Assembly: GCF_007752535.1 (NCBI RefSeq)
Contig: NZ_CP036426.1
Location: 4,898,001-4,962,000, forward strand
Direction: 5' to 3'
DNA length: 64,000 nucleotides
Source of the DNA: Tautonia plasticadhaerens
GTDB lineage: Bacteria; Planctomycetota; Planctomycetia; Isosphaerales; Isosphaeraceae
The position numbers and the translations under genes were made by a program. Within the stretch, counting starts at the first letter, position 1, and every line of letters begins with the position of its first letter. Shown here one piece after another: positions 1 to 64,000 of the stretch. The notes under the pieces were generated by a model. That model was not told where the DNA came from and did not search any database. It saw only the letters and a program-made list of their open reading frames with translations.

Positions 1-297
1 CACCTCGACCCCGCCGGGCCCGACAACGGCCCCCTGCGGGTGCTGCCCGGCTCGCACCGGCTCGACGGCCGGGACCCGGGCGAGGTCGCCCCCTGGAGGG
101 CCCGGGTCCGGCCGGTCGAGTGCGCGGTCGATCGCGGGGGGGCGGTCCTGATGCGGCCGATGCTGCTGCACGCCTCGAACTCGGCGAGGTCCCCCCGGCA
201 TCGCCGGGTCGTGCACCTGGAGTTCGCCTCGGCGCCGCTGCCGGGGGGCGTCGAATGGTATGATGAGGTCCGCCCCGGGCACGGCCCCGGCCTCTGA
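1..297 (+). CDS. Phytanoyl-CoA dioxygenase (PhyH) family protein, C-terminal part
   Basis: Only the last 98 codons are present; the reading frame is open from base 1. The fragment opens with HLDP and continues NGPLRVLPGSH, the usual iron-binding 'HxD...NGxLxxxPGSH' region of PhyH-type Fe(II)/2-oxoglutarate dioxygenases. Further on, LLHAS carries the distal iron-ligand histidine, and RRVVHLEFA resembles the 2-oxoglutarate-binding arginine region. These enzymes hydroxylate small organic substrates in the cytoplasm; the substrate here cannot be inferred. The stop codon lies 39 bases before dapF, so the two could be co-transcribed. Family assignment is good; the N-terminus is outside the window. 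Confidence 0.8.
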   Translation, partial: HLDPAGPDNGPLRVLPGSHRLDGRDPGEVAPWRARVRPVECAVDRGGAVLMRPMLLHASNSARSPRHRRVVHLEFASAPLPGGVEWYDEVRPGHGPGL

Positions 298-336
298 CGC
301 CGCCCAGCCGCCCGACCCCGAGAGGACGATGGCCCC

Positions 337-2080
<1,744 letters not shown>

Positions 2081-2149
2081 GGCTGCCCGAAAGACGGACG
2101 ACCGATCCCCGGGGACGACGACCGCCCCGGGGGGGAGGACCTACTCCCG

Positions 2150-3184
2150 ATGACCGGACAGACCACCTGCCCCCATTGCGGATCGATCCTGGACCCGACC
2201 CGGGATCGCGACCCCCGCGCCCCCGAAGGCCGGGAAGACCGCCTACCCGCCGGCCCGCCCGCCCCGGGGTCGTTTCCCCCCCCGGACGGCGGGGAGCCTG
2301 GGGGGGCGTCCGTCGGGGCGTCGGTGGCCCTCCTGGGCATCGACCTGGAACGCCCGACGACCTCGGCACGGCCGATCGAGGGCCGCCCGAGGGGCGGGGA
2401 CGTTGCCGCCGGCCGCCCCCTCCCGGACGACGAGGACGACGAGCCGGGGGAGCATGGCTCGGCCTGGCCGGTCGCGCTGCTGGCCGGCTACGCCAGCGCC
2501 ATGACCCTCGCCTGCGCCTGGCTCTGGTGGACCGGCCACCGGGGCGGTGACGAGTCCCCCAGGCCCCCGAGATCCGCCGCCCCGGCCGCCCCCGAGGCCC
2601 CCGTCGAGGGCCCCGGCCCCCTGGCCGGCGAGTCGGGCCTCGTCGAGCCCCCCGAGTCGGTCGCCGAGGGCTGCCGGGTCGGCCTGGGCGACACCCTCCG
2701 GCTCGACGCGCTGGAGCTGACCCCTCTGGGCGTCTCGGTCGGCCGGGTCGAGCTGCAGCGGACCCGGGTCGACGGCCGGGCCGAGCGTCGGCCCGGCGGC
2801 GACCGGGCGATGCACCTGCGGGTCCGGCTCCGGAACGCCTCCGACTCCCTGGTCTTCGCCCCGATCGACGCGTCCCTCGTCCGGGAGCCCGACCGCCGTC
2901 TGCCCGAGACCTTCGTCGAGGACGCTTCCGGGGGCCGGGTCTACGCCTACCGCCTCCCCGTCTCCAGCGAGTGGGGCATCCTCGGACAGGAGTTCCGGGA
3001 CCTCCGACCCGGGGAGGTGCTGGAGACGACCATCGTCAGCGACACCGACGCCCCGTCCCGGCTCGACGGCCCCCTCACCTGGCGCCTCCGGGTCCGCATC
3101 GACCCGGAGACGACCGCCGTGGTCGGCGTCTCGTTCGAGGCCCCCCGGGCCGAGCCGAAACGGGGGTCGGACCGGGACGAGTGA
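2150..3184 (+). CDS. Membrane-anchored hypothetical protein with N-terminal CPHC motif
   Basis: Not a recognised named family. The N-terminus carries TTCPHCGSILD (residues 5-15), half of a zinc-ribbon. A Pro/Gly/Asp-rich linker follows, then one hydrophobic segment (ALLAGYASAMTLACAWLW, about residues 106-123). The C-terminal half (about residues 165-340) resembles a DUF4352-like beta-sandwich, with phrases such as LRVRLRNASDSLVFAPID and ending in a beta-rich tail, and is probably outside the cytoplasm. A GGAGG ribosome-binding site lies about 11 bases before the ATG. The gene is closed by a very strong hairpin at 3242-3285. Confidence 0.75.
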   Translation: MTGQTTCPHCGSILDPTRDRDPRAPEGREDRLPAGPPAPGSFPPPDGGEPGGASVGASVALLGIDLERPTTSARPIEGRPRGGDVAAGRPLPDDEDDEPGEHGSAWPVALLAGYASAMTLACAWLWWTGHRGGDESPRPPRSAAPAAPEAPVEGPGPLAGESGLVEPPESVAEGCRVGLGDTLRLDALELTPLGVSVGRVELQRTRVDGRAERRPGGDRAMHLRVRLRNASDSLVFAPIDASLVREPDRRLPETFVEDASGGRVYAYRLPVSSEWGILGQEFRDLRPGEVLETTIVSDTDAPSRLDGPLTWRLRVRIDPETTAVVGVSFEAPRAEPKRGSDRDE

Positions 3185-3241
3185 TCCGCGACGGGCCGCT
3201 CGGGGGCCGGGGCAGCGCCGCTCGGGAGACGAAGGTCCGTC

Positions 3242-3285
3242 GGGCGGGGGCGATCCGGCCCAGCCGGGCCGGATCGCCCCCGCCC
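3242..3285 (+). terminator. Perfect 20-bp stem-loop after the hypothetical gene
   Basis: Left arm 3242-3261 and right arm 3266-3285 are perfect reverse complements with a 4-base loop (AGCC). It lies 57 bases after the stop codon of the preceding gene. There is no T-tract, which is common for terminator-like hairpins in very GC-rich genomes, so it could act as an intrinsic terminator or an mRNA 3' stabiliser. Confidence 0.7.
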
Positions 3286-3669
3286 TTCCCGCCCGGTCAA
3301 GGTCTCGGGTCGATTGCCTCGGGAATCGGGGCCGGGGCCCCGCGTTCCCGGATGGGTCCGGTCGGCGAAGGAACCCCGACTCGAGAACTCCCCGATCCTC
3401 CGTGCGAATCGAATCGCCCTGGCAAGGGCAATCGATCCCAGGGATGTCGCATGCGGGCCGCTCGATGTGTGGAGTGTCTCGATTGACGAGGCGAACGGGC
3501 TGATCGATTCTAGGGGCTTGCAGGCCCGGACGGCTGGATCCCTGGCCGCAATACCGCGAGGGGAGAGCGGGCCGGAGATTCGTGAACGGCATGTCGCCCA
3601 AACTGGTGGCGGCGGAAAGGGATTCGCGTCGTGTCGCCGATCCTTGTCACTCAACAAGGGGATCGCTCC
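3286..3669. other. Intergenic stretch before the cyclase-fold gene
   Basis: About 380 bases without a convincing gene. Its second half is less GC-rich than its surroundings (for example around 3460-3550 and 3620-3665), as expected for a promoter and leader of the downstream gene. I could not identify a confident -35/-10 pair. Confidence 0.4.
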
Positions 3670-4758
3670 ATGGGTCGCACATCAGGGTTCGCGGCGGTCC
3701 TTCTGGTGTTTTGCCTCTCACGACTGGCCCCTGCCGACGAACCGGCGTCGAATCCCCCGGCAGGTCCCCAGCAGGCCCAGCAGGCGGTCGATCGTGCCAT
3801 CGGATACCTGCAGTCTGAGAGTGCCGCCTGGTGGAACACGCGAGGATGCGCCGCCTGCCATCACCTGCCGATGCCGCTTTGGGCGCTGAGCGAAGCCGAA
3901 CGGCAGGGGTACGCGATCGACGAGCAGTTCGTGGCGGAGACCACCGAGTCCTTGCTGGGCAGCAGGGACGCGTTGATGGCCTCGAAACTCTTCCCCAATC
4001 CGGCTGACCCGCCCGACCCGCGCCCGCAGGGTCGAGGTCTGAACATGGGGCTCCCGTTCCTGGCCGTCGCGGCGCGTTCGATGCCCTCGACGGGCGAGGG
4101 GCAGGAGCAAAGCCTGAAGCTGATCGCGGAGGAGATCGTCAAGAAGCAGCAACCGGACGGCTCGTGGGAGTTCTTCGCCACCCTCAGGCGACCGCCGATC
4201 AACGAGAGCCAGGTCACCGACGCCGCCTGGATCATCATGGCCTTGCAGGGGGAGACGGGACCCGACGCGCCGAGATCTCATCGCGAGGCCCTGTCGAGGG
4301 CGATCGCCTGGTTCGACGCCGCAACGTCCTCCGACCTCCATCAGGAGAAGGTCCTGAGGCTACTCGTGGCGATTCGCTCCGGTAAGCCCCGCGACACGAT
4401 GCAAACCGCCACCGAAGAATTGCTCGCCCTGCAGCGCGACGACGGCGGCTGGAGCCAGACCGTCCCTGAATCGAAGAGCGACGCATTCGCGACCGGCCAG
4501 ACGTTGTATGTGTTGTCGCTCGCCGGATTCGGGGCCGAGCGACCCGAGATCAAACGAGCCATGGACTTCCTGGTCGCCACGCAATTGCCGGACGGAAGTT
4601 GGCCGATGATTTCTCGATCATCCCCCGATGGCTCGCCGGGGAGTTCGAAACTCCTGACGCCGATCACCTGCGCCGCCAGTTCCTGGGCCACGCTCGGCCT
4701 GGCAAGGCTCGCGCCGAAGAGGCCCCAGGATTGCAGCCTGCCCGCGACGTCACCTTGA
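3670..4758 (+). CDS. Secreted protein with c-type heme motif and terpene-cyclase/prenyltransferase-like alpha-toroid
   Basis: The chosen ATG gives a clean signal peptide (MGRTSGFAAVLLVFCLSRL, then APADEP); an upstream in-frame ATG at 3631 would bury it. Mature residues 60-64 read CAACH within RGCAACHHLPMPLW, matching the CxxCH heme c attachment signature. The rest contains repeats typical of the squalene-cyclase/prenyltransferase fold: QPDGSWEF, QRDDGGWSQ and LPDGSWPM, each about 100 residues apart. The catalytic DxDD motif of true squalene-hopene cyclases is not seen, so hopanoid synthesis is unlikely. Function is unknown; a periplasmic redox or binding role is an inference. A transposase remnant follows immediately. 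Confidence 0.8.
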   Translation: MGRTSGFAAVLLVFCLSRLAPADEPASNPPAGPQQAQQAVDRAIGYLQSESAAWWNTRGCAACHHLPMPLWALSEAERQGYAIDEQFVAETTESLLGSRDALMASKLFPNPADPPDPRPQGRGLNMGLPFLAVAARSMPSTGEGQEQSLKLIAEEIVKKQQPDGSWEFFATLRRPPINESQVTDAAWIIMALQGETGPDAPRSHREALSRAIAWFDAATSSDLHQEKVLRLLVAIRSGKPRDTMQTATEELLALQRDDGGWSQTVPESKSDAFATGQTLYVLSLAGFGAERPEIKRAMDFLVATQLPDGSWPMISRSSPDGSPGSSKLLTPITCAASSWATLGLARLAPKRPQDCSLPATSP

Positions 4759-4833
4759 GAACCAGTTTGAGCCGTCGGGGAAGTCGAATACATTACCCCG
4801 ACACGGACGCCCGCACGCCCGACGCCCGCTCAT

Positions 4834-5655
4834 TGAAGTACAACGCCGAGATCGAGCACTCGATGCGGATGCTTCACGCCTCGCTCTCGGAGGAGGACCG
4901 CAGGCGGGATGCGGCCATCGAGGCCGCCAAGCTCGGCCATGGGGGCACCGAGTCCATCTCCACCCTGCTGGGCTGCGACCCCAAGACCTTCCGCCAGGGC
5001 CAGCACGACCCGGATCACCTCATCGATGGACTCGACGGGCGGGTCCGTGAAATCGGGGCGGCCCGAAGCGGTGCATAGGCACCATCCCTCACCTGGGGGA
5101 GAACTCCCTGCAGGTGCCGCGGGACCGCACGGCGGGCGACCCGATGCGGCACGAGGTCCGGTGGACCGACTTGAACGTAAGAGCAGATCGCCGGTCATCT
5201 ATCCGAGGCGGGCACGCCGGTCAGCATGCCCGTGGTCGAGCAACTGCTCCGCAAGCACGGCCATGTCAGGTGCAAGGCTCAGAAGTCGAAGGCGATGGGC
5301 GGCCATGCCGACCGGGACGAGCAGTTCGAGGACATCGCCCGGCTCGAGCGGGAGTCCCTCGGGTCGGCCAACCCGATGGTGAGCATGGAGACCAGGAAGG
5401 GGGAGTTGATCGGCAACGTCTACCGGGCCGGTCGCCTCGCGACCCGGGGGGGCATCGAGACGTTCGACCACGACTTCCCCAGCCTCGTCGAGGGCGTGGT
5501 CATTCCCACGGACGGGACGACGTGAGGCGGGACGACCGCCACGTGAACCCTGGGATCGGCCACGACACCGGCGAGTTCGCCTGCGACGGCATCGAGCGTT
5601 GGTGGGAAGGTCGGGGCCGTGCGCTCTATCCTGGGGCGACCTCGATCCTGCTACG
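4834..5655 (+). pseudogene. Decayed ISAzo13-family transposase remnant
   Basis: Three consecutive pieces in different frames recall ISAzo13-type (Rhodopirellula) transposases. The first is LSEEDRRRDAAIEAAKLGHGG with LLGCDPKTFRQG (about 4870-5000). The second is AGDPMRHEVRWT (about 5128-5165). The third is PVSMPVVEQLLRKHGH, then HADRDEQFEDIARLE and NPMVSMETRKGELIG (about 5218-5420). A last piece, NPGIGHDTGEFACDGIERWW (about 5544-5604), is again in the second frame. At least three frame changes are needed. Similarity stops near 5655, before the end of the expected catalytic domain, and no terminal inverted repeats were recognised. Family attribution is from memory of motif phrases. Confidence 0.7.
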
Positions 5656-5900
5656 ATGTGACGTCTTCGACGAGATCCTGCCGAGGTGGAACTCCAGGGT
5701 GGTCCCGAACCGGTCGTGATCTCGGGAAGGTATGAATTTGACGTTCCCAAGCCGGTCGGGTGGGCCGTCGATGCCCGGGGCCCGACCGGGGACGATCCCC
5801 CGAGCGACCCGGGGGCGGCCCGGCGGGGGCGACCGCCCCCGGCCGAGTCTCGCACCATCCCGACGGGCCCGTCGCCGTGCCAGTGACCGAGCGATCGCCG

Positions 5901-7391
5901 ATGAAGGTCCTGATCCTGTCCGCGGAGGTCGAGCCGTTCGCAAAGACCGGCGGCCTTGCCGACGTCGCCGCCGCGTTGCCGAGGGCGCTACGCGACCTGG
6001 GCCACCAGGCGGCCGTGATCATGCCCGCCTATCGCAGGGCGCTCGAGGCCGGGCCGCCGATCCGGGACCTCGGGGTGGTCGTCCGGGCCCCGGGAGGCCC
6101 TCGGGGGGGCGAGGGGAGGATCCTGGCCTCCACCCTCCCCCACTGCGACGTGCCGGTCTACCTGATCGACCGCCCCCCGTACTTCGACCGTCGGGGGCTG
6201 TACGGCGAGGACGGCCTGGACTACCCCGACAACTGCGAGCGGTTCGTCTTCTTCCAGCGGGCCGCCCTGGAAGCCGCCCGGATCCTGGACCTGCGGCCCG
6301 ACGTCGTCCACTGCAACGACTGGCAGACCGGGCTGGTGCCGGTGTACCTCGACGAGTCCTACCGCCGCCTCCCCGGCTCGACGTTCCGGGCGGTCGGCAC
6401 CCTGATGACGATTCACAACCTCGCCTATCAGGGCTCATTCTGGCACCTGGACCTGCCGCTGACGGGCCTCGACTGGTCGCTGTTCACCCTGGACAAGCTG
6501 GAGGCCTACGGCCGGCTGAACTTCCTGAAGGCCGGGCTCGTGTACGCCGACCTGATCAGTACCGTGAGCCCCACCTACGCCCGGGAGATCCAGACGCCCG
6601 AGGGAGGCCGGGGGCTCGACGGCCTGCTCCGGGGCCGGCGGGACGCGCTGCGGGGGATCGTCAACGGCATCGACCTGACCGCCTGGAACCCGGCCATCGA
6701 CCCCCACCTGGCCGCCCGGTACACCCCGCGGACCTGGCCCGCCGGCAAGGCGGCAAACAAGGCCGAACTCCAGCGTCTGGCCGGGCTCCCCGAGCGTCCC
6801 GAGGTCGCCCTGCTGGCGGCGATCGGCCGGCTCGACCCCCAGAAGGGATGGGACCTGATCATCGAGGCCGCCCCGGGCCTGCTGGGGCGGGACGTCCAGC
6901 TCGTCGTCCTCGGCACCGGGGAGCCCCGGATCGAGCGGGCGTTGCAGGCGCTCTCGGCCCGGCACCCCGACCGGCTCCGCGCCTTCCTCGAATTCAGCGG
7001 CCCGATGGCCCACCGGATCGAGGCCGGGGCGGATCTGTTCCTGATGCCGAGCCTCTACGAGCCCTGCGGGCTGAACCAGCTCTACAGCCTCGCCTACGGC
7101 ACCGTGCCGATCGTCCGGGCCACCGGCGGCCTGGTCGACACGGTGGTCGACGCCACCCCGGAGGCGCTGCTCGACGGCTCGGCCACCGGAATCTCCTTCC
7201 TGCCGGCGACGGCCGATGCGCTGCTCGGGGCCGTCGACCGCGCCCTCGCCCTGAAGGCCGACCCGGCCACCTGGTCCCGCCTGGTCGGGGCCGGGATGAG
7301 GGCCGACTGGACCTGGCACCGCAGCGCCGAGGCGTACGTCGCCCTCTATGACGAGGCCCGCCGCCGCCGCTCCGGCCCCCCCCCCGGCTGA
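5901..7391 (+). CDS. glgA: Glycogen synthase GlgA (ADP-glucose type)
   Basis: Transfers glucose from ADP-glucose to the non-reducing end of an alpha-1,4-glucan; cytoplasmic GT5 enzyme of GT-B fold. The start is set at the ATG giving MKVLILSAEVEPFAKTGGL, the family N-terminus; KTGGLADV (15-22) binds ADP-glucose. HCNDWQTGLVP, the GRLDPQKGWDLI loop of the C-terminal Rossmann domain, and the YEPCGLNQLYSLAYG signature follow. The 496-residue length is typical. It is followed by a PEP-CTERM gene and a GH57 glucanotransferase on the same strand, forming a loose glycogen-metabolism neighbourhood. Confidence 0.95.
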   Translation: MKVLILSAEVEPFAKTGGLADVAAALPRALRDLGHQAAVIMPAYRRALEAGPPIRDLGVVVRAPGGPRGGEGRILASTLPHCDVPVYLIDRPPYFDRRGLYGEDGLDYPDNCERFVFFQRAALEAARILDLRPDVVHCNDWQTGLVPVYLDESYRRLPGSTFRAVGTLMTIHNLAYQGSFWHLDLPLTGLDWSLFTLDKLEAYGRLNFLKAGLVYADLISTVSPTYAREIQTPEGGRGLDGLLRGRRDALRGIVNGIDLTAWNPAIDPHLAARYTPRTWPAGKAANKAELQRLAGLPERPEVALLAAIGRLDPQKGWDLIIEAAPGLLGRDVQLVVLGTGEPRIERALQALSARHPDRLRAFLEFSGPMAHRIEAGADLFLMPSLYEPCGLNQLYSLAYGTVPIVRATGGLVDTVVDATPEALLDGSATGISFLPATADALLGAVDRALALKADPATWSRLVGAGMRADWTWHRSAEAYVALYDEARRRRSGPPPG

Positions 7392-7572
7392 CGCCCTCCC
7401 GAGTCCCAGGTATTCTTTTTGCAACGGCCGCCGGTTTGTGTCACCGTATTTGCAGTGTCTCGTAATCGGAAGTGACGCGGTGTGACCCCGCTCAATTCCC
7501 GGGCCGCGTCTTCCCCGACGGCCACGGCCGTTCCTCACCATCTGTCGAGACCCCCCGCCAGGGACGTGTTCG

Positions 7573-8352
7573 ATGAAGGTACGTAGAATCATCCCCCGCC
7601 CCGCGTTCGTCCTGGCCCTGACCCTCGGGGCCTCGGCGTCGATCGTCGGGCCGTCGTCGGCCGACACCGTGCGAGGCGGCCTGGTGCGCGAGGACGGCAT
7701 GAACGCCGTGCGCTACGCCGGCGACACCTGGACGATCCATGACCTGATCGGCCGCCGGGAGCTCGCCCCCGCCCGGTTCGACGAGCACCACGAGCGGCTC
7801 GGCTACGGCCTCCGCATGGGGCTCGACGGGTTGCAGGCCCGTCGGTCCCTCAACCCGACCCGGTTCGACTTCTACCACCCGTTCCTCGGCTACCTCGTCG
7901 CCGACCCCGACCCGGATCTGGACCTGGTCCTGGACCCGACGGGGTCGGGGATCGACACCCTGGGCGGGCCGGATCTGCCGCCGGACGCGGTCCTCGGCGG
8001 CGGCCCGTCGGCCCCGCAGGTCCCCCAGCCGCCGTCCCCGCTGGGTCCCCCGGATGCCGTCATCCCCGGGGAGCCCGGGCCCGGCGGGCCGGGCCTCCCC
8101 CCCGTCTCCGCCGAGGGGCCGACGCTGCCCCCCCCGCCGTCCTCCCCCCAGCAGCCGTCGGCCCCCAACTCGGCCCCCCCGCCTGGGGGGGATACGGGCG
8201 GCCCGACGGCCCCGCCGCCCCCCATCTCGACGGCCGCGGTCCCCGAGCCCTCGGGCCTGCTGCTGTCGGCCTTCGGCCTGATCGGCCTGGTCGGGGCGAT
8301 GACCTGGAGGCACCTCCGAGGCCCCCGACCGTGCGGATTGGCGAGGGCCTGA
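7573..8352 (+). CDS. PEP-CTERM sorting-domain protein, proline-rich
   Basis: Secreted or surface protein of 259 residues. Residues 1-33 form a signal peptide (RRIIPRPAFVLALTLGASAS). The middle is a small conserved-looking region (about 34-120) followed by a Pro/Gly/Ser-rich low-complexity linker (about 130-225). The C-terminus has AVPEPSGLLLSAFGLIGLVG followed by basic residues, which is the PEP-CTERM motif, hydrophobic helix and positive tail recognised by exosortases. The chain continues about 10 residues past the basic cluster. No exosortase gene is present in the window. Function unknown. Confidence 0.8.
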   Translation: MKVRRIIPRPAFVLALTLGASASIVGPSSADTVRGGLVREDGMNAVRYAGDTWTIHDLIGRRELAPARFDEHHERLGYGLRMGLDGLQARRSLNPTRFDFYHPFLGYLVADPDPDLDLVLDPTGSGIDTLGGPDLPPDAVLGGGPSAPQVPQPPSPLGPPDAVIPGEPGPGGPGLPPVSAEGPTLPPPPSSPQQPSAPNSAPPPGGDTGGPTAPPPPISTAAVPEPSGLLLSAFGLIGLVGAMTWRHLRGPRPCGLARA

Positions 8353-8353
8353 C

Positions 8354-8385
8354 GGCGATCCCGAGCCGGGCTCCCCGGGATCGCC
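8354..8385 (+). terminator. Hairpin after the PEP-CTERM gene
   Basis: A 10-bp perfect stem (8354-8363 with 8376-8385) with a 12-base loop begins one base after the stop codon at 8350-8352. No T-tract follows. Confidence 0.45.
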
Positions 8386-8556
8386 CGGGGAATCGGGCCG
8401 GTCGCCATTGGAGAATCGACCCGTCCGACCGATAATGGCGGGGGCCGGCCGGTCCCGCGACCGGCCGGATCGCCTCGGCTAGCGCGCCGAGCCGGATCGA
8501 CCCTCCCCGGCCCGCCGAGACGTCGGGCCTTCCCCTCGCCCGGGACCAGCCGCACC

Positions 8557-10791
8557 ATGTCGCGCGTCCGCCTGATCCTCGCGTTGCACGACCATCAGCC
8601 GGTCGGCAACTTCGACTCCGTGTTCCAGGACGCCTACCGCGACAGCTACCTCCCGTTCCTGGAGCTGATGGAGCAGTATCCCGAGCTGCCCTTCAGCCTG
8701 CACACCTCCGGCCCCCTGATGGAATGGCTGGTGGCCAACCGGCCGGAGTACGTGGAGCGGCTCCGGGCGATGGTCTCCGCCGGGAGGGTGGAGATCCTCG
8801 GCGGCGGCTTCTACGAGCCGATCCTGACGATGATCCCCCACCGCGACCGGGTTGGTCAAATTCAGACCTATTCGGAGTACCTGGGGCGGGTGCTCGGCCA
8901 GCCGATCCGGGGGGCCTGGGTCGCCGAGCGGGTCTGGGAGCAGCACCTGGCCTCCGCCCTGGTCGAGGCCGGGATCGAGTTCACGGTGCTCGACGACTTC
9001 CACTTCCAGCGGGCCGGGGCCGCCTCCGACGACCTCTTCGGCTACTACCTGACCGAGGACGAGGGGAACCTGCTGAAGGTCTTCCCCAACAGCGAGCGGA
9101 TGCGCTACCTCGTCCCCTGGCAGGAGCCGCACGACGCCTACGAGTACCTCCGCCAGCTGGCCCAGGCCCGGCCCGGGGCCGTGGTCGTCTGCGCCGACGA
9201 CGGCGAGAAGTTCGGCGGCTGGCCCGAGACCCACGAGCACATCTTCGCCAAGGGCTGGCTCCGTCGCTTCTGCGACATGCTCATGGCCAACCGGGACTGG
9301 CTGGAGCCGACCTCCTTCGCCGCCGTCGTCGACTCGACCGTCCCGCTGGGCAAGGTCTACCTGCCCGACTGCTCCTACCGGGAGATGACCGAGTGGGTCC
9401 TGCCCGCCGGCCAGCTCTCGGCCTACGAGGAGGCCGTCAAGCGGTCCGAGGGGGAGGCGGCCGTCAACCACGTCCGCCCGTTCCTCCGGGCGGGGGGCTT
9501 CTGGAGGAACTTCAAGAACAAGTACGCCGAGACGGACGAGATGTACGCCCGGATGCTGGAGATCTCCCGGCGACTCGACCGCCTGGAGGAAGGGGGCGAG
9601 GCCGACGCCGAGGCCCTCGACGACGCCCGACGGGAACTCTACCGGGGCCAGTGCAACTGCCCCTACTGGCATGGCGCCTTCGGCGGCCTCTATCTCCCCC
9701 ACCTCCGGAACGCCATCTACAAGCACCTGATCGCCAGCCATGACGACCTGGACCGGGCCGAGGGGAAGCTCGGCCCCCGGGTCTCGCTGGAGGTGGCCGA
9801 CTTCAACCTCGACGCCCGGCTGGAGGCGAAGCTGGAGAACGACCGCCTCGTCGCCTTCGTCCGCCCGGCCTCCGGGGGGCACGTCTACGAGCTGGACGTC
9901 CGACGGGCCGGGGTCAACGTGCTGGCGACCCTGGACCGTCGCCCCGAGTCGTACCACGGCGCCATCGCCTCGGCCGCCCTCGCCGGGCCGTCCGTCGAGG
10001 TCCAGGAAGGACCCTCGAACCTGCACGACCGGGTGATCCTCAAGCAGGAGGGGATGGACAAGCTCCTGGTCTACGACCGCTCCCCCCGCAAGGCCCTGGT
10101 CGACCACTTCTTCCCGATGGACGTGTCGTTGGAGGACCTCCGCGCCTGCCGGGTGATCGAGCGGGGGGATTTCGCCTCGGGCACCTACCTGTCGAAGGCC
10201 CACCGCGAGGACGGCCGGGTCGCCCTGATGATGGAGCGGCAGGGCCAGGCCGACGGCCACCTGATCCGGATCCACAAGACGATCGCCATGGAGACGGGCC
10301 GCCCGGGGCTGGAAGTCGTCTACATCCTGGAGGACCTGCCCGTCGGCCGGCCGGTGCACTTCGGGGTGGAGCTGAACCTGGCCTCGATGGCCGGGCACGC
10401 CGAGGACCGCTTCCTCTCCGACCCGCACGGCCACCGCCTCGGCCTGCTCGACGCCCCGCTGGACCTGCCCCACTCCGAGGGGCTGGACCTGACCGACGAA
10501 TGGCTGAACCTGGGCGTCTCGCTCCGCTGGTCGGTCCCCTGCTCCCTCTGGACCTTCCCGGTCGAGACGGCGAGCCAGTCCGAGGGAGGGTTCGAGGGGA
10601 TCTACCAGAGCACGGCGGTGATCCCCCACTGGCGGATCACCGCCGACGAGCACCGCCGCTGGACCGTCCGGATCTCCTGGGCGCTGGACCTGGCCCGGCC
10701 CGAGCCGCAGGCCGAGTCCGGGCCCGACGGCCCCGCTCGCCAGTCCCAGCGTCCTGCCCCCCGAGTCGCCGACGCCCCGACGGTCCGCTGA
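8557..10791 (+). CDS. GH57 4-alpha-glucanotransferase (amylomaltase-like), DUF1925/DUF1926 type
   Basis: Moves alpha-1,4-glucan segments between maltodextrin chains; cytoplasmic, consistent with glycogen or storage-glucan remodelling next to glgA. The N-terminal (beta/alpha)7 barrel begins LILALHDHQPVGNFD, GH57 region I with catalytic-site histidines. Region 3 WVAERVWE places the nucleophile at Glu124, and region 4 CADDGEKFGGW places the acid/base at Asp214, almost the same numbers as in the Thermococcus litoralis enzyme. The C-terminal beta-rich half (about 390-700) corresponds to DUF1925/1926. Length 744 is somewhat longer than the about 650-residue archaeal homologue, with an extended tail. 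Only one base separates it from the next gene. Confidence 0.9.
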   Translation: MSRVRLILALHDHQPVGNFDSVFQDAYRDSYLPFLELMEQYPELPFSLHTSGPLMEWLVANRPEYVERLRAMVSAGRVEILGGGFYEPILTMIPHRDRVGQIQTYSEYLGRVLGQPIRGAWVAERVWEQHLASALVEAGIEFTVLDDFHFQRAGAASDDLFGYYLTEDEGNLLKVFPNSERMRYLVPWQEPHDAYEYLRQLAQARPGAVVVCADDGEKFGGWPETHEHIFAKGWLRRFCDMLMANRDWLEPTSFAAVVDSTVPLGKVYLPDCSYREMTEWVLPAGQLSAYEEAVKRSEGEAAVNHVRPFLRAGGFWRNFKNKYAETDEMYARMLEISRRLDRLEEGGEADAEALDDARRELYRGQCNCPYWHGAFGGLYLPHLRNAIYKHLIASHDDLDRAEGKLGPRVSLEVADFNLDARLEAKLENDRLVAFVRPASGGHVYELDVRRAGVNVLATLDRRPESYHGAIASAALAGPSVEVQEGPSNLHDRVILKQEGMDKLLVYDRSPRKALVDHFFPMDVSLEDLRACRVIERGDFASGTYLSKAHREDGRVALMMERQGQADGHLIRIHKTIAMETGRPGLEVVYILEDLPVGRPVHFGVELNLASMAGHAEDRFLSDPHGHRLGLLDAPLDLPHSEGLDLTDEWLNLGVSLRWSVPCSLWTFPVETASQSEGGFEGIYQSTAVIPHWRITADEHRRWTVRISWALDLARPEPQAESGPDGPARQSQRPAPRVADAPTVR

Positions 10792-10792
10792 C

Positions 10793-11734
10793 ATGAGATT
10801 CCTCCCCCTCCGGCGACGCCCCCGGCCCGAGCCACCCCCGCCCCCGGAGGTCGACCCCGCGGCGATCGTCCGGAGGGCCCGCCGGCTCCGGTTCCGGGTC
10901 CGGCCGACGGCGGTGGCCCAGCTGGCGGGGGCGTACCACGGGGCCCGGCCGGGCACTGGACTGACCTTCGCCGAGCTGAGGGCGTACGAGCCGGGGGACG
11001 ACGTCCGGCACCTGGACTGGAACGTGACCGCCCGCCAGGGCCGGCCGTTCGTCCGGCGGTACGTGGAGGAGCGGTCGCTGAGCCTCTGGCTGATCGTGGA
11101 CGTCTCGGCCAGCCTCCGGTTCGGGCCCGACGGCCGGTCGAAGGCCGACCGGGCCGCCCAGGCGGCGGCGCTGCTGGCGGCCTCGGCGATCCAGAATGGG
11201 GATCGGGCCGCCCTGACCCTGGTGAGCGACCGGGTCGAGGCCGAGCTGCCCCCCGGGGGCGGGCCGAGGCACCTGGCCCGTCTGCTCCGGATGCTGGTGG
11301 CCTCCCCCGCCGGTTCCCGGAAGTCGTCGCTGACGGCGGCCGTCGGCCGGCCCGGGAGGTTCGCCCGCAGGGGGCTGGTGGTGGTCGTCGGCGACTTCCT
11401 CTCGGCCGAGCCGGTCGGCCCCTGGAGGCGGGTCGCCCGGCGGGGGGAGCTGGTGGCGATCCGGGTGCTCGACCCGAGGGAGGAGCACCTGCCCGGGGCC
11501 GGGGTCCTCGCCCTGGAGGACGCCGAGACGGGCCGCCGGAGGCTGGTGGACACCTCCCCCGGGAGGCTCCGGGCGGCCTACGCCCGCGTGGCCGAGGCCC
11601 GCCGGAAGTCGTTCCGGGCCTGGTGCGAGGCCACGGGGGCCGAGGGCCTGGAACTCTCCACCGAGGACGACCCGCTCGGCCCCCTGCTCCGGCTCTTCCG
11701 GGGGCGGGCCGCCCGACGGACGGGCCCCCGATGA
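10793..11734 (+). CDS. DUF58 domain protein (vWA-like)
   Basis: 313 residues. The DUF58 signature is clear: YEPGDDVRHLDWNVTARQG followed by RRYVEERSLSLWLIVDVSAS, where DVSAS forms a MIDAS-like DxSxS metal site. No transmembrane helix is evident in the N-terminus. DUF58 proteins usually work with a MoxR AAA+ ATPase in chaperone or metal-insertion complexes; no MoxR gene is in the window. The start codon lies one base after the stop of the glucanotransferase and the stop overlaps the next start (ATGA), indicating translational coupling. Confidence 0.88.
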   Translation: MRFLPLRRRPRPEPPPPPEVDPAAIVRRARRLRFRVRPTAVAQLAGAYHGARPGTGLTFAELRAYEPGDDVRHLDWNVTARQGRPFVRRYVEERSLSLWLIVDVSASLRFGPDGRSKADRAAQAAALLAASAIQNGDRAALTLVSDRVEAELPPGGGPRHLARLLRMLVASPAGSRKSSLTAAVGRPGRFARRGLVVVVGDFLSAEPVGPWRRVARRGELVAIRVLDPREEHLPGAGVLALEDAETGRRRLVDTSPGRLRAAYARVAEARRKSFRAWCEATGAEGLELSTEDDPLGPLLRLFRGRAARRTGPR

Positions 11735-12330
11735 CCCGGCAAGACCCCGGAGGGCCGACCCCCGGCCCGGCCGACCCGCTCCCCCTGCTCCCCCCCCGGC
11801 CGAACCTGGGGCCGGAACCCTGGCGGGACCTCGACGGGGCGGACCCCTGGGCGATCTCGGCGGCGGTCCTCCTGCTGGCCTCGGTGGCGGTGATCGGCGC
11901 CCGGGTCATCGCCCGTCGGCGGGGGAGGGCCGCCTCGGTGCCGGCCCCGGCCCCCGGCCCGGCCGGCCCGTCGGCCCCGGGCTCGCGGGCCGACCGGCTG
12001 GTGGCCCGGGCCGAGGCGATCCGGGAGGCGATCATCGCCCACCTCGGCCCGTCCTGGGCGGCCCGGACCACCGAGGAGATCGCCGACTCCCCGGAGCTGG
12101 CCTCCCGGATCGGCCCGGACCGCGCGGCCCGGGTCGTCGCGCTGCTGGCCGAGGCCGACCGGGCCAAGTTCGCCGGGGAGGTCCCCCCCGGGCTCGGGGA
12201 TCAGGGGGGGGACGACGCCGAGGCCGATCGCTGGGCCGCCGAGGTCGTCCGGGCCCTGGCCCGGCCGGCACCGAGGCCCTCGCCGGCCCCGGCCCCGGCG
12301 GGGGCGAGCTCGACCAGCAGCGGCCGGTGA
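11731..12330 (+). CDS. Single-pass membrane protein accompanying DUF58 (DUF4381-like)
   Basis: The start is chosen at the ATG overlapping the stop of the DUF58 gene (ATGA); a longer version would run far into that gene. 199 residues: a short Pro-rich N-terminus, one transmembrane helix (AISAAVLLLASVAVIGARVI, about 41-60), then a cytoplasmic region. That region contains LVARAEAIREAIIAHLGPSW and ADRAKFAGEVPPG, the arrangement of DUF4381-like partners of DUF58/MoxR systems. The last 130 bases overlap the convergent gene on the opposite strand. Function by context only. Confidence 0.65.
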   Translation: MTRQDPGGPTPGPADPLPLLPPRPNLGPEPWRDLDGADPWAISAAVLLLASVAVIGARVIARRRGRAASVPAPAPGPAGPSAPGSRADRLVARAEAIREAIIAHLGPSWAARTTEEIADSPELASRIGPDRAARVVALLAEADRAKFAGEVPPGLGDQGGDDAEADRWAAEVVRALARPAPRPSPAPAPAGASSTSSGR

Positions 12331-13304
12331 TCCGAGCCGATCGGCGGGCCGAGGCGGCGGTCGACCACGGCCAGTCCCGGCGAGACGAAGGCGTGGTCGA
12401 TCGGGATCCGGTACGGCAGGTCGACCGGCCAGCTCGGCTGACGGCCGAAGCCGAGGCGGCTGTCCCTCAGCCGGGAGGCCCGCAGGAAGTCGGCGAAGGT
12501 GGGGGAGCCGTCGGTGCGGTTCATGTCGCCGACGACCAGCGTCGGGCCCGGCCTCCGGGCGATCATGCGGGCCAGCTCCAGGAACTCGGCCCGCCCCCGG
12601 CCCCGGCCGTCGCCGCCGATCGGGCTGGGTGGGTGCAGGATCCAGAGGTGGGTCGGCTCGCCGCCGAACTCCAGGGTCGCCACCAGGGCGGGGTTGCCGT
12701 CCCCCAGCGGCCGGACGACCGCCGGGGCGGGGGATTCCAGGATCGGGCGGGTCGAGTAGAGGGCGACCCCCCGGGCCCCGCCCGGGACCTCGATGCGGTG
12801 CGGGTGGGAGGCCCGGAGCGGCCCCATCGCCCGCCGCCACCGGGCGCTGAACTCGACGAGGGCGACCACGTCGGGCCGCTCCCGGCGGATGAGGTCGAGG
12901 AGCGCGCGATGGTCGTCATTGGTGGCCAGGACGTTGGCCATCAGGACCTTAAGCCGGGGGGTGCCCCCCGGGCCGGGGGCGACCGGGTTGCCCGAGAGGT
13001 CGTACCGCAGGACCGCCGCCGCCTGGGAGACGGCCAGGGCGGCCAGGGCGGCCGCGGCCCAGCGGTTCTTGCCCAGGGTGCCCATCGCCACCGCCCCGAG
13101 GATCGAGGCGGCCAGGGCCGGGACCTGGAAGTGCGTCAGCAGGTCGGCCTTCCAGTCGGCGCGGGCCAGCAGCCGGGCAGTCGGGTGGACCAGGGCCGGC
13201 AGGGCCGCCGCCACCGCGAGCGGCAGCCCCCGGCGCATCCGGCGGGGGGGCCGGGGCGGGGCGGGTCCGGGCGTCGTCATCGGGCCGGGGTCGGCGATGG
13301 CCAC
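12201..13304 (-). CDS. Endonuclease/exonuclease/phosphatase (EEP) family membrane protein
   Basis: 367 residues. An N-terminal region with hydrophobic segments (about 28-45, 65-80, 85-105) precedes an EEP domain. The EEP core shows LKVLMANVLATN, LVVGDMNRTDGSPTF (metal-binding Asp/Asn), then PIDHAFVSPGL and GSDHRPLLVEL with the conserved SDHxP end motif. Such proteins hydrolyse phosphodiesters, and the substrate (nucleic acid or lipid headgroup) is not deducible. The real domain ends near residue 335; the last 30 residues are low complexity and overlap the convergent gene. An alternative start is the ATG at 13280. Confidence 0.85.
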   Translation of the reverse strand: MAIADPGPMTTPGPAPPRPPRRMRRGLPLAVAAALPALVHPTARLLARADWKADLLTHFQVPALAASILGAVAMGTLGKNRWAAAALAALAVSQAAAVLRYDLSGNPVAPGPGGTPRLKVLMANVLATNDDHRALLDLIRRERPDVVALVEFSARWRRAMGPLRASHPHRIEVPGGARGVALYSTRPILESPAPAVVRPLGDGNPALVATLEFGGEPTHLWILHPPSPIGGDGRGRGRAEFLELARMIARRPGPTLVVGDMNRTDGSPTFADFLRASRLRDSRLGFGRQPSWPVDLPYRIPIDHAFVSPGLAVVDRRLGPPIGSDHRPLLVELAPAGAGAGEGLGAGRARARTTSAAQRSASASSPP

Positions 13305-13391
13305 GAGGCGGTCCTCGGTCGGGGATGGGCCGTCGGGGTGCGATGCCTCGGCGTGATCCGGGCCGGGGCCCGTCTCGGGTCCCGTTCAAGT

Positions 13392-14669
13392 TTACTCGAC
13401 GGCGGCCCGGGGGACGGCGAACGGCATCGGGATTCCTTGCACGTCCGGATCCGGCCCGAGCGGGAATCCGACGGCCGACGCCGGGGCGTGTCGGGGTCCG
13501 GCCGGGCCTCGGGAAGGCCCGAAATCCGGCCCGGTGCGCTCCGGGGAGGCCGGGGTCGGCGCCGGGGGCTCGTTCCGCAGGGCGTGAACACCGTTCGGCT
13601 TGCGGCGATCGAGTGTCGGCTCGGGGGCCGTCCGGGGCGGCTCGTTTCGGTGAGCGGCGGCGGCCGGAGACGCGGGGGGCTCGGGGGCGGAATGAGGGGG
13701 CTCGGGGCCCCGGGCCGGGGCCGGCGGGGTCGGCCCGGGCTCGGACCGGCGTCGGGGGGAGTGGGCCCGACGCCACTGGCGGTCGTCGTCCTTGCTCCGC
13801 TCGACCCGGATCCGCATCACCTGGTTGAGCCCCCGGACCATCTCCGAGAACGCCTCCCGGCGATAACGCTGGCGGAGCTGCCCCTCCTTGCTCGTGTCCA
13901 CCCGGCCGGTCCGGGCCGCGGCCTCCCCCTCCGGGCCGTACTGCTCGTGCCAGAGCCGCTCCCGGAGCGCCTCCAGGCGGTCGAACTCCCGGGCGATCAG
14001 GCCCCGCAAGGCCGACCGGGCGGCGACGGGGTCGGTGGGCAGGCGGTCGACCGTGCGGCCGAGGGTGGGCAGGCCGCAGGCGGCGAGCATGAGGTGGTAG
14101 AAGGCGCGGGCGGCCGGGTCGCCGTCGAGGCCGGGGGCGTCGGGGGAATAGCCGCGCAGGGTCATGGCCAGGTCCTGGTCGCGGGGGTGCCAGCCCAGGC
14201 CCTGGGCCAGCCGGGCGTCCAGGCGGGACCAGTGCCGCTGCAGCCACTCACAGCCGAAGGAGCAGGACTGCAGGTCGGCCGTGACGTTGACCGGGTCGGC
14301 CCGCAGGTCCTGGGCCTTGCGGCGGGCGGCGTGCTGCTTGCGGCGGGCCCAGCGGCGGACGGCGTCGCGGGAGGCGTCCTCGAGGGCGGCGTCCTCGGCG
14401 ACCCGGCAGCGTTCGAAGCGGGCGAAGGCGGCGGCGGAGGCGCGGATCAGGGCCCCCTCGGCCTCGACCTCGGGGCGGAGTTCGTCGGCCCAGCGGTCGG
14501 CGAAGCCCTGCATGGCGGCGGCCTCGGCCTCGGAGTCGGGCAGCGCGGCGGTCAGGCCGTGGAGTCGGGCGTTGTGCCGGCTCCGCAGGCGGCTGGAGGG
14601 GGAGCGGTCCCGGGCGTTGGTGTGCGAGGGGCCGGGGCCGGGCGGGGGGGCGACATCGTCGGCGCTCAT
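13392..14669 (-). CDS. Orphan planctomycete protein with 'NARLHGL' N-terminal motif
   Basis: Function unknown. With the start at MSADDVAPPPG (the longer frame adds only low-complexity residues) it has 425 residues. RLRSRHNARLHGLTAAL (about residues 27-43) resembles the 'SRxNAxKHGL' start seen in a widespread uncharacterised family of planctomycetes and proteobacteria. An alpha-helical charged region (about 45-300) follows, rich in Arg/Glu/Ala, including SCSFGCEWLQRHW. The last about 130 residues are a Pro/Glu/Arg-rich disordered tail. No transmembrane segment. It is upstream-facing to the kinase gene across a 548-base gap. Confidence 0.65.
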   Translation of the reverse strand: MSADDVAPPPGPGPSHTNARDRSPSSRLRSRHNARLHGLTAALPDSEAEAAAMQGFADRWADELRPEVEAEGALIRASAAAFARFERCRVAEDAALEDASRDAVRRWARRKQHAARRKAQDLRADPVNVTADLQSCSFGCEWLQRHWSRLDARLAQGLGWHPRDQDLAMTLRGYSPDAPGLDGDPAARAFYHLMLAACGLPTLGRTVDRLPTDPVAARSALRGLIAREFDRLEALRERLWHEQYGPEGEAAARTGRVDTSKEGQLRQRYRREAFSEMVRGLNQVMRIRVERSKDDDRQWRRAHSPRRRSEPGPTPPAPARGPEPPHSAPEPPASPAAAAHRNEPPRTAPEPTLDRRKPNGVHALRNEPPAPTPASPERTGPDFGPSRGPAGPRHAPASAVGFPLGPDPDVQGIPMPFAVPRAAVE

Positions 14670-15217
14670 GGGTGCGTCCTCTGGAGGCGGCCGGATCGGG
14701 GGATGCCGGGCCGGTCGGGCCCCGGCCCTCGACGTCGAGGGGGCCCGGGGACCGCCGATCACATGCCTAAATCATCGTGTCGGGAGGCGATTTCAGTCAC
14801 AAAAACCCCCGGACGGGCACACGTCCCCGCCCGGGGGCCCGGGGCCCGGCCCGAGGGGAGGCGGACCGGCCCCCCTCGGGGCCGACGGGACGGGTGAGGA
14901 TCCCTGCGAATCCCGATCGCCCTGGGGGGCCGGACGGGCCGGGATCGGGACGGGGGGCGCGCGGTCCGAGGCGCGGGCCGAGCGGTGACCTAGGGTTGGG
15001 TGTCTCCGGTCTGGGGGCCGCGGCGAGGGAGTGGGGCGTCGGGGAGGAGCCCGTCGCGTCGCCGGGAAGGGCCCGTGGCGTCGGGTTGCGACGGACCGGA
15101 GCGCGGGGCTAGAATTGGGGGCAAGATAACGTGGCAGAATTAGCGTTGACGGCCCTCTCGACCGCGCCCTCCCCTGGCACGCTCACGTCTTGCGGGCGCC
15201 CGGAACCGACCCGAGCC
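14670..15217. other. Divergent intergenic region with palindromes
   Basis: Separates the minus-strand orphan gene from the plus-strand kinase. It contains a 16-bp perfect palindrome (14726-14741) and a hairpin at 14806-14837 (listed separately). An AT-richer patch lies at about 14760-14805. Promoters in both directions are expected but no clear -35/-10 was found. Confidence 0.5.
14801..14837 (-). terminator. Minus-strand hairpin plus T5: possible leader attenuator
   Basis: Read on the minus strand, CCCCCGG...CCGGGGG arms (14831-14837 with 14806-14812, extended by CGGG/CCCG around a mismatch) are followed by five T residues at 14805-14801. This looks like an intrinsic terminator but sits about 130 bases upstream of the orphan gene's start, with no minus-strand gene before it. 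It may end a small RNA or a leader transcript. Confidence 0.4.
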
Positions 15218-17977
15218 ATGGCGATCGACCCGCGGACGTCTCGATTCTGGCAGGAGACGCTGCGTGGTGGGCTGCTGGACGAGGCGGCGCTGCGGAATTG
15301 CTGGGAGGCGATCCCGGAGGAGAAGCGCGAGGCCGAGGCGATCGACCGCCGGATGGCCCGCCAGGCGATCTCGGCCGGGTACCTGACGCTGTGGCAGGCG
15401 CAGCAGGCGCTGGCCGGGCGGGCCTCGGCGTTGCGGATCGGCAAGTATGTGGCCCTGGATATCATCGGCCGGGGCGGCATGGGGCTGGTCTTCCTGGCGA
15501 AGGACACCCGGCTGAGGCGTCGGGTGGCGATCAAGGTGCTCTCCCGGGAGCGGATGAGCAGCCCGAGGGCCCTGGCCCGGTTCGAGCGCGAGGCGAAGGT
15601 CGGGGCCCAGTTGCAGCACGACAACCTCGTGCGGATCTACGACGAGGGCGAGGCGAAGGACCTGCGCTACCTGGTGATGGAGTACATCGAGGGGCGCAAC
15701 GTCGGGCAGATCCTGGGGGAGGTGGGCCGGCTGCCGCCCTCGCTGGCGGCGTCGATCGTCCGCCAGGTGGCGATGGGGCTGGAGCACGCCCGGCACAAGG
15801 GGCTGATCCACCGGGACGTGAACCCGCAGAACATCCTGGTGACCTTCGACGGGGTGGCGAAGCTGGCCGACCTCGGCCTGGCGATCGACCTGGGGGACCC
15901 GGACGACGTGGTCACCCGGGACGGGGCGACGGTGGGCACCTTCGACTACATCAGCCCGGAGCAGGCGAGGCACCCCAGGTCGGTGGACACGAGGAGCGAC
16001 CTGTACTCGCTCGGCTGCACGCTCTATCACATGATCACCGGGCGGGTGCCGTTCGCGGCGGCGAGCCTGCCGGAGAAGCTCTACGCCCACCAGCTGCAGA
16101 ACCCGGACCCCCCGTCGTCGCTGGTGCCCGGGGTGCCGCCGGCGCTGGACGCGATCGTGATGCGGCTGATGGCCAAGTCGCCCGACGACCGCTTCCCCAA
16201 CCCCCAGGCGCTGGCCGAGGCGCTGGCCCCGTTCGCCCAGGGGGCCGCGGCGGTGGCGGCGATCCTCCGGCCCCACGAGGAGCGGGACGAGGAGCGGGGC
16301 CCGGCCCCGTCGCAGGTGGCCCCCGGCCCCCCGGACGACGGCTCCGACCCTAACGGGTTCCAGCTCGGCCCGGAGCACGAGTACGCCAACCTGCCGCCGA
16401 CCCGGACCGCCTCGGCCATGAGGCCCGAGCCCCGGACCGAGGCCTCCGCCGTGGCCGATCCCCCGCGGTCGGACTCCGACCCGGGGGTCGGCGGCGGCCC
16501 CCCGGCCACCGAGCCGGAGCCGGAGCCGGAGCCGGGCCCGAGGCGGCCGGCCGGGCCCGGCGGGCTGGGGCTGCCGATCGACCTGGGCCCCGAGCCCTCG
16601 CTGGTCGAGGCCCTGGGCTCCTCCCGGAGCCGGTCCCGGTCGTCGGTGTCGAAGGCCGACAGCGGCTCGAACTCCGCCGAACGGGCCCGGCTGTCGGCCC
16701 CCACCGCCCCCCCGCCGCCGGGCTGGTCGGGCCGGCACCGGCGGGCGGCCCTGGTCGCGGCGGCCGTGGCGCTGGCGCTGGGCCTGGGGACGGTGCTCTC
16801 CCGGTTCGTCGGGCCCGGCGGGGGGGCGAGCGCGGTCCCCTCGGGGGGGGAGACGGGCGACGGGCCGGCGGCCGACGCCCCGGCCGAGTCCGGGGCGGCC
16901 CCGGCCTTCAGCGTCGGCCGGGCGGACGGCTCGGGTCTGATCGGGGCGGGCAGCTTCCAGGACGCCCTCTCGCTGGCGCCGAACAACGGCGGCACGGTCT
17001 ACCTGGCCGACGGGGGGGGGCCGTTCCGGGTCGACGCCGGGACCCCGGCCTTCGTGGCGCCGAGGTCGCCGATCGTCATCCGGCCCCGGCCCGGGGGGCG
17101 GGCGACGATCACCGTCGAGCTGGGGGGCCGGGAGCCCTGGCTGAGGCAGACCGAGGGGAGCCTGACGCTGCAGGATCTGACGGTGCTCGTCCGCCACGAG
17201 GGCCCGCCGGGGGACCGGCCCCCGCTGGTCGAGGCGAACGGGCCGCTGACGCTGCGGCGGTGCACCTTCTCGGCCGATCCGGCCCCCGGGGGGATCTCCC
17301 GGGCGGCCCGGGCGACCTCCAGCACGACGATCGACGGCTGCCTCTTCAGCGGGTTCGGGCGGCCGATCGACCTGGTCGCCTACGGGACGCTGACGCATGA
17401 GGTCCGCAACTGCATCTTCGCCTGGACCCGGGGGGACGGGCTCAGGCCGGGCTGGGCGGTCCGGGTCGTCGCGCGGGTGGCCGGCCAGGCCGGGTCGGCC
17501 CGGCTGACCATCCAGGGCTGCTCGGTGCTGGGGGGGGCCGGGCTGGTGGACGCCGAGGCGCTGATGGCCGACCGGCCGCTGGAGATCCGGGTCGCCTCCT
17601 CGGCGATCCAGGCCGACCACCTGCTCCGCTGGTCCCCCCCGGTATCGGACGCCTCCTTCCCGTCCGGCCTGCGGTGGACCGGCTCGGGCAACCGCTACGC
17701 GATCCGGCAGACGGCCTGGGTCGTCTCCTCGACCGAGGACCCGGGGGCGCCGGAGTGGTCGCCGACCGATCGGGAGTCCTGGGTCGGCGCGTTGGGGAAC
17801 TCGGGGACCGACGACTCGGTGCAGGCCGACGTCCGACTGGCGGACGCCTCGGCGATGCAGTCCGGATCGCTCCATGCCCCCCGGTTCGCCGCCCGATCCG
17901 AGGGGGAGCCCGTCGGCGCCGACCCGAGCCTGGTCGGCCCCACCCCCCTGCCCCCCCCGGTCCCCGCCGGGGAGTGA
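15218..17977 (+). CDS. Membrane Ser/Thr protein kinase with beta-helix-like extracytoplasmic domain
   Basis: 919 residues from the ATG at 15218; a start at 15131 is possible but less family-like. The N-terminal 75 residues carry a helical segment (TRSFWQETL-like start, GYLTLWQAQQAL) common before planctomycete kinases. Kinase domain about 78-345: glycine loop GRGGMGLVF, Lys106 in AIKVL, catalytic loop HRDVNPQN (198-205) and DLG (218-220). The activation segment is GTFDYISPEQA. In the catalytic loop the usual Lys after HRDx is Asn202. A Pro/Glu-rich linker, one transmembrane helix (about 508-530), and a C-terminal region with repeated beta phrases (LTLQDLTVLV, LTLRRCTFS, LTIQGCSVLG) suggest a right-handed beta-helix outside the membrane. 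It is related in layout to the kinase at 54011-58201. Confidence 0.9.
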   Translation: MAIDPRTSRFWQETLRGGLLDEAALRNCWEAIPEEKREAEAIDRRMARQAISAGYLTLWQAQQALAGRASALRIGKYVALDIIGRGGMGLVFLAKDTRLRRRVAIKVLSRERMSSPRALARFEREAKVGAQLQHDNLVRIYDEGEAKDLRYLVMEYIEGRNVGQILGEVGRLPPSLAASIVRQVAMGLEHARHKGLIHRDVNPQNILVTFDGVAKLADLGLAIDLGDPDDVVTRDGATVGTFDYISPEQARHPRSVDTRSDLYSLGCTLYHMITGRVPFAAASLPEKLYAHQLQNPDPPSSLVPGVPPALDAIVMRLMAKSPDDRFPNPQALAEALAPFAQGAAAVAAILRPHEERDEERGPAPSQVAPGPPDDGSDPNGFQLGPEHEYANLPPTRTASAMRPEPRTEASAVADPPRSDSDPGVGGGPPATEPEPEPEPGPRRPAGPGGLGLPIDLGPEPSLVEALGSSRSRSRSSVSKADSGSNSAERARLSAPTAPPPPGWSGRHRRAALVAAAVALALGLGTVLSRFVGPGGGASAVPSGGETGDGPAADAPAESGAAPAFSVGRADGSGLIGAGSFQDALSLAPNNGGTVYLADGGGPFRVDAGTPAFVAPRSPIVIRPRPGGRATITVELGGREPWLRQTEGSLTLQDLTVLVRHEGPPGDRPPLVEANGPLTLRRCTFSADPAPGGISRAARATSSTTIDGCLFSGFGRPIDLVAYGTLTHEVRNCIFAWTRGDGLRPGWAVRVVARVAGQAGSARLTIQGCSVLGGAGLVDAEALMADRPLEIRVASSAIQADHLLRWSPPVSDASFPSGLRWTGSGNRYAIRQTAWVVSSTEDPGAPEWSPTDRESWVGALGNSGTDDSVQADVRLADASAMQSGSLHAPRFAARSEGEPVGADPSLVGPTPLPPPVPAGE

Positions 17978-18244
17978 TCCGGGATCGACCGGATCGGATC
18001 GATCGCCCTCGGGCGAGGACGGGCCCCGGGGAGGAGCCGGCCTCCCGGGCGTGGCGGCATGAGATCGAGATCGGGGCGTCGCCGACTTCGGCCCGGCCGG
18101 CGGTCGGGGGTCCCTGGCTCGTCGGGCCGGGGGACGGACGAGACGAGGCCGCCGCCATCCCCCGGGGGGGACGACGGCGGCCGTTCGTGGGACGGTCGGT
18201 TCGGGCGGGTGGCGTCCCCCGATCGGTCGGGGGCGGGCCCGGCC

Positions 18245-18830
18245 TCAGAAGAAGATGCCGCCGAAGCCCAGGCCGTTGCCGAAGCCCGGCCCGCCGACGA
18301 CGCCGAAGCCGTTGCCCAGGCCGAAGCCGGCGGTCGGGGTGCCGAAGCCGACGGTGTTGCCGAAGTTCAGGCCGGCGGCCCCGAGGCCGGGGAAGGTCGA
18401 GCCGCCGAAGCCGAACCCATTCCCGAAGTTCGAGCCGCCGAAGCCGCTGAGGCCGCCGAAGCCGCTCCCCAGGCCCCCGAGGCCGCCGCCGAGGCCGCTC
18501 CCCAGGCCCCCGAGGCCGCCGATGTTGTTGCCGAACCCGCCGATGTTGCTGTCGAAGCCGCCGAGGCCGCCGAACGTGTCGACGGGTCTGAGCCCGCCGA
18601 AGGTGCCGAGGCCGCCGAACCCGAGGGTGCTGTCGAACCCGGTCGGCGAGGTGTTGAAGAAGGAGTCGGCCCCCAGGCCCAGGCGGTCGGTGAAGCTGCC
18701 CGCCAGGCCGGTCGGGATGCCCCCCAGGCCGCCGAGGCCCCCCGTGACGCCCCCCAGGCCCGGGTTGAACGTGCCGAACTGCCGGGCCGTCCCGATCGAG
18801 GATCCGGCGACCTGCGCCGCCGTGTCGACG
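18245..18830. repeat. Low-complexity tandem region coding the Gly-rich tail
   Basis: Imperfect repeats of CCGCCGAAGCC / CCGAGGCCGCCG type, in register with the codons of the minus-strand gene (GGLGG, GFGN). Coding low complexity rather than a CRISPR or VNTR with constant spacers; it could be a site of length variation between strains. Confidence 0.6.
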
Positions 18831-19999
18831 TCGCCGCCGACGCCGCCCCCGGCCCCGCCCCCGAGCCGTCCGGCCAGGGCCCGGAATTGCGGGTTGGTCA
18901 TGAAGAAGTTCATCGCCGTGGTGGCGATGCTCACGTCGTAGAGCTGGACCATCGCCCTCAGGTCATTGAGCGACCGGGCGATGAGGTCCTCGGTCGCGGC
19001 CGCGTAGCCGTCGGGGGTGAGGCCCGACTCGCCGACGGCCGGCAGTCCGGCGATCGCCCGCTGGAACTGGTTGATCTGCTGCGTGACGAAGGGCTCCAGC
19101 CCGCCGGGGCCGCCGTTGGGCGCCTGGATCGACTCGAAGAGGCGGCCGCGGAGGGCCTCCAGCCGGTCGGCGACGTCCTGGCGATAGGCGTCGAAGTCGA
19201 CCTCGCCCGCGGCGTCCTCGGCGAAATACCCCTGGCGGAGCCCGCGCAGCTCGTCGGCGAAGGTGGAATAGGAGGAGTTGAACTCGTCCTGCAACTGGCC
19301 GACGATCGGCGAGAAGCCAAGCCGCTCGCCGGTGGGCAGGCCGCCGCCCCGGAAGAAGCGGAGGTTGCCGCTGAAGAAGCCGGCGGCGGTCTGGTAGAGC
19401 GCCGTGTCGTAGAGGGCGACGAACTGGTTGACCGCCTGGCTGGCGTCGTTGAGGGCCTGCTCGCCCAGCGTGGCGAACTCGACCGGGTTGAGCGGACCCT
19501 GACCGACGCCCGGGATCGTGGCCAGCTCGTTGGCGAGCTGGCCGGCCCGGACGGCGGCGTAGGCGTCGAGCACCGCGGCGCCGCCCTCGACGCCGTCGAG
19601 GACGTCCAGGATGTCGGAGGTCAGCTGCCGGCCCTGCTCGCCGAGGGCCTGCCGATACCCTGCCAGGACCTCCTGGGTGTCCGGCAGATACCCGCCGCCG
19701 GGCTGCGAGGACGCGATCGCGCCGAAGTAGGCGTCTCGCTGCGTCCGGTATCCCACGGCGAAGCGGTCGAACGCCTGGCTGATCTGGGCCTGGACCCGGC
19801 CGACCAACGCCGATTGCCGCTGCGGGTCGAAGGGGATGCGGAAGTCGTCGCCGTCGTCGCCGTCGGCCTGGGCGGCGGACTGCACCTGGACGATGGTCGG
19901 GCCGGCGGGCCCGACGTCGCTCAGGACGACGCGGTCTTCGAGGGAGAAGGAGGCCGACGGGGTGAAGGTCCTGGGTCGCCTGGGTCGCCTGGGTCGCAT
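18245..19999 (-). CDS. LEPR-XLL-like surface protein with Gly/Phe-rich C-terminal tail
   Basis: 584 residues; function unknown. The basic N-terminus RPRRPRRPRTF is followed by LEDRVVLS (about 20-27), resembling the planctomycete 'LExRxLLS' N-terminal motif of secreted giant or surface proteins. Residues about 60-390 are predicted helical and contain repeated similar modules (QISQAFDRFAVGYRTQRDAYF; LYDTALYQTAAGFFSGN; LYDVSIATTAMNFFMTN). This suggests two or three internal duplications. From about residue 400 the chain becomes Gly/Leu/Phe/Asn repeats to the end (GGLGG, GFGNN and GLGSG types), like adhesive or elastic low-complexity tails. The start at 19999 follows a GAGGAG-like stretch on the minus strand. 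Confidence 0.7.
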   Translation of the reverse strand: MRPRRPRRPRTFTPSASFSLEDRVVLSDVGPAGPTIVQVQSAAQADGDDGDDFRIPFDPQRQSALVGRVQAQISQAFDRFAVGYRTQRDAYFGAIASSQPGGGYLPDTQEVLAGYRQALGEQGRQLTSDILDVLDGVEGGAAVLDAYAAVRAGQLANELATIPGVGQGPLNPVEFATLGEQALNDASQAVNQFVALYDTALYQTAAGFFSGNLRFFRGGGLPTGERLGFSPIVGQLQDEFNSSYSTFADELRGLRQGYFAEDAAGEVDFDAYRQDVADRLEALRGRLFESIQAPNGGPGGLEPFVTQQINQFQRAIAGLPAVGESGLTPDGYAAATEDLIARSLNDLRAMVQLYDVSIATTAMNFFMTNPQFRALAGRLGGGAGGGVGGDVDTAAQVAGSSIGTARQFGTFNPGLGGVTGGLGGLGGIPTGLAGSFTDRLGLGADSFFNTSPTGFDSTLGFGGLGTFGGLRPVDTFGGLGGFDSNIGGFGNNIGGLGGLGSGLGGGLGGLGSGFGGLSGFGGSNFGNGFGFGGSTFPGLGAAGLNFGNTVGFGTPTAGFGLGNGFGVVGGPGFGNGLGFGGIFF

Positions 20000-20343
20000 G
20001 GTGTTGATCCCCGTTGTGGATGATGAGGAGAGGAGGCCCGGGGCCGGCGCGCGGCGGTCCGAGGGGCCGGGAGGGGCCCGTGGCCTCGGGGTCGTCGGGC
20101 CGGGCGGGTGGAGGGTCCCGGCCCGACGACGCTGGGTGGGGCTACCCGCAAAGTCGGCGCCGATCCCGGCGACGGGCCGGGCGATCGCCGGCGAAAATTT
20201 GCGTCCGATGCCGGTGCCGGGCCGATTCACCGGATTGGACGTGAAAATCAATGGATGGGGTGGCGTGCGTACGTCGACAGGTGGTCGCATCATGGCCTGT
20301 GCGGGCAAGAGGCGACCGGCGTCGGCGTCGGCGTCCTCCCCGG
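20000..20343. other. Gap upstream of the LEDR-motif gene
   Basis: Lies between the acyl-CoA dehydrogenase stop and the start of the LEDR-motif gene, both minus-strand. It holds GC-rich hairpin-forming sequence near 20040-20110 and a less GC-rich patch at about 20195-20290 that may include the promoter. No gene seen. Confidence 0.4.
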
Positions 20344-21441
20344 TCAGCCGGGGCAGATGCCGGCGAATTCGAACATGGCGGCCCGGGCGACGGGGCCGGG
20401 GCAGGACCAGACGAGGAAGAACATCGCCTGTCGGGCCCAGCGCTGGGCGGGGTCGGTGCGGAGGAAGCCGGTCCCCTTGCGGGCGGTGAGGTAGGCGTGC
20501 GTCGCCCGGATGACGAAGGGGTTGGCCCGGGTGCGGATTTCGGAGGCCGAGGGGGCGTCGGCCCTGCCCTCGGCGGCGGCGAGCAGGCCGGAGGCGACTT
20601 CCCCCCAGGCCGATTCCAGGGCCTCGATCGGCTCGTCCAGGTCGTCCCGGTGCGGGGCGAGCGCGCGGAGGGCGCGCAGGGCGGCCCTCGCCTGGCCGAC
20701 GGCCAGGGCGGAGGTCTCTAGGCCGCCGGCCCCCGCGCCCCCGCTGGCGAGCGAGAGCACGTCGGGATCGGGCCCGAACAGGACGTCCTTCGGGCCGACG
20801 GCGACGCCGTCGCAGGTCACCTCCGCGGTGCAGGACGCCTGCAGGGCCGCCAGGGGCATCGGCGGGCCGACGGCGAGGCCGGGGCGGTCGGCCGGCAGGG
20901 CGACGAGGATTTGCCCGCCGTCCTCGAGCACGGCGCCGGCGACGAAGACGTCGGCCCGGCCGGCGGCGGTGACCCAGGGCATCGCGCCGTCGAGGCGGTA
21001 GCCGCCGCCGGGGGAAGGTTCGGCGGCGAGGGCCCGGGTGCCCCGGCGCCGGGAGGTGGTCAGTTGCGAGGTGCCGATGGTGGGGAAGGCCCGGCCGTCG
21101 GCGACCCGCCCGAGCCAGCCCGAGGCCCCCTCGTGCCCGGCCTCGGCGGCGGCGACGAGGCGTCGCGTGGCGGCGTTGAACTGGGAGAAGATGAAGGCGG
21201 CGGTCAGGCTGCCCTCGGCCAGCGCCGCCTCTCGGCGGACGAGCGAGGCGAGGTCGAGCCCCTCGCCGCCGAAGGCCGGGGGGACCGGCCACCGGGGGAC
21301 GCCGGCCCCGGCCAGGGCCGACCAGAGCGGCCCGGGCCAGTCGCCCGAGTCGTCGGCGGGGCCGTCGAGGGCCTGGAGTCGGGGGACGAGGTCGCCGAGG
21401 TCGGGGTCGTCGAGCAGGGCGAGGGGGTCGGGATGGCTCAT
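20344..21441 (-). CDS. Acyl-CoA dehydrogenase family protein
   Basis: FAD-dependent dehydrogenase of 365 residues, cytoplasmic, somewhat shorter than typical (about 380). The N-terminal helical domain includes PPAFGGEGLDLASLVRREAAL, the usual 'P.e.GG.g' segment. The middle beta domain shows YRLDGAMPWVTAAGRADVFV, corresponding to the 'G.K.wiTnA..ad' flavin contact. The C-terminal helical domain has LAVGQARAALRAL and RATHAYLTARKGTGFL. The canonical catalytic Glu of short-chain enzymes is not obvious, so it may be a divergent dehydrogenase or a DszC-like flavin monooxygenase. It is divergent from the Nudix gene (146-base gap). Confidence 0.75.
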   Translation of the reverse strand: MSHPDPLALLDDPDLGDLVPRLQALDGPADDSGDWPGPLWSALAGAGVPRWPVPPAFGGEGLDLASLVRREAALAEGSLTAAFIFSQFNAATRRLVAAAEAGHEGASGWLGRVADGRAFPTIGTSQLTTSRRRGTRALAAEPSPGGGYRLDGAMPWVTAAGRADVFVAGAVLEDGGQILVALPADRPGLAVGPPMPLAALQASCTAEVTCDGVAVGPKDVLFGPDPDVLSLASGGAGAGGLETSALAVGQARAALRALRALAPHRDDLDEPIEALESAWGEVASGLLAAAEGRADAPSASEIRTRANPFVIRATHAYLTARKGTGFLRTDPAQRWARQAMFFLVWSCPGPVARAAMFEFAGICPG

Positions 21442-21587
21442 GGGGTCGGTCGGGGGCTCGGCGGGACGATTCCCGGATCGGGGAGGCTGAGATGGACGGA
21501 CTGGCGTCTCTGCTTATGATGGGAGATCGGGGGGCCGTTGACCAGCCATTCGGGGCGGCAGGGCCCCCGCAGCAGGATGCATTGCCC

Positions 21588-22264
21588 ATGTCGAAGCCGC
21601 ATTGCTATGAGTTCCCCCGGCCCGCGGTCACGGTCGACACGGCGGCCTTCGCCGTCGACGGCCCCGCGCTCCGCGTGCTGATGGTCCGCCGAGGCAAGCC
21701 CCCGTTCGAGGGGCATTGGGCCCTCCCGGGCGGGTTCATCGAGATGGACGAAGATGCCGCCCCGGCCGCCCGCCGCGAGCTGCGGGAAGAGACCGGCCTG
21801 GATCTCGACCCCCTGTCCCCCTTCGACCCCATCGGCTTCTACGCCGATCCCGGGCGAGACCCTCGGGGGCGCACCATCAGCCTGGTCTTCGCCACGGTCC
21901 TCCCCCCCCCCCGCCGGCCCCGAGGGGCGGGGACGACGCCTCGGACGCCTCCTGGATCCTCGCCGACCCCTCGGCCCAGCCGCTCGCCTTCGACCACGCC
22001 TCGATCCTCGCCGACGCCCTGGAATGGCTCCGCCGGGGGGTCGAGGCCGGGCCCTCCGGCGTCGCCCTGCTGCCGGATCCGTTCGACCGGGACGACGCCC
22101 GGTCCCTCTTCCACGCCGTCGGCCTCCCCCTGCGGCACTCCGCCCGGTGGCTCGGCCGATGCGAGAAGGAAGGGCTGGTCGAGCCGTCCCCGGCAGGCCC
22201 GAAGCAGTACCGGAAGCGGCGGAGGGGGACCGCCGACGACGCGGGTGGGGGTGATCCGCGTTAA
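21588..22264 (+). CDS. Nudix hydrolase / NrtR-like protein, frameshifted at a C11 tract
   Basis: The N-terminal part (to about 21900) is a Nudix domain with a complete Nudix box: GFIEMDEDAAPAARRELREE continuing TGL. The reading frame is lost at a run of eleven C (21902-21912). One additional C restores a second half reading DASWILADPSAQPLAFDHAS followed by a winged-helix-like tail (LPLRHSARWLGRCEKEGLVE) to the stop at 22264. This two-part layout matches NrtR-type Nudix regulators or ADP-ribose pyrophosphatases. As given, the first frame instead runs as nonsense into the opposite gene. A sequencing under-call, slippage or a true mutation are all possible. Confidence 0.75.
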
Positions 22265-22313
22265 ACCCCCCCGGCCCAAGAACCCCCCGCACCCGGAAGG
22301 CCCCCGGACCCGC

Positions 22314-23342
22314 TCACACCCCGGTCCTCCCCCGGTGGTTCGGGCCGGGTTCGCCGTGGATGAGTTCCAGGGCGGATCGGATCGACTTGCGGGGGGGGAT
22401 GGCCCCCGACGGCTCGACGGGAGCGGTCGACGGGTCGAGGGCCTCCCGGAGCGAGACGGCGTCGTCGAGGACCGAGCGGTAGGAGCGGACGGGACGCAGG
22501 GTCGTCGGCGCGTGCCAGTTGGAGATCCAGATCGCCAGCCGGCCCCCGGTCCCCTGCACCGACCAGGGGGTCGATCGGCCGACCAGGACCTGGGTGGCGC
22601 GGTCGAGGAATGCGGGGGGGAGGGCGTCGAGCGGGGCGCCGAGGGAGGCATATTCGGCGGCGAGGGGGGGCGGCAGGGAGTCGTCGGGCCGGGTCGGTGC
22701 GAACCGGAACTCGGGATCGAGGTCGGGATGGTCGGCCGATCGGGGGTCGAGGAGGAACTCGGGCAGGCCCGGGACCGGCTCGATGAAGATGACGAGCAGG
22801 TGGTTGGCGGCCGACCGTCGCCGCCGGGCGGCCTCGGCCAGGAAGGGCATGGTGAAGACCAGCCCGATCAGCCCGGAGGTCGCCGCCAGCCCGAGCATCA
22901 TCGCCCCGCCGTAGGGGAGGCGACCGACCAGCAGCCCCGTCGCGTGCAGCAGCGCCGAGGCGAGGAACCCGACCCCCATCAGCACGGCCACCAGCCGGAT
23001 CGCGGTCCCCACCGGCCCCGAGGACCCGGGGGCGATGGCCGAGGCGATCAGGGGTCGCTCGCGGACGTCGGCCATCAGCAGGGGATGGCCCCGGTAGTCC
23101 CCCCGGCAGACGTCGGTGACGGCCTGCCGACCCCGCCGGCCGATCACGGCGAGCCCTCGGAAGAGGGGGTCGCGGCGGGACCCGACCGGCCCCCGGAACT
23201 CCAGCCCCAGCTCCCGGGCCCGCTCCCGGGCCATCCGGGAGACCTTGTGGCGGGAGACCGACCGGGACAGGAAGAACGTGGGCACCAGCACCACGAGGAT
23301 GGCGATCGCCAGCATCGAGGTGACTTCCTGGGCGTCGAACAT
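22314..23342 (-). CDS. Hypothetical membrane protein
   Basis: 342 residues from the ATG giving MFDAQEVTSMLAIAILVVLV; longer starts add low-complexity sequence. One N-terminal transmembrane helix (about 10-27), then a cytoplasmic basic segment (RSVSRHKVSRMARERARELG). Two more hydrophobic segments follow (about 100-122 and 130-155). The C-terminal half (about 175-330) is soluble, with AANHLLVIFIEP and GTGGRLAIWISNWHAP. I do not recognise the family. It is convergent with the Nudix gene (49-base gap). Confidence 0.65.
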   Translation of the reverse strand: MFDAQEVTSMLAIAILVVLVPTFFLSRSVSRHKVSRMARERARELGLEFRGPVGSRRDPLFRGLAVIGRRGRQAVTDVCRGDYRGHPLLMADVRERPLIASAIAPGSSGPVGTAIRLVAVLMGVGFLASALLHATGLLVGRLPYGGAMMLGLAATSGLIGLVFTMPFLAEAARRRRSAANHLLVIFIEPVPGLPEFLLDPRSADHPDLDPEFRFAPTRPDDSLPPPLAAEYASLGAPLDALPPAFLDRATQVLVGRSTPWSVQGTGGRLAIWISNWHAPTTLRPVRSYRSVLDDAVSLREALDPSTAPVEPSGAIPPRKSIRSALELIHGEPGPNHRGRTGV

Positions 23343-23914
23343 CGCGCTGGACCCTCCCCCGGGCCGGATCCGACCACACCGGACCGATTCTCCCCCGAAT
23401 CCGGGCCGCGCCGCAAGCTCGGCCCGCCCCGGGGCCTTCGCGCCGAGGCCGGAGCCCCGCGTCCGTCGCCTCGACCGGTCGGTGGGGGGCGTCGGGGGGC
23501 TTCGCGTTGCGTGCCGGGCCGAGGCGTTGCGGTCGGCCTGCGGGGCCGGCACCTCCGCGGGCCGTCTCATGGGGCAGCTCCGACCGCCGATCGCGTCCTC
23601 TCGGGGATTTCCGCACTGAGGCGGAACGGCTCGCCTGCCGGCCGGACGGATGCCGCCGGGTCGCGACCCGACACGAGAAAGACCGCTCGCGAGCATCCGA
23701 ACCGATCGCGAATCCGCGATCGCCATGGTCCTTCTCGCCTGATTGTGAACAGGGATTTGCAGAATCAATAAATGTTATTCGGAATTTAGCGTTGAATTGC
23801 CAGATCCGGCGTGATCTCATCATGTTGCCAGCGCTCCCGGGGAATCGGGGCGTTCCCGATTCGCGGGGGGGCTGTCAGGCGATTAGGTCGCTAGATCGTG
23901 TGCGAGGAATAAAC
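23343..23914. other. Divergent intergenic region with AT-rich island before the subtilase
   Basis: 572 bases between the minus-strand membrane protein and the subtilase. Bases about 23740-23825 are strikingly AT-rich for this genome (runs such as AATCAATAAATGTTATT and GGAATTTAGC). This likely holds the subtilase promoter and leader. An AGGA element lies about 8 bases before the start ATG. No gene is convincing here. Confidence 0.5.
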
Positions 23915-25747
23915 ATGCTCAGCATGGTGCGAGCTTGCGTTTTCGTCCCGGCCGCGGTGTTGATGTCGGCCGGATCCCATGCCATCCACGCCGCGCAGGA
24001 CGACAAGGTCCAAAGCTCGGCGGTGGCCTTTGCCACGAACCCCGAGGTCCTGATCCGCTATGAGGCCGGGAGATCGGCCGAAGCCCGACGGGCGGCGGAG
24101 GAGGCGGGTTTCGAGATCCTCGAGGACTACGAGCCGGGACTCTACCTGCGCACCAGGCCGGGCCCGGGTACCAGGAGCGTCGCCGCGCGGGCCGTCGCCG
24201 CGTCGTCCGCGGAGGCCGTGCTCCGGATCGAACCCAACTACATCGTGAGCATCCCGGAGCCGATCGGGCCCCGCAGGCCGAACCCGGCGGCGGCCGCGAG
24301 CCCGCGGTCGCCCGCCGCGGCCCCCTCGACCTCGGCGGCCACGCCCGACGACCCGAGGCTCGCCGAGTTGTGGGGGATGGAGAACATCCGGGCGGCGATC
24401 GCCTGGGAGACGGGACACGAGTCGCCCGTCGTCGTCGGCGTGATCGACACGGGGGTGGACTACACCCATGAGGACTTGAGGGACAACATCTGGGTGAATC
24501 CGAATGAGACGCCGGGCGACGGCGTCGACGACGACATGAACGGCATCGCCGACGACGTCCACGGCGCCAGGTTCGACGGCGGCGTCGGCACCGGCGACCC
24601 GATGGACGACAACGCCCACGGCACCCACTGCGCGGGCACGATCGGGGCGGTCGGCGACAACGCGGTGGGCGTGGCCGGCGTCAACTGGAAGGTCCGGATC
24701 ATGGCCCTCAAGTTCCTGAGGGCGAACGGATCGGGGACCACCGATGATGCCATCCGGTGCATCGACTACGCCGTCGCCCAGAAGCGGAACGGCGTCGACC
24801 TCCGCGTCCTGAGCAACAGTTGGGGCGGCGGCGGCCGCTCCACCCTGCTGGAGGAGGCGATCGCCCGGGCCGAGGCGGAGGAGATCCTGTTCGTCGCCGC
24901 GGCCGGCAACTCCTCGCAGGACAACGACCGCACCGACAACTACCCCTCGAACTACCCGCTCGAGAGCATCATCGCCGTCGCCTCGATCAACGTGCGGGAG
25001 GAGATGTCGTGGTTCAGCAGTTTCGGCTTCGAGACGGTCGACCTGGCGGCGCCGGGGGGCACGCTCGAGTCGGAGGACGCGGACGACATCCTCAGCACCG
25101 TGCCCGGCAACGCGTACGACTTCTTCGCGGGCACGTCGATGGCGACCCCGCACGTCGCCGGGGCCGTCGCCCTCGCCTGGGCCCACCCGGACCACAGCGG
25201 CAAGTCGGCGGCGGAGATGAAGGAGCTGATCCTGGACAATGCCCGCTCGATCCCGTCGCTCTCGGGCAGGTGCGTGACCGGGGCGACGCTCGACCTCACG
25301 TTCCTGGGAGATGGCGGGCCGCCGCCGCCGGAGACGCCGGATGACCTCGCCTACTTCGGCCGGGAGGCCGAGCAAGCGGGTGCCTTCGGCCTGAATTCCT
25401 CGACCGGGAGCGCGATCTACATGCTCGGCGGGACGGTCTACCAGAGCAACCTGACGTTCCTGGGTGAGGAGGTCACCCCGGACGGACACCTGGGATGGGT
25501 CTACCGGGAGGATTACCCGTTCGCCCCGTTCGACTTCCTGTTCACCAAGGACCCGATCGGGCTGGCCCCCTACCACCGGGTCTACGCCCGGCCGGCGGAG
25601 GAGATCGGGGTGCCGTTCGGCTGGATGCTCGACGCCAGCCGGGGCGAGGTCCTCGGCGTGACGGACGCGGGGATCCGGTCCGAGCGGCGACGGCAGCTCG
25701 AGGAGATCCGGGCCCGGTCCGCGGAGCGCGACGCGGACCGGCCCTGA
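23915..25747 (+). CDS. Secreted subtilisin-like serine peptidase (S8)
   Basis: 610 residues with a signal peptide (about 1-27, ending HAIHAAQ). Residues about 42-113 form an I9-like propeptide (EVLIRYEAGRSAEARRAAEE ... VLRIEPNYIVS), followed by an Ala/Pro linker. The peptidase domain (about 145-460) has the full triad: Asp178 (VIDTGVDYTHEDL), His235 (NAHGTHCAG) and Ser408 (GTSMATPHVAGA). Oxyanion Asn332 is in AAAGNSS. An insert WVNPNETPGDGVDDDMNGI resembles calcium-binding loops of bacterial subtilases. The last about 140 residues (EAEQAGAFGLNSSTG onward) form an extra domain of unknown role. The start is supported by AGGA and the signal peptide. The next gene encodes a propeptide-like protein. 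Confidence 0.93.
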   Translation: MLSMVRACVFVPAAVLMSAGSHAIHAAQDDKVQSSAVAFATNPEVLIRYEAGRSAEARRAAEEAGFEILEDYEPGLYLRTRPGPGTRSVAARAVAASSAEAVLRIEPNYIVSIPEPIGPRRPNPAAAASPRSPAAAPSTSAATPDDPRLAELWGMENIRAAIAWETGHESPVVVGVIDTGVDYTHEDLRDNIWVNPNETPGDGVDDDMNGIADDVHGARFDGGVGTGDPMDDNAHGTHCAGTIGAVGDNAVGVAGVNWKVRIMALKFLRANGSGTTDDAIRCIDYAVAQKRNGVDLRVLSNSWGGGGRSTLLEEAIARAEAEEILFVAAAGNSSQDNDRTDNYPSNYPLESIIAVASINVREEMSWFSSFGFETVDLAAPGGTLESEDADDILSTVPGNAYDFFAGTSMATPHVAGAVALAWAHPDHSGKSAAEMKELILDNARSIPSLSGRCVTGATLDLTFLGDGGPPPPETPDDLAYFGREAEQAGAFGLNSSTGSAIYMLGGTVYQSNLTFLGEEVTPDGHLGWVYREDYPFAPFDFLFTKDPIGLAPYHRVYARPAEEIGVPFGWMLDASRGEVLGVTDAGIRSERRRQLEEIRARSAERDADRP

Positions 25748-25755
25748 ACCGGCGC

Positions 25756-25789
25756 CCCGGGCCGGGCGGGGTCCCCCGCCCGGCCCGGG
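25756..25789 (+). terminator. Strong hairpin after the subtilase
   Basis: A 16-bp perfect inverted repeat (25756-25771 with 25774-25789) starts 9 bases after the subtilase stop codon. The two-base spacer means the top pairs open to form the loop. No T-tract. Confidence 0.65.
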
Positions 25790-25945
25790 CCAGGCGCACC
25801 CGCGCGGTCGCCCGGATTTCGGGAGCCGACCCCCACGTTGACTTCCCGACCCGGGCCCGGAGAATTGGCGGGAGGATGACCGCCGGAGGTCGGGAGTCGG
25901 GGCGACGTTCGTGGCGTCGGTCCGACTCGGCCGGGAGGGTCTGTC

Positions 25946-26548
25946 ATGTTCATGTTTCCCGGAGTGATGTGCGGGCTTGCCTTCGCCGTGATGGTCAATC
26001 CCCGGACCGGTCCCCAGGCCCAGGCGCCTCAGACGGAGGAGGAACGGATCACGGTCGTGATCCGGGGCAGGCTCGAATTCGACCCGACGGAGGGCGGAGG
26101 TCGGGGGTCGCCGGGTCGCTTCGCCGTCCGATCGCGGGGCATGCTCTTCCGGTTGGAGTTCAAGGAACCCGTGCCGGGACGACCCGAGCTGGATCCCCTG
26201 GTGCAACAGGCCGTGGTCGTGGAAGGGTCCCTCGAGCAGCGAGGGGAACCGGGTCACCTCGTCTGCATCGTGGAGGGGAAGGTGCGGGCCGCCGCAGACG
26301 TCGGGGAGCCCGGGACGATGAGTTACCTCGTGGCTTACGAGAAGGGCCGCGTGCAGGAGGTGGAATCCCTCCTCGAGGACCTCGGCATGGAGGTGAGGAG
26401 CCACAACGAAACCGGCGGCTACTTCAAGGTTACGCCGACCCGGAAGGCCGGCCTCGACTACGTGAAGCGGTTGCAGGAGGGCCCGGGGGTGCGATTCGTC
26501 GAGAAAGAGCAGGTCTACCGACCGCAAGCGGGTACGGAGCCCCGATGA
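25946..26548 (+). CDS. Secreted protein with C-terminal subtilase-propeptide/I9-like domain
   Basis: 200 residues. The N-terminus is a hydrophobic signal (MFMFPGVMCGLAFAVMV). Residues about 35-125 form an uncharacterised beta-rich region (ITVVIRGRLEFDP, VVVEGSLEQRG). Residues about 130-192 read YLVAYEKGRVQEVESLLEDL, then GYFKVTPTRKAGLDYVKRLQ and VRFVEKEQVY. This follows the pattern of peptidase inhibitor I9/subtilase propeptides, which end 'v.yvE.d...'. The neighbouring subtilase carries its own similar propeptide, so this protein may be a separate inhibitor or folding chaperone for it; that role is inferred. A GGAGG site precedes the ATG. Confidence 0.65.
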   Translation: MFMFPGVMCGLAFAVMVNPRTGPQAQAPQTEEERITVVIRGRLEFDPTEGGGRGSPGRFAVRSRGMLFRLEFKEPVPGRPELDPLVQQAVVVEGSLEQRGEPGHLVCIVEGKVRAAADVGEPGTMSYLVAYEKGRVQEVESLLEDLGMEVRSHNETGGYFKVTPTRKAGLDYVKRLQEGPGVRFVEKEQVYRPQAGTEPR

Positions 26549-26929
26549 ATCTCGTCGGCGATGCCAGCTTTGTTTTGCGACGCGGACTCGGTCCGATGCC
26601 GTGCGGACTGACCCCGAGTGCCAACCCCTCCGGCACATTCGGGTGGCTTTGGGTATGAAAAAATGTTAGAACATGGTTGTTCGTGATTTTAAGGTTGCAC
26701 AATCCAAAAAGGCTATTTGTTCATTTATTCAAGCGGTGCTGCCAGGCTCGGCGGCCTTCCGGCGGCCGCCTGGCGTCCCGATTTTTCGACGACTCCCAGA
26801 CGATGGCCGATGCGGTCTGGGAACGCCGCCATGGGATGCCCGGGCTCGTGCCGAAGGCCGATCCCGGCCTAGGATGGAGCGAGGTGGTCGCGGTTCCCGG
26901 GGATCCCCGGTCTCGGGACGACCGCCCGG
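26549..26929. other. AT-rich gap with hairpin
   Basis: Bases about 26655-26740 are AT-rich (GAAAAAATGTTAG, TCATTTATTC), unlike the rest of the window. They are followed by an imperfect GC hairpin (outer arms 26741-26747 and 26768-26774). The AT-rich part may be a promoter for the downstream membrane protein or the residue of an insertion. No gene is convincing. Confidence 0.45.
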
Positions 26930-27670
26930 ATGGGGGACTTGCCGGTGGAGACGACGTACGTGCCGATCCCGATTGCCGAGTCGATCGCCGGGGGCTGGCG
27001 CCCCGGGATCGGCGACCCCTCGGTCGGCGGCTGGCTGACGGTCGCGGCTTACCTGGCGGCGGCGGTCGCCTGCTGGTCGGCCTCGGCCGCCGAGCGGCGT
27101 CGGGGGGACCGCAAGGAGGAATCCCACCCCATCTTCTGGAGGCGGGAGTTCGATCGCCACGACTCCTCGCCGCCCCGGCATCGGCACCGTCCTCCGGCCC
27201 TGCCCCGCGCCGATTCGAGGGGCAGGCGCGTGCTGTTCTGGCGGATTCTGGCGGCAGGGATGCTCGTGCTGGGGATCAATAAGCAGCTCGACTTGCAGAC
27301 CTTGATCCTGGTGGCCGGCCGCGGGCTGGCGAGGGAGCAGGGCTGGTACGAGGACCGCCAGGCCGTGCAGCGGGCCTTCATCTTCGCCGTGGCAGTCGTG
27401 GGGATCGGCGCGCTGTCCGCCTTCGCCTTCCTGTTCCGGTCGGCCGCCCTGCGCCGGCCGTTGGCGCCGATCGGGGTGTTCGCCCTGTTCGCCTTCGTCC
27501 TCGTCCGGGCCTCCTCGTTCCACCACGTGGACGTGCTGCTGGGGGGGGCGTTGCTGGGGGTGCGGGTCAACCTGCTGCTGGAACTCGGCGGGATCCTGCT
27601 GGTGTCCCTCTCGGCGATCCGGTGCATCGCCGAGGCGAGGCGGGGGTGGGAGATCCGGGAGGGGGCATGA
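26930..27670 (+). CDS. Polytopic membrane protein, uncharacterised
   Basis: 246 residues with four predicted transmembrane helices: about 34-51, 101-118, 150-172 and 182-202. A hydrophilic, His/Arg-rich loop (about 55-98) lies between helices 1 and 2. The segment VLGINKQLDLQTLILVAGR is a conserved phrase in a family of bacterial membrane proteins of unknown function, sometimes mislabelled as isopropylmalate isomerase. The start could also be a few codons later (GTG at 26942). It converges with the large minus-strand gene. Confidence 0.7.
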   Translation: MGDLPVETTYVPIPIAESIAGGWRPGIGDPSVGGWLTVAAYLAAAVACWSASAAERRRGDRKEESHPIFWRREFDRHDSSPPRHRHRPPALPRADSRGRRVLFWRILAAGMLVLGINKQLDLQTLILVAGRGLAREQGWYEDRQAVQRAFIFAVAVVGIGALSAFAFLFRSAALRRPLAPIGVFALFAFVLVRASSFHHVDVLLGGALLGVRVNLLLELGGILLVSLSAIRCIAEARRGWEIREGA

Positions 27671-27687
27671 CGGGTCGGCCCCGGCGC

Positions 27688-27735
27688 GGACGGCGGGCGC
27701 CCACCGAGCCGGGGCGTCCCGGGCGCCCGGCGTCC
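27688..27735. terminator. Bidirectional hairpin between convergent genes
   Basis: Arms 27688-27702 and 27721-27735 are complementary over 14 of 15 positions with an 18-base loop. It sits in the 81-base gap between the convergent genes ending at 27670 and 27752, so it could serve both. Confidence 0.5.
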
Positions 27736-27751
27736 CCTCGCCGATCGTCCG

Positions 27752-30700
27752 CTAGGGCGCGTCGGGGGAGACGACCAGGGTGATCGGCGGGGCGGGGTGG
27801 TCGGTCCCGGCGGCCTCGACCTTGCCGACGGCGAAGATGGGCCGCTCGGCGGGCTCGACCCAGGGCTCGGCGTAGAGGGAGACGGTGCGCTCGACCTCGG
27901 ATTCGGTGATGAGCACGCCGTTGAGGCCGATGTTCAGCACCCGGACGCCGTGGGGGAGGTTCCTCACGTCGATCGGCACCCGGCCCGAGAAGGCGGGGGG
28001 GCGCTCGATCCGGAAGGTCAGCTCGACCCGGCCGCCGGGCCGGAGGACGACCCGGTCCCGGTCGGATCGGACGGTCAGATCCGGCTCGGGGGTGACGGTG
28101 ATCCGGCCGCCGCTCGGGCCTCCGGGGTTGATCTCGTGGCGGAGGACCTCGCCCCCGGGACCGTCGACGGCGGCCTCGGCGATCACCCGCCAGGAGGGGG
28201 GGGAGTAGGTGGGGGCGTCCATCGAGGCCGAGAGCAGCAAGTCGGCCGCATAGTGGCCGGCCTCGACCCGGGACGGGGTGGCGGTGATCCCCGGCGGCAG
28301 GCCCTCGACCCGGAGGTCGATCGGGCCGTCGAAGCCGTCGACCCGGCGGACGTTCACGGTGACGACCGAGGCGCCCCCGCGGGGGATGTCCGGGTCCTCG
28401 GTGCTCAGCGACGTCGCGAAGTCGGGCCGGGGGGGGCGGACGACGACGTGATAGCCGAAGCCGGGGCCGGCGAGCCCCCGGGCGTCGGCGACCCGGACGG
28501 AATAGGTGCCGTCGGCGGGCGGGTTGAAGGCGAGGGAGGCGTCCTTGCCGAGGAAGGGGGCGTCGTCGTTGCGGTGCTCCAGCGTGACCGGCTCGGCGCC
28601 GCCGGGGGGGAAGGTGGTGCCGGGGGGGTGGATCTCGACCTGGTCGATCGGCCGGTCCTGCGGGTGCTGCTCGGGGGTGGTGCCGAGGTAGGTGAGCCGG
28701 CGGCCCCCGGCGGTCCAGAGGAAGGCGTCGTCGTCCGGGTTGCGCGGGAGGTCGAGCAGCCGGGTCAGCTCCCGGCCGATCAGGAGGTAGTCATCCTGGG
28801 AGAACTCGTCCCATCGGGTCAGCCTCATGCGGTCCTGCGAGGCGTCGTGGTCCCGGAAGGCGACCGCCGACCGGGCGACGGGTCGGAGCACGGCGAGGGG
28901 GATGGGGTCGCCGTCGGCGTCGAGGATCTCCAGGACCGGGTCGACCTCGGTGCCCAGGCGACGGCCGAAAACCTCGACGACCAGGGGGCGGCCGCGGCGG
29001 GCCTCGAAGGTGTAATGGTCCACGTCCCCGGGGAGGTCGATCCGGGCCGAGGCGCCCCCGGGCACGGCCAGCGCGACGCCGCAGCAGGGCTCGTCGTCGG
29101 GCTCGATCTCGACGACCTGACTCCCCTCGGCGGCGACGACCCGAGGCCCCCCCTCGGCCGGTCGGCCGTCGGGCCCGGCGGCGGGGACGGGGAGGATGGA
29201 GCCGGGGGCGATCCCGGGAGGGGCGGCGACGGAGACCGAGGCGGTCTCCAGGTTCGGGCCCGAGACCGCGACCTCGGCCGAGGTGCCGACCTCGACGCCG
29301 ATCGGGAACGCATCGTCGAGCACCGGGATCTCCCCGACCTCGATCCGGTAGAAGTGATTGCCCGAGCCGCCGAACTGGCGATCTGCCACCCGGAGCGTCA
29401 GCGGGCCGTCGGCCTCGGCGGCGTGGGAGAGGGGCGATCGGCCCCGGGCCACGACCCGGCCGTCGGGGGTGAGCAACTCCAGGGTCGGGTCGAGCGCCGA
29501 GCCGAGGGCCTGGCCCCGGTCGAGCAGGACGATGGTGCGCCCGGCCTTCGCCTGGAAGCCGAGGAAATCGACGTCGCCCGGCGTCTCGATCGCCCCCGAG
29601 AGGGTGGCGGGGATCGGGAGGGCGGTGGCCTGGTCGGCGTCGTCGTTCGGCTCGACCTCGGCGCGTTCGGGGGCGTCGTAGACGGCGAAGCCCTGCGGGG
29701 CGGGTACGCCGAGCGGGGTCTGGACGCGGAAGGCGTGGCGGCCGATCCGGGCGTCGGGGGGGATGGTCAGCTCGACGTGCAGGCGGTTCGGGTCGGGGTC
29801 GTCGCTCGCCAGGATGGAGGCGGAGAGGCTCGGGTCGTCGAAGACGACCGCATTGGCGAGGCCGACGCCGTTTCCGGACAGGTTCACCGTGAGCGTCCGG
29901 CCCCGCTCGGACCCCTTCGGGGCGGGGGGGCCGAGCGAGGGGCGTCGGACCAGTTCGGGCTTCGGGGGCTCGGGGGAGGTTTCCTCGGGCACGGCGTCGG
30001 GGGGCTCGTCCCCCGGGGCGGTCAGCAGGGCGAGGGCGTCGTTGGGTGTCGCGCCGGGGTCGGCGGGGAGCAGGGCGAGGGAGCCGTCGTATCGGCCGAG
30101 GGCGATCCGATCGCCGGGGGGGCTGAGCGCGGCGGCGAGGGGCCAGTCGGGCTGGCTCGGCAGGGCGGCGATCGGCCCCAGCTTGGGGAGCGACCAGAGC
30201 TTCACCGCGGCGTCCTCGCCGGTGGAGACGAGTCGGGATCCGTCGGGGGAGACGAGCAGGTCGAGCACGGCGGCGTCGTGGGCGATGGCCGACCGGGAGA
30301 GCGTGGCCGAGTCCCCGGATCGGGTCCACTGCCGGATGGTCCGGTCGGCGCCCCCGGCCAGCACGGTCGAGCCGTCGGGCCCGAAGGCGACGGCGTACAG
30401 CTCGGCCGAGGCGTCGCCGAGCGAGACGATCCGCCGGCCGGTGGCCGGGTCCCAGAGCTTCACCGTCCGGTCCCCCGAGGCCGAGGCGAGCGTCGAGCCG
30501 TCGGGGGAGAAGGCGACGGCGTAGACGGCATCGGTGTGCTCCTTGAGGGTCCGGATCTCGGCGCCGGTCTCGAGATCCCAGAGCATGACCAGGCGATCGT
30601 AGCTCGACGTGGCCAGGGTCCGGCCGTCGGGGGCGAGGGCGGCGTCGAGGATGGCGTCGGCGTGGCCCCTCCAGGAATTGACGACGTTCCCCGTCTCCAG

Positions 30701-31366
30701 GTCCCAGACGGCGATCGCGCCGAAGAGGCCGGGGCGGCCCCCGGCGGCGACGGCGAGCCGGCCGTCGGGCCCGAAGGCGACGGCGTTGGCCGTCCCCTCG
30801 AAGCCCGACAGGGAATGGAGCGTCGAGCCGTCGGCCGGGTCGAGCAGGAGGATCTGGTCTCCCCGGGCGGCGAGCAGCCGGGAGCCTTCGGGCCCGAAGG
30901 CGACGGCGGAGGCGGGGTCGGCCACGGCGGCGGTGACGGCGACCTCGGGGAGGTTGGCCAGGGGGTCGACGAGCGAGGCGAGCCGGGCGTCCTCGGCCAC
31001 GTCGCCGATCGAGGCCCCCTCGGCGATCCACCGGGCGATGAGGTCGATCTGGTCGTCGGGGAGCGGGTCCTGTTCGAAGGGCATCCGGATGGCGGCGTCG
31101 GGCCGGAGGACGCGGACGAGGTGGCTCTCCTCGGGCTCCCCGGGCAGGAGGATCAGGTCCCCCTCGATCGCCCCGCCTTCCCTGAGGCGGGCGAAGGTGC
31201 CCAGGTTCAGGCCCCCCTGCTCGTCGCCGTCGCGGTGGCAGGAGACGCACCGGGAGACGAGGATCGGCGCCACGTCTTCGAGGAACCGGACGGGGGCCGG
31301 GTCGTCCGCCGTCGTGGTCGGGAGAATCGTCGGCGCGGCGATGATGAGGGCGAGGAGCGGTGCCAT
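27752..31366 (-). CDS. Secreted planctomycete cytochrome-c / WD40 / PPC-domain protein
   Basis: 1204 residues with a signal peptide (MAPLLALIIAAPTIL). A planctomycete-type cytochrome c domain follows: SRCVSCHRDGDEQGGLNL has the CxxCH heme site at 40-44. A WD40 propeller of six or seven blades (about 130-420) shows typical phrases (SPDGSTLASASGDRTVKLWD, YDRLVMLWDLETG). The region after about 480 carries beta-sandwich modules, including EVEPNDDADQATALPIP (pre-peptidase C-terminal/PPC signature) and EIEPDDEPCCG, a second PPC-like start. The protein is probably periplasmic or surface-exposed. Function unknown; such proteins are abundant in planctomycetes beside DUF1501/DUF1549 genes, as here. Confidence 0.88.
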   Translation of the reverse strand: MAPLLALIIAAPTILPTTTADDPAPVRFLEDVAPILVSRCVSCHRDGDEQGGLNLGTFARLREGGAIEGDLILLPGEPEESHLVRVLRPDAAIRMPFEQDPLPDDQIDLIARWIAEGASIGDVAEDARLASLVDPLANLPEVAVTAAVADPASAVAFGPEGSRLLAARGDQILLLDPADGSTLHSLSGFEGTANAVAFGPDGRLAVAAGGRPGLFGAIAVWDLETGNVVNSWRGHADAILDAALAPDGRTLATSSYDRLVMLWDLETGAEIRTLKEHTDAVYAVAFSPDGSTLASASGDRTVKLWDPATGRRIVSLGDASAELYAVAFGPDGSTVLAGGADRTIRQWTRSGDSATLSRSAIAHDAAVLDLLVSPDGSRLVSTGEDAAVKLWSLPKLGPIAALPSQPDWPLAAALSPPGDRIALGRYDGSLALLPADPGATPNDALALLTAPGDEPPDAVPEETSPEPPKPELVRRPSLGPPAPKGSERGRTLTVNLSGNGVGLANAVVFDDPSLSASILASDDPDPNRLHVELTIPPDARIGRHAFRVQTPLGVPAPQGFAVYDAPERAEVEPNDDADQATALPIPATLSGAIETPGDVDFLGFQAKAGRTIVLLDRGQALGSALDPTLELLTPDGRVVARGRSPLSHAAEADGPLTLRVADRQFGGSGNHFYRIEVGEIPVLDDAFPIGVEVGTSAEVAVSGPNLETASVSVAAPPGIAPGSILPVPAAGPDGRPAEGGPRVVAAEGSQVVEIEPDDEPCCGVALAVPGGASARIDLPGDVDHYTFEARRGRPLVVEVFGRRLGTEVDPVLEILDADGDPIPLAVLRPVARSAVAFRDHDASQDRMRLTRWDEFSQDDYLLIGRELTRLLDLPRNPDDDAFLWTAGGRRLTYLGTTPEQHPQDRPIDQVEIHPPGTTFPPGGAEPVTLEHRNDDAPFLGKDASLAFNPPADGTYSVRVADARGLAGPGFGYHVVVRPPRPDFATSLSTEDPDIPRGGASVVTVNVRRVDGFDGPIDLRVEGLPPGITATPSRVEAGHYAADLLLSASMDAPTYSPPSWRVIAEAAVDGPGGEVLRHEINPGGPSGGRITVTPEPDLTVRSDRDRVVLRPGGRVELTFRIERPPAFSGRVPIDVRNLPHGVRVLNIGLNGVLITESEVERTVSLYAEPWVEPAERPIFAVGKVEAAGTDHPAPPITLVVSPDAP

Positions 31367-31402
31367 GTCGAGACGATCTCCGGGGGGACGGGGCGGCGGT
31401 CG

Positions 31403-31822
31403 TCAGGCCGAGGGGGGGCGGGCGTTTGGCTCGCCGGGTCGATCCGGGGCGGGTGGGAGGCGGTCCGGCCCGTCGGGCGGGGGCCCGCCTCGGGATTCCC
31501 GGATCGCTTCAAGATAATTGACGAACACGACGAATCCCAGGATCGAGAGCACGAAGGTGCTGCCCACCAGGATGGTGACCAGGCGGAGGGCGACGACCTG
31601 TCGGCTCGCCACCCGGTCCCGGTGGCGGGCGATCTGGGCGTCGGCGAAGTAGGCCTGGCCTTCCTCCCGGGCCTCCCCGGGGCCGGAGGCGAGGGGCCGG
31701 TCGAGGTGGGCCCCGAGGGCGTTGACGAGGGCCAGGCCGGCGATGGTCAGCAGGAGCTGGCGGACGGTGATCCGGGGCCGGGGCCGGGGACGTTGTCTCG
31801 GGGGCGGGTGCGGGTCGTTCAT
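31403..31822 (-). CDS. Small membrane protein, hypothetical
   Basis: 139 residues with two hydrophobic segments (LLLTIAGLALVNALGAHL, about 24-41; LVTILVGSTFVLSILGFVVFV, about 80-100) separated by a charged region. The tail is Pro/Arg-rich. No family recognised. It lies 30 bases after the M50-like gene and 36 bases before the cytochrome-c/WD40 gene, so it is likely co-transcribed. Confidence 0.6.
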   Translation of the reverse strand: MNDPHPPPRQRPRPRPRITVRQLLLTIAGLALVNALGAHLDRPLASGPGEAREEGQAYFADAQIARHRDRVASRQVVALRLVTILVGSTFVLSILGFVVFVNYLEAIRESRGGPPPDGPDRLPPAPDRPGEPNARPPSA

Positions 31823-31852
31823 GGCGGGGCCCCGGACGGGGAGCGGCCCGAA

Positions 31853-33106
31853 TCAGAAGGAGCCGGCGACCTTGGGTTCGGGATGGGCGGGGGGATCCAT
31901 CGGCCGGCAGCGGCGGGAGAGGTCGTCGAGCCGGTCCCGGGCGACGGGGATCGAGCCGGGGTCGCTGGTCCGGCTGAGGGCGTCCCGGGCGGCCTCGATG
32001 TGCGTCGGGGCGTCTTCGAAGCGGCCCTCGGCGACCGCGAGGGCGGCCTCGGCGGTGGGCCGGAGGTGGCGCGGGACGAGGCCGCCGGGGACGCCGGCGC
32101 GGTCGAGCCAGCGGCGGCAGGCGGCGGCGTCGGCCCGGATGGCTGCCTCGAAGGCGGCGGCCTCCAGCTCGATGGCCGGGCGGACGGAGGGCGGCAGGCG
32201 GTCGGCCAGCGAGAGGGATCGGGCGAGGTGGTCCCGGGCGAGAGTCAGGTCGCCCCGGTCGAGCGCCCAGGAATAGGCGAGCTGCTCGGCGACGGCGTCG
32301 AGCAGCGAGCCGTCGGGGACCGAGACGGCCCGGGAGACTAGGCCGGGGTCCCAGTCCCGGGGCCGGATCCCCGAGGCCGACTCGGCGACCAGGCCGATGA
32401 CGGCGGCCTCGCGGTCGGCCTCGGGCCCCTTGCGGAGGAGGCCGATCAGCCGGGCGCCGTCGGTCATGAAATTGCCGGTGCGGCCGGGGACCAGCGTGAG
32501 GAGGCCGATCGCCAGCGACCCGAGGCCGAAGGCGCCCAGGACCATCCCCGACGCCGCCGACCAGCCCGAGGCCCCCGGGGCGAACCCGCCGGTCGCCCCG
32601 GCCCCGAGCAGCCCGGCCGCCGCGCCGAGGAGGCTGGCGATCGGCCCGGCGGCGACCATCAGGATCATCCCCCGGCGGTGGTCTCCCGACCCCGTCGGCG
32701 AGCAGCCCGCCAGGCCCCCGGCAATGGAGAGGTTCGTGTTCAGCCTGGCCCGGATGCGGTCGGCCTCGCGGACGACCTTCAGCGGGCCGACCACGAACAG
32801 GTTGAACCGGAACCCGGCCGCCAGGCCGCCGACGACGTGCCCCAGCTCGTGCAGGACCAGGACCATCGGCAGCGCGACGAGGATCCCGGCGATCGCGGCG
32901 ATGCCCTGGACCCGGTCGAGGTCCGCGGTCGAGGACTTCGACGCCCGGCCGATCAGGCCGCCGACGACCATGCCGCAGCCGACCATGACGAGGAAGACGA
33001 GCACGCCCGACGCGGTCGATCGCCCGCGGGGCGCCCCGGGACCGGCATCGGCCGGGGCGCCGGGGCCGGGCAGCGGAGGGAGCGGGGGGTTCGATGCGTT
33101 GGACAT
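31853..33106 (-). CDS. M50-like site-2 protease family membrane protein
   Basis: 417 residues. A transmembrane helix near residues 35-54 is followed by the zinc motif VLHELGHVVGGLAAG (HELGH at 86-90) in a second helix. Further helices lie at about 145-165 and 175-200. The phrase LTLVPGRTGNFMTDGARLIG carries the conserved TDG that supplies the third metal ligand in M50 peptidases. The C-terminal about 170 residues are soluble and TPR-like (alpha-helical, ALAVAEGRFEDAPTHIEAAR). The substrate is unknown; it lacks PDZ domains, unlike the RseP homologue at 50780-52831. Confidence 0.8.
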   Translation of the reverse strand: MSNASNPPLPPLPGPGAPADAGPGAPRGRSTASGVLVFLVMVGCGMVVGGLIGRASKSSTADLDRVQGIAAIAGILVALPMVLVLHELGHVVGGLAAGFRFNLFVVGPLKVVREADRIRARLNTNLSIAGGLAGCSPTGSGDHRRGMILMVAAGPIASLLGAAAGLLGAGATGGFAPGASGWSAASGMVLGAFGLGSLAIGLLTLVPGRTGNFMTDGARLIGLLRKGPEADREAAVIGLVAESASGIRPRDWDPGLVSRAVSVPDGSLLDAVAEQLAYSWALDRGDLTLARDHLARSLSLADRLPPSVRPAIELEAAAFEAAIRADAAACRRWLDRAGVPGGLVPRHLRPTAEAALAVAEGRFEDAPTHIEAARDALSRTSDPGSIPVARDRLDDLSRRCRPMDPPAHPEPKVAGSF

Positions 33107-33220
33107 GGCCAGGGTCCCGGCCTCGGGCCCGGGGGCGGGACGGGCGTCGAGGAGGAGGCGATCGGCCCCATTCTCCCCGCCGGCGGCACCGATGCCAAGG
33201 GCGATCGGCCCGGCATGCGT

Positions 33221-33907
33221 TCAGCTCGGGGCGGGGGCGGAGTCATCCCCCGAGGTCGGCCGCGCCCGAGATGCGGACCACAGGCGGCGGAAGAGCGCGA
33301 AGGCGAGCCGGTCGAGCAGCAGCAGGGCGGCCGCCGGGACGATCATCAGGACGAGGGCGGGCGTCCAGCCGAGCCTCGCCCAGAGGAAGGCCTCCCAGGT
33401 GAATCGGGCGGCGACGATCGTCCCGAGGATGGCCAGGCCGAGGAGCGGGACGACCGCGTAGGGGGTGCGGCCTCCGGTCCAGGTGGCCCGGTACCAGGGG
33501 CCGAACAGGCGGGCGGCCAGGAAGGTCGCGGCGGCGAGCAGCAGGAGGACCATCCCGAAGATGATCGCGAAGCCCGAGAGCCAGTCCGATTGGATCCGGA
33601 AGTCCCAAAACCCCACCGCGAGCAGGACGAGGGCGAACGCCAGGGCCGAGGCGACGGACCCCAGCAGGTTCGCCAGCACGAGCCGGTCCCGGGTCGGCCC
33701 CGGCCGGATCATCACGAAGGAGAGCCCGGCCCAGGCCAGCGGCACGGCGACCGCGCCGAAGACGAACACGGCCAGCACGGGCCCCCCGGTGGCCTCCGTG
33801 AGCCGGATCATCGGGCCGAGGATGGCCATCCCCACGGCGAGGTAGGCCGTCAGCTTCATCAGCTGGAGGATCGTCAGTCCGCGGACGGTGCGAGCGGTCG
33901 AGGTCAT
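33221..33907 (-). CDS. Polytopic membrane protein, hypothetical
   Basis: 228 residues with about six hydrophobic segments (for example LAVFVFGAVAVPLAWAGL, AFALVLLAVGFW, IFGMVLLLLAAATFLAA and LVLMIVPAAALLLLDRL). The N-terminal phrase TVRGLTILQLMKLTAYLAVGMAIL resembles the short start region common in planctomycete membrane proteins. No function recognised. It lies 48 bases downstream of the DUF1549/1553 gene on the same strand. Confidence 0.6.
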   Translation of the reverse strand: MTSTARTVRGLTILQLMKLTAYLAVGMAILGPMIRLTEATGGPVLAVFVFGAVAVPLAWAGLSFVMIRPGPTRDRLVLANLLGSVASALAFALVLLAVGFWDFRIQSDWLSGFAIIFGMVLLLLAAATFLAARLFGPWYRATWTGGRTPYAVVPLLGLAILGTIVAARFTWEAFLWARLGWTPALVLMIVPAAALLLLDRLAFALFRRLWSASRARPTSGDDSAPAPS

Positions 33908-33955
33908 GGCCGAGATCCCCCGGAGGTCGGATCGAGCCCGCCGGGCCCCCTCGGA

Positions 33956-36430
33956 TCAATGGTTGAACAGGAACTCGTTGCCGGTCAGGGTGGCCCAGTA
34001 GAGGTCCTCGATGGCCCGGCGGCGGGCGGCGGCCCGGTCCTCGTCGGTCTCGGCGTCGGCGAGGGCGGATTCGAGCATGGGGAGGATGCGGGAGCGCTCG
34101 TCGTCGGTCGGGGCCCGGGACAGGGCGGATTTGAACAGGAGGTCGAGCACCTCCGAGAAGGGGGCATTCGACGCGGCCAGGCGGGCGGGGGCGGAATTGT
34201 CGTGGCGTAATTTCTCGTTGAGGGTGTCGCCGTTGGCCAAATGGAGGGCCTGGGCGAGCGACGGCTCGTCGGAGCGCTCGCAGGAGCAGGTGTCGTTGCG
34301 GGCGGGGCGGCCGAAGGAGTCGAGGAAGGGGTTGGCGACCTGGGCGTCGGGGAGCTGGAGGCTCCGCCAGCCGGCGGGATAGCCGGGGAATGCGGTGGGG
34401 ACCTCGGCCACCCAGGACATGGCGTCCAGCAGCACCTCGGCCGGGAGGCGTCGGGGGACGTACCGGCTGAGGAACTTCGTGTCGCCCTCGTTGCCGGGGA
34501 CGGGGGCGGAGGAGCGCTGGTAAGAGGCGGAGGTCATAATGGTCCGGATCAGGTGGCGGACGTCGTAATCATGCGAGCGGAAGTCGGCGACCAGCCAGTC
34601 CATCAGGGCCCGGTCGGAGGGGGGGTTGGTGGCCCGGAGGTCGTCCTCGGGGTCGACGAGCCCTCGGGAGAAGAAGTTGGCCCAGACCCGGTTGACCAAG
34701 GCGGGGGCGAAGTAGGGGTTGTCGGGGGATTCGAGCCAGTCTGCCAGGGCCTCCCGGCGGTCCCCGGGGGCGTCCAGGGGCACCGGCTCGGCGTCCAGGG
34801 GCTGGGGGGCCATCGGGTCGCCCCGGCGGGGGTGGGGGATGTCGCCGGAGGAGGCGGGGATGACCTCCACGTCGCCGACGGCGGCGCCGAGGTCGCCGTC
34901 CTTGAGCTTCACCCGGCCGAAGAGGTTGGCGAAGCCGTAATACTGGTCCTGGGTCCACTTCTCCAGCGGGTGGTTGTGGCACCGGGCGCAGGTCATCGCC
35001 AGGCCGAGGAAGGCCATGCTGGCGTTCTCGGTCAGCTCGATCGGATCCCGGTGGATGACGAAGTAATTGCCGGCGCCGTCGTCGAGGGTGCTGCCCTTGG
35101 CGGTGAGGACGTCGCGGGCGAAGTCGTCCCAGGGGCGGTTCTCGGCCACGCTCCGGCGGATGAACCGGTAGAAGCTCCACATCGCCGGGGCGGGGAGGTT
35201 CCGGGAGGAGACCAGGAGTAGGTCGGACCACTTGTAGGCCCAGTAATCGACGAACGCCTCGCTGCCTATCAGCCGGTCGACGAGCTTCGCTCGCTTGTCG
35301 GGGTCGTCGTCGGCGAGGAAGGCGTCGACCTCCTCGGCGGCGGGGAGGGTGCCGGTGGCGTCGACATACGCCCGGCGGAGGAAGGTGGCGTCGTCGCAGG
35401 GCGGGGACGGAGGGATCCTCAGCGCGGCGAGCGTGTCGAGGTTCAGCTCATCGACCCGGTTGTGCCGGGGGGCCTCGGCGAAGATCGTTTCATCGATCGA
35501 TCGGTCGTGGGGGACGGTGACGCTCGACAGGGCGACCCGGCTGTCGAACCAGACGGTGACGGCCCCCTCGCCGGGGCCGACGACGGTGAGCCTGCCGGAG
35601 TCGTCGACGGTGGCGACGGTCTCGTCGGTGGTGCCGAACTTGGCCCATCGGGTCACGTCGGCGGTCCGGCCGTCGGTGTAGGAGGCGCGGACGAGGATCT
35701 GCTGGGTGTCGCCGGGCCGGAGCGAGACGGCGGGGGGGAACGCCTCGACGGCGTCGATCCGGGGGTCGTCCTCGGTCGGGGCGGGTAGGCCGGCGCCGAT
35801 CCACTCGGCGATGACCCGGTAGTCGGCCGAGCCCGGGGCGAACAGCGGGCCGCCGCCGTGCTCGACGGCGCCGGTGGCCTTCAGCAGCATCAGGCTCTCG
35901 GCCGGGGAGGTCTTGTCGATCCTCCGGGCGGCGGCCTGCCGGGTGAGGGCGTCGTAGTCCAGCTCGGGCCCGTAGCCCCGGAGGGTGAGGCGGAAGCCGT
36001 TCTTGCCCGCGGCGGCGCCGTGACAGGAGCCCTGATTGCAGCCGAACCTGGTCATCACCGGCAGGACGTGATTGCGGAAGCTCCGGGGCTCGTCCCGGTC
36101 GGCATCGCGGACGCGGACCAGGGCCGTCGCGGTCCGGCCGCCGACGGCGGCGGTCAGGGTGGCGACGCCGTCGGAGACGGGGGTGACGACCCCCTCGGGG
36201 GAGACGGCGGCGATGTTCGGGTTGCTGATCGAGAAGGTGGCCCCGGCCGTCGCCTCTCCCGAGAGGAGGCCGGAGGCGTCGAGGTGCTCGACCAGGAATC
36301 GCTGGGACGCCTTCGGGCCGTCGAGCGCGGCCGACCCGGGCAGCAGGGCGAGGCCGTCGGCCGGAGCGGCGACGGCCGGGGCCGGGAGCAGGCAGGCGGC
36401 CAGGAGGCCGAGGCGGGCGGCGATGCTCAT
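33956..36430 (-). CDS. DUF1549/DUF1553 planctomycete secreted protein with Ig-like (Big_2) domain
   Basis: 824 residues; the start at MSIAARLGLLAACLLPAPAVA gives a clear signal peptide. Residues about 30-110 form a bacterial Ig-like domain (ISNPNIAAVSPEGVVTPVSD). A heme-like motif GCNQGSCHG (Cys131, Cys136, His137) heads the cytochrome-like segment, followed by a second Ig-like stretch (about 225-300). DUF1549 (LNLDTLAALRIPPSPPCDDA; FLRRAYVDATGTLP) and DUF1553 (WLESPDNPYFAPALVNRVWA) complete it. ARCHNHPLEKW near the middle is the usual second CxxCH-containing motif. Function is unproven; genes of this class normally pair with DUF1501 proteins, as here with the gene at 37470-38846. Confidence 0.9.
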   Translation of the reverse strand: MSIAARLGLLAACLLPAPAVAAPADGLALLPGSAALDGPKASQRFLVEHLDASGLLSGEATAGATFSISNPNIAAVSPEGVVTPVSDGVATLTAAVGGRTATALVRVRDADRDEPRSFRNHVLPVMTRFGCNQGSCHGAAAGKNGFRLTLRGYGPELDYDALTRQAAARRIDKTSPAESLMLLKATGAVEHGGGPLFAPGSADYRVIAEWIGAGLPAPTEDDPRIDAVEAFPPAVSLRPGDTQQILVRASYTDGRTADVTRWAKFGTTDETVATVDDSGRLTVVGPGEGAVTVWFDSRVALSSVTVPHDRSIDETIFAEAPRHNRVDELNLDTLAALRIPPSPPCDDATFLRRAYVDATGTLPAAEEVDAFLADDDPDKRAKLVDRLIGSEAFVDYWAYKWSDLLLVSSRNLPAPAMWSFYRFIRRSVAENRPWDDFARDVLTAKGSTLDDGAGNYFVIHRDPIELTENASMAFLGLAMTCARCHNHPLEKWTQDQYYGFANLFGRVKLKDGDLGAAVGDVEVIPASSGDIPHPRRGDPMAPQPLDAEPVPLDAPGDRREALADWLESPDNPYFAPALVNRVWANFFSRGLVDPEDDLRATNPPSDRALMDWLVADFRSHDYDVRHLIRTIMTSASYQRSSAPVPGNEGDTKFLSRYVPRRLPAEVLLDAMSWVAEVPTAFPGYPAGWRSLQLPDAQVANPFLDSFGRPARNDTCSCERSDEPSLAQALHLANGDTLNEKLRHDNSAPARLAASNAPFSEVLDLLFKSALSRAPTDDERSRILPMLESALADAETDEDRAAARRRAIEDLYWATLTGNEFLFNH

Positions 36431-36576
36431 GCGGGGGCCTCGCTCGAAGGGGATCGGTCCGGGGCCGGGGGACGCCCCGTCGGTGGGATGAGATCGGCTC
36501 ATCCTAACGGATCGGGAGCGGGGCCGGAACCACCGGGCCGCTTCGGCGGCGTGGCGGGCGTGCGGGCCCGGGTCAC

Positions 36577-37362
36577 TCAGCGGCCGGTCTTGATCCCCCG
36601 GGCGGTGGCCCGCCAGCACTCGATGGAGATGCGGTGGTCGGACCGGAGCTGCGGGCGGAAGCCGTGGGCGAGGGGGCCGCTGAGGACGAGGCCGCGGACG
36701 TCGTCCTTGGGGGCCTGGGGGGAGCCCCGGTCGAACCACTCGTCGAAGTCGAGGGTGAAGGTCTCCTCCATCATCCGGACCGACTCCAGGCCGGCGGCGG
36801 TGAGCAGGTCGGCCAGCTCTCCGGGGGTGGCGTTGGAGGTGTGGGTGCGGTCCCTGAGGCGCTCGACCTGCTGGTGCCAGGATCTGGCCTCGGGGTCGGG
36901 GTCGGTGGTGTGGTCGGAGAGGACCAGCACGCCGCCGGGGCGGAGCAGTGTCGCCTGGCGGACGACGAACAGCAGCGGATCCTGGATGTGGTGCAGGACG
37001 TATCGGGAAACGCTGGCGTCGAAGGGGGCGAACCGGGAGAGCTCGGGGTCGTGGATCGAGCCGAGCAGGAAGGTGGCATTCCCGCCGAACCGCTCGCAGC
37101 GGCGCCGGGCGCGGTCGATCATCTCGTGGGAGAGATCCACGCCGACGACGCGGTGCCCGGCCTCCAGGAGGGCCTCGGCCACCAGACCGGGGCCGCAGCC
37201 GGAGTCGAGCACGAGGGCGTTCGGCGAGAGGTCGGCCGCGGAGACGAGCCGGGCTAGGGCGTCCGGGTCGGACTGGACCGGGGCCCGCTCGAAGCGGTCG
37301 GCCTGGTCGTCGAAGGCCGAGGCGAGTTCCCGGTCGTGGGATCGGGTTGCGGGGTGGCTCAT
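36577..37362 (-). CDS. Class I SAM-dependent methyltransferase
   Basis: 261 residues, cytoplasmic. Motif I LVLDSGCGPGLVAEALLEAG and the following acidic GVDLSHEMIDRAR define a Rossmann SAM-binding site. ASVSRYVLHHIQDPLLFV and LRPGGVLVLSDHT are motifs II and III of ubiquinone/menaquinone-type methyltransferases. The 'GCGPG' loop is canonical. The substrate is unknown. It sits between DUF1501 and DUF1549/1553 genes on the same strand, an unusual insertion in that common gene pair. Confidence 0.88.
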   Translation of the reverse strand: MSHPATRSHDRELASAFDDQADRFERAPVQSDPDALARLVSAADLSPNALVLDSGCGPGLVAEALLEAGHRVVGVDLSHEMIDRARRRCERFGGNATFLLGSIHDPELSRFAPFDASVSRYVLHHIQDPLLFVVRQATLLRPGGVLVLSDHTTDPDPEARSWHQQVERLRDRTHTSNATPGELADLLTAAGLESVRMMEETFTLDFDEWFDRGSPQAPKDDVRGLVLSGPLAHGFRPQLRSDHRISIECWRATARGIKTGR

Positions 37363-37469
37363 GGACCGGGGGTGTTCCAGGGGGCCGCCGGGGGGGGGAG
37401 AGGAGGTCCCCCCGGCGGATGACTCGGGGCGTGGCGTGGTGTGGCGTGGTCGTCGGGGTCAGGGTCGGA

Positions 37470-38846
37470 TCAGAACAGCTCCCGGATCGGCTCGACGCCG
37501 TGGTCGACCACCCGGATCGGCCGGCCCTGGGGGCCGGGCAGCTCGGTGCCCAGGTCGACGCCGAGGCCGTCGAAGATGGTGGCGGCGACCTCGGCGGTCG
37601 ACACCGGGCGGTCCTTCGGGGCGTGGCCGATCTCGTCGGAGGCGCCGACCACGGTGCCCCCCCGGACCGGGCCCCCGGCGAAGAGGACCGACCAGCAGGC
37701 GGGGTGGTGGTCCCGGCCGCCGGCGGGGTTGATCTTGGGGGTCCGGCCGAACTCGCCGAAGGCCAGGACCAGGGTGTTCTCCAGCATCCCCCGCTCGTAG
37801 AGGTCGGAGATCAGGGCGCTGTAGGCGGTGTCGAAGTTCGGGCCGACCTCGTCCTTGTAGCAGTCGATCGGGCTGAAGGGGGCCGAGCCGTGGATGTCCC
37901 ACGTGATCTCGTTGAAGACCGTCTCGAACATGTTCACGGTGACGAACCGGGTGCCGCGCTCGATCAGGCGACGGGCCAGCAGGCAGCTCTGGCCGAACCG
38001 GGTGCGGCCGTAGCGGTCCTTCATCGCGTCAGGCTCGGCGTCCAGGGCGAAGGCCTCCCGGGCCTCCTTGCTGGACATGAGGCCGTAGGCCCGCTGGAAG
38101 TTCTCGTCGAGCAGCCGGGCGTCCTCGGACGCCTCGAAGGACCGGGTGGCGCCGTCGATGGCGTCCCGGAGCGAGCGGCGGCGGGACTCCCGGACCCCGG
38201 AGACGTAGTCGGGGGGCAGCAGGTCGGGGACCTTGAAGTCCTTGGCGCTGGGGTCGGCGCCGAGCACGAAGGGGTCGTAGCTCTTGCCGAGGAACCCGGC
38301 GTCCTGGCCGTGGGGCATGTTGCCGCCGGTGTTGCCGATGGGCCGGGGCATGACGACGTGCGGGGGCACGTCCCCGTTCGGCCCCTTCAGGAACGAGAGC
38401 ACGGAGCCGACGTGCGGATACTGGATGGCGCCGTTGCCGAAGAGGCGGCCGGTCTGCATCATCTGGTGGCCGGTGTCGTGCACGGCGGTCGCCGTGTGGT
38501 AGACCGACCGGACGAGGCCGACCTTGTCCATGATGCCGGCGAGCTTCGGGAAGATCTCGCTGACCTGGACGCCCGGCACGGCGGTGTCGATGGGGCGGAA
38601 GGGCCCCCGGATCTCGCTCGGGGCGTCGGGCTTCATGTCCCAGGTGTCGAGCTGGCTGGGCCCGCCGACCAGGAACAGCATGATGCAGTTCATCTCCCGG
38701 GATCGGTCGACGGCCCCCCTCGCCTCCATCGCCTTCAGGCCGGGCAGCGTCAGGCCGAGCGCGGCGAGGGATCCGGCGTGGAGGAAGTCGCGGCGGGTCA
38801 GCCCGTCGCAGAATCGGGCGGGCGAGTTCGCATCGAGTCGATACAT
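37470..38846 (-). CDS. DUF1501 family protein, Tat-exported
   Basis: 458 residues from the ATG giving MYRLDANSPARFCDGLTRRDF; TRRDFLHAGSLAALGL is a twin-arginine signal. The domain is related to the alkaline-phosphatase/sulfatase fold: NCIMLFLVGGPSQLDTWDMK, HDTGHQMMQTGRLFG, AFGEFGRTPKIN and GRDHHPACWSVLFAGG. These are the standard DUF1501 phrases with potential metal ligands (Asp, His). Biochemical role unknown. A longer start at 39134 is possible but adds unrelated sequence. It heads the minus-strand run that ends at 27752. Confidence 0.9.
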   Translation of the reverse strand: MYRLDANSPARFCDGLTRRDFLHAGSLAALGLTLPGLKAMEARGAVDRSREMNCIMLFLVGGPSQLDTWDMKPDAPSEIRGPFRPIDTAVPGVQVSEIFPKLAGIMDKVGLVRSVYHTATAVHDTGHQMMQTGRLFGNGAIQYPHVGSVLSFLKGPNGDVPPHVVMPRPIGNTGGNMPHGQDAGFLGKSYDPFVLGADPSAKDFKVPDLLPPDYVSGVRESRRRSLRDAIDGATRSFEASEDARLLDENFQRAYGLMSSKEAREAFALDAEPDAMKDRYGRTRFGQSCLLARRLIERGTRFVTVNMFETVFNEITWDIHGSAPFSPIDCYKDEVGPNFDTAYSALISDLYERGMLENTLVLAFGEFGRTPKINPAGGRDHHPACWSVLFAGGPVRGGTVVGASDEIGHAPKDRPVSTAEVAATIFDGLGVDLGTELPGPQGRPIRVVDHGVEPIRELF

Positions 38847-39166
38847 GGCGAGGGACCTCGACTCCGGTTCGGGGCGCCGTCGGGGGGCCCGGCGCTCAAG
38901 GGGGATGAGGCTCGGCCTGACATCAAGGCTATCGTGCGGGTGCAGGCCGGTCAAACGGCTCCCGCCGCCCGGCCCTTGGGAGGCCGGACGAGGAGGGACG
39001 TCAAGACGTGTGCAACTCCGGCGCCCGGGGGGGATCCGGCCGATCGGCGGCGAGGCCCGGGTTGTCCCCCGGCGTCGGGGTCCGCTACAGTGGGGCGATG
39101 GGGCCCCGGTGCGCCCGGGGAGGGAATTCGCCATTCGAACCGACGGAGCGTGTCGCGGTGCCGGTG

Positions 39167-40054
39167 ATGCTGGAGAGCAACCTTGAGGGCCTGCCGAAGA
39201 AGTCGGGCAAGGTCCGGGACGTGTACGACCTGGGAGATCGCCTGCTGATCGTGGCCACCGACCGGATCAGCGCCTTCGACCACGTCCTCCCCACCGGCAT
39301 CCCCGACAAGGGCCGAGTGCTGACCGGGCTCTCGGCCTTCTGGTTCGGGCGGCTCGACGTGCCCAATCACCTGATCTCGACCGACCCGGACTCCGCCGGG
39401 CTCGACCTGACCGACGCGGATCGGTCCCGGCTCGAAGGCCGGGTCATGGTGGTGAGGAAGGCGAAGGTGATCCCCTTCGAGTGCGTCGTCCGGGGCTACC
39501 TGTTCGGCAGCGCCTGGAAGGAGTACCGCACCAAGGGGACGGTGTGCGCCGAGCGGCTGCCGACGAGCCTGGTGGAGGGGGCCCGGCTCGACCCCCCCAT
39601 GTTCACACCCGCCACCAAGGCCGAGGAGGGGGAGCACGACGAGAACGTCACCTTCGAGGAGCTGGCCGGCGAGCTCGGCCCCGAACTGGCCGGCCGGTTG
39701 CGGGACCTGAGCGTCCGGCTCTACCGGGAGGCCGCCGGGCACGCCTTCACCAAGGACCTGATCCTGGCGGACACCAAGTTCGAGTTCGGCCACGACGAGC
39801 AGACCGGCGAGCTGCTGCTGATCGACGAGGCGCTGACGCCGGACAGCTCCCGGTACTGGCCGGTCGATTCGTACAAGCCGGGCGTGGTGCCCGCGTCGAT
39901 CGACAAGCAGTTCGTCCGGGACTGGCTCGAGTCGACCGACTGGGACAAGCGAGGGACGCCCCCCGCCCTGCCCGACGAGGTCGTCCAGAAGACGAGGGAG
40001 AAGTACATCCAGGCGTACGAGTCGCTGACCGAGCGGCCGTTCCCCTGGAAGTGA
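39167..40054 (+). CDS. purC: Phosphoribosylaminoimidazole-succinocarboxamide synthase PurC
   Basis: Ligates aspartate to CAIR with ATP to form SAICAR in purine synthesis; cytoplasmic. 295 residues, like the longer (plant/yeast-type) form. Signature segments are GKVRDVYDLGDRLLIVATD, RISAFDHVLPTGIPDKG, ECVVRGYLFGSAWKEY, HDENVTFEEL, LADTKFEFG, and LIDEALTPDSSRYWP. The ATG at 39167 is preferred; a GTG at 39158 would add three residues. It diverges from the DUF1501 gene. Confidence 0.95.
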   Translation: MLESNLEGLPKKSGKVRDVYDLGDRLLIVATDRISAFDHVLPTGIPDKGRVLTGLSAFWFGRLDVPNHLISTDPDSAGLDLTDADRSRLEGRVMVVRKAKVIPFECVVRGYLFGSAWKEYRTKGTVCAERLPTSLVEGARLDPPMFTPATKAEEGEHDENVTFEELAGELGPELAGRLRDLSVRLYREAAGHAFTKDLILADTKFEFGHDEQTGELLLIDEALTPDSSRYWPVDSYKPGVVPASIDKQFVRDWLESTDWDKRGTPPALPDEVVQKTREKYIQAYESLTERPFPWK

Positions 40055-40072
40055 GCCGGGGCGGCGCGGCGA

Positions 40073-40099
40073 GGGGGTCGGCAGACCCCGCCGACCCCC
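40073..40099 (+). terminator. Hairpin after purC
   Basis: A perfect 10-bp stem (40073-40082 with 40090-40099) and 7-base loop begins 18 bases after the purC stop. No T-tract. Confidence 0.6.
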
Positions 40100-40393
40100 G
40101 GGGGCAAGGCTGATCGCCGGCCGGGTGCGGGCCCGCCGGAGGACTCGGGCACGGGGGGGCGGTTGGGTCGCCCGTGGAGGACGGGCCCCCTCCGTTCAAC
40201 GGCACGACGATCCCGACCGATCCGGGTCGGCCCCGGGGCCGTCGCCCCCGGGCCGGATCCGGCCCGGGGTCCTGCGGCGACCGGCGATGCGTCGGCGCCC
40301 CGGCCCGGGATATAATGACGCGCTCGCCGGGAAGCCCGGCCCGCCCCCGACCGACGACCGATCGACCGCCTCGAACCGCGAGACCTCGCCCCC
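40100..40393. other. purC-aroC gap with a 24-bp palindrome
   Basis: The whole gap between purC and aroC is 339 bases and begins with the purC hairpin. The rest holds a perfect 24-bp palindrome at 40246-40269 (core GGATCC). No gene is evident. The palindrome is upstream of aroC and could be a second terminator or a protein-binding site. Confidence 0.5.
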
Positions 40394-41563
40394 ATGCTCC
40401 GCTACCTGACGGCCGGAGAGTCGCACGGCCCGGCCCTGACGGCCATCGTCGAAGGCTTCCCCTCGGGCGTCTCGCTCGACGCCGAGTTCATCAACGTCGA
40501 GCTGAAGCGTCGCCAGGGCGGCTACGGCCGGGGCAAGCGGCAGACCCTGGAGACGGACCGGGTGATCGTCGACTCGGGGACGTACCACGGCGTCACCACC
40601 GGCGGGCCGATCACCCTGAGGCTGCTCAACAACGACGCCAAGCTCGAACGCCTGAGGGAACCCACCGCCCCCCGGGGGGGGCACGTCGACCTGGCCGGGG
40701 CGATCGCCTACCAGACGGGGATCCGGCAGGTCCTGGAACGCGCCAGCGCCCGGGAGACGGCCCTGAGGGTGGCCGTCGGCGGCCTGGCGAAGCTGCTTCT
40801 GAGGGACCTGGGGATCGGGGTCTTCGGCTACGTCCGGGAGCTGGGGGGGATCGAGGCGCCCCCGCTGGCGCTGGACCCGCAGATCCGGGACGCCAGCCCG
40901 GTCTATACGTGCAACCCAGGGGCCGACCCGGGCATTGTCGCCGCGATCGACGCCGCGAGGGAGGCGGGGGACACGCTCGGCGGCGTGCTGGAGGCGGTCG
41001 TCACCGGCTGCCCGATCGGCCTGGGCAGCCACGCCCAGTGGGACCGCAAGCTCGACGCCCGGCTCGCCCTGGCGGTGATGAGCATCCAGGCGATCAAGGG
41101 GGTGGAGGTCGGCCTCGGGTTCGAGGCGGCGAGGAGGCCGGGGTCGGGGGTGATGGACCCGATCCGGTTCGAGGCAGGGCACGACCCGTCCGACCGCCGG
41201 TTCGGCTTCCGGAGGCCGACCAACAACGCCGGGGGGATCGAGGGGGGGACGAGCAACGGCGAGCCGATCGTGGTCCGGGCGGCCAAGAAGCCGATCAGCA
41301 CCCTGGCGGCCCGGGGGCCCTCGGTGAACATGGCGACCAAGGGGGAGTCCCCGGCCAGCTACGAGCGGTCGGACGTCTGCGCCGTGCCCGCGGCCAGCGT
41401 GATCGTGGAGGCGGTGGTCGCCTTCGAGGTGGCCGCCGCGGTGGTCGAGCGGTTCGTCGGCTCCAGCCTGGAGGCGATCCGGGCGTCGATGGGGGCGATG
41501 CACGAACTCTCCCGCAGGCACCTGGAGGAGTACTGGTCGGCCGGGAAATCGGCCGGCGCCTGA
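40394..41563 (+). CDS. aroC: Chorismate synthase AroC
   Basis: Converts 5-enolpyruvylshikimate-3-phosphate to chorismate using reduced FMN, the last common step of aromatic amino acid synthesis. 389 residues, normal length. N-terminal RYLTAGESHGPALTAIVEG is the first signature, GRGKRQTLETDRV the second, and RRPTNNAGGIEGGTSNGEPI the third. It starts at the ATG preceded by weak Shine-Dalgarno sequence. The neighbours (purC, a sensor kinase) are unrelated in function. Confidence 0.97.
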   Translation: MLRYLTAGESHGPALTAIVEGFPSGVSLDAEFINVELKRRQGGYGRGKRQTLETDRVIVDSGTYHGVTTGGPITLRLLNNDAKLERLREPTAPRGGHVDLAGAIAYQTGIRQVLERASARETALRVAVGGLAKLLLRDLGIGVFGYVRELGGIEAPPLALDPQIRDASPVYTCNPGADPGIVAAIDAAREAGDTLGGVLEAVVTGCPIGLGSHAQWDRKLDARLALAVMSIQAIKGVEVGLGFEAARRPGSGVMDPIRFEAGHDPSDRRFGFRRPTNNAGGIEGGTSNGEPIVVRAAKKPISTLAARGPSVNMATKGESPASYERSDVCAVPAASVIVEAVVAFEVAAAVVERFVGSSLEAIRASMGAMHELSRRHLEEYWSAGKSAGA

Positions 41564-41802
41564 CCCGGGATCGGGGCGGTGCCGAATCCGGCGGAGTTCC
41601 CCTATCCATGACCCCGACCGCGTCGTAGACTTGTGCGGTTCGGGTCATGACCCCACCGATCCTTCAGGTCGGGATCCGGGGCAGGGCGATCCACGAAGGC
41701 TCTGCCCCGATGACCCGAGGGCGTCGTCTCCCCCGATCGGCGCCCGGGCCGCGATCCGGCCCCGCGATAGCCTCCCTCCACCCGTCGGTTGCGACCACTT
41801 CG

Positions 41803-43551
41803 ATGATCGATTTCTTCCGATCGCTCTTCGACACGGGCGGCTTCCCGGCCCGGTGGCACTGCGGGACCGGCTGGTCGGCCGGCCTGGGCTGGCTGCACAT
41901 CGGCGCCGACGTGGCGATCTGGGGGGCGTACCTGGCGATCCCCTGCGTGCTGCTCTATTTCGTGAGCAAGCGTCGCGACTTGCCCTTCCACGGGGTCTTC
42001 TACCTGTTCGGGGCGTTCATCCTCTCCTGCGGTATGACCCACCTGGTCGACGCCGGGATCTTCTACTGGCCGGCGTACCGGCTGCTGGGGCTGATGAAGC
42101 TGGTGACGGCGGCCGTCTCTTGGCTGACGGTGGCGGCCCTGATCCCGATCGTCCCGAGGGCGATGGAGCTGCCGGGCGTGATGCGGCTGAACGACCAGCT
42201 GACGGCGGAGGTCGCCGAGCGCAAGAAGGCCCAGGAGCAGCTGCAGGCATACGCCTCGGCGCTGGAGTCGGCCAACGGGAGGCTCGCCGAGCTGTCGAGC
42301 GAGGCCGACCAGGCCAACCAGGCCAAGAGCGCGTTCCTGGCGAACATGAGCCACGAGATCCGCACGCCGATGACGGCGATCCTGGGCTACGCCGACGAGC
42401 TGCTGCGGGACACCCGGCCCGGCGACGACCCCGCCCGGCTCGACGCCGTCCGGACGATCCGGGAGAACGGCGAGCACCTGCTGGAGCTGGTCAACGACAT
42501 CCTGGACCTCTCCCGGATCGAGGCCGGCCGGCTGGAGGTCGACCGCCGATCGGTGGAGCTGCCCCGGCTGGTGGCCGAGGTCGAGTCGCTGATGGGGGTG
42601 CTCGCCCGCCGCAAGGGGCTGGCGCTGAAGCTCGGCTTCGACGGGCCGGTGCCGGTCCGGATCGAGTCCGACCCGGTCCGCCTGAAGCAGGTGCTCGTGA
42701 ACCTCGTCGGCAACGCCCTGAAGTACACCGCCGAGGGGGAGGTCCGGCTGACGGCCCGGCTCCGGCGGGGCACCGAGGCCGGCCCCGGCGTCGCCGCCCT
42801 GCTGGAGTTCGAGGTGGCCGACACGGGCGTGGGGATGGCGGAGGAGGAGGTCGCCCGGCTCTACACCCCCTACGGGAGGCTCGGCCGGGACGACGACCCG
42901 AGGGGCAGCACCGGGCTGGGCCTGACGATCTGCCGGAGGCTGGTGGAGCTGCTCGGGGGTCGGATCGAGGTGCGGAGCACGCCGGGCTCGGGCTCGACCT
43001 TCACCGCCACCGTCGACCCCGGCCCCCTTGAGGGCGTCCCGCTGATCGAGCCCGAGTCCCTGGCCGTCGCGTCCGAGGCCCTCGATGCCGAGTCCGAGGA
43101 TGCCGGGCCGGCGGAGGTGCCGCCGGGGCTCCGGGTCCTGCTGGCCGAAGACACGGTGAGCAATCAGCGGCTCATCGGCCGGATCCTGGCCGATGCGGGG
43201 GTCGAGCTGGACGTGGTCGGCGACGGCGTCGAGGCCGTCGAGGCCGCCTCCCGGCTGGAGGGCGAGGGGCGGGGCTACCACCTGATCCTGATGGATATGC
43301 TCATGCCGAACCTCGGCGGCCTCGACGCCGCGGCGAGGCTCCGGGCCCTGGGGTGCCGCTCACCGATCGTCGCGCTGACCGCCAACGCCATGCAGGGCGA
43401 CCGCGACCGCTACCTCCGCTCCGGCTGCGACGACTACCTGGCCAAGCCGATCGACCGCGCCCGGTTGCTGGACACCGTCGCCCGCCTCGGCCGCTCCCGG
43501 CCCGACGTGCGGATGGCCCTCCGCGAGCGGATCGGGCCGGATCGGGCCTGA
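41803..43551 (+). CDS. Hybrid histidine kinase with ethylene-receptor-like (ETR1-type) sensor domain
   Basis: 582 residues from the ATG giving MIDFFRSLFD. Three transmembrane helices (about 33-54, 64-86 and 92-117) match the ethylene-binding domain of plant ETR1. Asp36, Tyr43, Ile46, Pro47, Ile73, Cys76 and His80 align, with identical spacing, with ETR1 D25, Y32, I35, P36, I62, C65 and H69. A coiled-coil linker (about 125-175) leads to HisKA with phospho-acceptor His184 (ANMSHEIRTPM). A HATPase domain follows (LVNLVGNALKYT; GVGMAEEEVARLY; GSTGLGLTI). The C-terminal receiver has LLAEDTVSNQRL and phospho-acceptor Asp498 (LILMDMLMP). No GAF domain is seen between sensor and kinase. An in-frame ATG at 41647 is less likely. 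Confidence 0.93.
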   Translation: MIDFFRSLFDTGGFPARWHCGTGWSAGLGWLHIGADVAIWGAYLAIPCVLLYFVSKRRDLPFHGVFYLFGAFILSCGMTHLVDAGIFYWPAYRLLGLMKLVTAAVSWLTVAALIPIVPRAMELPGVMRLNDQLTAEVAERKKAQEQLQAYASALESANGRLAELSSEADQANQAKSAFLANMSHEIRTPMTAILGYADELLRDTRPGDDPARLDAVRTIRENGEHLLELVNDILDLSRIEAGRLEVDRRSVELPRLVAEVESLMGVLARRKGLALKLGFDGPVPVRIESDPVRLKQVLVNLVGNALKYTAEGEVRLTARLRRGTEAGPGVAALLEFEVADTGVGMAEEEVARLYTPYGRLGRDDDPRGSTGLGLTICRRLVELLGGRIEVRSTPGSGSTFTATVDPGPLEGVPLIEPESLAVASEALDAESEDAGPAEVPPGLRVLLAEDTVSNQRLIGRILADAGVELDVVGDGVEAVEAASRLEGEGRGYHLILMDMLMPNLGGLDAAARLRALGCRSPIVALTANAMQGDRDRYLRSGCDDYLAKPIDRARLLDTVARLGRSRPDVRMALRERIGPDRA

Positions 43552-43577
43552 GCCGGCCCCGCCGGCCCCGCCGGCTC
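43550..43577 (+). terminator. Hairpin at the end of the hybrid kinase gene
   Basis: An 8-bp perfect stem (43550-43557 with 43570-43577) overlaps the stop codon and can extend into further GCCGGC pairing. No T-tract. Confidence 0.4.
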
Positions 43578-43746
43578 GTCCGGCCGGCCCCGGCCCGGAC
43601 GCCGTCCCGGGATCGACCGCGACAGGGCCCGTCCCCGGACGTTATGATTGGCCCTCGACCTCTCCTCCCGCCCGCCTTCTGTCCGCCTCGTCGGCTCCCC
43701 GCCTCCTCCCCATCCATCCCCCCTGCCCCACCCCGACCCCGACCCT

Positions 43747-44724
43747 ATGGACTCCCAAGCCCTCCGATCGGCTCTCTGGATGCTCGTCGGCGCCGTCTCG
43801 TTCGCGACGATGGGGAGCTTCACGCACGCGCTGGGGTCGCGGTGCGACTGGCTCGTGGTGGCGCTGGTGCGGGCGCTGTTCATGCTCGGCTCCGCGGTGG
43901 TGCTGGCGCGCTCGGCCGGGGTCCGCCTGGTGGTCTTCCGGCCGCCGACGCTCTGGATCCGGAGCGTGGCGGGCAGCGTGAGCCTGGTCTGCAACTTCTA
44001 CGCGATCAGCGTCCTGCCGGTGGCCGACGCCCTGACCTTGACGAGCATGTACCCGCTCTGGATCGTGATAATCTCGGCGGCCTGGCTGCGCCGGATCCCC
44101 TCGGGCCTGGAGCTGGGGGGGATGGCCAGCGGGCTGATCGGCGTGGCCCTGATCCAGCGCCCGCACCTGGACGGGGCCGGCCTCGCGGCGGCGGTGGCCG
44201 TGTCCAGCTCGGCCACGACTGCCGCGGCCCTGATGGGGCTGCACCGGCTCAGGCACGTCGACACCCGGGCCGTGGTCGCCCACTTCGCCGGGGTCGGGAG
44301 CCTGATGGCCGGCCTCTGGCTGGCGATCCGGTCGATCGGCGCCGGTGCCCCGGTGGTGGAGACGGACCCGACGACCCTCGGCCTGCTGCTGGGCGTGGCC
44401 CTCTCGGGGACGATCGGCCAGATGTGCCTGACCCGGGCCTATGCCCTCGGCGTGCCGACGAGGGTGGCGGTGATCGGGCTCTCCCAGGTCGCCTTCGGGA
44501 TGATCGCCGACGTCTGGATCTGGGGACGGGTGTTGACCCCGCTCACGTTGCTCGGATTCGCGCTGGTGCTCTCCCCCACCGCGCTGCTGACCGCGATCGC
44601 CCGCCGTCGCCTGGCCGATGTCGCCCTCCCGGACCCCGAGGCGGGGGCCGATCACGTCCCCGATCCGACCGGCCCCCCCTGCCATGCCCCCCGGCCGGCC
44701 GCCGCCCACGCCATCGGCGATTGA
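43747..44724 (+). CDS. DMT-superfamily transporter (EamA family)
   Basis: 325 residues with about ten transmembrane helices and the two EamA repeats. Repeat 1 begins ALRSALWMLVGAVSFATMGS and includes FYAISVLPVADALTLTSMYP. Repeat 2 begins around AAVAVSSSATTAAALMGLHR and includes TIGQMCLTRAYALGVPTRVA. These are typical of RhaT/EamA drug-metabolite exporters of the inner membrane. The substrate is unknown. The start is placed at MDSQALRS; a longer start at 43648 would add a non-membrane Pro/Ser-rich lead. The stop is followed at once by a 14-bp GC palindrome (44734-44747). Confidence 0.88.
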   Translation: MDSQALRSALWMLVGAVSFATMGSFTHALGSRCDWLVVALVRALFMLGSAVVLARSAGVRLVVFRPPTLWIRSVAGSVSLVCNFYAISVLPVADALTLTSMYPLWIVIISAAWLRRIPSGLELGGMASGLIGVALIQRPHLDGAGLAAAVAVSSSATTAAALMGLHRLRHVDTRAVVAHFAGVGSLMAGLWLAIRSIGAGAPVVETDPTTLGLLLGVALSGTIGQMCLTRAYALGVPTRVAVIGLSQVAFGMIADVWIWGRVLTPLTLLGFALVLSPTALLTAIARRRLADVALPDPEAGADHVPDPTGPPCHAPRPAAAHAIGD

Positions 44725-45275
44725 CGGACCGGCCCGGGGGCCCCCGGCCGTCTCAATGGGGGCCGTCGGGTCCCGGGGCCGACCGCAGGCCAGGCGTCGA
44801 TCCGGCCGAGTCGTCGGCGAACCGTCGGCCGGCCACCGGGTCTCGGCCGGGCCCCCCTTGGCCGTTGCCCGGTGTCGCCGGGACCGGCCCGGGGGCGGGG
44901 CTCGACGGGCGTCCGGGGCTCCGTCCCGGCGACCGTCTCCCGGGTCGGTCGAACATTTGTTCCGAAAGTTCCCCCTTGTCCCCGTGGAACCTTCACGGCA
45001 GAATTCGTGATGGGGATTTTGAACCGGCCGATCAGGCTGAAATCATGCGTCAATGCTCCCTTTCCGGGGGGACGGGGCGGACGGGCGCGGTGCGCCCACG
45101 CCTGATGCGCCTGGAAAATGGGTTCATTGGCGCATTTCATGATCCTCGCATCCATGAATTTATCGACGTGCTGGCCGTCCCCCGGTGGCGGCCGCACCGT
45201 CCCGACCGGGACGGCCGGTGCGGGATTCCATCGGCCGGAGTCGAGGGGTCGGCGACCGGGGACAGGAGGGAATCG
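44725..45275. other. Intergenic region with LexA-like palindrome
   Basis: 551 bases. It starts with a short GC palindrome (44734-44747) that may terminate the transporter transcript. Bases 44950-44963 read CGAACATTTGTTCC, one mismatch from the CGAACRNRYGTTYC LexA box of Gram-positive bacteria and actinobacteria. Less GC-rich patches at about 44985-45060 and 45110-45165 likely include the promoter and leader of the small lipoprotein gene. No gene is convincing. Confidence 0.4.
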
Positions 45276-45458
45276 ATGGCAATTCCGCGCGTGCGAGGGG
45301 TGATCATGCTGGCCGTCCTCGGTTCGTTCACGGCCGGGTTCGGCTGCGGAGGGGCCGAGGAGGGGACCACCGTCCAGGTCGACAAGGAGCAGGAGAAGCA
45401 ACTCACGGATTCGATGGAGAGCTACTACACGAAGGGGGCCGGGAAGTCGGCCCAGTGA
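45276..45458 (+). CDS. Small secreted lipoprotein-like protein
   Basis: 60 residues. A strong GGAGGG ribosome-binding site lies 7 bases before the ATG, supporting this start. The N-terminus (IPRVRGVIMLAVLGSFTAGF) ends at GCGG, a weak lipobox; the mature part is about 40 residues and acidic (VQVDKEQEKQLTDSMESYY). Short proteins of this kind precede DUF1559 genes in planctomycetes; function unknown. A 161-base gap leads to the DUF1559 gene. Confidence 0.6.
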   Translation: MAIPRVRGVIMLAVLGSFTAGFGCGGAEEGTTVQVDKEQEKQLTDSMESYYTKGAGKSAQ

Positions 45459-45619
45459 TCGCCGATCGCCTCCCCGGGATTCGGGCGCCGGTCCCCGCCA
45501 TCGGGGGCCCGAGTCCATCCCCGTGATGACCCGACCCGGGACCTCCCCGGGGTCGACCGCTCACCGTCCTCGATCGATGTTCGATTCGTCCTCCCCTGAC
45601 TCCCCGAAGGGCTTCCACC

Positions 45620-46660
45620 ATGACGCGAACGACCCGTCGCGGCTTCACCCTGATCGAATTGCTCGTGGTCATCGCCATCATCGGCGTGCTGATCGCGCTG
45701 CTGCTGCCGGCGGTCCAGGCCGCCCGAGAGGCGGCCCGCCGCGCCCAGTGCACGAATAATCTGAAGCAAATCGGCCTCGCGCTGCACAACTACCACCAGG
45801 CCGTCGGTTCCTTCCCGATGGCCATCACCACGGCCTATTCTGACCTCGGCGTGCAGACCAACTGGGGGACCTGGGGGTCCCTCTCGCTGCTGCTGCCGTA
45901 CCTGGAGCAGAAGCCGCTCTACGACGCGATCAACTTCGACTGGAACTGCTGGCAGGGCCGCGGGAACCTGGAGAACCAGACGCCGTACCTGACGCGTGTC
46001 AACGCCTTCGTCTGCCCGTCCGACGGGCTGACCGGCCAGGATAATACCAACAACTACTTCGGCTCCGTGGGCACGACCGCCACCGTGACCTCGAACGCCG
46101 AGTCGACCGGGATCTTCGCCCGCTCCCGGACTTACGGCATCCATAGCGTCCGGGACGGCACCTCCAACACGGTCGCCTTCTCCGAGGCCCTCGTGTCGAC
46201 GACCCCGGGCTCTCCCCGTCAGGAGAAGTGGCGGGACGCCCCCGCCCCCTCCGGCGCCAGCCCCGGCGCCGCCTACTACCTGCTGGACGCGACCCAGCAG
46301 CGCGCCGCGCTGCTCCAGGACTGGGAGGCCTGCAATGGCTACTTCATGTCCACCACGGAGATCAACCGCGGGCAACGGGGCTACCGATGGGGCCTGAGCA
46401 ACCTCGGGGAGTCCCTCTTCCAGACGCTCGTCCCGCCGAACTCGAACCAGTATCCCTGGAACTCCTGCCGGCTGGATTGCGGGGGCTGCGGGGCCCTGCA
46501 CAGCGGGTACTACAGCGCGACGAGCAACCACCCCGGCGGCGTGAACGTGGCGCTGACCGACGGGAGCGTCCGGTTCCTCAAGAGCACCATCGCCATGGAG
46601 GTCTGGTGGGCCCTGGGGACCCGGGCCAAGGGCGAGGTCGTGAGCGCCGACCAGTACTGA
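45620..46660 (+). CDS. DUF1559 domain protein with type IV prepilin-like N-terminus
   Basis: 346 residues. [20 protein letters not shown] followed by [10 protein letters not shown] is a prepilin cleavage/methylation motif (peptidase cut after Gly, Glu at +5). [20 protein letters not shown] is the standard link to DUF1559. The C-terminal part contains [20 protein letters not shown] with clustered cysteines, and [20 protein letters not shown], the highly conserved DUF1559 end. Pseudopilin-like surface proteins of this family occur in dozens of copies in planctomycetes. Role unknown. It is followed by a perfect 30-bp palindrome. Confidence 0.93.
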
Positions 46661-46694
46661 TCCCCGGGCGTCCTCGACGGCACCCGTGCCCCCT

Positions 46695-46724
46695 CCCCCG
46701 GCGCCGAGATCTCGGCGCCGGGGG
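46695..46724 (+). terminator. Perfect 30-bp palindrome after the DUF1559 gene
   Basis: Fifteen bases on each side of the centre (between 46709 and 46710, core GAGATCTC) are exactly complementary. It starts 35 bases after the stop and 22 bases before the next start, so it may terminate, attenuate or process the transcript. No T-tract. Confidence 0.6.
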
Positions 46725-46745
46725 ACCGACTTCGAGGGCTCGAAC

Positions 46746-47570
46746 ATGGAACCATTGAATGCCGGACACGCGCCGGGGGGCACCCCGGCGGGGGACCCCA
46801 TCCCCCCCCGGGGGGACCCGGCCGATGCCGGGACTCCCCCCCGCCCGCCCTGGCGACCGGCCCGGGTCTGGGCCTCGGCGATCGTCGCCGGCCTGCTCGC
46901 CGGCGTTTGCTCCTGGCTGATCGGGGAGGCGACCTACGGCCGATTCCAGCCGCCGCTGCTCAACACGACCGGGTTCCCCTCGGCCGAAGAGTCGCAGGCG
47001 AATGCCCGCGCCCGGACCTCGGGCAAGACGCTGGAAGTGACCCTCGTCTCCGGGACGATGGGGGCGGCCCTCGGCCTGGCCCTCGGCCTGGCGGGGGCCT
47101 CGCTCCGGGGCTTCGGTCGGTCGGCCGCGGTCGCCGGCGCCTCCGGGGCGGTCCTGGGGGCCGTTGCCGGGGCGATCGGCGCCCAGATCCTCATGCCCAT
47201 CTATTTCCGGATCTACCACCCGGATCGCGACGACCTGCTGCTGGCCATCGCGACCCAGGGCGGGGTTGCCGCCCTCGTCGGGGCGGCGGGGGGGGCGGCC
47301 TTCGGGCTCGGGCTCGGGGGGAAGGGCCTCGTCGGCCGCACGCTCCTGGGCGGGCTGCTGGGCGGTGCCCTGGGGCTGATCGCCTACCAGATCGTCGGGG
47401 TCGTGGCGTTCCCGCTCGACGAGACGACCAAGCCGCTCTCGGCCACCTGGGCCACGCGATTGCTGGCCCACCTCCCGGTGGCGACCCTCGCCGCCGCCGG
47501 CTCGGCGTGGGGGGCGCTGGACACCCCTCGTCGGAAGCCGGCGAAGTCCGCCGCCCGGGTCGACTCCTGA
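46746..47570 (+). CDS. Polytopic membrane protein, Gly-rich, hypothetical
   Basis: 274 residues from MEPLNAGHAPGG. After a Pro/Gly-rich lead there are five to six hydrophobic helices: ASAIVAGLLAGVCSWLIGEA, GTMGAALGLALGLAGAS, AVAGASGAVLGAVAGAIGAQ, GGVAALVGAAGGAAFGLGLG, GGLLGGALGLIAYQIVGVVA and a last one near 240-258. Many glycine-zipper-like G-x3-G patterns are present. It resembles uncharacterised planctomycete membrane proteins; no function assigned. A bidirectional hairpin follows. Confidence 0.65.
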   Translation: MEPLNAGHAPGGTPAGDPIPPRGDPADAGTPPRPPWRPARVWASAIVAGLLAGVCSWLIGEATYGRFQPPLLNTTGFPSAEESQANARARTSGKTLEVTLVSGTMGAALGLALGLAGASLRGFGRSAAVAGASGAVLGAVAGAIGAQILMPIYFRIYHPDRDDLLLAIATQGGVAALVGAAGGAAFGLGLGGKGLVGRTLLGGLLGGALGLIAYQIVGVVAFPLDETTKPLSATWATRLLAHLPVATLAAAGSAWGALDTPRRKPAKSAARVDS

Positions 47571-47616
47571 CGAGCGACCGTCGCCGGACCGACGCATCCC
47601 GGCCCCCTTCGCCCCG

Positions 47617-47648
47617 ACGAGCCGACGGCCTTCCGCCGTCGGCCTCGT
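47617..47648. terminator. Bidirectional hairpin between convergent genes
   Basis: A perfect 9-bp stem (47621-47629 with 47635-47643) with a 5-base loop, extended by ACGA/TCGT with one bulged base. It lies between the membrane protein (plus) and the DUF1501 gene (minus) that converge here. Confidence 0.65.
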
Positions 47649-47870
47649 GCCGGGCCAAGGGGGCTGGTACGCCTCGATCCCTCCGTGGTCCGACCGATCC
47701 CTCGACGTCGCGGTCGGGGGTGGCCGGCCGTCCCGGGGCGTGAGGATGCACGCCGTCGACGAGGCCGAGGCCTCGTCCGGGTCCCCGAGGCTGATCGGGT
47801 GGTGACACCGGGGCCGCGTTCCCGGCGATCGGCCCCGGCTGCCGGGCCGGGCGGGTCGATCGGGTTCGAG

Positions 47871-49355
47871 TCAGGAGAGGCCGGGGATCGGGTCGCCGTG
47901 GTAGATGAAGTGGGGGCGGCCCTGCTCGTCGTGCCAGGCGGCGGTGGCGGGCAGGCCGAGGGCCCGGTAGATCGTCGCCGCGAGGTTCTCGGGGCGCTGG
48001 GGGTCGGACACGGGCTCCCCGCCGACCCGGTCGGTGGCGCCGATCACTCGGCCTCCCCGGATCCCCCCGCCGGCGAGGAAGACCGACTGCGCCCTCCCCC
48101 AGTGATCGCGCCCCGGGTGCTCGTAATGCGAGGCGAGGTGGGAGATCTTCGGCGTCCGGCCGAACTCCCCGGCCATGACGACGAGGGTGGAGTCGAGCAG
48201 CCCCTCGGACTGGAGGTCGTCGAGCAGCGCCGAGACGGCGCGGTCGGTCGGCGGGTAGAGCTTGTCCTTGAGGTGGGGGAAGGCGTTGCCGTGGGTGTCC
48301 CACGTCTCGTTGTTGCCGAGGTTCACCTGGACGAGGTCGACGTCTGCGGACACCAGCCGCTTCGCCATGAGGAGGGACCAGCCGAAGAGGTTGTCGCCGT
48401 AGCGTTCGAGGTCGGCGCGGGGCGCGTCCGACACGTCGAGGGAGCTGCGGACGCTGGGGTCGGTGAGCATGGAAACGGCCGATTGCCGGTGCGCGTCGAA
48501 GGGGCCGAGTCCGGCGGAGGCGTCGAGGGAACGCCGCTTCGCGTCGACGAGTTCGAGCAGGGCGAGGCGGTCCCGGAGCCGCCCGCCGTCGAGCCCCTCG
48601 GGCAGGTCGAGGCTGGGGGCCCGGAAGGCCTTCTCGGGCTCGGGGCGGCCGCGATCCTGGTGGTCGAAGCCGTACTCGGGGTAGGCGCCGTAATAGGTGT
48701 TGTCGAAGGGGGAGGCCTCGATGAACCAGGGGTCCCGCCTCGGCCCCATGATCCCGGCGAACTGGCCGGGGATGACCCGGCCGGTGTTGTGGACCAGGCG
48801 TTCGGGCAGGACGACGGCCGGGGGCAGGTTCCCCCTCGGGCCGACCAGGGCGCCGGCCACGGCAGCGATGGCGGGCCAGTCGGTCGGCTTGGGGCGGGTG
48901 GCGTCGAAGCCGGGGGGCAGCTGGGTCCGGCCCGAGAGCATGACCATGTGCCCCTGGGAGTGCTCGTTCCAGGGGTGCGTCAGCGACCGGACCAGCGACC
49001 AGCGGTCGGCCCGCTGCGCGAGCATGGGCAGGTGCTCGCAGATTTCGAGGCCGGGGACGTTGGTGGCGATGGGGCGGAACTCGCCGCGGACCTCCTCCGG
49101 GGCGTCGGGCTTCATGTCGAAGCTGTCGAGCTGGCCGAGGCCCCCGGAGAGGAAGATGAAGATGACCGACTTCGCCGTCCGCCCCCCCCCCTCCGAGGCC
49201 GGGTCGACCTCGTCGGCCGCCCTGAGGGCCCGGAGGTGCCCCGAGCCGAGCCCGAGCACCCCCAGTGCCCCCGCCTGCAACGCGAACCTCCGGGAGACGA
49301 CCGGATGGCGGGGGAGGCCCGTCGGGGTCTTCGGGTGCAAGGACGCTCGGGACAT
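47871..49355 (-). CDS. DUF1501 family protein, Tat-like signal
   Basis: 494 residues, second DUF1501 member in the window. The N-terminus VVSRRFALQAGALGVLGLGS is a twin-arginine-type signal (SRRF). Core phrases are SVIFIFLSGGLGQLDSFDMK, NEHSQGHMVMLSGRTQL, DVDLVQVNLGNNETWDTHGN, MAGEFGRTPKI and GRDHWGRAQSVFLAGGG. It is related to the gene at 37470-38846 but has no DUF1549/1553 partner beside it. Function unknown. It is transcribed towards the hairpin at 47617-47648. Confidence 0.9.
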   Translation of the reverse strand: MSRASLHPKTPTGLPRHPVVSRRFALQAGALGVLGLGSGHLRALRAADEVDPASEGGGRTAKSVIFIFLSGGLGQLDSFDMKPDAPEEVRGEFRPIATNVPGLEICEHLPMLAQRADRWSLVRSLTHPWNEHSQGHMVMLSGRTQLPPGFDATRPKPTDWPAIAAVAGALVGPRGNLPPAVVLPERLVHNTGRVIPGQFAGIMGPRRDPWFIEASPFDNTYYGAYPEYGFDHQDRGRPEPEKAFRAPSLDLPEGLDGGRLRDRLALLELVDAKRRSLDASAGLGPFDAHRQSAVSMLTDPSVRSSLDVSDAPRADLERYGDNLFGWSLLMAKRLVSADVDLVQVNLGNNETWDTHGNAFPHLKDKLYPPTDRAVSALLDDLQSEGLLDSTLVVMAGEFGRTPKISHLASHYEHPGRDHWGRAQSVFLAGGGIRGGRVIGATDRVGGEPVSDPQRPENLAATIYRALGLPATAAWHDEQGRPHFIYHGDPIPGLS

Positions 49356-49631
49356 GTCGGGCCTCGTCGCTCATCGGGCTGGGGCGGTCGGGTGGCGGGA
49401 ATCCGGGACGCTCCGGGTCGGCCCTCGACACTTGTTTTACCGAAGTTCAACGCGGAGGGGAATCGGCGACCGGGCGCCGGCCACGTCGGCTTGTCGGCCC
49501 GGGGGCGGATCTCCTACAATCGGTCGAATGGGGCCGAGGCGTTGGTCGCGTCGAGGCAAGGGCTTGGGGAGCGACGCGACCGGGGGCCGGACGCCCCGGA
49601 CGCGACCCGATCCGGGGCAGCAAGGGCGCCG

Positions 49632-50792
49632 ATGGCCGATCTTCAGAACGTCGTGATCCTGGGCTCGACCGGCTCGATCGGCCGGAGCGCCCTGAGCGTG
49701 CTGGAGCACGACTGCGGGCGGAGGCTCCGCGCCGTCGGCCTGGCGGCCCGGTCGAGCTGGCGGGAGCTGATCGACCAGGCCCGGACGCACCGGCCGAGGT
49801 GGGTCGCCCTGACCGACCCCGACTCCGCCTCGCTCGTCGACGGCCAGCTGCGGGGCACCGGCACCGAACTGCTCTCGGGCCGGGACGGCCTGGTGCGGAT
49901 GGTGCAGGAGCCGGAGGTGGACAAGGTCGTCTCGGCGATCGTCGGCGCCGCCGGCCTGGAGAGCACCTGGGCGGCGTTGGAGGCCGGCAAGGCCGTCGCC
50001 CTGGCCAACAAGGAGACCCTGGTGGTCGGCGGCCCGCTGATCACCGCGCTGGCCCGGGAGCGGAACGCCCCGCTGCTGCCGGTCGACAGCGAGCATTCGG
50101 CGATCTTCCAATGCCTCCGATCGGGGGAGCCGAGGGAGGTCCGTCGGGTCATCCTCACCTCCTCCGGGGGCCCCTTCCGGGGCAAGACCCGTCGGGAGCT
50201 GGAGGGAGTCACGCCGGAGCAGGCGCTGAGGCACCCGACCTGGCAGATGGGGCCGAAGATCACGATCGACTCGGCCACCCTGATGAACAAGGCGCTCGAG
50301 GTCATCGAGGCCCGATGGCTGTTCGACCTGGGCCCCGAGCAGATCGAGGTGGTGGTGCACCCCGAGAGCGTCGTCCACTCGATGGTCGAGTTCGTCGACG
50401 GCAGCGTGATCGCCCAGCTCTCGCCGCCGGACATGAGGCTGCCGATCCAGTATGCGTTGACCTATCCCGACCGGGTCGACTGCCCGAGCCCCCGGCTGGA
50501 CCTGTCCCGGGGCTGGGACCTGCACTTCGAGCCGCCCGATCGGGAGACGTTCCCCTGCCTGGAGCTGGGCTTCGAGGTCATGAGGCGGGGGGGCACCGCC
50601 GGGGCTGCGCTGAACGCCGCGAACGAGGCGGCCGTGAAGCGGTTCCTGGACCGGGAGATCGCCTTCCTCGACATCCCCCGCGCCTGCCGGGCGGCGCTGG
50701 ACCATCACGAATATGATCCGAGGCCCTCGCTGTCGACCCTGGGAGCGGTCGACGCGAGGGCCCGCCAGGAGGTCGCGCGTTGGGTACCTTGA
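49632..50792 (+). CDS. dxr: 1-deoxy-D-xylulose-5-phosphate reductoisomerase Dxr
   Basis: Rearranges and reduces DXP to MEP with NADPH, the committed step of the non-mevalonate isoprenoid pathway; cytoplasmic. 386 residues. NADPH-binding GSTGSIGRSAL (10-20), the ANKETLVVGG loop, PVDSEHSAIFQCL (metal ligands Asp and Glu), SSGGPFRG, and the flexible-loop region PTWQMGPKITIDSATLMNKA are all present. The C-terminus contains NAANEAAVKRFL. The gene overlaps the following rseP by 13 bases, a linkage also seen in many bacteria where dxr and rseP are neighbours. Confidence 0.97.
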   Translation: MADLQNVVILGSTGSIGRSALSVLEHDCGRRLRAVGLAARSSWRELIDQARTHRPRWVALTDPDSASLVDGQLRGTGTELLSGRDGLVRMVQEPEVDKVVSAIVGAAGLESTWAALEAGKAVALANKETLVVGGPLITALARERNAPLLPVDSEHSAIFQCLRSGEPREVRRVILTSSGGPFRGKTRRELEGVTPEQALRHPTWQMGPKITIDSATLMNKALEVIEARWLFDLGPEQIEVVVHPESVVHSMVEFVDGSVIAQLSPPDMRLPIQYALTYPDRVDCPSPRLDLSRGWDLHFEPPDRETFPCLELGFEVMRRGGTAGAALNAANEAAVKRFLDREIAFLDIPRACRAALDHHEYDPRPSLSTLGAVDARARQEVARWVP

Positions 50793-52831
50793 TCACCGTC
50801 TGGACCATCATCAAGGCGGTCCTGGGCATCTCGTTCGTGATCTTCTGGCACGAGCTGGGCCACTTCCTGCTGGCCAAGTGGAACGGGGTCTACGTCAAGA
50901 CCTTCTCCATCGGCTTCCCGCCGCGGCTGGTCCGGCTGTTCAAGCACCGGGAGACGGAATACGTCCTCGGCTCTGTCCCGCTGGGCGGCTACGTGCACAT
51001 GCTCGGCGAGGACGAGGGCCAGACCGAGCCCGCCCCCGGGTCCCCCGGCGTCACCGACGCCGAGGGGCAGCCCCGGGCCGACGTGGAGCCCTCGCTGGCG
51101 AACCACCCCGGCGCCTTCTTCAACAAGTCGGTCTGGGCGAGGATGGCGATCATCTCGGCCGGGGTGGTGATGAACATCATCCTCGGGGTGCTCTGCTTCG
51201 CGGTCGTCTACATGGCGGGGGGGCGGTTGGAGGCCCCGGCCATCCTCGGCGGGGTGGCGGCCGGGGGCCCCGCCTACCGGGCTGGGCTCCAGGCGGGGGA
51301 CGTGGTGCTCGCCATCGACGGCGAGGAGAACGTCACGTTCGAGGACCTAAATCGGATCGTCGTCCACAGCGGCCCCGAGCAGGTGCTCACCTTCACCGTC
51401 GACCGGCCCGGGGTGGCCGAGCCCTTCGACGTGCCCGTCCGCCCCGAGCGGGACCCGATCGAGCAGGTCCCGAAGATCCGGGTCGCCCTGCCCCGGTCGC
51501 TGGAGCTGATCGAGTCCGACCCCTTTACGCGCCCACCCGGCATGGACGGCGAGCCAGAGGGCGAGTTCGAGGCGGGCGACCACATCATCCGGGTCGGACC
51601 CGCCGGCGAGGAGCCGACCCCGATCGACTCCCCCGTCGCGCTGGATCGGCTGCTCGACGAGTACCGGGACGCCCCGCTGACGTTCGTCGTCTCCCGAGAT
51701 CCCCCCGAAACGGGGTCGAACGCCGAGGAGAACGACGGGTCGCCCGAGGCGGGCGGGGCGAACGTCATCGAACGGGCCCGGATCACGGTGCCCCCGAGCC
51801 ACTTCGTCGACTTCGGGTTCCGGCTGAACCCCGGCCCGGTGGTCGCCCTCCGGGAGGGGTCGCCGGCAGCCGAGGCCGGGCTGGAGGTGGGAGACCTGAT
51901 CGTCGCCGTCGACGGCAACCCCGACTACGACCCGATGCGGCTGCCCGAGCAGGCCGCCGACCGGGTCGGCTCGACGCTCATGCTCACCGTCGTCCGGGAG
52001 GGCGAGGAGGTCAGCCTGACGGTCACCCCGGTCGAGGGGGAGTCCTGGAGCCGGGCGATCTCGCCCGACTCCCCCCTGAACGTGGACGCGATCGGCCTGG
52101 CGATGCGGGTCGAGCCCGAGGTGGTCGCCGTGCGGGAGGGCTCTCCCGCCGCCGAGGCCGGGCTGAAGCCCGGGGACTCGATCGCCGGCCTCCGCTTTTC
52201 CTGGCCGAAGGATGAGGGGGAGGAGGAAGCCAGGGTCGAGGATTTGACCTTCGGCGAGGCCGCCTCGTGGGTCTACGCCTTCGACTTCGCCCAGAACTTC
52301 CGGGCCGAGTCGATCGAGCTGAGGGTCGAGGGCCGGGAGGCGCCCGTGGCCATCTCGCCCGAGGTCGCCGCCGACTGGTACTACCCCGATCGCGGGGTCC
52401 GGCTCCAGCTCGACGTGGTGCCGATCCCGCCGATGGCGGTGGCCGACGCCCTGAATCGGGCCGGCACCGAGACCCTGGAGGTGATCGGCTCCTTCTACAC
52501 GCTGCTGCAGCGGCTGGTCGAGGGCCAGGTCGGCACCAAGGGCCTCTCCGGGCCGATCCGGATCGCCAAGGCCTTCTACGACTTCGCGGGGGTGAACTTC
52601 GTGGAGTTCCTCTGGTTCCTCGGGTTCATCAGCATCAACCTCGCCGTGGTCAACTTCCTGCCCATCCCGCCGCTCGACGGCGGCCGGATGGTCTTCCTCA
52701 TCGGCGAGGCCGTCCGGGGCCGCCCCCTGCCCGAGTCGTGGCAGGCATTGCCCACCTACCTCGGCCTGTTCTTCCTGCTGGGGCTGATGGCCTTCGTCCT
52801 GATCCAGGACACGATCGTGACGTTCTTCTGA
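50780..52831 (+). CDS. rseP: RseP-like membrane zinc metalloprotease (site-2 protease) with several PDZ domains
   Basis: 683 residues, longer than the about 450 of E. coli RseP. It begins with a TTG codon inside the dxr coding sequence, which places the first helix VWTIIKAVLGISFVIFWHEL at the right position. HELGH (24-28) is the zinc site. Three PDZ-like modules follow: AILGGVAAGGPAYRAGLQAG, VVALREGSPAAEAGLEVGDL and VVAVREGSPAAEAGLKPGDS. The C-terminal membrane part has NFLPIPPLDGGRMVF with the third zinc ligand. It cleaves membrane-embedded anti-sigma factors or signal peptide remnants in related bacteria. The middle also contains acidic insertions (for example near residues 80-100). A strong hairpin follows. 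Confidence 0.92.
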   Translation: MGTLITVWTIIKAVLGISFVIFWHELGHFLLAKWNGVYVKTFSIGFPPRLVRLFKHRETEYVLGSVPLGGYVHMLGEDEGQTEPAPGSPGVTDAEGQPRADVEPSLANHPGAFFNKSVWARMAIISAGVVMNIILGVLCFAVVYMAGGRLEAPAILGGVAAGGPAYRAGLQAGDVVLAIDGEENVTFEDLNRIVVHSGPEQVLTFTVDRPGVAEPFDVPVRPERDPIEQVPKIRVALPRSLELIESDPFTRPPGMDGEPEGEFEAGDHIIRVGPAGEEPTPIDSPVALDRLLDEYRDAPLTFVVSRDPPETGSNAEENDGSPEAGGANVIERARITVPPSHFVDFGFRLNPGPVVALREGSPAAEAGLEVGDLIVAVDGNPDYDPMRLPEQAADRVGSTLMLTVVREGEEVSLTVTPVEGESWSRAISPDSPLNVDAIGLAMRVEPEVVAVREGSPAAEAGLKPGDSIAGLRFSWPKDEGEEEARVEDLTFGEAASWVYAFDFAQNFRAESIELRVEGREAPVAISPEVAADWYYPDRGVRLQLDVVPIPPMAVADALNRAGTETLEVIGSFYTLLQRLVEGQVGTKGLSGPIRIAKAFYDFAGVNFVEFLWFLGFISINLAVVNFLPIPPLDGGRMVFLIGEAVRGRPLPESWQALPTYLGLFFLLGLMAFVLIQDTIVTFF

Positions 52832-52838
52832 CGCCGGC

Positions 52839-52888
52839 CCGGCCGATCTCCCCCCCGCCCCGAAACGCGGCGGGGGGCGATCGGCCGG
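52839..52888. terminator. Long hairpin between rseP and the methyltransferase
   Basis: Outer arms 52839-52848 and 52879-52888 pair perfectly; the inner C-rich/G-rich arms (about 52850-52859 with 52869-52877) extend the stem with one bulge. It lies between convergent genes and can serve both. Confidence 0.65.
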
Positions 52889-52895
52889 ACCCCTC

Positions 52896-53507
52896 CTATC
52901 GCCCGAGGAGGACGGCCGTCTGCTTCCCGTAAGCTTCCTGAGTGATGGAATGGATGCGGAAGTGCCGTCCCCAGTGCCGGCGGATGTAGTCGATGTCGTA
53001 GAACACCTGGGCGGAATTGGGCCCCCGGTTGATCGTGAACATGGTGAACGTCCCGTCGCTCACCCCCGATCGCTCGACGAACTCCCGGAGCATGTCCGAG
53101 AGCCAGGCCGGCCCGGCCGCCCCCGACAGGAGGAGCTCCATTGAATGGTTGTCATGGATTATTATGTATAACCGAGCATTCTCTCGGGCGATCCGCTTCA
53201 GCTTTAGCAGCCAGAAATCCGCGAGGTCCGCGATGTGGGTGAAGACCGAGCCGCAGTAGATGAGGTCGAAGGAGCGGTCCTCGAAGGGGAGGTGGGGGAA
53301 CGTGGTCGTGGTGGCGAAGTTGAACGGCGGACTCAGGTGCTGCTGGCACCAGGTGATGTGCTCGGCATTGATGTCGACCCCCCAGATTTCGCACCGGCCC
53401 GCGACGTCCTCGAAGTAGCGGATCATCCTGCCGGAGGCGCAGCCGAAGTCCAGGATCCGCTGCCCCGGCACGATCGGAGATCCCGATTGCGCGACCAGAT
53501 CCCTCAT
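52896..53507 (-). CDS. SAM-dependent methyltransferase, C-terminal part (separated by a frameshift)
   Basis: 203 residues as given. Motif I ILDFGCASGRMIRYFEDVAG, acidic IWGVDINAEHITWCQQ, and FDLIYCGSVFTHIADL mark a class I methyltransferase, with RIARENARLYIIIHDN and the C-terminal SAQVFYDIDYIRRHWG. Family members have an additional N-terminal region, which is found in the next frame at 53504-53812. The frame break is at a run of nine G on the minus strand (53525-53533). One extra G makes a single protein of about 305 residues, reading ...QYL, Gly run, then ATQVRIMRDLVAQSGSP. The substrate is unknown. Confidence 0.75.
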   Translation of the reverse strand: MRDLVAQSGSPIVPGQRILDFGCASGRMIRYFEDVAGRCEIWGVDINAEHITWCQQHLSPPFNFATTTTFPHLPFEDRSFDLIYCGSVFTHIADLADFWLLKLKRIARENARLYIIIHDNHSMELLLSGAAGPAWLSDMLREFVERSGVSDGTFTMFTINRGPNSAQVFYDIDYIRRHWGRHFRIHSITQEAYGKQTAVLLGR

Positions 53508-53812
53508 GATCCGGACCTGGGTCGCCCCCCCCCGAGGTACTGTTCGGGGGTCTGACCGTACCCCTCCCAGAGGCCGGGGGGCGGGACGGGGAGGCCGTCG
53601 CGTTCGCCCACCTGCCGCTCGGCCGGCGCCTCGATGATGTAATTGCCCCGGCCTCCCTCATAGGGGAGGAACTTCGCGGCGACCGCAGGTTCCTCGATCA
53701 GTAGCGGCCCGGCCACCTCCCTCAAGCGGCCCGGGAGCACCCCGGATTCGTAGATGAGCGCGTCCGCCGGGCGTTGCAAGGCCCGCTTCACGAGCTTCTT
53801 CATGCCATCCAT
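53504..53812 (-). CDS. N-terminal fragment of the frameshifted methyltransferase
   Basis: 102 residues. KKLVKRALQRPADALIYESG and LPVPPPGLWEGYGQTPEQYL resemble the leader of planctomycete and related methyltransferases, where 'LWEGYGKTPEEYL' is followed by the SAM domain. After QYL the frame runs through nine G into GRPRSGS and stops. Together with the gene at 52896-53507 it is probably one damaged or mis-sequenced gene rather than a separate protein. Confidence 0.6.
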   Translation of the reverse strand: MDGMKKLVKRALQRPADALIYESGVLPGRLREVAGPLLIEEPAVAAKFLPYEGGRGNYIIEAPAERQVGERDGLPVPPPGLWEGYGQTPEQYLGGGRPRSGS

Positions 53813-53932
53813 CCGGGTCCCCTTCGGGCAAGGTGTCGCGACCGAAGCCGAATGGCTCAGATGCTACTCCGGCCGGGACATTCGCTCAACGGCCCGACCC
53901 TCTCGCGGTCGCCCATCGGCGAGCGGGCGGAC

Positions 53933-53953
53933 CGGTCGGCGATCAACCGACCG
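53933..53953 (-). terminator. Hairpin between kinase and methyltransferase
   Basis: A 7-bp stem (53933-53939 with 53947-53953) and 7-base loop lies 58 bases past the stop of the minus-strand kinase. Short, no T-tract; a candidate 3' end only. Confidence 0.35.
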
Positions 53954-54010
53954 CCGACGGGGACCGATCGGCCGGCCCGGACGACATCCGGACGCCTTGC
54001 CCTGTTGGGC

Positions 54011-57000
54011 TCAGGGCAGGCCGGGGAAGTACCGCCGGATCCGGTCGAGCACCTGGACGCCGGGCCGTATGGTGGGGCCCTCGGCGAGGGTCTCAGGGCC
54101 GGGGGGGCGGGGGATCCGGTCGAGGTCGGGGCCGAGGTCGGAGGCGAGCCCGTCGGGGTCGAGGCGGAGGTCGTCGGGGTCGAGGGACGGGGGGGAGGTC
54201 GACGGGCCGTCGTCGTCGAGGAATCCGGCGTCGCCGTGGCGGGCGTCGACCTCGCTGCGGCCGACGAACAGCCGCCACTCGTCCCGGTCGAGCACCTGGG
54301 GCAGGATGTCCAGTCGGGCGGTCTGGTCGCGGCGGTACTCGTCGACCAGGTGATAGGCGACCTCTCGGCTCTCGACGACCCGGATGCGGTCGCCCAGGGT
54401 GCCGAGCTCGCCCTGGCCGTCGACCAGGAACAGGGCGCCGCCGTCGGGGCCGGTGGTCAGGACCGACTCCCGGGCCGAGACCACGGCCAGGGGCAGCTCG
54501 GGCTGGTCCGGGGCGCTGTCGAGGCGGACGATCCCCCCTCGGGAGACGACCGTCACGCGGCGGAGCTCCAGCACCAGCCTCGGCTCCGGGGCCGAGGAGG
54601 CCGCGAGCCGCCCCCCCGCCGCCGAGGCCCTGCCGTGGCCGACCAGGAGGCTGCCGCCGCAGGAGACGACGGAGTTGGAAAGCTCGACCTCACCCCGGGC
54701 CCCCGAGGCGACCTCGACCACGTCGTCCGAGCAGCGGATCAGGCTGTCGATGACCCGGACCCCGGCGACCCCACCCCCCGCGCGGAACGGTTCCGGAGGC
54801 GAGCCGGCCTCGCCCGGCTCCTCGGCGAGCAGTCGGACGGCGGCGGAGGGGACGGGGCCGTCGACGGTCACTGAGCAGCCGGTCAGGTCGAGCGTGGCCT
54901 CCGGGGCAAGCCCGAAGGCGGCCCAGGGGCCGGGGGGCGGGGCCTCGTCCGACCCGACCAGGAGGTCGACGCCCCTCAGCCGAAGCTCGCCGCCCCGCTC
55001 CACCCTGAGCATCGTCGACCAGCCTCCCGTGCCGGCGGGGGCGACCGGGTCGGCGAGGAAGCGGAGCAGCGGCCGGGTGGGGCCGGGCTCGGCGAGGATC
55101 TCGACGATGCCGGAGCCGGGGACCGCCTGGGGAGGCAGGTCGATCCTGGCGCCGGCGGCCAGCAGGAGCACGCCGCCCTTGGGGCCAAGCCTTCCCAGGC
55201 GGTCGACGAGCCCGGCTGCCGTCCGGATGGGGGCGTCGGCGTCTGATCCGGCCGCGTCCGGGAGGCCGGTTGGCATCGCCTCGGCCGTCGGCAGCATCGG
55301 GGGGGCGGCCTGGCGTCGGCCGCCGTCGGCCCCGGGTCGGGACGAGTCGGTTGAGGCGAACGAGCGGAACGCGGGGGGGGCTTCCCCCTCGACCGGCTCG
55401 AGGCGTCGGGGGCCCGGGGAGGTCGGCGGGGCGGCGAACGCGCCGACGCCGGACGGCTCCCCGACGCCGGGGGCCAGCGTCATCGGGCCGAGGTCCATCG
55501 GGTCGGGATCGAAGCCGGTCAGGCGGGCCGGGTCGGGCTGCCGGGCGTCCGAGGCCACGGTGGGCTCGACCGGCTCGATCGGGCCGGCCGGCCCCCGACG
55601 GGCGCCGACGACCGAGGGGGCCGGGCCGTTGCCGGCCCCGTCGCCGGGGGGGAGGGCGGCCGATGCCGGCCGGAAGGCCAGGGAGACGGGCAGGTCCCGG
55701 GCGAGGGCGGCGCCGGGGTCGTCCTCGACCCAGACGTGCTGGGTCGAGTCCTCCGAGCGGACCTCGCCGATCGAGGAGCCCCCGGCCCAGGCGTCGAATT
55801 CGAAGATCCGCGGGTGGTCGGAGGAGGGGTCCGAGGGCTGGAGGTAGACGCCGATCCGCGCGTAGAGGTTGCCGAAGCCCATCCAGTGGAGCCGGTCGGG
55901 GTCGTCGATGGCCACCAGGGTCGTCCGGCCGGAGCCGGAGTCGAGGGCCCGGGGGGGGGCGACGAGCAGGTCGGAGGCCACGACCTGGATCGCCGTGCCG
56001 TCGAACCGGAAGACCGGCTCGGCCCCGGCGACGAGGCTGACGTGCTCCATCTCCAGGCGGGCCCGGACCGGGGGCCCGGACGAGGAGGCGGGCGTCGGCA
56101 TCACCTCGAAGCCGAAGTCGGGGATCGTCGAGCCCGAGGGGCCCGCCCCATTGTTGAACCAGATGGCCGGGCCCCGGCAGGCGATCGAGCAGTCGCCGAG
56201 GCCCAGCGTCACCGGCCCCCGGGCCGAGACGCCGACGCGCCCCCCTCCCAGCGTGCAGGTCTCCAGACGGACCGGCATCCGCCCGGCCTCGACGGCCATC
56301 GCGGGGGATCGCGACGAGGCGCCCGGCCCGATCGGGGGCACGGGCGCGATCAGCTCGATCGCGGCCGGTCGGCCCGCCCCCCTCACCTCGCAGCGGCTGA
56401 GCGTGAGGGCCGTCCCCTCGGCCCGGACGGCGGGGCCGGCGGAGGAGCCGGCCTCGCCGAGGTCGAACGTCAGCCCCTCGATCGTCACCCGGCCGCCCTC
56501 GAAGTGCAGCAGCGGGCCGGGGTCGAGCGCGAACTCGTCCGGGGAGTCGGGCTGGAGGACCGGTCGGGTGTCGTCGGCGGCCCGGATCGTCAGGTCGGCC
56601 CGAATCGGCCCGGGGCCCGGCGCGGTCGACAGCCGGTAGGGGCCGTTGTCGGCCAGCTCGATCGTTGAGCCGGGGGGTTCGGACCGCAGGACCTTGCGGA
56701 GGTCCTCGTCCGACCGGACCCGACGCACCCGGGCCGGCAGGTTCGGCGTCGACGGCTCGGCGGCCGATCGGGAGGAGGTGGCCGAGGCGAGGTCGGGCCC
56801 CGTCCCGGTCGTCGTCGGCGCGGCGATCGCCCCGCGATCGGCCCCGGACGCGCCGACGTCCGGCCGGGCGTCGGCCGGGCGGGGCACGGCGGGGGGGTTG
56901 AACTCGGCGGGATCGGGGGTCAGCCCCAGCAGCGGATCCCCATCGGGGTCCCTCCCCATCCAGACCAGGGTCGCGACGATCATGCCCAGGGCCGCGGCCG

Positions 57001-58201
57001 GCAGGCCCCAGAACAGGTGGCGCTCCCAGCCGGGGGCCCGGGGGGCGGCGCTCATCCAGACCAGGCCCTCGGGGCTGATCGACCGCAGGCCGAGCGCCCC
57101 GGCCAGGGTGAGCAGGTCCCGGACGAGTTGCTCGGGGCTCTGGTAGCGCCGGTCGGGGTCCTTGGCCATCAGCTTCAGGACGATCGCCGCCAGGTCGGCC
57201 GGGACGGCGGGGTTGAGCCCCCGGACGTCGGGCGCGGGCTCCTCTCGGTGGCTGAGGAGCTTCTGCAGCACCGTACCGCCGGGGAAGGGCGGCTGGCCGG
57301 TGAGCATGTGGTAGATGGTACAGCCGAGGGAGTAGAGGTCGCTGCGGACGTCGACGGAGCGGGGGTCCCGGGCCTGCTCGGGGCTGATGTAGTCGAAGGT
57401 GCCCAGGGTCATGTTGCTCTGGGTCAGTCCGTCGTCGGCCCCCTCGCGCTCGAAGCGACGGGCCAGGCCCATGTCCACCAGCTTCGCCCGGCCGTGCGCG
57501 GTGACGATGATGTTCGACGGCTTGATGTCGCGGTGGACCACGCCCCGCTCCGAGGCGTGCACCAGGGCCCCGGCGATCTGCAGGGTGAAGTTGATCGCCT
57601 CGGCCACCGGCAGCGGCCCGTACCGCTCGACCCGCTGGCGGATGGTGGTGCCGTCGATGTACTCGAAGGCGATGTAGTGCAGGCCCTTGTCCTGGCCGAT
57701 CGTGTAGACCCGGGCGATGTTCTCGTGGTCGAGCCGGGCGGCGGCCCGGCCCTCCTGGTAGAAGCGGCGGACGTTCTCGGCCTCGAACGCCTGGCCCGGC
57801 GGCAGGACCTTCAGCGCGATGAAGCGGTCCAGCCGCACGTCGAGGGCCCGGAAGACCGCCCCCATGCCGCCGACGCCGATGGCTTGCTGGATCTCGAACG
57901 AGTCCAGCCGGTCGCCGTTGCCCGGCAGCCCGGCCTCCATCGGCCCCCGGCCCCCACCCCCGTTCCCGGAGGCCGACCCGATGCCCCTCCGGCTGCCGGA
58001 CCCGGAGGGCGAACCCTGCCCCGATCCCGACTCCGAACCGGGGCCCGATTTCGAGGTGCCCGCCCCGCGCAGCACGGTGGGAGACTCGTCGAGGACCGGA
58101 TCCGAGCCGTCCCCCGCGGGCCGATCGGCCATCGGGGGCCAGCTCCCGGTCGCCGAAGGCGAGTCCTCGGGCCTCGGCGGTCTGGGCGGGTATTCCTGCA
58201 T
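54011..58201 (-). CDS. Giant membrane Ser/Thr protein kinase with beta-helix-like extracytoplasmic domain
   Basis: 1396 residues from MQEYPPRPPRPED (the frame is open 126 bases further upstream). A disordered Pro/Gly/Ser-rich lead (1-90) precedes the kinase domain (about 95-370). This has GVGGMGAVF, the ATP-binding Lys in IALKVLPPG (about 129), a canonical HRDIKPSN loop (about 223) and DMG in place of DFG. The activation segment is GTFDYISPEQARDPRSVDVR. One transmembrane helix follows (FWGLPAAALGMIVATLVWMG, about 400-420). Nearly 1000 residues of repeated short beta phrases follow (RVTIEGLTFDLGE, ALTLSRCEVRGAG, ATLDLTGCSVTVDG, EVELSNSVVSCGG), pointing to two parallel beta-helix blocks joined by a Pro-rich linker. 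It shares this arrangement with the kinase at 15218-17977. Confidence 0.9.
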   Translation of the reverse strand: MQEYPPRPPRPEDSPSATGSWPPMADRPAGDGSDPVLDESPTVLRGAGTSKSGPGSESGSGQGSPSGSGSRRGIGSASGNGGGGRGPMEAGLPGNGDRLDSFEIQQAIGVGGMGAVFRALDVRLDRFIALKVLPPGQAFEAENVRRFYQEGRAAARLDHENIARVYTIGQDKGLHYIAFEYIDGTTIRQRVERYGPLPVAEAINFTLQIAGALVHASERGVVHRDIKPSNIIVTAHGRAKLVDMGLARRFEREGADDGLTQSNMTLGTFDYISPEQARDPRSVDVRSDLYSLGCTIYHMLTGQPPFPGGTVLQKLLSHREEPAPDVRGLNPAVPADLAAIVLKLMAKDPDRRYQSPEQLVRDLLTLAGALGLRSISPEGLVWMSAAPRAPGWERHLFWGLPAAALGMIVATLVWMGRDPDGDPLLGLTPDPAEFNPPAVPRPADARPDVGASGADRGAIAAPTTTGTGPDLASATSSRSAAEPSTPNLPARVRRVRSDEDLRKVLRSEPPGSTIELADNGPYRLSTAPGPGPIRADLTIRAADDTRPVLQPDSPDEFALDPGPLLHFEGGRVTIEGLTFDLGEAGSSAGPAVRAEGTALTLSRCEVRGAGRPAAIELIAPVPPIGPGASSRSPAMAVEAGRMPVRLETCTLGGGRVGVSARGPVTLGLGDCSIACRGPAIWFNNGAGPSGSTIPDFGFEVMPTPASSSGPPVRARLEMEHVSLVAGAEPVFRFDGTAIQVVASDLLVAPPRALDSGSGRTTLVAIDDPDRLHWMGFGNLYARIGVYLQPSDPSSDHPRIFEFDAWAGGSSIGEVRSEDSTQHVWVEDDPGAALARDLPVSLAFRPASAALPPGDGAGNGPAPSVVGARRGPAGPIEPVEPTVASDARQPDPARLTGFDPDPMDLGPMTLAPGVGEPSGVGAFAAPPTSPGPRRLEPVEGEAPPAFRSFASTDSSRPGADGGRRQAAPPMLPTAEAMPTGLPDAAGSDADAPIRTAAGLVDRLGRLGPKGGVLLLAAGARIDLPPQAVPGSGIVEILAEPGPTRPLLRFLADPVAPAGTGGWSTMLRVERGGELRLRGVDLLVGSDEAPPPGPWAAFGLAPEATLDLTGCSVTVDGPVPSAAVRLLAEEPGEAGSPPEPFRAGGGVAGVRVIDSLIRCSDDVVEVASGARGEVELSNSVVSCGGSLLVGHGRASAAGGRLAASSAPEPRLVLELRRVTVVSRGGIVRLDSAPDQPELPLAVVSARESVLTTGPDGGALFLVDGQGELGTLGDRIRVVESREVAYHLVDEYRRDQTARLDILPQVLDRDEWRLFVGRSEVDARHGDAGFLDDDGPSTSPPSLDPDDLRLDPDGLASDLGPDLDRIPRPPGPETLAEGPTIRPGVQVLDRIRRYFPGLP

Positions 58202-58789
58202 CGGGCCGTCTCGCGGGGAGGACGGATCGGGTCGAGTGCGGCTCGGATGGTCGCAGTCCATTGCGCCCACGATGCGTGAGCGACGTGCGCGGACGGGAAG
58301 CGTGGCCTCAGGCACGTCGAAGCCCACCGTGTAACTCTAGTCGGAGCGGCGAGGGGAGTCAACCGCCGTTGCCGAACCCATGATCCGGCCAGGATCTCGG
58401 TCAAATGCTGGGGAAACGAGTCCTGCCGCCCCGGGGGTCCGGGTCGTCGATCGCACCGGACCGGGGGCCCGGTCCGTCGCGGCCGTCGGGGGCGTGCCCG
58501 TCGCCGGCGGACTCGGGGCGGGTGCCGGGCAGTACGAGCGGGACCCGCCAGGTTCGGGAGTCGGCTTGAACGTCCCGCGGCCGGTGACGTGATCGATCCG
58601 GTGAGTGTCGAGCCCCCGGTCGTCAGCCCTCGGATCCTCGTCGGGGGTGCCTTGCGGGTCGTCGTGGTCCCCCACGTCGACGCGCCGACGGCCGCTTGAC
58701 CGGGATCGGGGGCCGTCCGAAGATGTCGCCCGGCGACGCGACGCGCACCGATCACTTCACCGGCATCCGCCGATGATCGAGAGGAATTC
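58202..58789. other. Divergent intergenic region
   Basis: 588 bases between the minus-strand kinase and the AIM24 gene. No convincing gene. A GAGAGG ribosome-binding site sits before the AIM24 start. Promoters for both divergent genes should be here but none could be assigned confidently. Confidence 0.4.
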
Positions 58790-59551
58790 ATGGCCCAGGA
58801 CCCCTTCGGCATCCCGTCAGACGCCGACGACCCCTTCGAACTGGCCGATTCCTCCGGGGGCCCGGTGCGACGGGAAGACGGCCCGGTGCCACTGACGATC
58901 CTCGGCGACATCGCCCAGCGGGCCCGGCTGGACCTCGAACCGGGCGATGCGATCTGGGCGAGCAAGGGTTCGATCATGGCCTATTCCGACGCCGTCCGCT
59001 GGCGGCTCCGGGTGCCGGGCGGCGTCGGCGGGGCCGTGAAGCGCTCGCTGGCCGGCGAGGGCCTGACGCTGACCTACATCGAGTCCGATCGTCCCGGCTA
59101 CGTGCTGCTGGCAGCGAATGCGCCGGGCCGGATCGGCATCTGGGATCTAACCCACGGGCCGATCATCGCCACCCGGGGCTCGTTCCTGGCCGCCTGGGGG
59201 GAGCGGGTCGACATCACCGTGACCATCGCCCGGCGCGCCGGTGCCGCGTTCTTCGGCGGCGCGGGCCTGTTCCTCCAGAAGGTCTCCGGGGTCGGTCGGG
59301 TGCTGGTGCACGGCAGCGGAGACTTCGACGAGCGGGTGCTCGCCCCGGGAGAGCGCCTGCTCGTCAGCTCGGGCAACCTCGCGGCGTTCTCCCACTCGGT
59401 CGACTACGACATCCAGGGGGTCGGCGGGTGTTCGAAGATGCTCTTCGGCGGCGAGGGGATCTTCATGACCCGGCTCACCGGCCCCGGCCGCGTGCTGCTC
59501 CAGAGCCTCAAGCGCGGCAACGCCGTGCAGAGCTCCGGCCGGGGCGGCTGA
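58790..59551 (+). CDS. AIM24 family protein
   Basis: 253 residues. A 40-residue acidic lead is followed by the AIM24/TIGR00266 core: LDLEPGDAIWASKGSIMAYS, VKRSLAGEGLTLTYIESD, GAGLFLQKVSGVGRVLVHGS, VSSGNLAAFSHSVDYDIQGV and KMLFGGEGIFMTRLTGPGRV. The fold is a beta-roll related to tryptophan RNA-binding attenuation protein-like modules; function is unproven in bacteria. A GAGAGG site 6 bases before the ATG supports the start. It is convergent with the hydrolase gene (70-base gap). Confidence 0.88.
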   Translation: MAQDPFGIPSDADDPFELADSSGGPVRREDGPVPLTILGDIAQRARLDLEPGDAIWASKGSIMAYSDAVRWRLRVPGGVGGAVKRSLAGEGLTLTYIESDRPGYVLLAANAPGRIGIWDLTHGPIIATRGSFLAAWGERVDITVTIARRAGAAFFGGAGLFLQKVSGVGRVLVHGSGDFDERVLAPGERLLVSSGNLAAFSHSVDYDIQGVGGCSKMLFGGEGIFMTRLTGPGRVLLQSLKRGNAVQSSGRGG

Positions 59552-59621
59552 GCGGGGTCGCCGAGGTCGGCGGGGCCCGAGTCGCCCGGGCCCGACCGTC
59601 CGACCGATCAAGCGTCCCGGG

Positions 59622-61706
59622 TCAGGCGGTCGCCCCCCTCGGCTCGATCAGATTGAGCCCCCTGGCCTCCAGGACTCGGTAGCAGTCGGGGAGGTCGAAT
59701 GCCATGAGCACGCCGGGGAGCAGCGAGGAGAGGGGCCAGTCGTACTCCTCGGCCTCGGCGATGTCGGAGAAGGATGCGGGTGCGTGCTTGAGCGTCACGG
59801 CCTTGATCGCGTCCCCCTCGGCCAGCACGGCGGCGAGGGTGGTGGGGATGGTCCCCCAGCCCCGGGAGGCGAGGTGGACTTCGGCGTGGCCGATGGACCG
59901 GAGCCAGTCCAGGAGCCCCAGCACGTCGAGCGCCCGCTGCGCCGGGACGGGGCGGCCGAGCATCAGGCCGTGCGAGGCGTAGAAGTAGTCGTTGCCGTAG
60001 GGGGTGAAATACGAATCGATCCCGCAAGTGTTGGGGCGGGATTCGCCGATGCCCCGCACGTCGCAGGCGTAGAGGGCGGACTCGGGCTCGGCGGCGATCA
60101 GCTCACGGATCAACGGCTCGTCGCGCAATTCGGCATCGGCGGATTTGTCGGAAATGTAGAGGATCGCGCGGGTCGCGTCGGCGGGGGGCCGGGACTGGTG
60201 GGCCCGGTCGTAGAGGCGGTAGGCGATCGCCTCGATCCCCGGCTCGGTCGGCACGGCGTAGACGCCGATGCTCGGCTTCGGGTAGCCCCGCCCGGAGATC
60301 GGCCGGAGGATGCGATAGGGTGGGAGCGGCCGGGCCCCGGGCCCCGGGACGAGCGAGGCGACCGCCGCCCGGGTGGCCTCGGCGTCGAGCCCGCCGCGGT
60401 CCCCTGCGAGCCGTTCCGACTTCTCCCGGGTGAAGGCGACGACCGACTTCGACCCCATCGCCGCCACCTGGCCCTCGGGGGTGCACCTGAGCGCCTCGAC
60501 CGGCTCGATCGTCAGTCCGGGCTCGGTCGATCCGTCGGCCGAGCCGGTCGCCCGGTTGAACCAGCCGTACATGGCCTCCCGGTTCTCCTGCGAGTAGCCG
60601 TGCTCGGTGGGGCCGACGAACAGGCCGATGTTCTCGGGGGCGCCGAGCAGCGTGTAGAGCCGCTTCAGGCGGCGGTGGGCGAGGATCGAGCCCCGGACGT
60701 CGAAGTAGTCGCGTTCCTTGGCGAGGATGATCACCGGCTTGGGCGCCATCGCGGCGAGGAAGTCCTCGTGGTCGAGCCCCAGCTCCAGGGCCCGGGGCGG
60801 GCACTGCTCGATGTCGGCCGGCAGCTCGTTCTCCAGGTTGCGGCGGAAGCTGGTGACGAAGCAGCTCGGCGCCCCCATGGCCCAGCGGCCCTCCAGGCCG
60901 CAGAGCCAGGTGGTCATCGTGCCGCCCCCCGAGTTGCCGGTGACGCCGATCCAATCGGGGTCGACCTCGTCCCGGGTCAGCAGGTAGTCGAGCGCCCGGA
61001 TGCCGTCCCAGGCCCGCCACGCGCCGAGGTTCTCGCCCACGAGCAATTGTTGATTCCCCGCCAGCAGGTGCTCGTGGACGCCGGCGCCGACGCTCGACCC
61101 CAGATCCGCGCCCGGGTACTGGAGCCGCTCCCCCTGGCCGATGGGGTCAATGATGAGGCAGACGTAGCCGAGCCGGGCCAGCCCCTGGGCGAAGCTCTGG
61201 TACGGCTCGGCCGCCTTGCCCTCCGTCGAATGCCCGCAGGTGCCGATCACCCCGGGGAGCTTGCCCGCCCGACCCGTCGGGACGTAAATGTTCCCCGTCA
61301 CGAGGAAGCCGGGGCGGCTCTCGAAGATCACGTTCTCGACCCGGTAGCCGTCCCGGTCGATCGAGCCGGTCACCCGGGGGTTCAGCGGCGTCCGCCCGGG
61401 CATCGGGCCGAAGCACTCGGCGATCCGTTCCCGGACCGAGGCCACGTGCCGCTCGGCGTCTTCCTTCGTCTCCAGCTCGCGGAGGGCCCGGACGCGGGCG
61501 GCGTCGAGGGCCCGGACGCGGTCGACGTAGAAGTCCTGGAGCATCCGGGGGAAGCGGTTGAGGATCGGCCGGTCGCCGTCGTCCTGGATGGGGCCGGCGA
61601 ACGCCCGGGAGGCGCCGGGGGCCCGGGCCAGCGACCAGGCCATCGCCATCGCGGCGCCGCCGCGGGCGAAGTCGCGTCGGGTGAAGGTGCATTCGCGTGA
61701 GGACAT
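59622..61706 (-). CDS. Tat-exported alpha/beta-hydrolase (acetyl-xylan-esterase-like), two hydrolase modules
   Basis: 694 residues from MSSRECTFTRRDF; TRRDFARGGAAMAMAWSLA is a twin-arginine signal. The first module (about 60-420) has GVIGTCGHSTEGK, LARLGYVCLIIDPIGQGER, and the nucleophile elbow GVTGNSGGGTM (Ser about residue 257). GLDHEDFLAAMAPKPVIILA and a late His in GPTEHGYSQENREAMYGW complete a triad. The second, weaker module (about 500-690) shows ALYACDVRGIGESRP and HLASRGWGTIPTTLAA, where the elbow Ser is replaced (RGW), so it is likely inactive. It probably hydrolyses esters or carbohydrates outside the cytoplasm. It is divergent from the oxidoreductase gene. Confidence 0.85.
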   Translation of the reverse strand: MSSRECTFTRRDFARGGAAMAMAWSLARAPGASRAFAGPIQDDGDRPILNRFPRMLQDFYVDRVRALDAARVRALRELETKEDAERHVASVRERIAECFGPMPGRTPLNPRVTGSIDRDGYRVENVIFESRPGFLVTGNIYVPTGRAGKLPGVIGTCGHSTEGKAAEPYQSFAQGLARLGYVCLIIDPIGQGERLQYPGADLGSSVGAGVHEHLLAGNQQLLVGENLGAWRAWDGIRALDYLLTRDEVDPDWIGVTGNSGGGTMTTWLCGLEGRWAMGAPSCFVTSFRRNLENELPADIEQCPPRALELGLDHEDFLAAMAPKPVIILAKERDYFDVRGSILAHRRLKRLYTLLGAPENIGLFVGPTEHGYSQENREAMYGWFNRATGSADGSTEPGLTIEPVEALRCTPEGQVAAMGSKSVVAFTREKSERLAGDRGGLDAEATRAAVASLVPGPGARPLPPYRILRPISGRGYPKPSIGVYAVPTEPGIEAIAYRLYDRAHQSRPPADATRAILYISDKSADAELRDEPLIRELIAAEPESALYACDVRGIGESRPNTCGIDSYFTPYGNDYFYASHGLMLGRPVPAQRALDVLGLLDWLRSIGHAEVHLASRGWGTIPTTLAAVLAEGDAIKAVTLKHAPASFSDIAEAEEYDWPLSSLLPGVLMAFDLPDCYRVLEARGLNLIEPRGATA

Positions 61707-61852
61707 GACGGAATTCTCCGGTCGATCGGGAGTTGTGTGCCGCCGGGGCCCCGGCGCCTTCACAGCGGGCATCGGCGGTAGTCTAATGCGGTTGAGGCAC
61801 TCGTCGCCAAGGGTCACCCCCGCCGACTTCGATCCCCGAAGGAGTTCTCGCC

Positions 61853-63157
61853 ATGCCCCGGCCGTTGCCGATCGCCGTGCCGACCCGCCGCCGCTTCCTC
61901 CGCTCGACCCTCGCCGCCGGGCTGACGCTCGCGGCCGCGCCCATGGCGTTCGGCCGGGCCCGTCGGGTCGGGCCGAACGACCGGATCACGTTCGGGGTCA
62001 TCGGCGTGGGGATCCAGGGGAGGGGCCTGGCCGTCCGGATGGCGAGGAGGCCCGACGCGCAGGTCGTCGCCGTGGCCGACGTGGTGGACATCCGACGGGA
62101 CGACGCGAAGGCCCGGATCGAGAAGGCGACCGCCGACCGGGACGGCTCCGCCTCGCACACCGGCTGCGACGTCTACCACGACTTCCGGGAGCTGCTCGCC
62201 CGGGACGACCTCGACGCCGTCATCATCGCCACCCCCGACCACTGGCATGCGATCCCCTGCGTCATGGCCGCCGACGCGAAGAAGCACATCTACTGCGAGA
62301 AGCCGCTGACGCACAACATCGCCCAGGGCCGCACGATCGTCGACGCCGTGGCCCGCAACGGCATCACGTTCCAGACCGGCAGCCAGCAGCGAAGCCCCGG
62401 CGAGTTCAGCGGCAACTTCCCCCGGGCCGTCGAGCTGGTCTGGAACGGCCGGATCGGTGAGGTGAAGACGATCCGGGTCGGCGTCGGCGGCCCCCCCAAG
62501 CCGGTGGACCTCGCCGAGGAGCCGGTTCCCGAGGGGACCGACTGGGACTTCTGGGTCGGCCCCGCCGCCTTCCACCCCTACAACGAGATCCTCTGCCCGA
62601 AGGGGGTCCACGACCACTTCCCCGACTGGAGGGGCTACGCCCCATACGGCAATGGCGGCATTGCCGACATGGGGGCCCACCACTTCGACATCGCCCAGTG
62701 GGCCTTGAAGAAGCACGAGTCCGGCCCGGTCTCGATCATCCCCCCGGAGGGGGACGACACCTCGGGGCTCCGATTCGTCTACGACGACGGCGTCGAGATG
62801 ATCCACGGCGGGCCCGACGACTGCACCTTCGAGGGGACCGAGGGGATCATCCGCGTCGGCCGATCGAAGTTCGAGACCGAGCCCGAGTCCCTCGCCGGGC
62901 CCCTGCCCGAGGGCGCCGAACGCGTCGACGCCGAGGGCGACCACTACGACAACTTCCTCGCGGCGATCAGGGGGGAGGCCCGCCCCGTCGCCCCCGCCGA
63001 GGTCGGCCACCGGACCGCCAGCGTCTGCCACCTCGGCGTGATCGGCTACACCCTCCGTCGCCCCTTGACCTGGGACCCCGACGCCGAGCGGTTCGTCGAC
63101 GACGACGAGGCGAATGCGCTCAGGACCGAGGAGTACCGCCGGCCCTGGTCGCTCTGA
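61853..63157 (+). CDS. Gfo/Idh/MocA family oxidoreductase, Tat-exported
   Basis: 434 residues. The N-terminus has TRRRFLRSTLAAGLTLAAAP (Tat signal). The Rossmann fold starts ITFGVIGVGIQGRGLAVRMA (about 45-64), and the family EKP motif is CEKPLTH (Glu149-Lys150-Pro151). The second domain contains GNGGIADMGAHHFDIAQWAL, the common substrate-binding DxGxHxxD-like stretch. An AAGGAG site lies 10 bases before the ATG. Such planctomycete proteins likely act on sugars or polyols outside the cytoplasm. ThuA-like protein follows 103 bases later. Confidence 0.92.
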   Translation: MPRPLPIAVPTRRRFLRSTLAAGLTLAAAPMAFGRARRVGPNDRITFGVIGVGIQGRGLAVRMARRPDAQVVAVADVVDIRRDDAKARIEKATADRDGSASHTGCDVYHDFRELLARDDLDAVIIATPDHWHAIPCVMAADAKKHIYCEKPLTHNIAQGRTIVDAVARNGITFQTGSQQRSPGEFSGNFPRAVELVWNGRIGEVKTIRVGVGGPPKPVDLAEEPVPEGTDWDFWVGPAAFHPYNEILCPKGVHDHFPDWRGYAPYGNGGIADMGAHHFDIAQWALKKHESGPVSIIPPEGDDTSGLRFVYDDGVEMIHGGPDDCTFEGTEGIIRVGRSKFETEPESLAGPLPEGAERVDAEGDHYDNFLAAIRGEARPVAPAEVGHRTASVCHLGVIGYTLRRPLTWDPDAERFVDDDEANALRTEEYRRPWSL

Positions 63158-63260
63158 GCGGGCCTGGTCGCCGGGCGGCGTCCGGCCCGACTGCCTCCGA
63201 AACCGCGGTTCGTCCCGAGCTTCCGTCACCCCTCACCCGAGATCGAATCGAGGATTCCCA

Positions 63261-64000
63261 ATGCTTCGCACCCCCGTCCGAACCGCCCTGCTCTCCCTCA
63301 CGCTCCTCGGCACGACCGCCGCCGCCGAGGATCCCTGGGTCGTCTACGAGGGGGGAGAGGGCCCCGGGAAGGGCACGCGCATCGTCCTCGTCTCGGGAGA
63401 CGAGGAGTATCGCTCCGAGGAGGGCCTGCCGCAGCTTGGCAAGATCCTGGCGACGCGCCACGGGTTCACCTGCACGGTGCTGTTCGCGATCGACCCGGAG
63501 ACCGGCGAGATCGACCCGAACAACATCCGGAACATCCCCGGGCTGGAAGCGCTGGAGGATGCCGAACTGATGATCATCGCCGCCCGGATGCGCGACCTTC
63601 CCGACGAGCAGATGAGACACGTCGTCGACTACGTGGAGTCCGGCCGGCCGATCATCGGCATCCGGACCGCGACCCACGCCTTCAAGCTTCCGGGGGATTC
63701 GACCTTCGGCCACTACTCCTGGGACAGCAAGGCCCCCGGCTGGGAGGGCGGCTTCGGCCGGAAGGTGCTGGGAGAGACGTGGATCAGCCACCACGGCGCC
63801 CACGGCAAGGAGAGCACCCGCGGGGTCGTCGCCCCCGACGCGGAGGGCCACCCGATCACCCGGGGGATCGACGACGGCGACATCTGGGGCCCGACCGACG
63901 TGTACGGCGTCCGACTCCCTCTGCCGGGGGATAGCCAGCCGATCATCCTCGGCCAGGTCCTCGGCGGCATGAGTCCCGAGGACCCTCCCGTCGAGGGGGA
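63261..64000 (+). CDS. Secreted ThuA-like domain protein, N-terminal part
   Basis: 246 codons are present; the frame runs off the window end without a stop. The N-terminus MLRTPVRTALLSLTLLGTTA is a signal peptide. The core reads GKGTRIVLVSGDEEYRSEEG, LMIIAARMRDLPDEQMRHVV, YVESGRPIIGIRTATHAFKL and EGGFGRKVLGETWISHHGAH. This is the ThuA/glutamine-amidotransferase-like fold, which lacks the usual catalytic Cys. ThuA proteins accompany Gfo/Idh/MocA oxidoreductases in trehalose or other sugar use, matching the upstream gene. Confidence 0.88.
   Translation, partial: MLRTPVRTALLSLTLLGTTAAAEDPWVVYEGGEGPGKGTRIVLVSGDEEYRSEEGLPQLGKILATRHGFTCTVLFAIDPETGEIDPNNIRNIPGLEALEDAELMIIAARMRDLPDEQMRHVVDYVESGRPIIGIRTATHAFKLPGDSTFGHYSWDSKAPGWEGGFGRKVLGETWISHHGAHGKESTRGVVAPDAEGHPITRGIDDGDIWGPTDVYGVRLPLPGDSQPIILGQVLGGMSPEDPPVEG

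Follow-up and report, generated by a model that had tools for sequence, protein, structure and literature searches.

A stand-alone, subtilisin propeptide-like inhibitor has been described in Plasmodium, where inhibition by SUB1-ProM was measured (PMC6993865). In the available part of that report, the stand-alone propeptide-like proteins named are all eukaryotic; they inhibit or regulate subtilases, and convergent evolution of such inhibitors was suggested. A propeptide can act selectively on its own protease (PMC10580911). In bacteria, the C-terminal end of ORF2 of Aeromonas sobria contacts residues surrounding the catalytic site of ASP (PMC5638518), and ASP is called propeptide-deficient in the title of a 2015 structure paper cited there. 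VvsB of Vibrio vulnificus is a downstream-encoded regulator of the secreted protease VvsA (PMC11272048), and in the dentilisin complex PrtP depends on PrcB (PMC8167434). A literature search over the listed titles and beginnings of abstracts, with few subscription papers covered, returned neither a report of a bacterial stand-alone prodomain beside its subtilase nor one of a planctomycete subtilase paired with a beta-domain partner.

In the window (the whole stretch of DNA that was analysed, 64,000 nucleotides), the gene of the subtilase P0001 is followed on the same strand, after a stop codon and a gap of 198 nt, by the gene of a partner protein, P0002 (Table 1). The coordinates which a sequence-only reading had given for both genes were exact. 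P0001 matched Peptidase_S8 with E=7.4e-54, and its catalytic residues Asp178, His235 and Ser408 lie in the usual motifs, which are conserved in its clade. The partner begins with a hydrophobic N-terminus, continues into a beta-rich domain and ends in a tail, and no family of Pfam or NCBIfam matched it. Judged from their hydrophobic N-termini, both proteins appear to be secreted, the N-terminus of P0002 being without early positive charge (all read by eye).

Table 1 Features of the subtilase–partner locus, in positions of the window
Feature	Position	Strand	Evidence
S8 (subtilase) protease P0001	23915..25747	+	ORF, 610 aa; Pfam PF00082; ATG at 23915
Own N-terminal prodomain of P0001, residues about 43-116 (~75 residues)	24041..24262	+	aligned with prodomains of the clade
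S8 catalytic domain of P0001, residues 172-445	24428..25249	+	Pfam PF00082
Extra C-terminal domain of P0001, residues about 476-583	25340..25663	+	profile search, class genomes
Perfect 15-bp G+C hairpin	25756..25789	+	just 3' of the protease stop codon; whole 211-nt stretch z -3.46
Promoter-like site 5' of the partner gene	25838..25865	+	weak consensus match
Partner protein P0002	25946..26548	+	own ORF, 200 aa; orthologue P0003 adjoins the orthologous protease in G023
Small beta domain of P0002, residues about 34-113	26045..26284	+	common to the partners of all 15 pairs
Stand-alone prodomain-like module of P0002, residues ~125-191	26318..26518	+	profiles, predicted fold, Pfam match of the orthologue
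Free C-terminal tail of P0002 after the last strand	26519..26545	+	alignment; role deduced from propeptide complexes in the literature (PMC6993865)

P0001 carries a prodomain of its own, although no Pfam prodomain model matched the protein and this prodomain passed no curated cut-off. When nine protease prodomains of the clade were compared with Pfam, 6/9 matched the Fervidolysin_NPro-like family PF22148 at E<=0.1, the best of them with 0.0049 and 17.7 bits, where 21 bits are required, and one matched Inhibitor_I9 (0.007); none of the nine was above the Pfam cut-offs. The propeptide of the protease had been read as I9-like, which stands for the fold, whereas the nearest Pfam model is Fervidolysin_NPro-like and not Inhibitor_I9. 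The extra C-terminal domain of P0001 was clear in at least two of 297 class genomes (window genome, E=1.3e-70; G023, 2.2e-74), with two more marginal matches in the same set (E=0.002 and 0.005); a search of the contigs of named genomes found no copy of it.

A BLASTP comparison of P0001 with P0002 was not significant (best E 3.1), and the link between the tail of the partner and prodomains is drawn from profiles and from the orthologue present in another genome. The orthologue, P0003 of genome G023, is 34% identical to P0002, and its tail matched PF22148 with E=2.5e-7 and 31.4 bits (cut-off 21). In hhalign, a profile of the two tails matched 33 subtilase N-terminal stretches with E=2.4e-7 and the four closest subtilases with E=2.2e-9; the real scores were 41.8 and 53.7, against maxima of 15.9 and 17.1 for column-shuffled tail profiles (100 each). 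As a control, the profile of the beta domain was run against the same 33 stretches and gave nothing, and the P0002 tail was unrelated to either beta domain of other partners (E 0.84 and 0.49). A model made from four subtilase prodomains alone found both tails in a three-protein search (17.9 and 14.7 bits). In whole genomes the protease-prodomain-only model found P0003 at E=0.006, and in the window genome P0002 was absent among the matches listed at E<=0.01. A search of 392 genomes with the partner profile likewise picked up the prodomain of a subtilase in G354 (E=4.6e-4). PDB sequence searches were suggestive: the partner profile matched the BPN' prodomain with E=0.032, the protease prodomains matched it with 0.058, alongside caspase-8 false positives, and P0003 alone had no match. 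We consider that, at the level of profiles, homology of the P0002 tail to subtilase prodomains holds. The sequence-only reading had the next gene ending in a propeptide-like module, and it was borne out by profile scores far above those of the shuffles and by the passing of the PF22148 cut-off by P0003.

Searches with the partner in contigs of named genomes, in viral contigs and in plasmids found nothing. A match in its own genome with E 0.29 is an unrelated YebC-like ORF, and a weak whole-genome match lies in a frame opposite an ABC-transporter ORF and was likewise rejected as unrelated.

Close to the end of the tail, P0002 has Glu186-x-Glu188 and P0003 has Glu-x-Asn, a pair that, when positioned by eye against PMC6993865, aligns with the helix-capping Glu69/Asp71 of BPN' and Glu146/Asn148 of SUB1-ProM. 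In the two tailed partners, 8 and 12 residues follow this capping-type pair. The free C-terminal tail of P0002 may correspond to the stretch with which known propeptides reach into the active site.

The AF2 model of the tail alone reached a pLDDT of 80.4, whereas that of the whole partner was poor (41.7) and was left out of the fold searches. Foldseek against the PDB placed the BPN' propeptide first (3cnq_P, E 2e-3, TM by target 0.73), and ranks 1-3 were all propeptide or pro-enzyme chains of subtilisins BPN' and E with prob 1.00; rank 4 was 8c4x_B, with the record title 'PAM Protease', rank 5 NapD and rank 17 fervidolysin. This best value means that the PDB search gave no match at E<=0.001. 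With VIA-align, many subtilisin propeptides aligned to the tail with Z 8.2-8.8 and rmsd 1.8-2.6 (BPN' propeptide, Z 8.8 and rmsd 2.6); rank 1 was NapD (Z 9.2, rmsd 6.5) and rank 12 DAHP synthase (Z 8.3, rmsd 4.9). Ferredoxin-like folds are common, and the structure of the tail therefore supports, but does not prove, the sequence result. A structure unrelated to I9 had been named beforehand as the outcome that would speak against a propeptide; the fold predicted is subtilisin-propeptide-like.

When a model of the tail was compared with 47 subtilase N-terminal stretches, 44 of which were scored, the 17 from the clade of the neighbouring protease took ranks 1-17; these are related sequences and not independent observations. 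The clade is a 17-row group (support 99/97) in a midpoint-rooted catalytic-domain tree of 27 rows, in which just 10 outside-clade stretches were included. One of its 17 members, L019, had been found via the partner profile itself, and the other 16 had not. The tail appears to have been derived from the clade of the neighbouring protease.

Prodomains of this kind are rarely free-standing. Of 297 class genomes, 61 had a PF22148 match. Nearly all of these matches lay in frames longer than 450 codons and were taken as fused collectively rather than singly. Frames of 401 codons or fewer gave 8 matches, namely the G023 partner, four unrelated proteins, two subtilases truncated where their contig ends, and one in G574. 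The last, a 123-codon frame, was rejected as a second free-standing prodomain since it is followed, in another frame, by the catalytic domain of a subtilase. Among the weak matches, ORFs of HslV-like, oxidoreductase and aminotransferase type (named by eye) were unrelated. The G023 partner was thus the sole free-standing prodomain found with the PF22148 model in these 297 genomes, P0002 being below the reach of the model.

The conservation of the gene pair was followed with the protease prodomain model, which matched at E<=0.01 in at least 21 of 397 class genomes and with at least 56 bits in at least 15, four of these 15 having been used in building the model. In all 15 strong-match genomes, the window genome included, a beta-domain partner lies directly downstream on the same strand, as detected with a beta-domain model that contained no sequence from 11 of the 15. 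The beta domain was found in none of 19 control S8 loci (0/19 vs 15/15; Fisher p=5e-10, a value that ignores relatedness). The controls were 23 chosen loci minus four without S8 or with <1000 nt downstream; four of the 19 come from the window genome, and G627 and G690 stand among them beside 17 others. G627 and G690 (26 and 25 bits) have a clade subtilase and no beta-domain partner in the stretches examined, and the stretch examined of the weaker-match genome G719 had no partner either; of the other weaker-match genomes, G011 contributed to the control loci and G551 and G008 did not. In every pair, protease and partner were less than about 200 nt apart when the first plausible start codon was taken (starts are uncertain), and the G514 partner has no start codon before the domain in its open frame.

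Two beta domains and no match to the prodomain tail were found in 13 of the 15 partners. The form with one beta domain and a prodomain tail was present just in the window genome and G023, both Isosphaeraceae, or in 2/45 genomes of that family searched. Being in just 2/15 pairs, the prodomain module cannot be the common basis of pairing, and the 13 partners without it reveal that pairing does not need it. For the sequence-only reading, absence of co-occurrence in related genomes was the adverse outcome; the pair is kept there, and the pairing which it had proposed is real, but the prodomain module does not stand as its basis.

The same reading had taken the rest of the partner for an unrelated beta-rich domain. 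The domain is real, but it turned out to be the element common to all pairs. Its A6 model found the beta domain of P0002 in the whole genome with E=4.4e-18, P0002 being one of the 13 model rows. In a comparison using 11 of the 13 two-domain partners, the P0002 domain matched their second domain with E=4.6e-9 and their first with 1.5e-4; an ancestral two-beta form is weakly supported (tree 80/75). The beta domain occurs in at least 29 of 294 class genomes, in at least 11 of them beside an S8 protease of this clade, and the flanks examined in the other 18 (about 1.5 kb, some shorter) had no S8 serine motif. Elsewhere, where the frame was readable, it occurred in small proteins of secreted appearance or followed another domain. 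DUF5818 of Pfam was weakly matched by 4/15 partners (best E=2e-4) and not by P0002 at E<=0.1, while the beta-domain proteins L017 and L020 scored 13.0 and 14.5 bits, below the cut-off of 27. A PDB sequence search with the beta domain gave nothing credible.

As the beta domain is the sole part common to all 15 pairs, the partner might be an accessory subunit and not an inhibitor, with the beta domain binding or anchoring the protease and the tail adding affinity or guiding assembly; the lipoproteins PrcB and PrcA, which are in a stable complex with the subtilisin-family protease PrtP (PMC8167434), offer a parallel. We regard this as rather unlikely, because known inhibitors take just this form, a propeptide fold that ends in a free C-terminal tail (PMC6993865), and because the occurrence of the beta domain without a neighbouring S8 gene in the flanks examined means that binding a protease is not its dedicated role everywhere.

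The partner is most likely a dedicated protease regulator that acquired a trans-acting prodomain. On a slight balance of probability, the two genes form a protease/regulator cassette, in which the exported partner inhibits the mature protease in trans and perhaps aids its folding. The S8 protease would be exported, its covalently attached prodomain would help it to fold, and the downstream gene would export a dedicated partner, with the small beta domain as the conserved element of pairing. In the Isosphaeraceae lineage, the partner also carries a prodomain copy of the same protease clade, ending in a free C-terminus. From propeptides and SUB1-ProM (PMC6993865) we infer that the partner docks on the catalytic domain and inhibits it in trans: the copy would bind like a propeptide, with its beta sheet on the protease surface and its C-terminal tail in the substrate groove. 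As to direction and timing, it is the mature enzyme that would be inhibited, with folding perhaps aided, until the partner is cleaved or released. Against the cassette model weigh the 13 partners without the prodomain module, the failure of P0002 alone to match a Pfam family, the close scores of other ferredoxin-like folds, the signals between the two genes, and the clade members G627 and G690 without a beta-domain partner in the stretches examined. Moreover, the protease already has a prodomain of its own, and a prodomain copy could bind without inhibiting.

ASP is also an S8 enzyme. Its downstream neighbour ORF2 is a chaperone as well as a temporary inhibitor (PMC5638518), and on this pattern the partner could be an external folding chaperone that mainly folds the nascent protease and is then degraded. 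However, ASP is propeptide-deficient, whereas the prodomain which P0001 carries should already do the job of a chaperone, and this makes an ORF2-type role improbable.

The intergenic stretch holds a strong hairpin, without a T run after it, which is possibly a terminator or an mRNA stabiliser, and a promoter-like site, the one found in 23500-26950 against 0.2 expected. With both lying between the genes, protease and partner may not be co-expressed, and their co-transcription in the window genome is not assured. That the two are mere neighbours without a physical link, the partner acting on another protease or being a cell-surface protein, would agree with these signals and with the presence of at least four S8 genes besides P0001 in the same genome, but it is very unlikely in view of the adjacency in 15/15 pairs vs 0/19 controls, the short gaps and the closeness of the tail to the prodomains of the neighbouring protease's own clade.

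Returning to the partner as a regulator with an acquired prodomain, we tentatively suggest, as a conceivable rather than a probable reading, that it belongs to an undescribed planctomycete family of subtilase regulators founded on a small beta domain that is itself new; in one lineage of this family, the prodomain of the target would have been captured to give a trans inhibitor. If true, the locus would capture directly the way in which the prodomain of a protease gives rise to a stand-alone propeptide inhibitor of that protease. The related lineages that keep the pair without the module make it possible to study how the module was gained. Should the beta domain bind the protease, it would count as a new kind of protease-partner domain, in a pair present in at least 15 of 397 class genomes.

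Among described bacterial systems, ORF2 and VvsB resemble the partner, in its proposed role, as dedicated regulators encoded just downstream of a secreted serine protease, but the ORF2 type differs in that ASP lacks a propeptide while P0001 has a prodomain that aligns across its clade. PopC of Myxococcus xanthus is likewise a bacterial protease held back by a dedicated complex-forming protein; PopD, however, blocks the secretion of PopC inside the cell (PMC6434023). PF22148 is akin to the module as the family which the P0003 tail matched above cut-off, and differs in that its other matches in the 297 class genomes are in long frames, or were fused, split or unrelated where checked. Other eukaryotic propeptide mimics, stand-alone like the partner, act on subtilases, as the partner would, but three of them are described as without significant sequence similarity to propeptides (PMC6993865), whereas the P0002 module is detectably related. 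SUB1-ProM differs from P0002 in being eukaryotic, in that the available part of its report (PMC6993865) mentions no such beta domain, and in that its inhibition was measured, where P0002 would act by analogy. The two are nevertheless alike as separate gene products with a propeptide-like predicted fold that are encoded beside a subtilase and most resemble the own prodomain of that adjoining subtilase, and SUB1-ProM has the Glu-x-Asn capping pair also present in P0003, in the place of which P0002 has Glu-x-Glu.

Besides the subtilase paired with the small beta-domain protein, the window's genome encodes at least four further S8 subtilases (C1:14841, 190897, 898451 and 5542309), and no partner of the beta-domain type was found beside these within the stretches examined. 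Such a partner was not found in the stretches examined around the subtilases of L113 (genome G627) and L114 (G690), two long-branch members of the 17-row protease clade. When 47 subtilase N-terminal stretches, 44 of which scored, were ranked with the model of the partner's prodomain-like free tail, the prodomains of L113 and L114 took ranks 7 and 1, respectively.

At four loci from family f5 genomes (L017, L020, L122, L125), a beta domain of the partner type was placed behind another secreted-looking domain, and no subtilase was found within the flanks examined (about 1.5 kb, some shorter).

Individual features of the window and of related loci are collected in the table. The split subtilase of G574 may reflect a frameshift, an assembly error or a programmed event, and the startless partner frame of G514 may have an unusual start, a sequencing error or be a broken gene. 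By eye, the C-terminal tail of the paired G046 subtilase looks metal-binding.

Features of the window and of loci from related genomes
Feature	Location	Position	Strand
Perfect 15-bp G+C hairpin	window, between subtilase and partner genes	25756-25789	
1204-aa ORF	window	27752-31366	minus
Paired subtilase with Cys/His-rich C-terminal tail	L072 (G046)	8496-9956	
Subtilase prodomain and catalytic domain split over two overlapping frames	L066 (G574)	8048-10484	
Partner frame, start codon absent ahead of beta domain	L104 (G514)	5929-6498	minus

The 1204-aa ORF carries a CxxCH motif close to its N-terminus and, as judged by eye, WD40-like repeats. Around the hairpin, the 211-nt stretch 25740-25950 folded better than all of 200 shuffled sequences (z -3.46).
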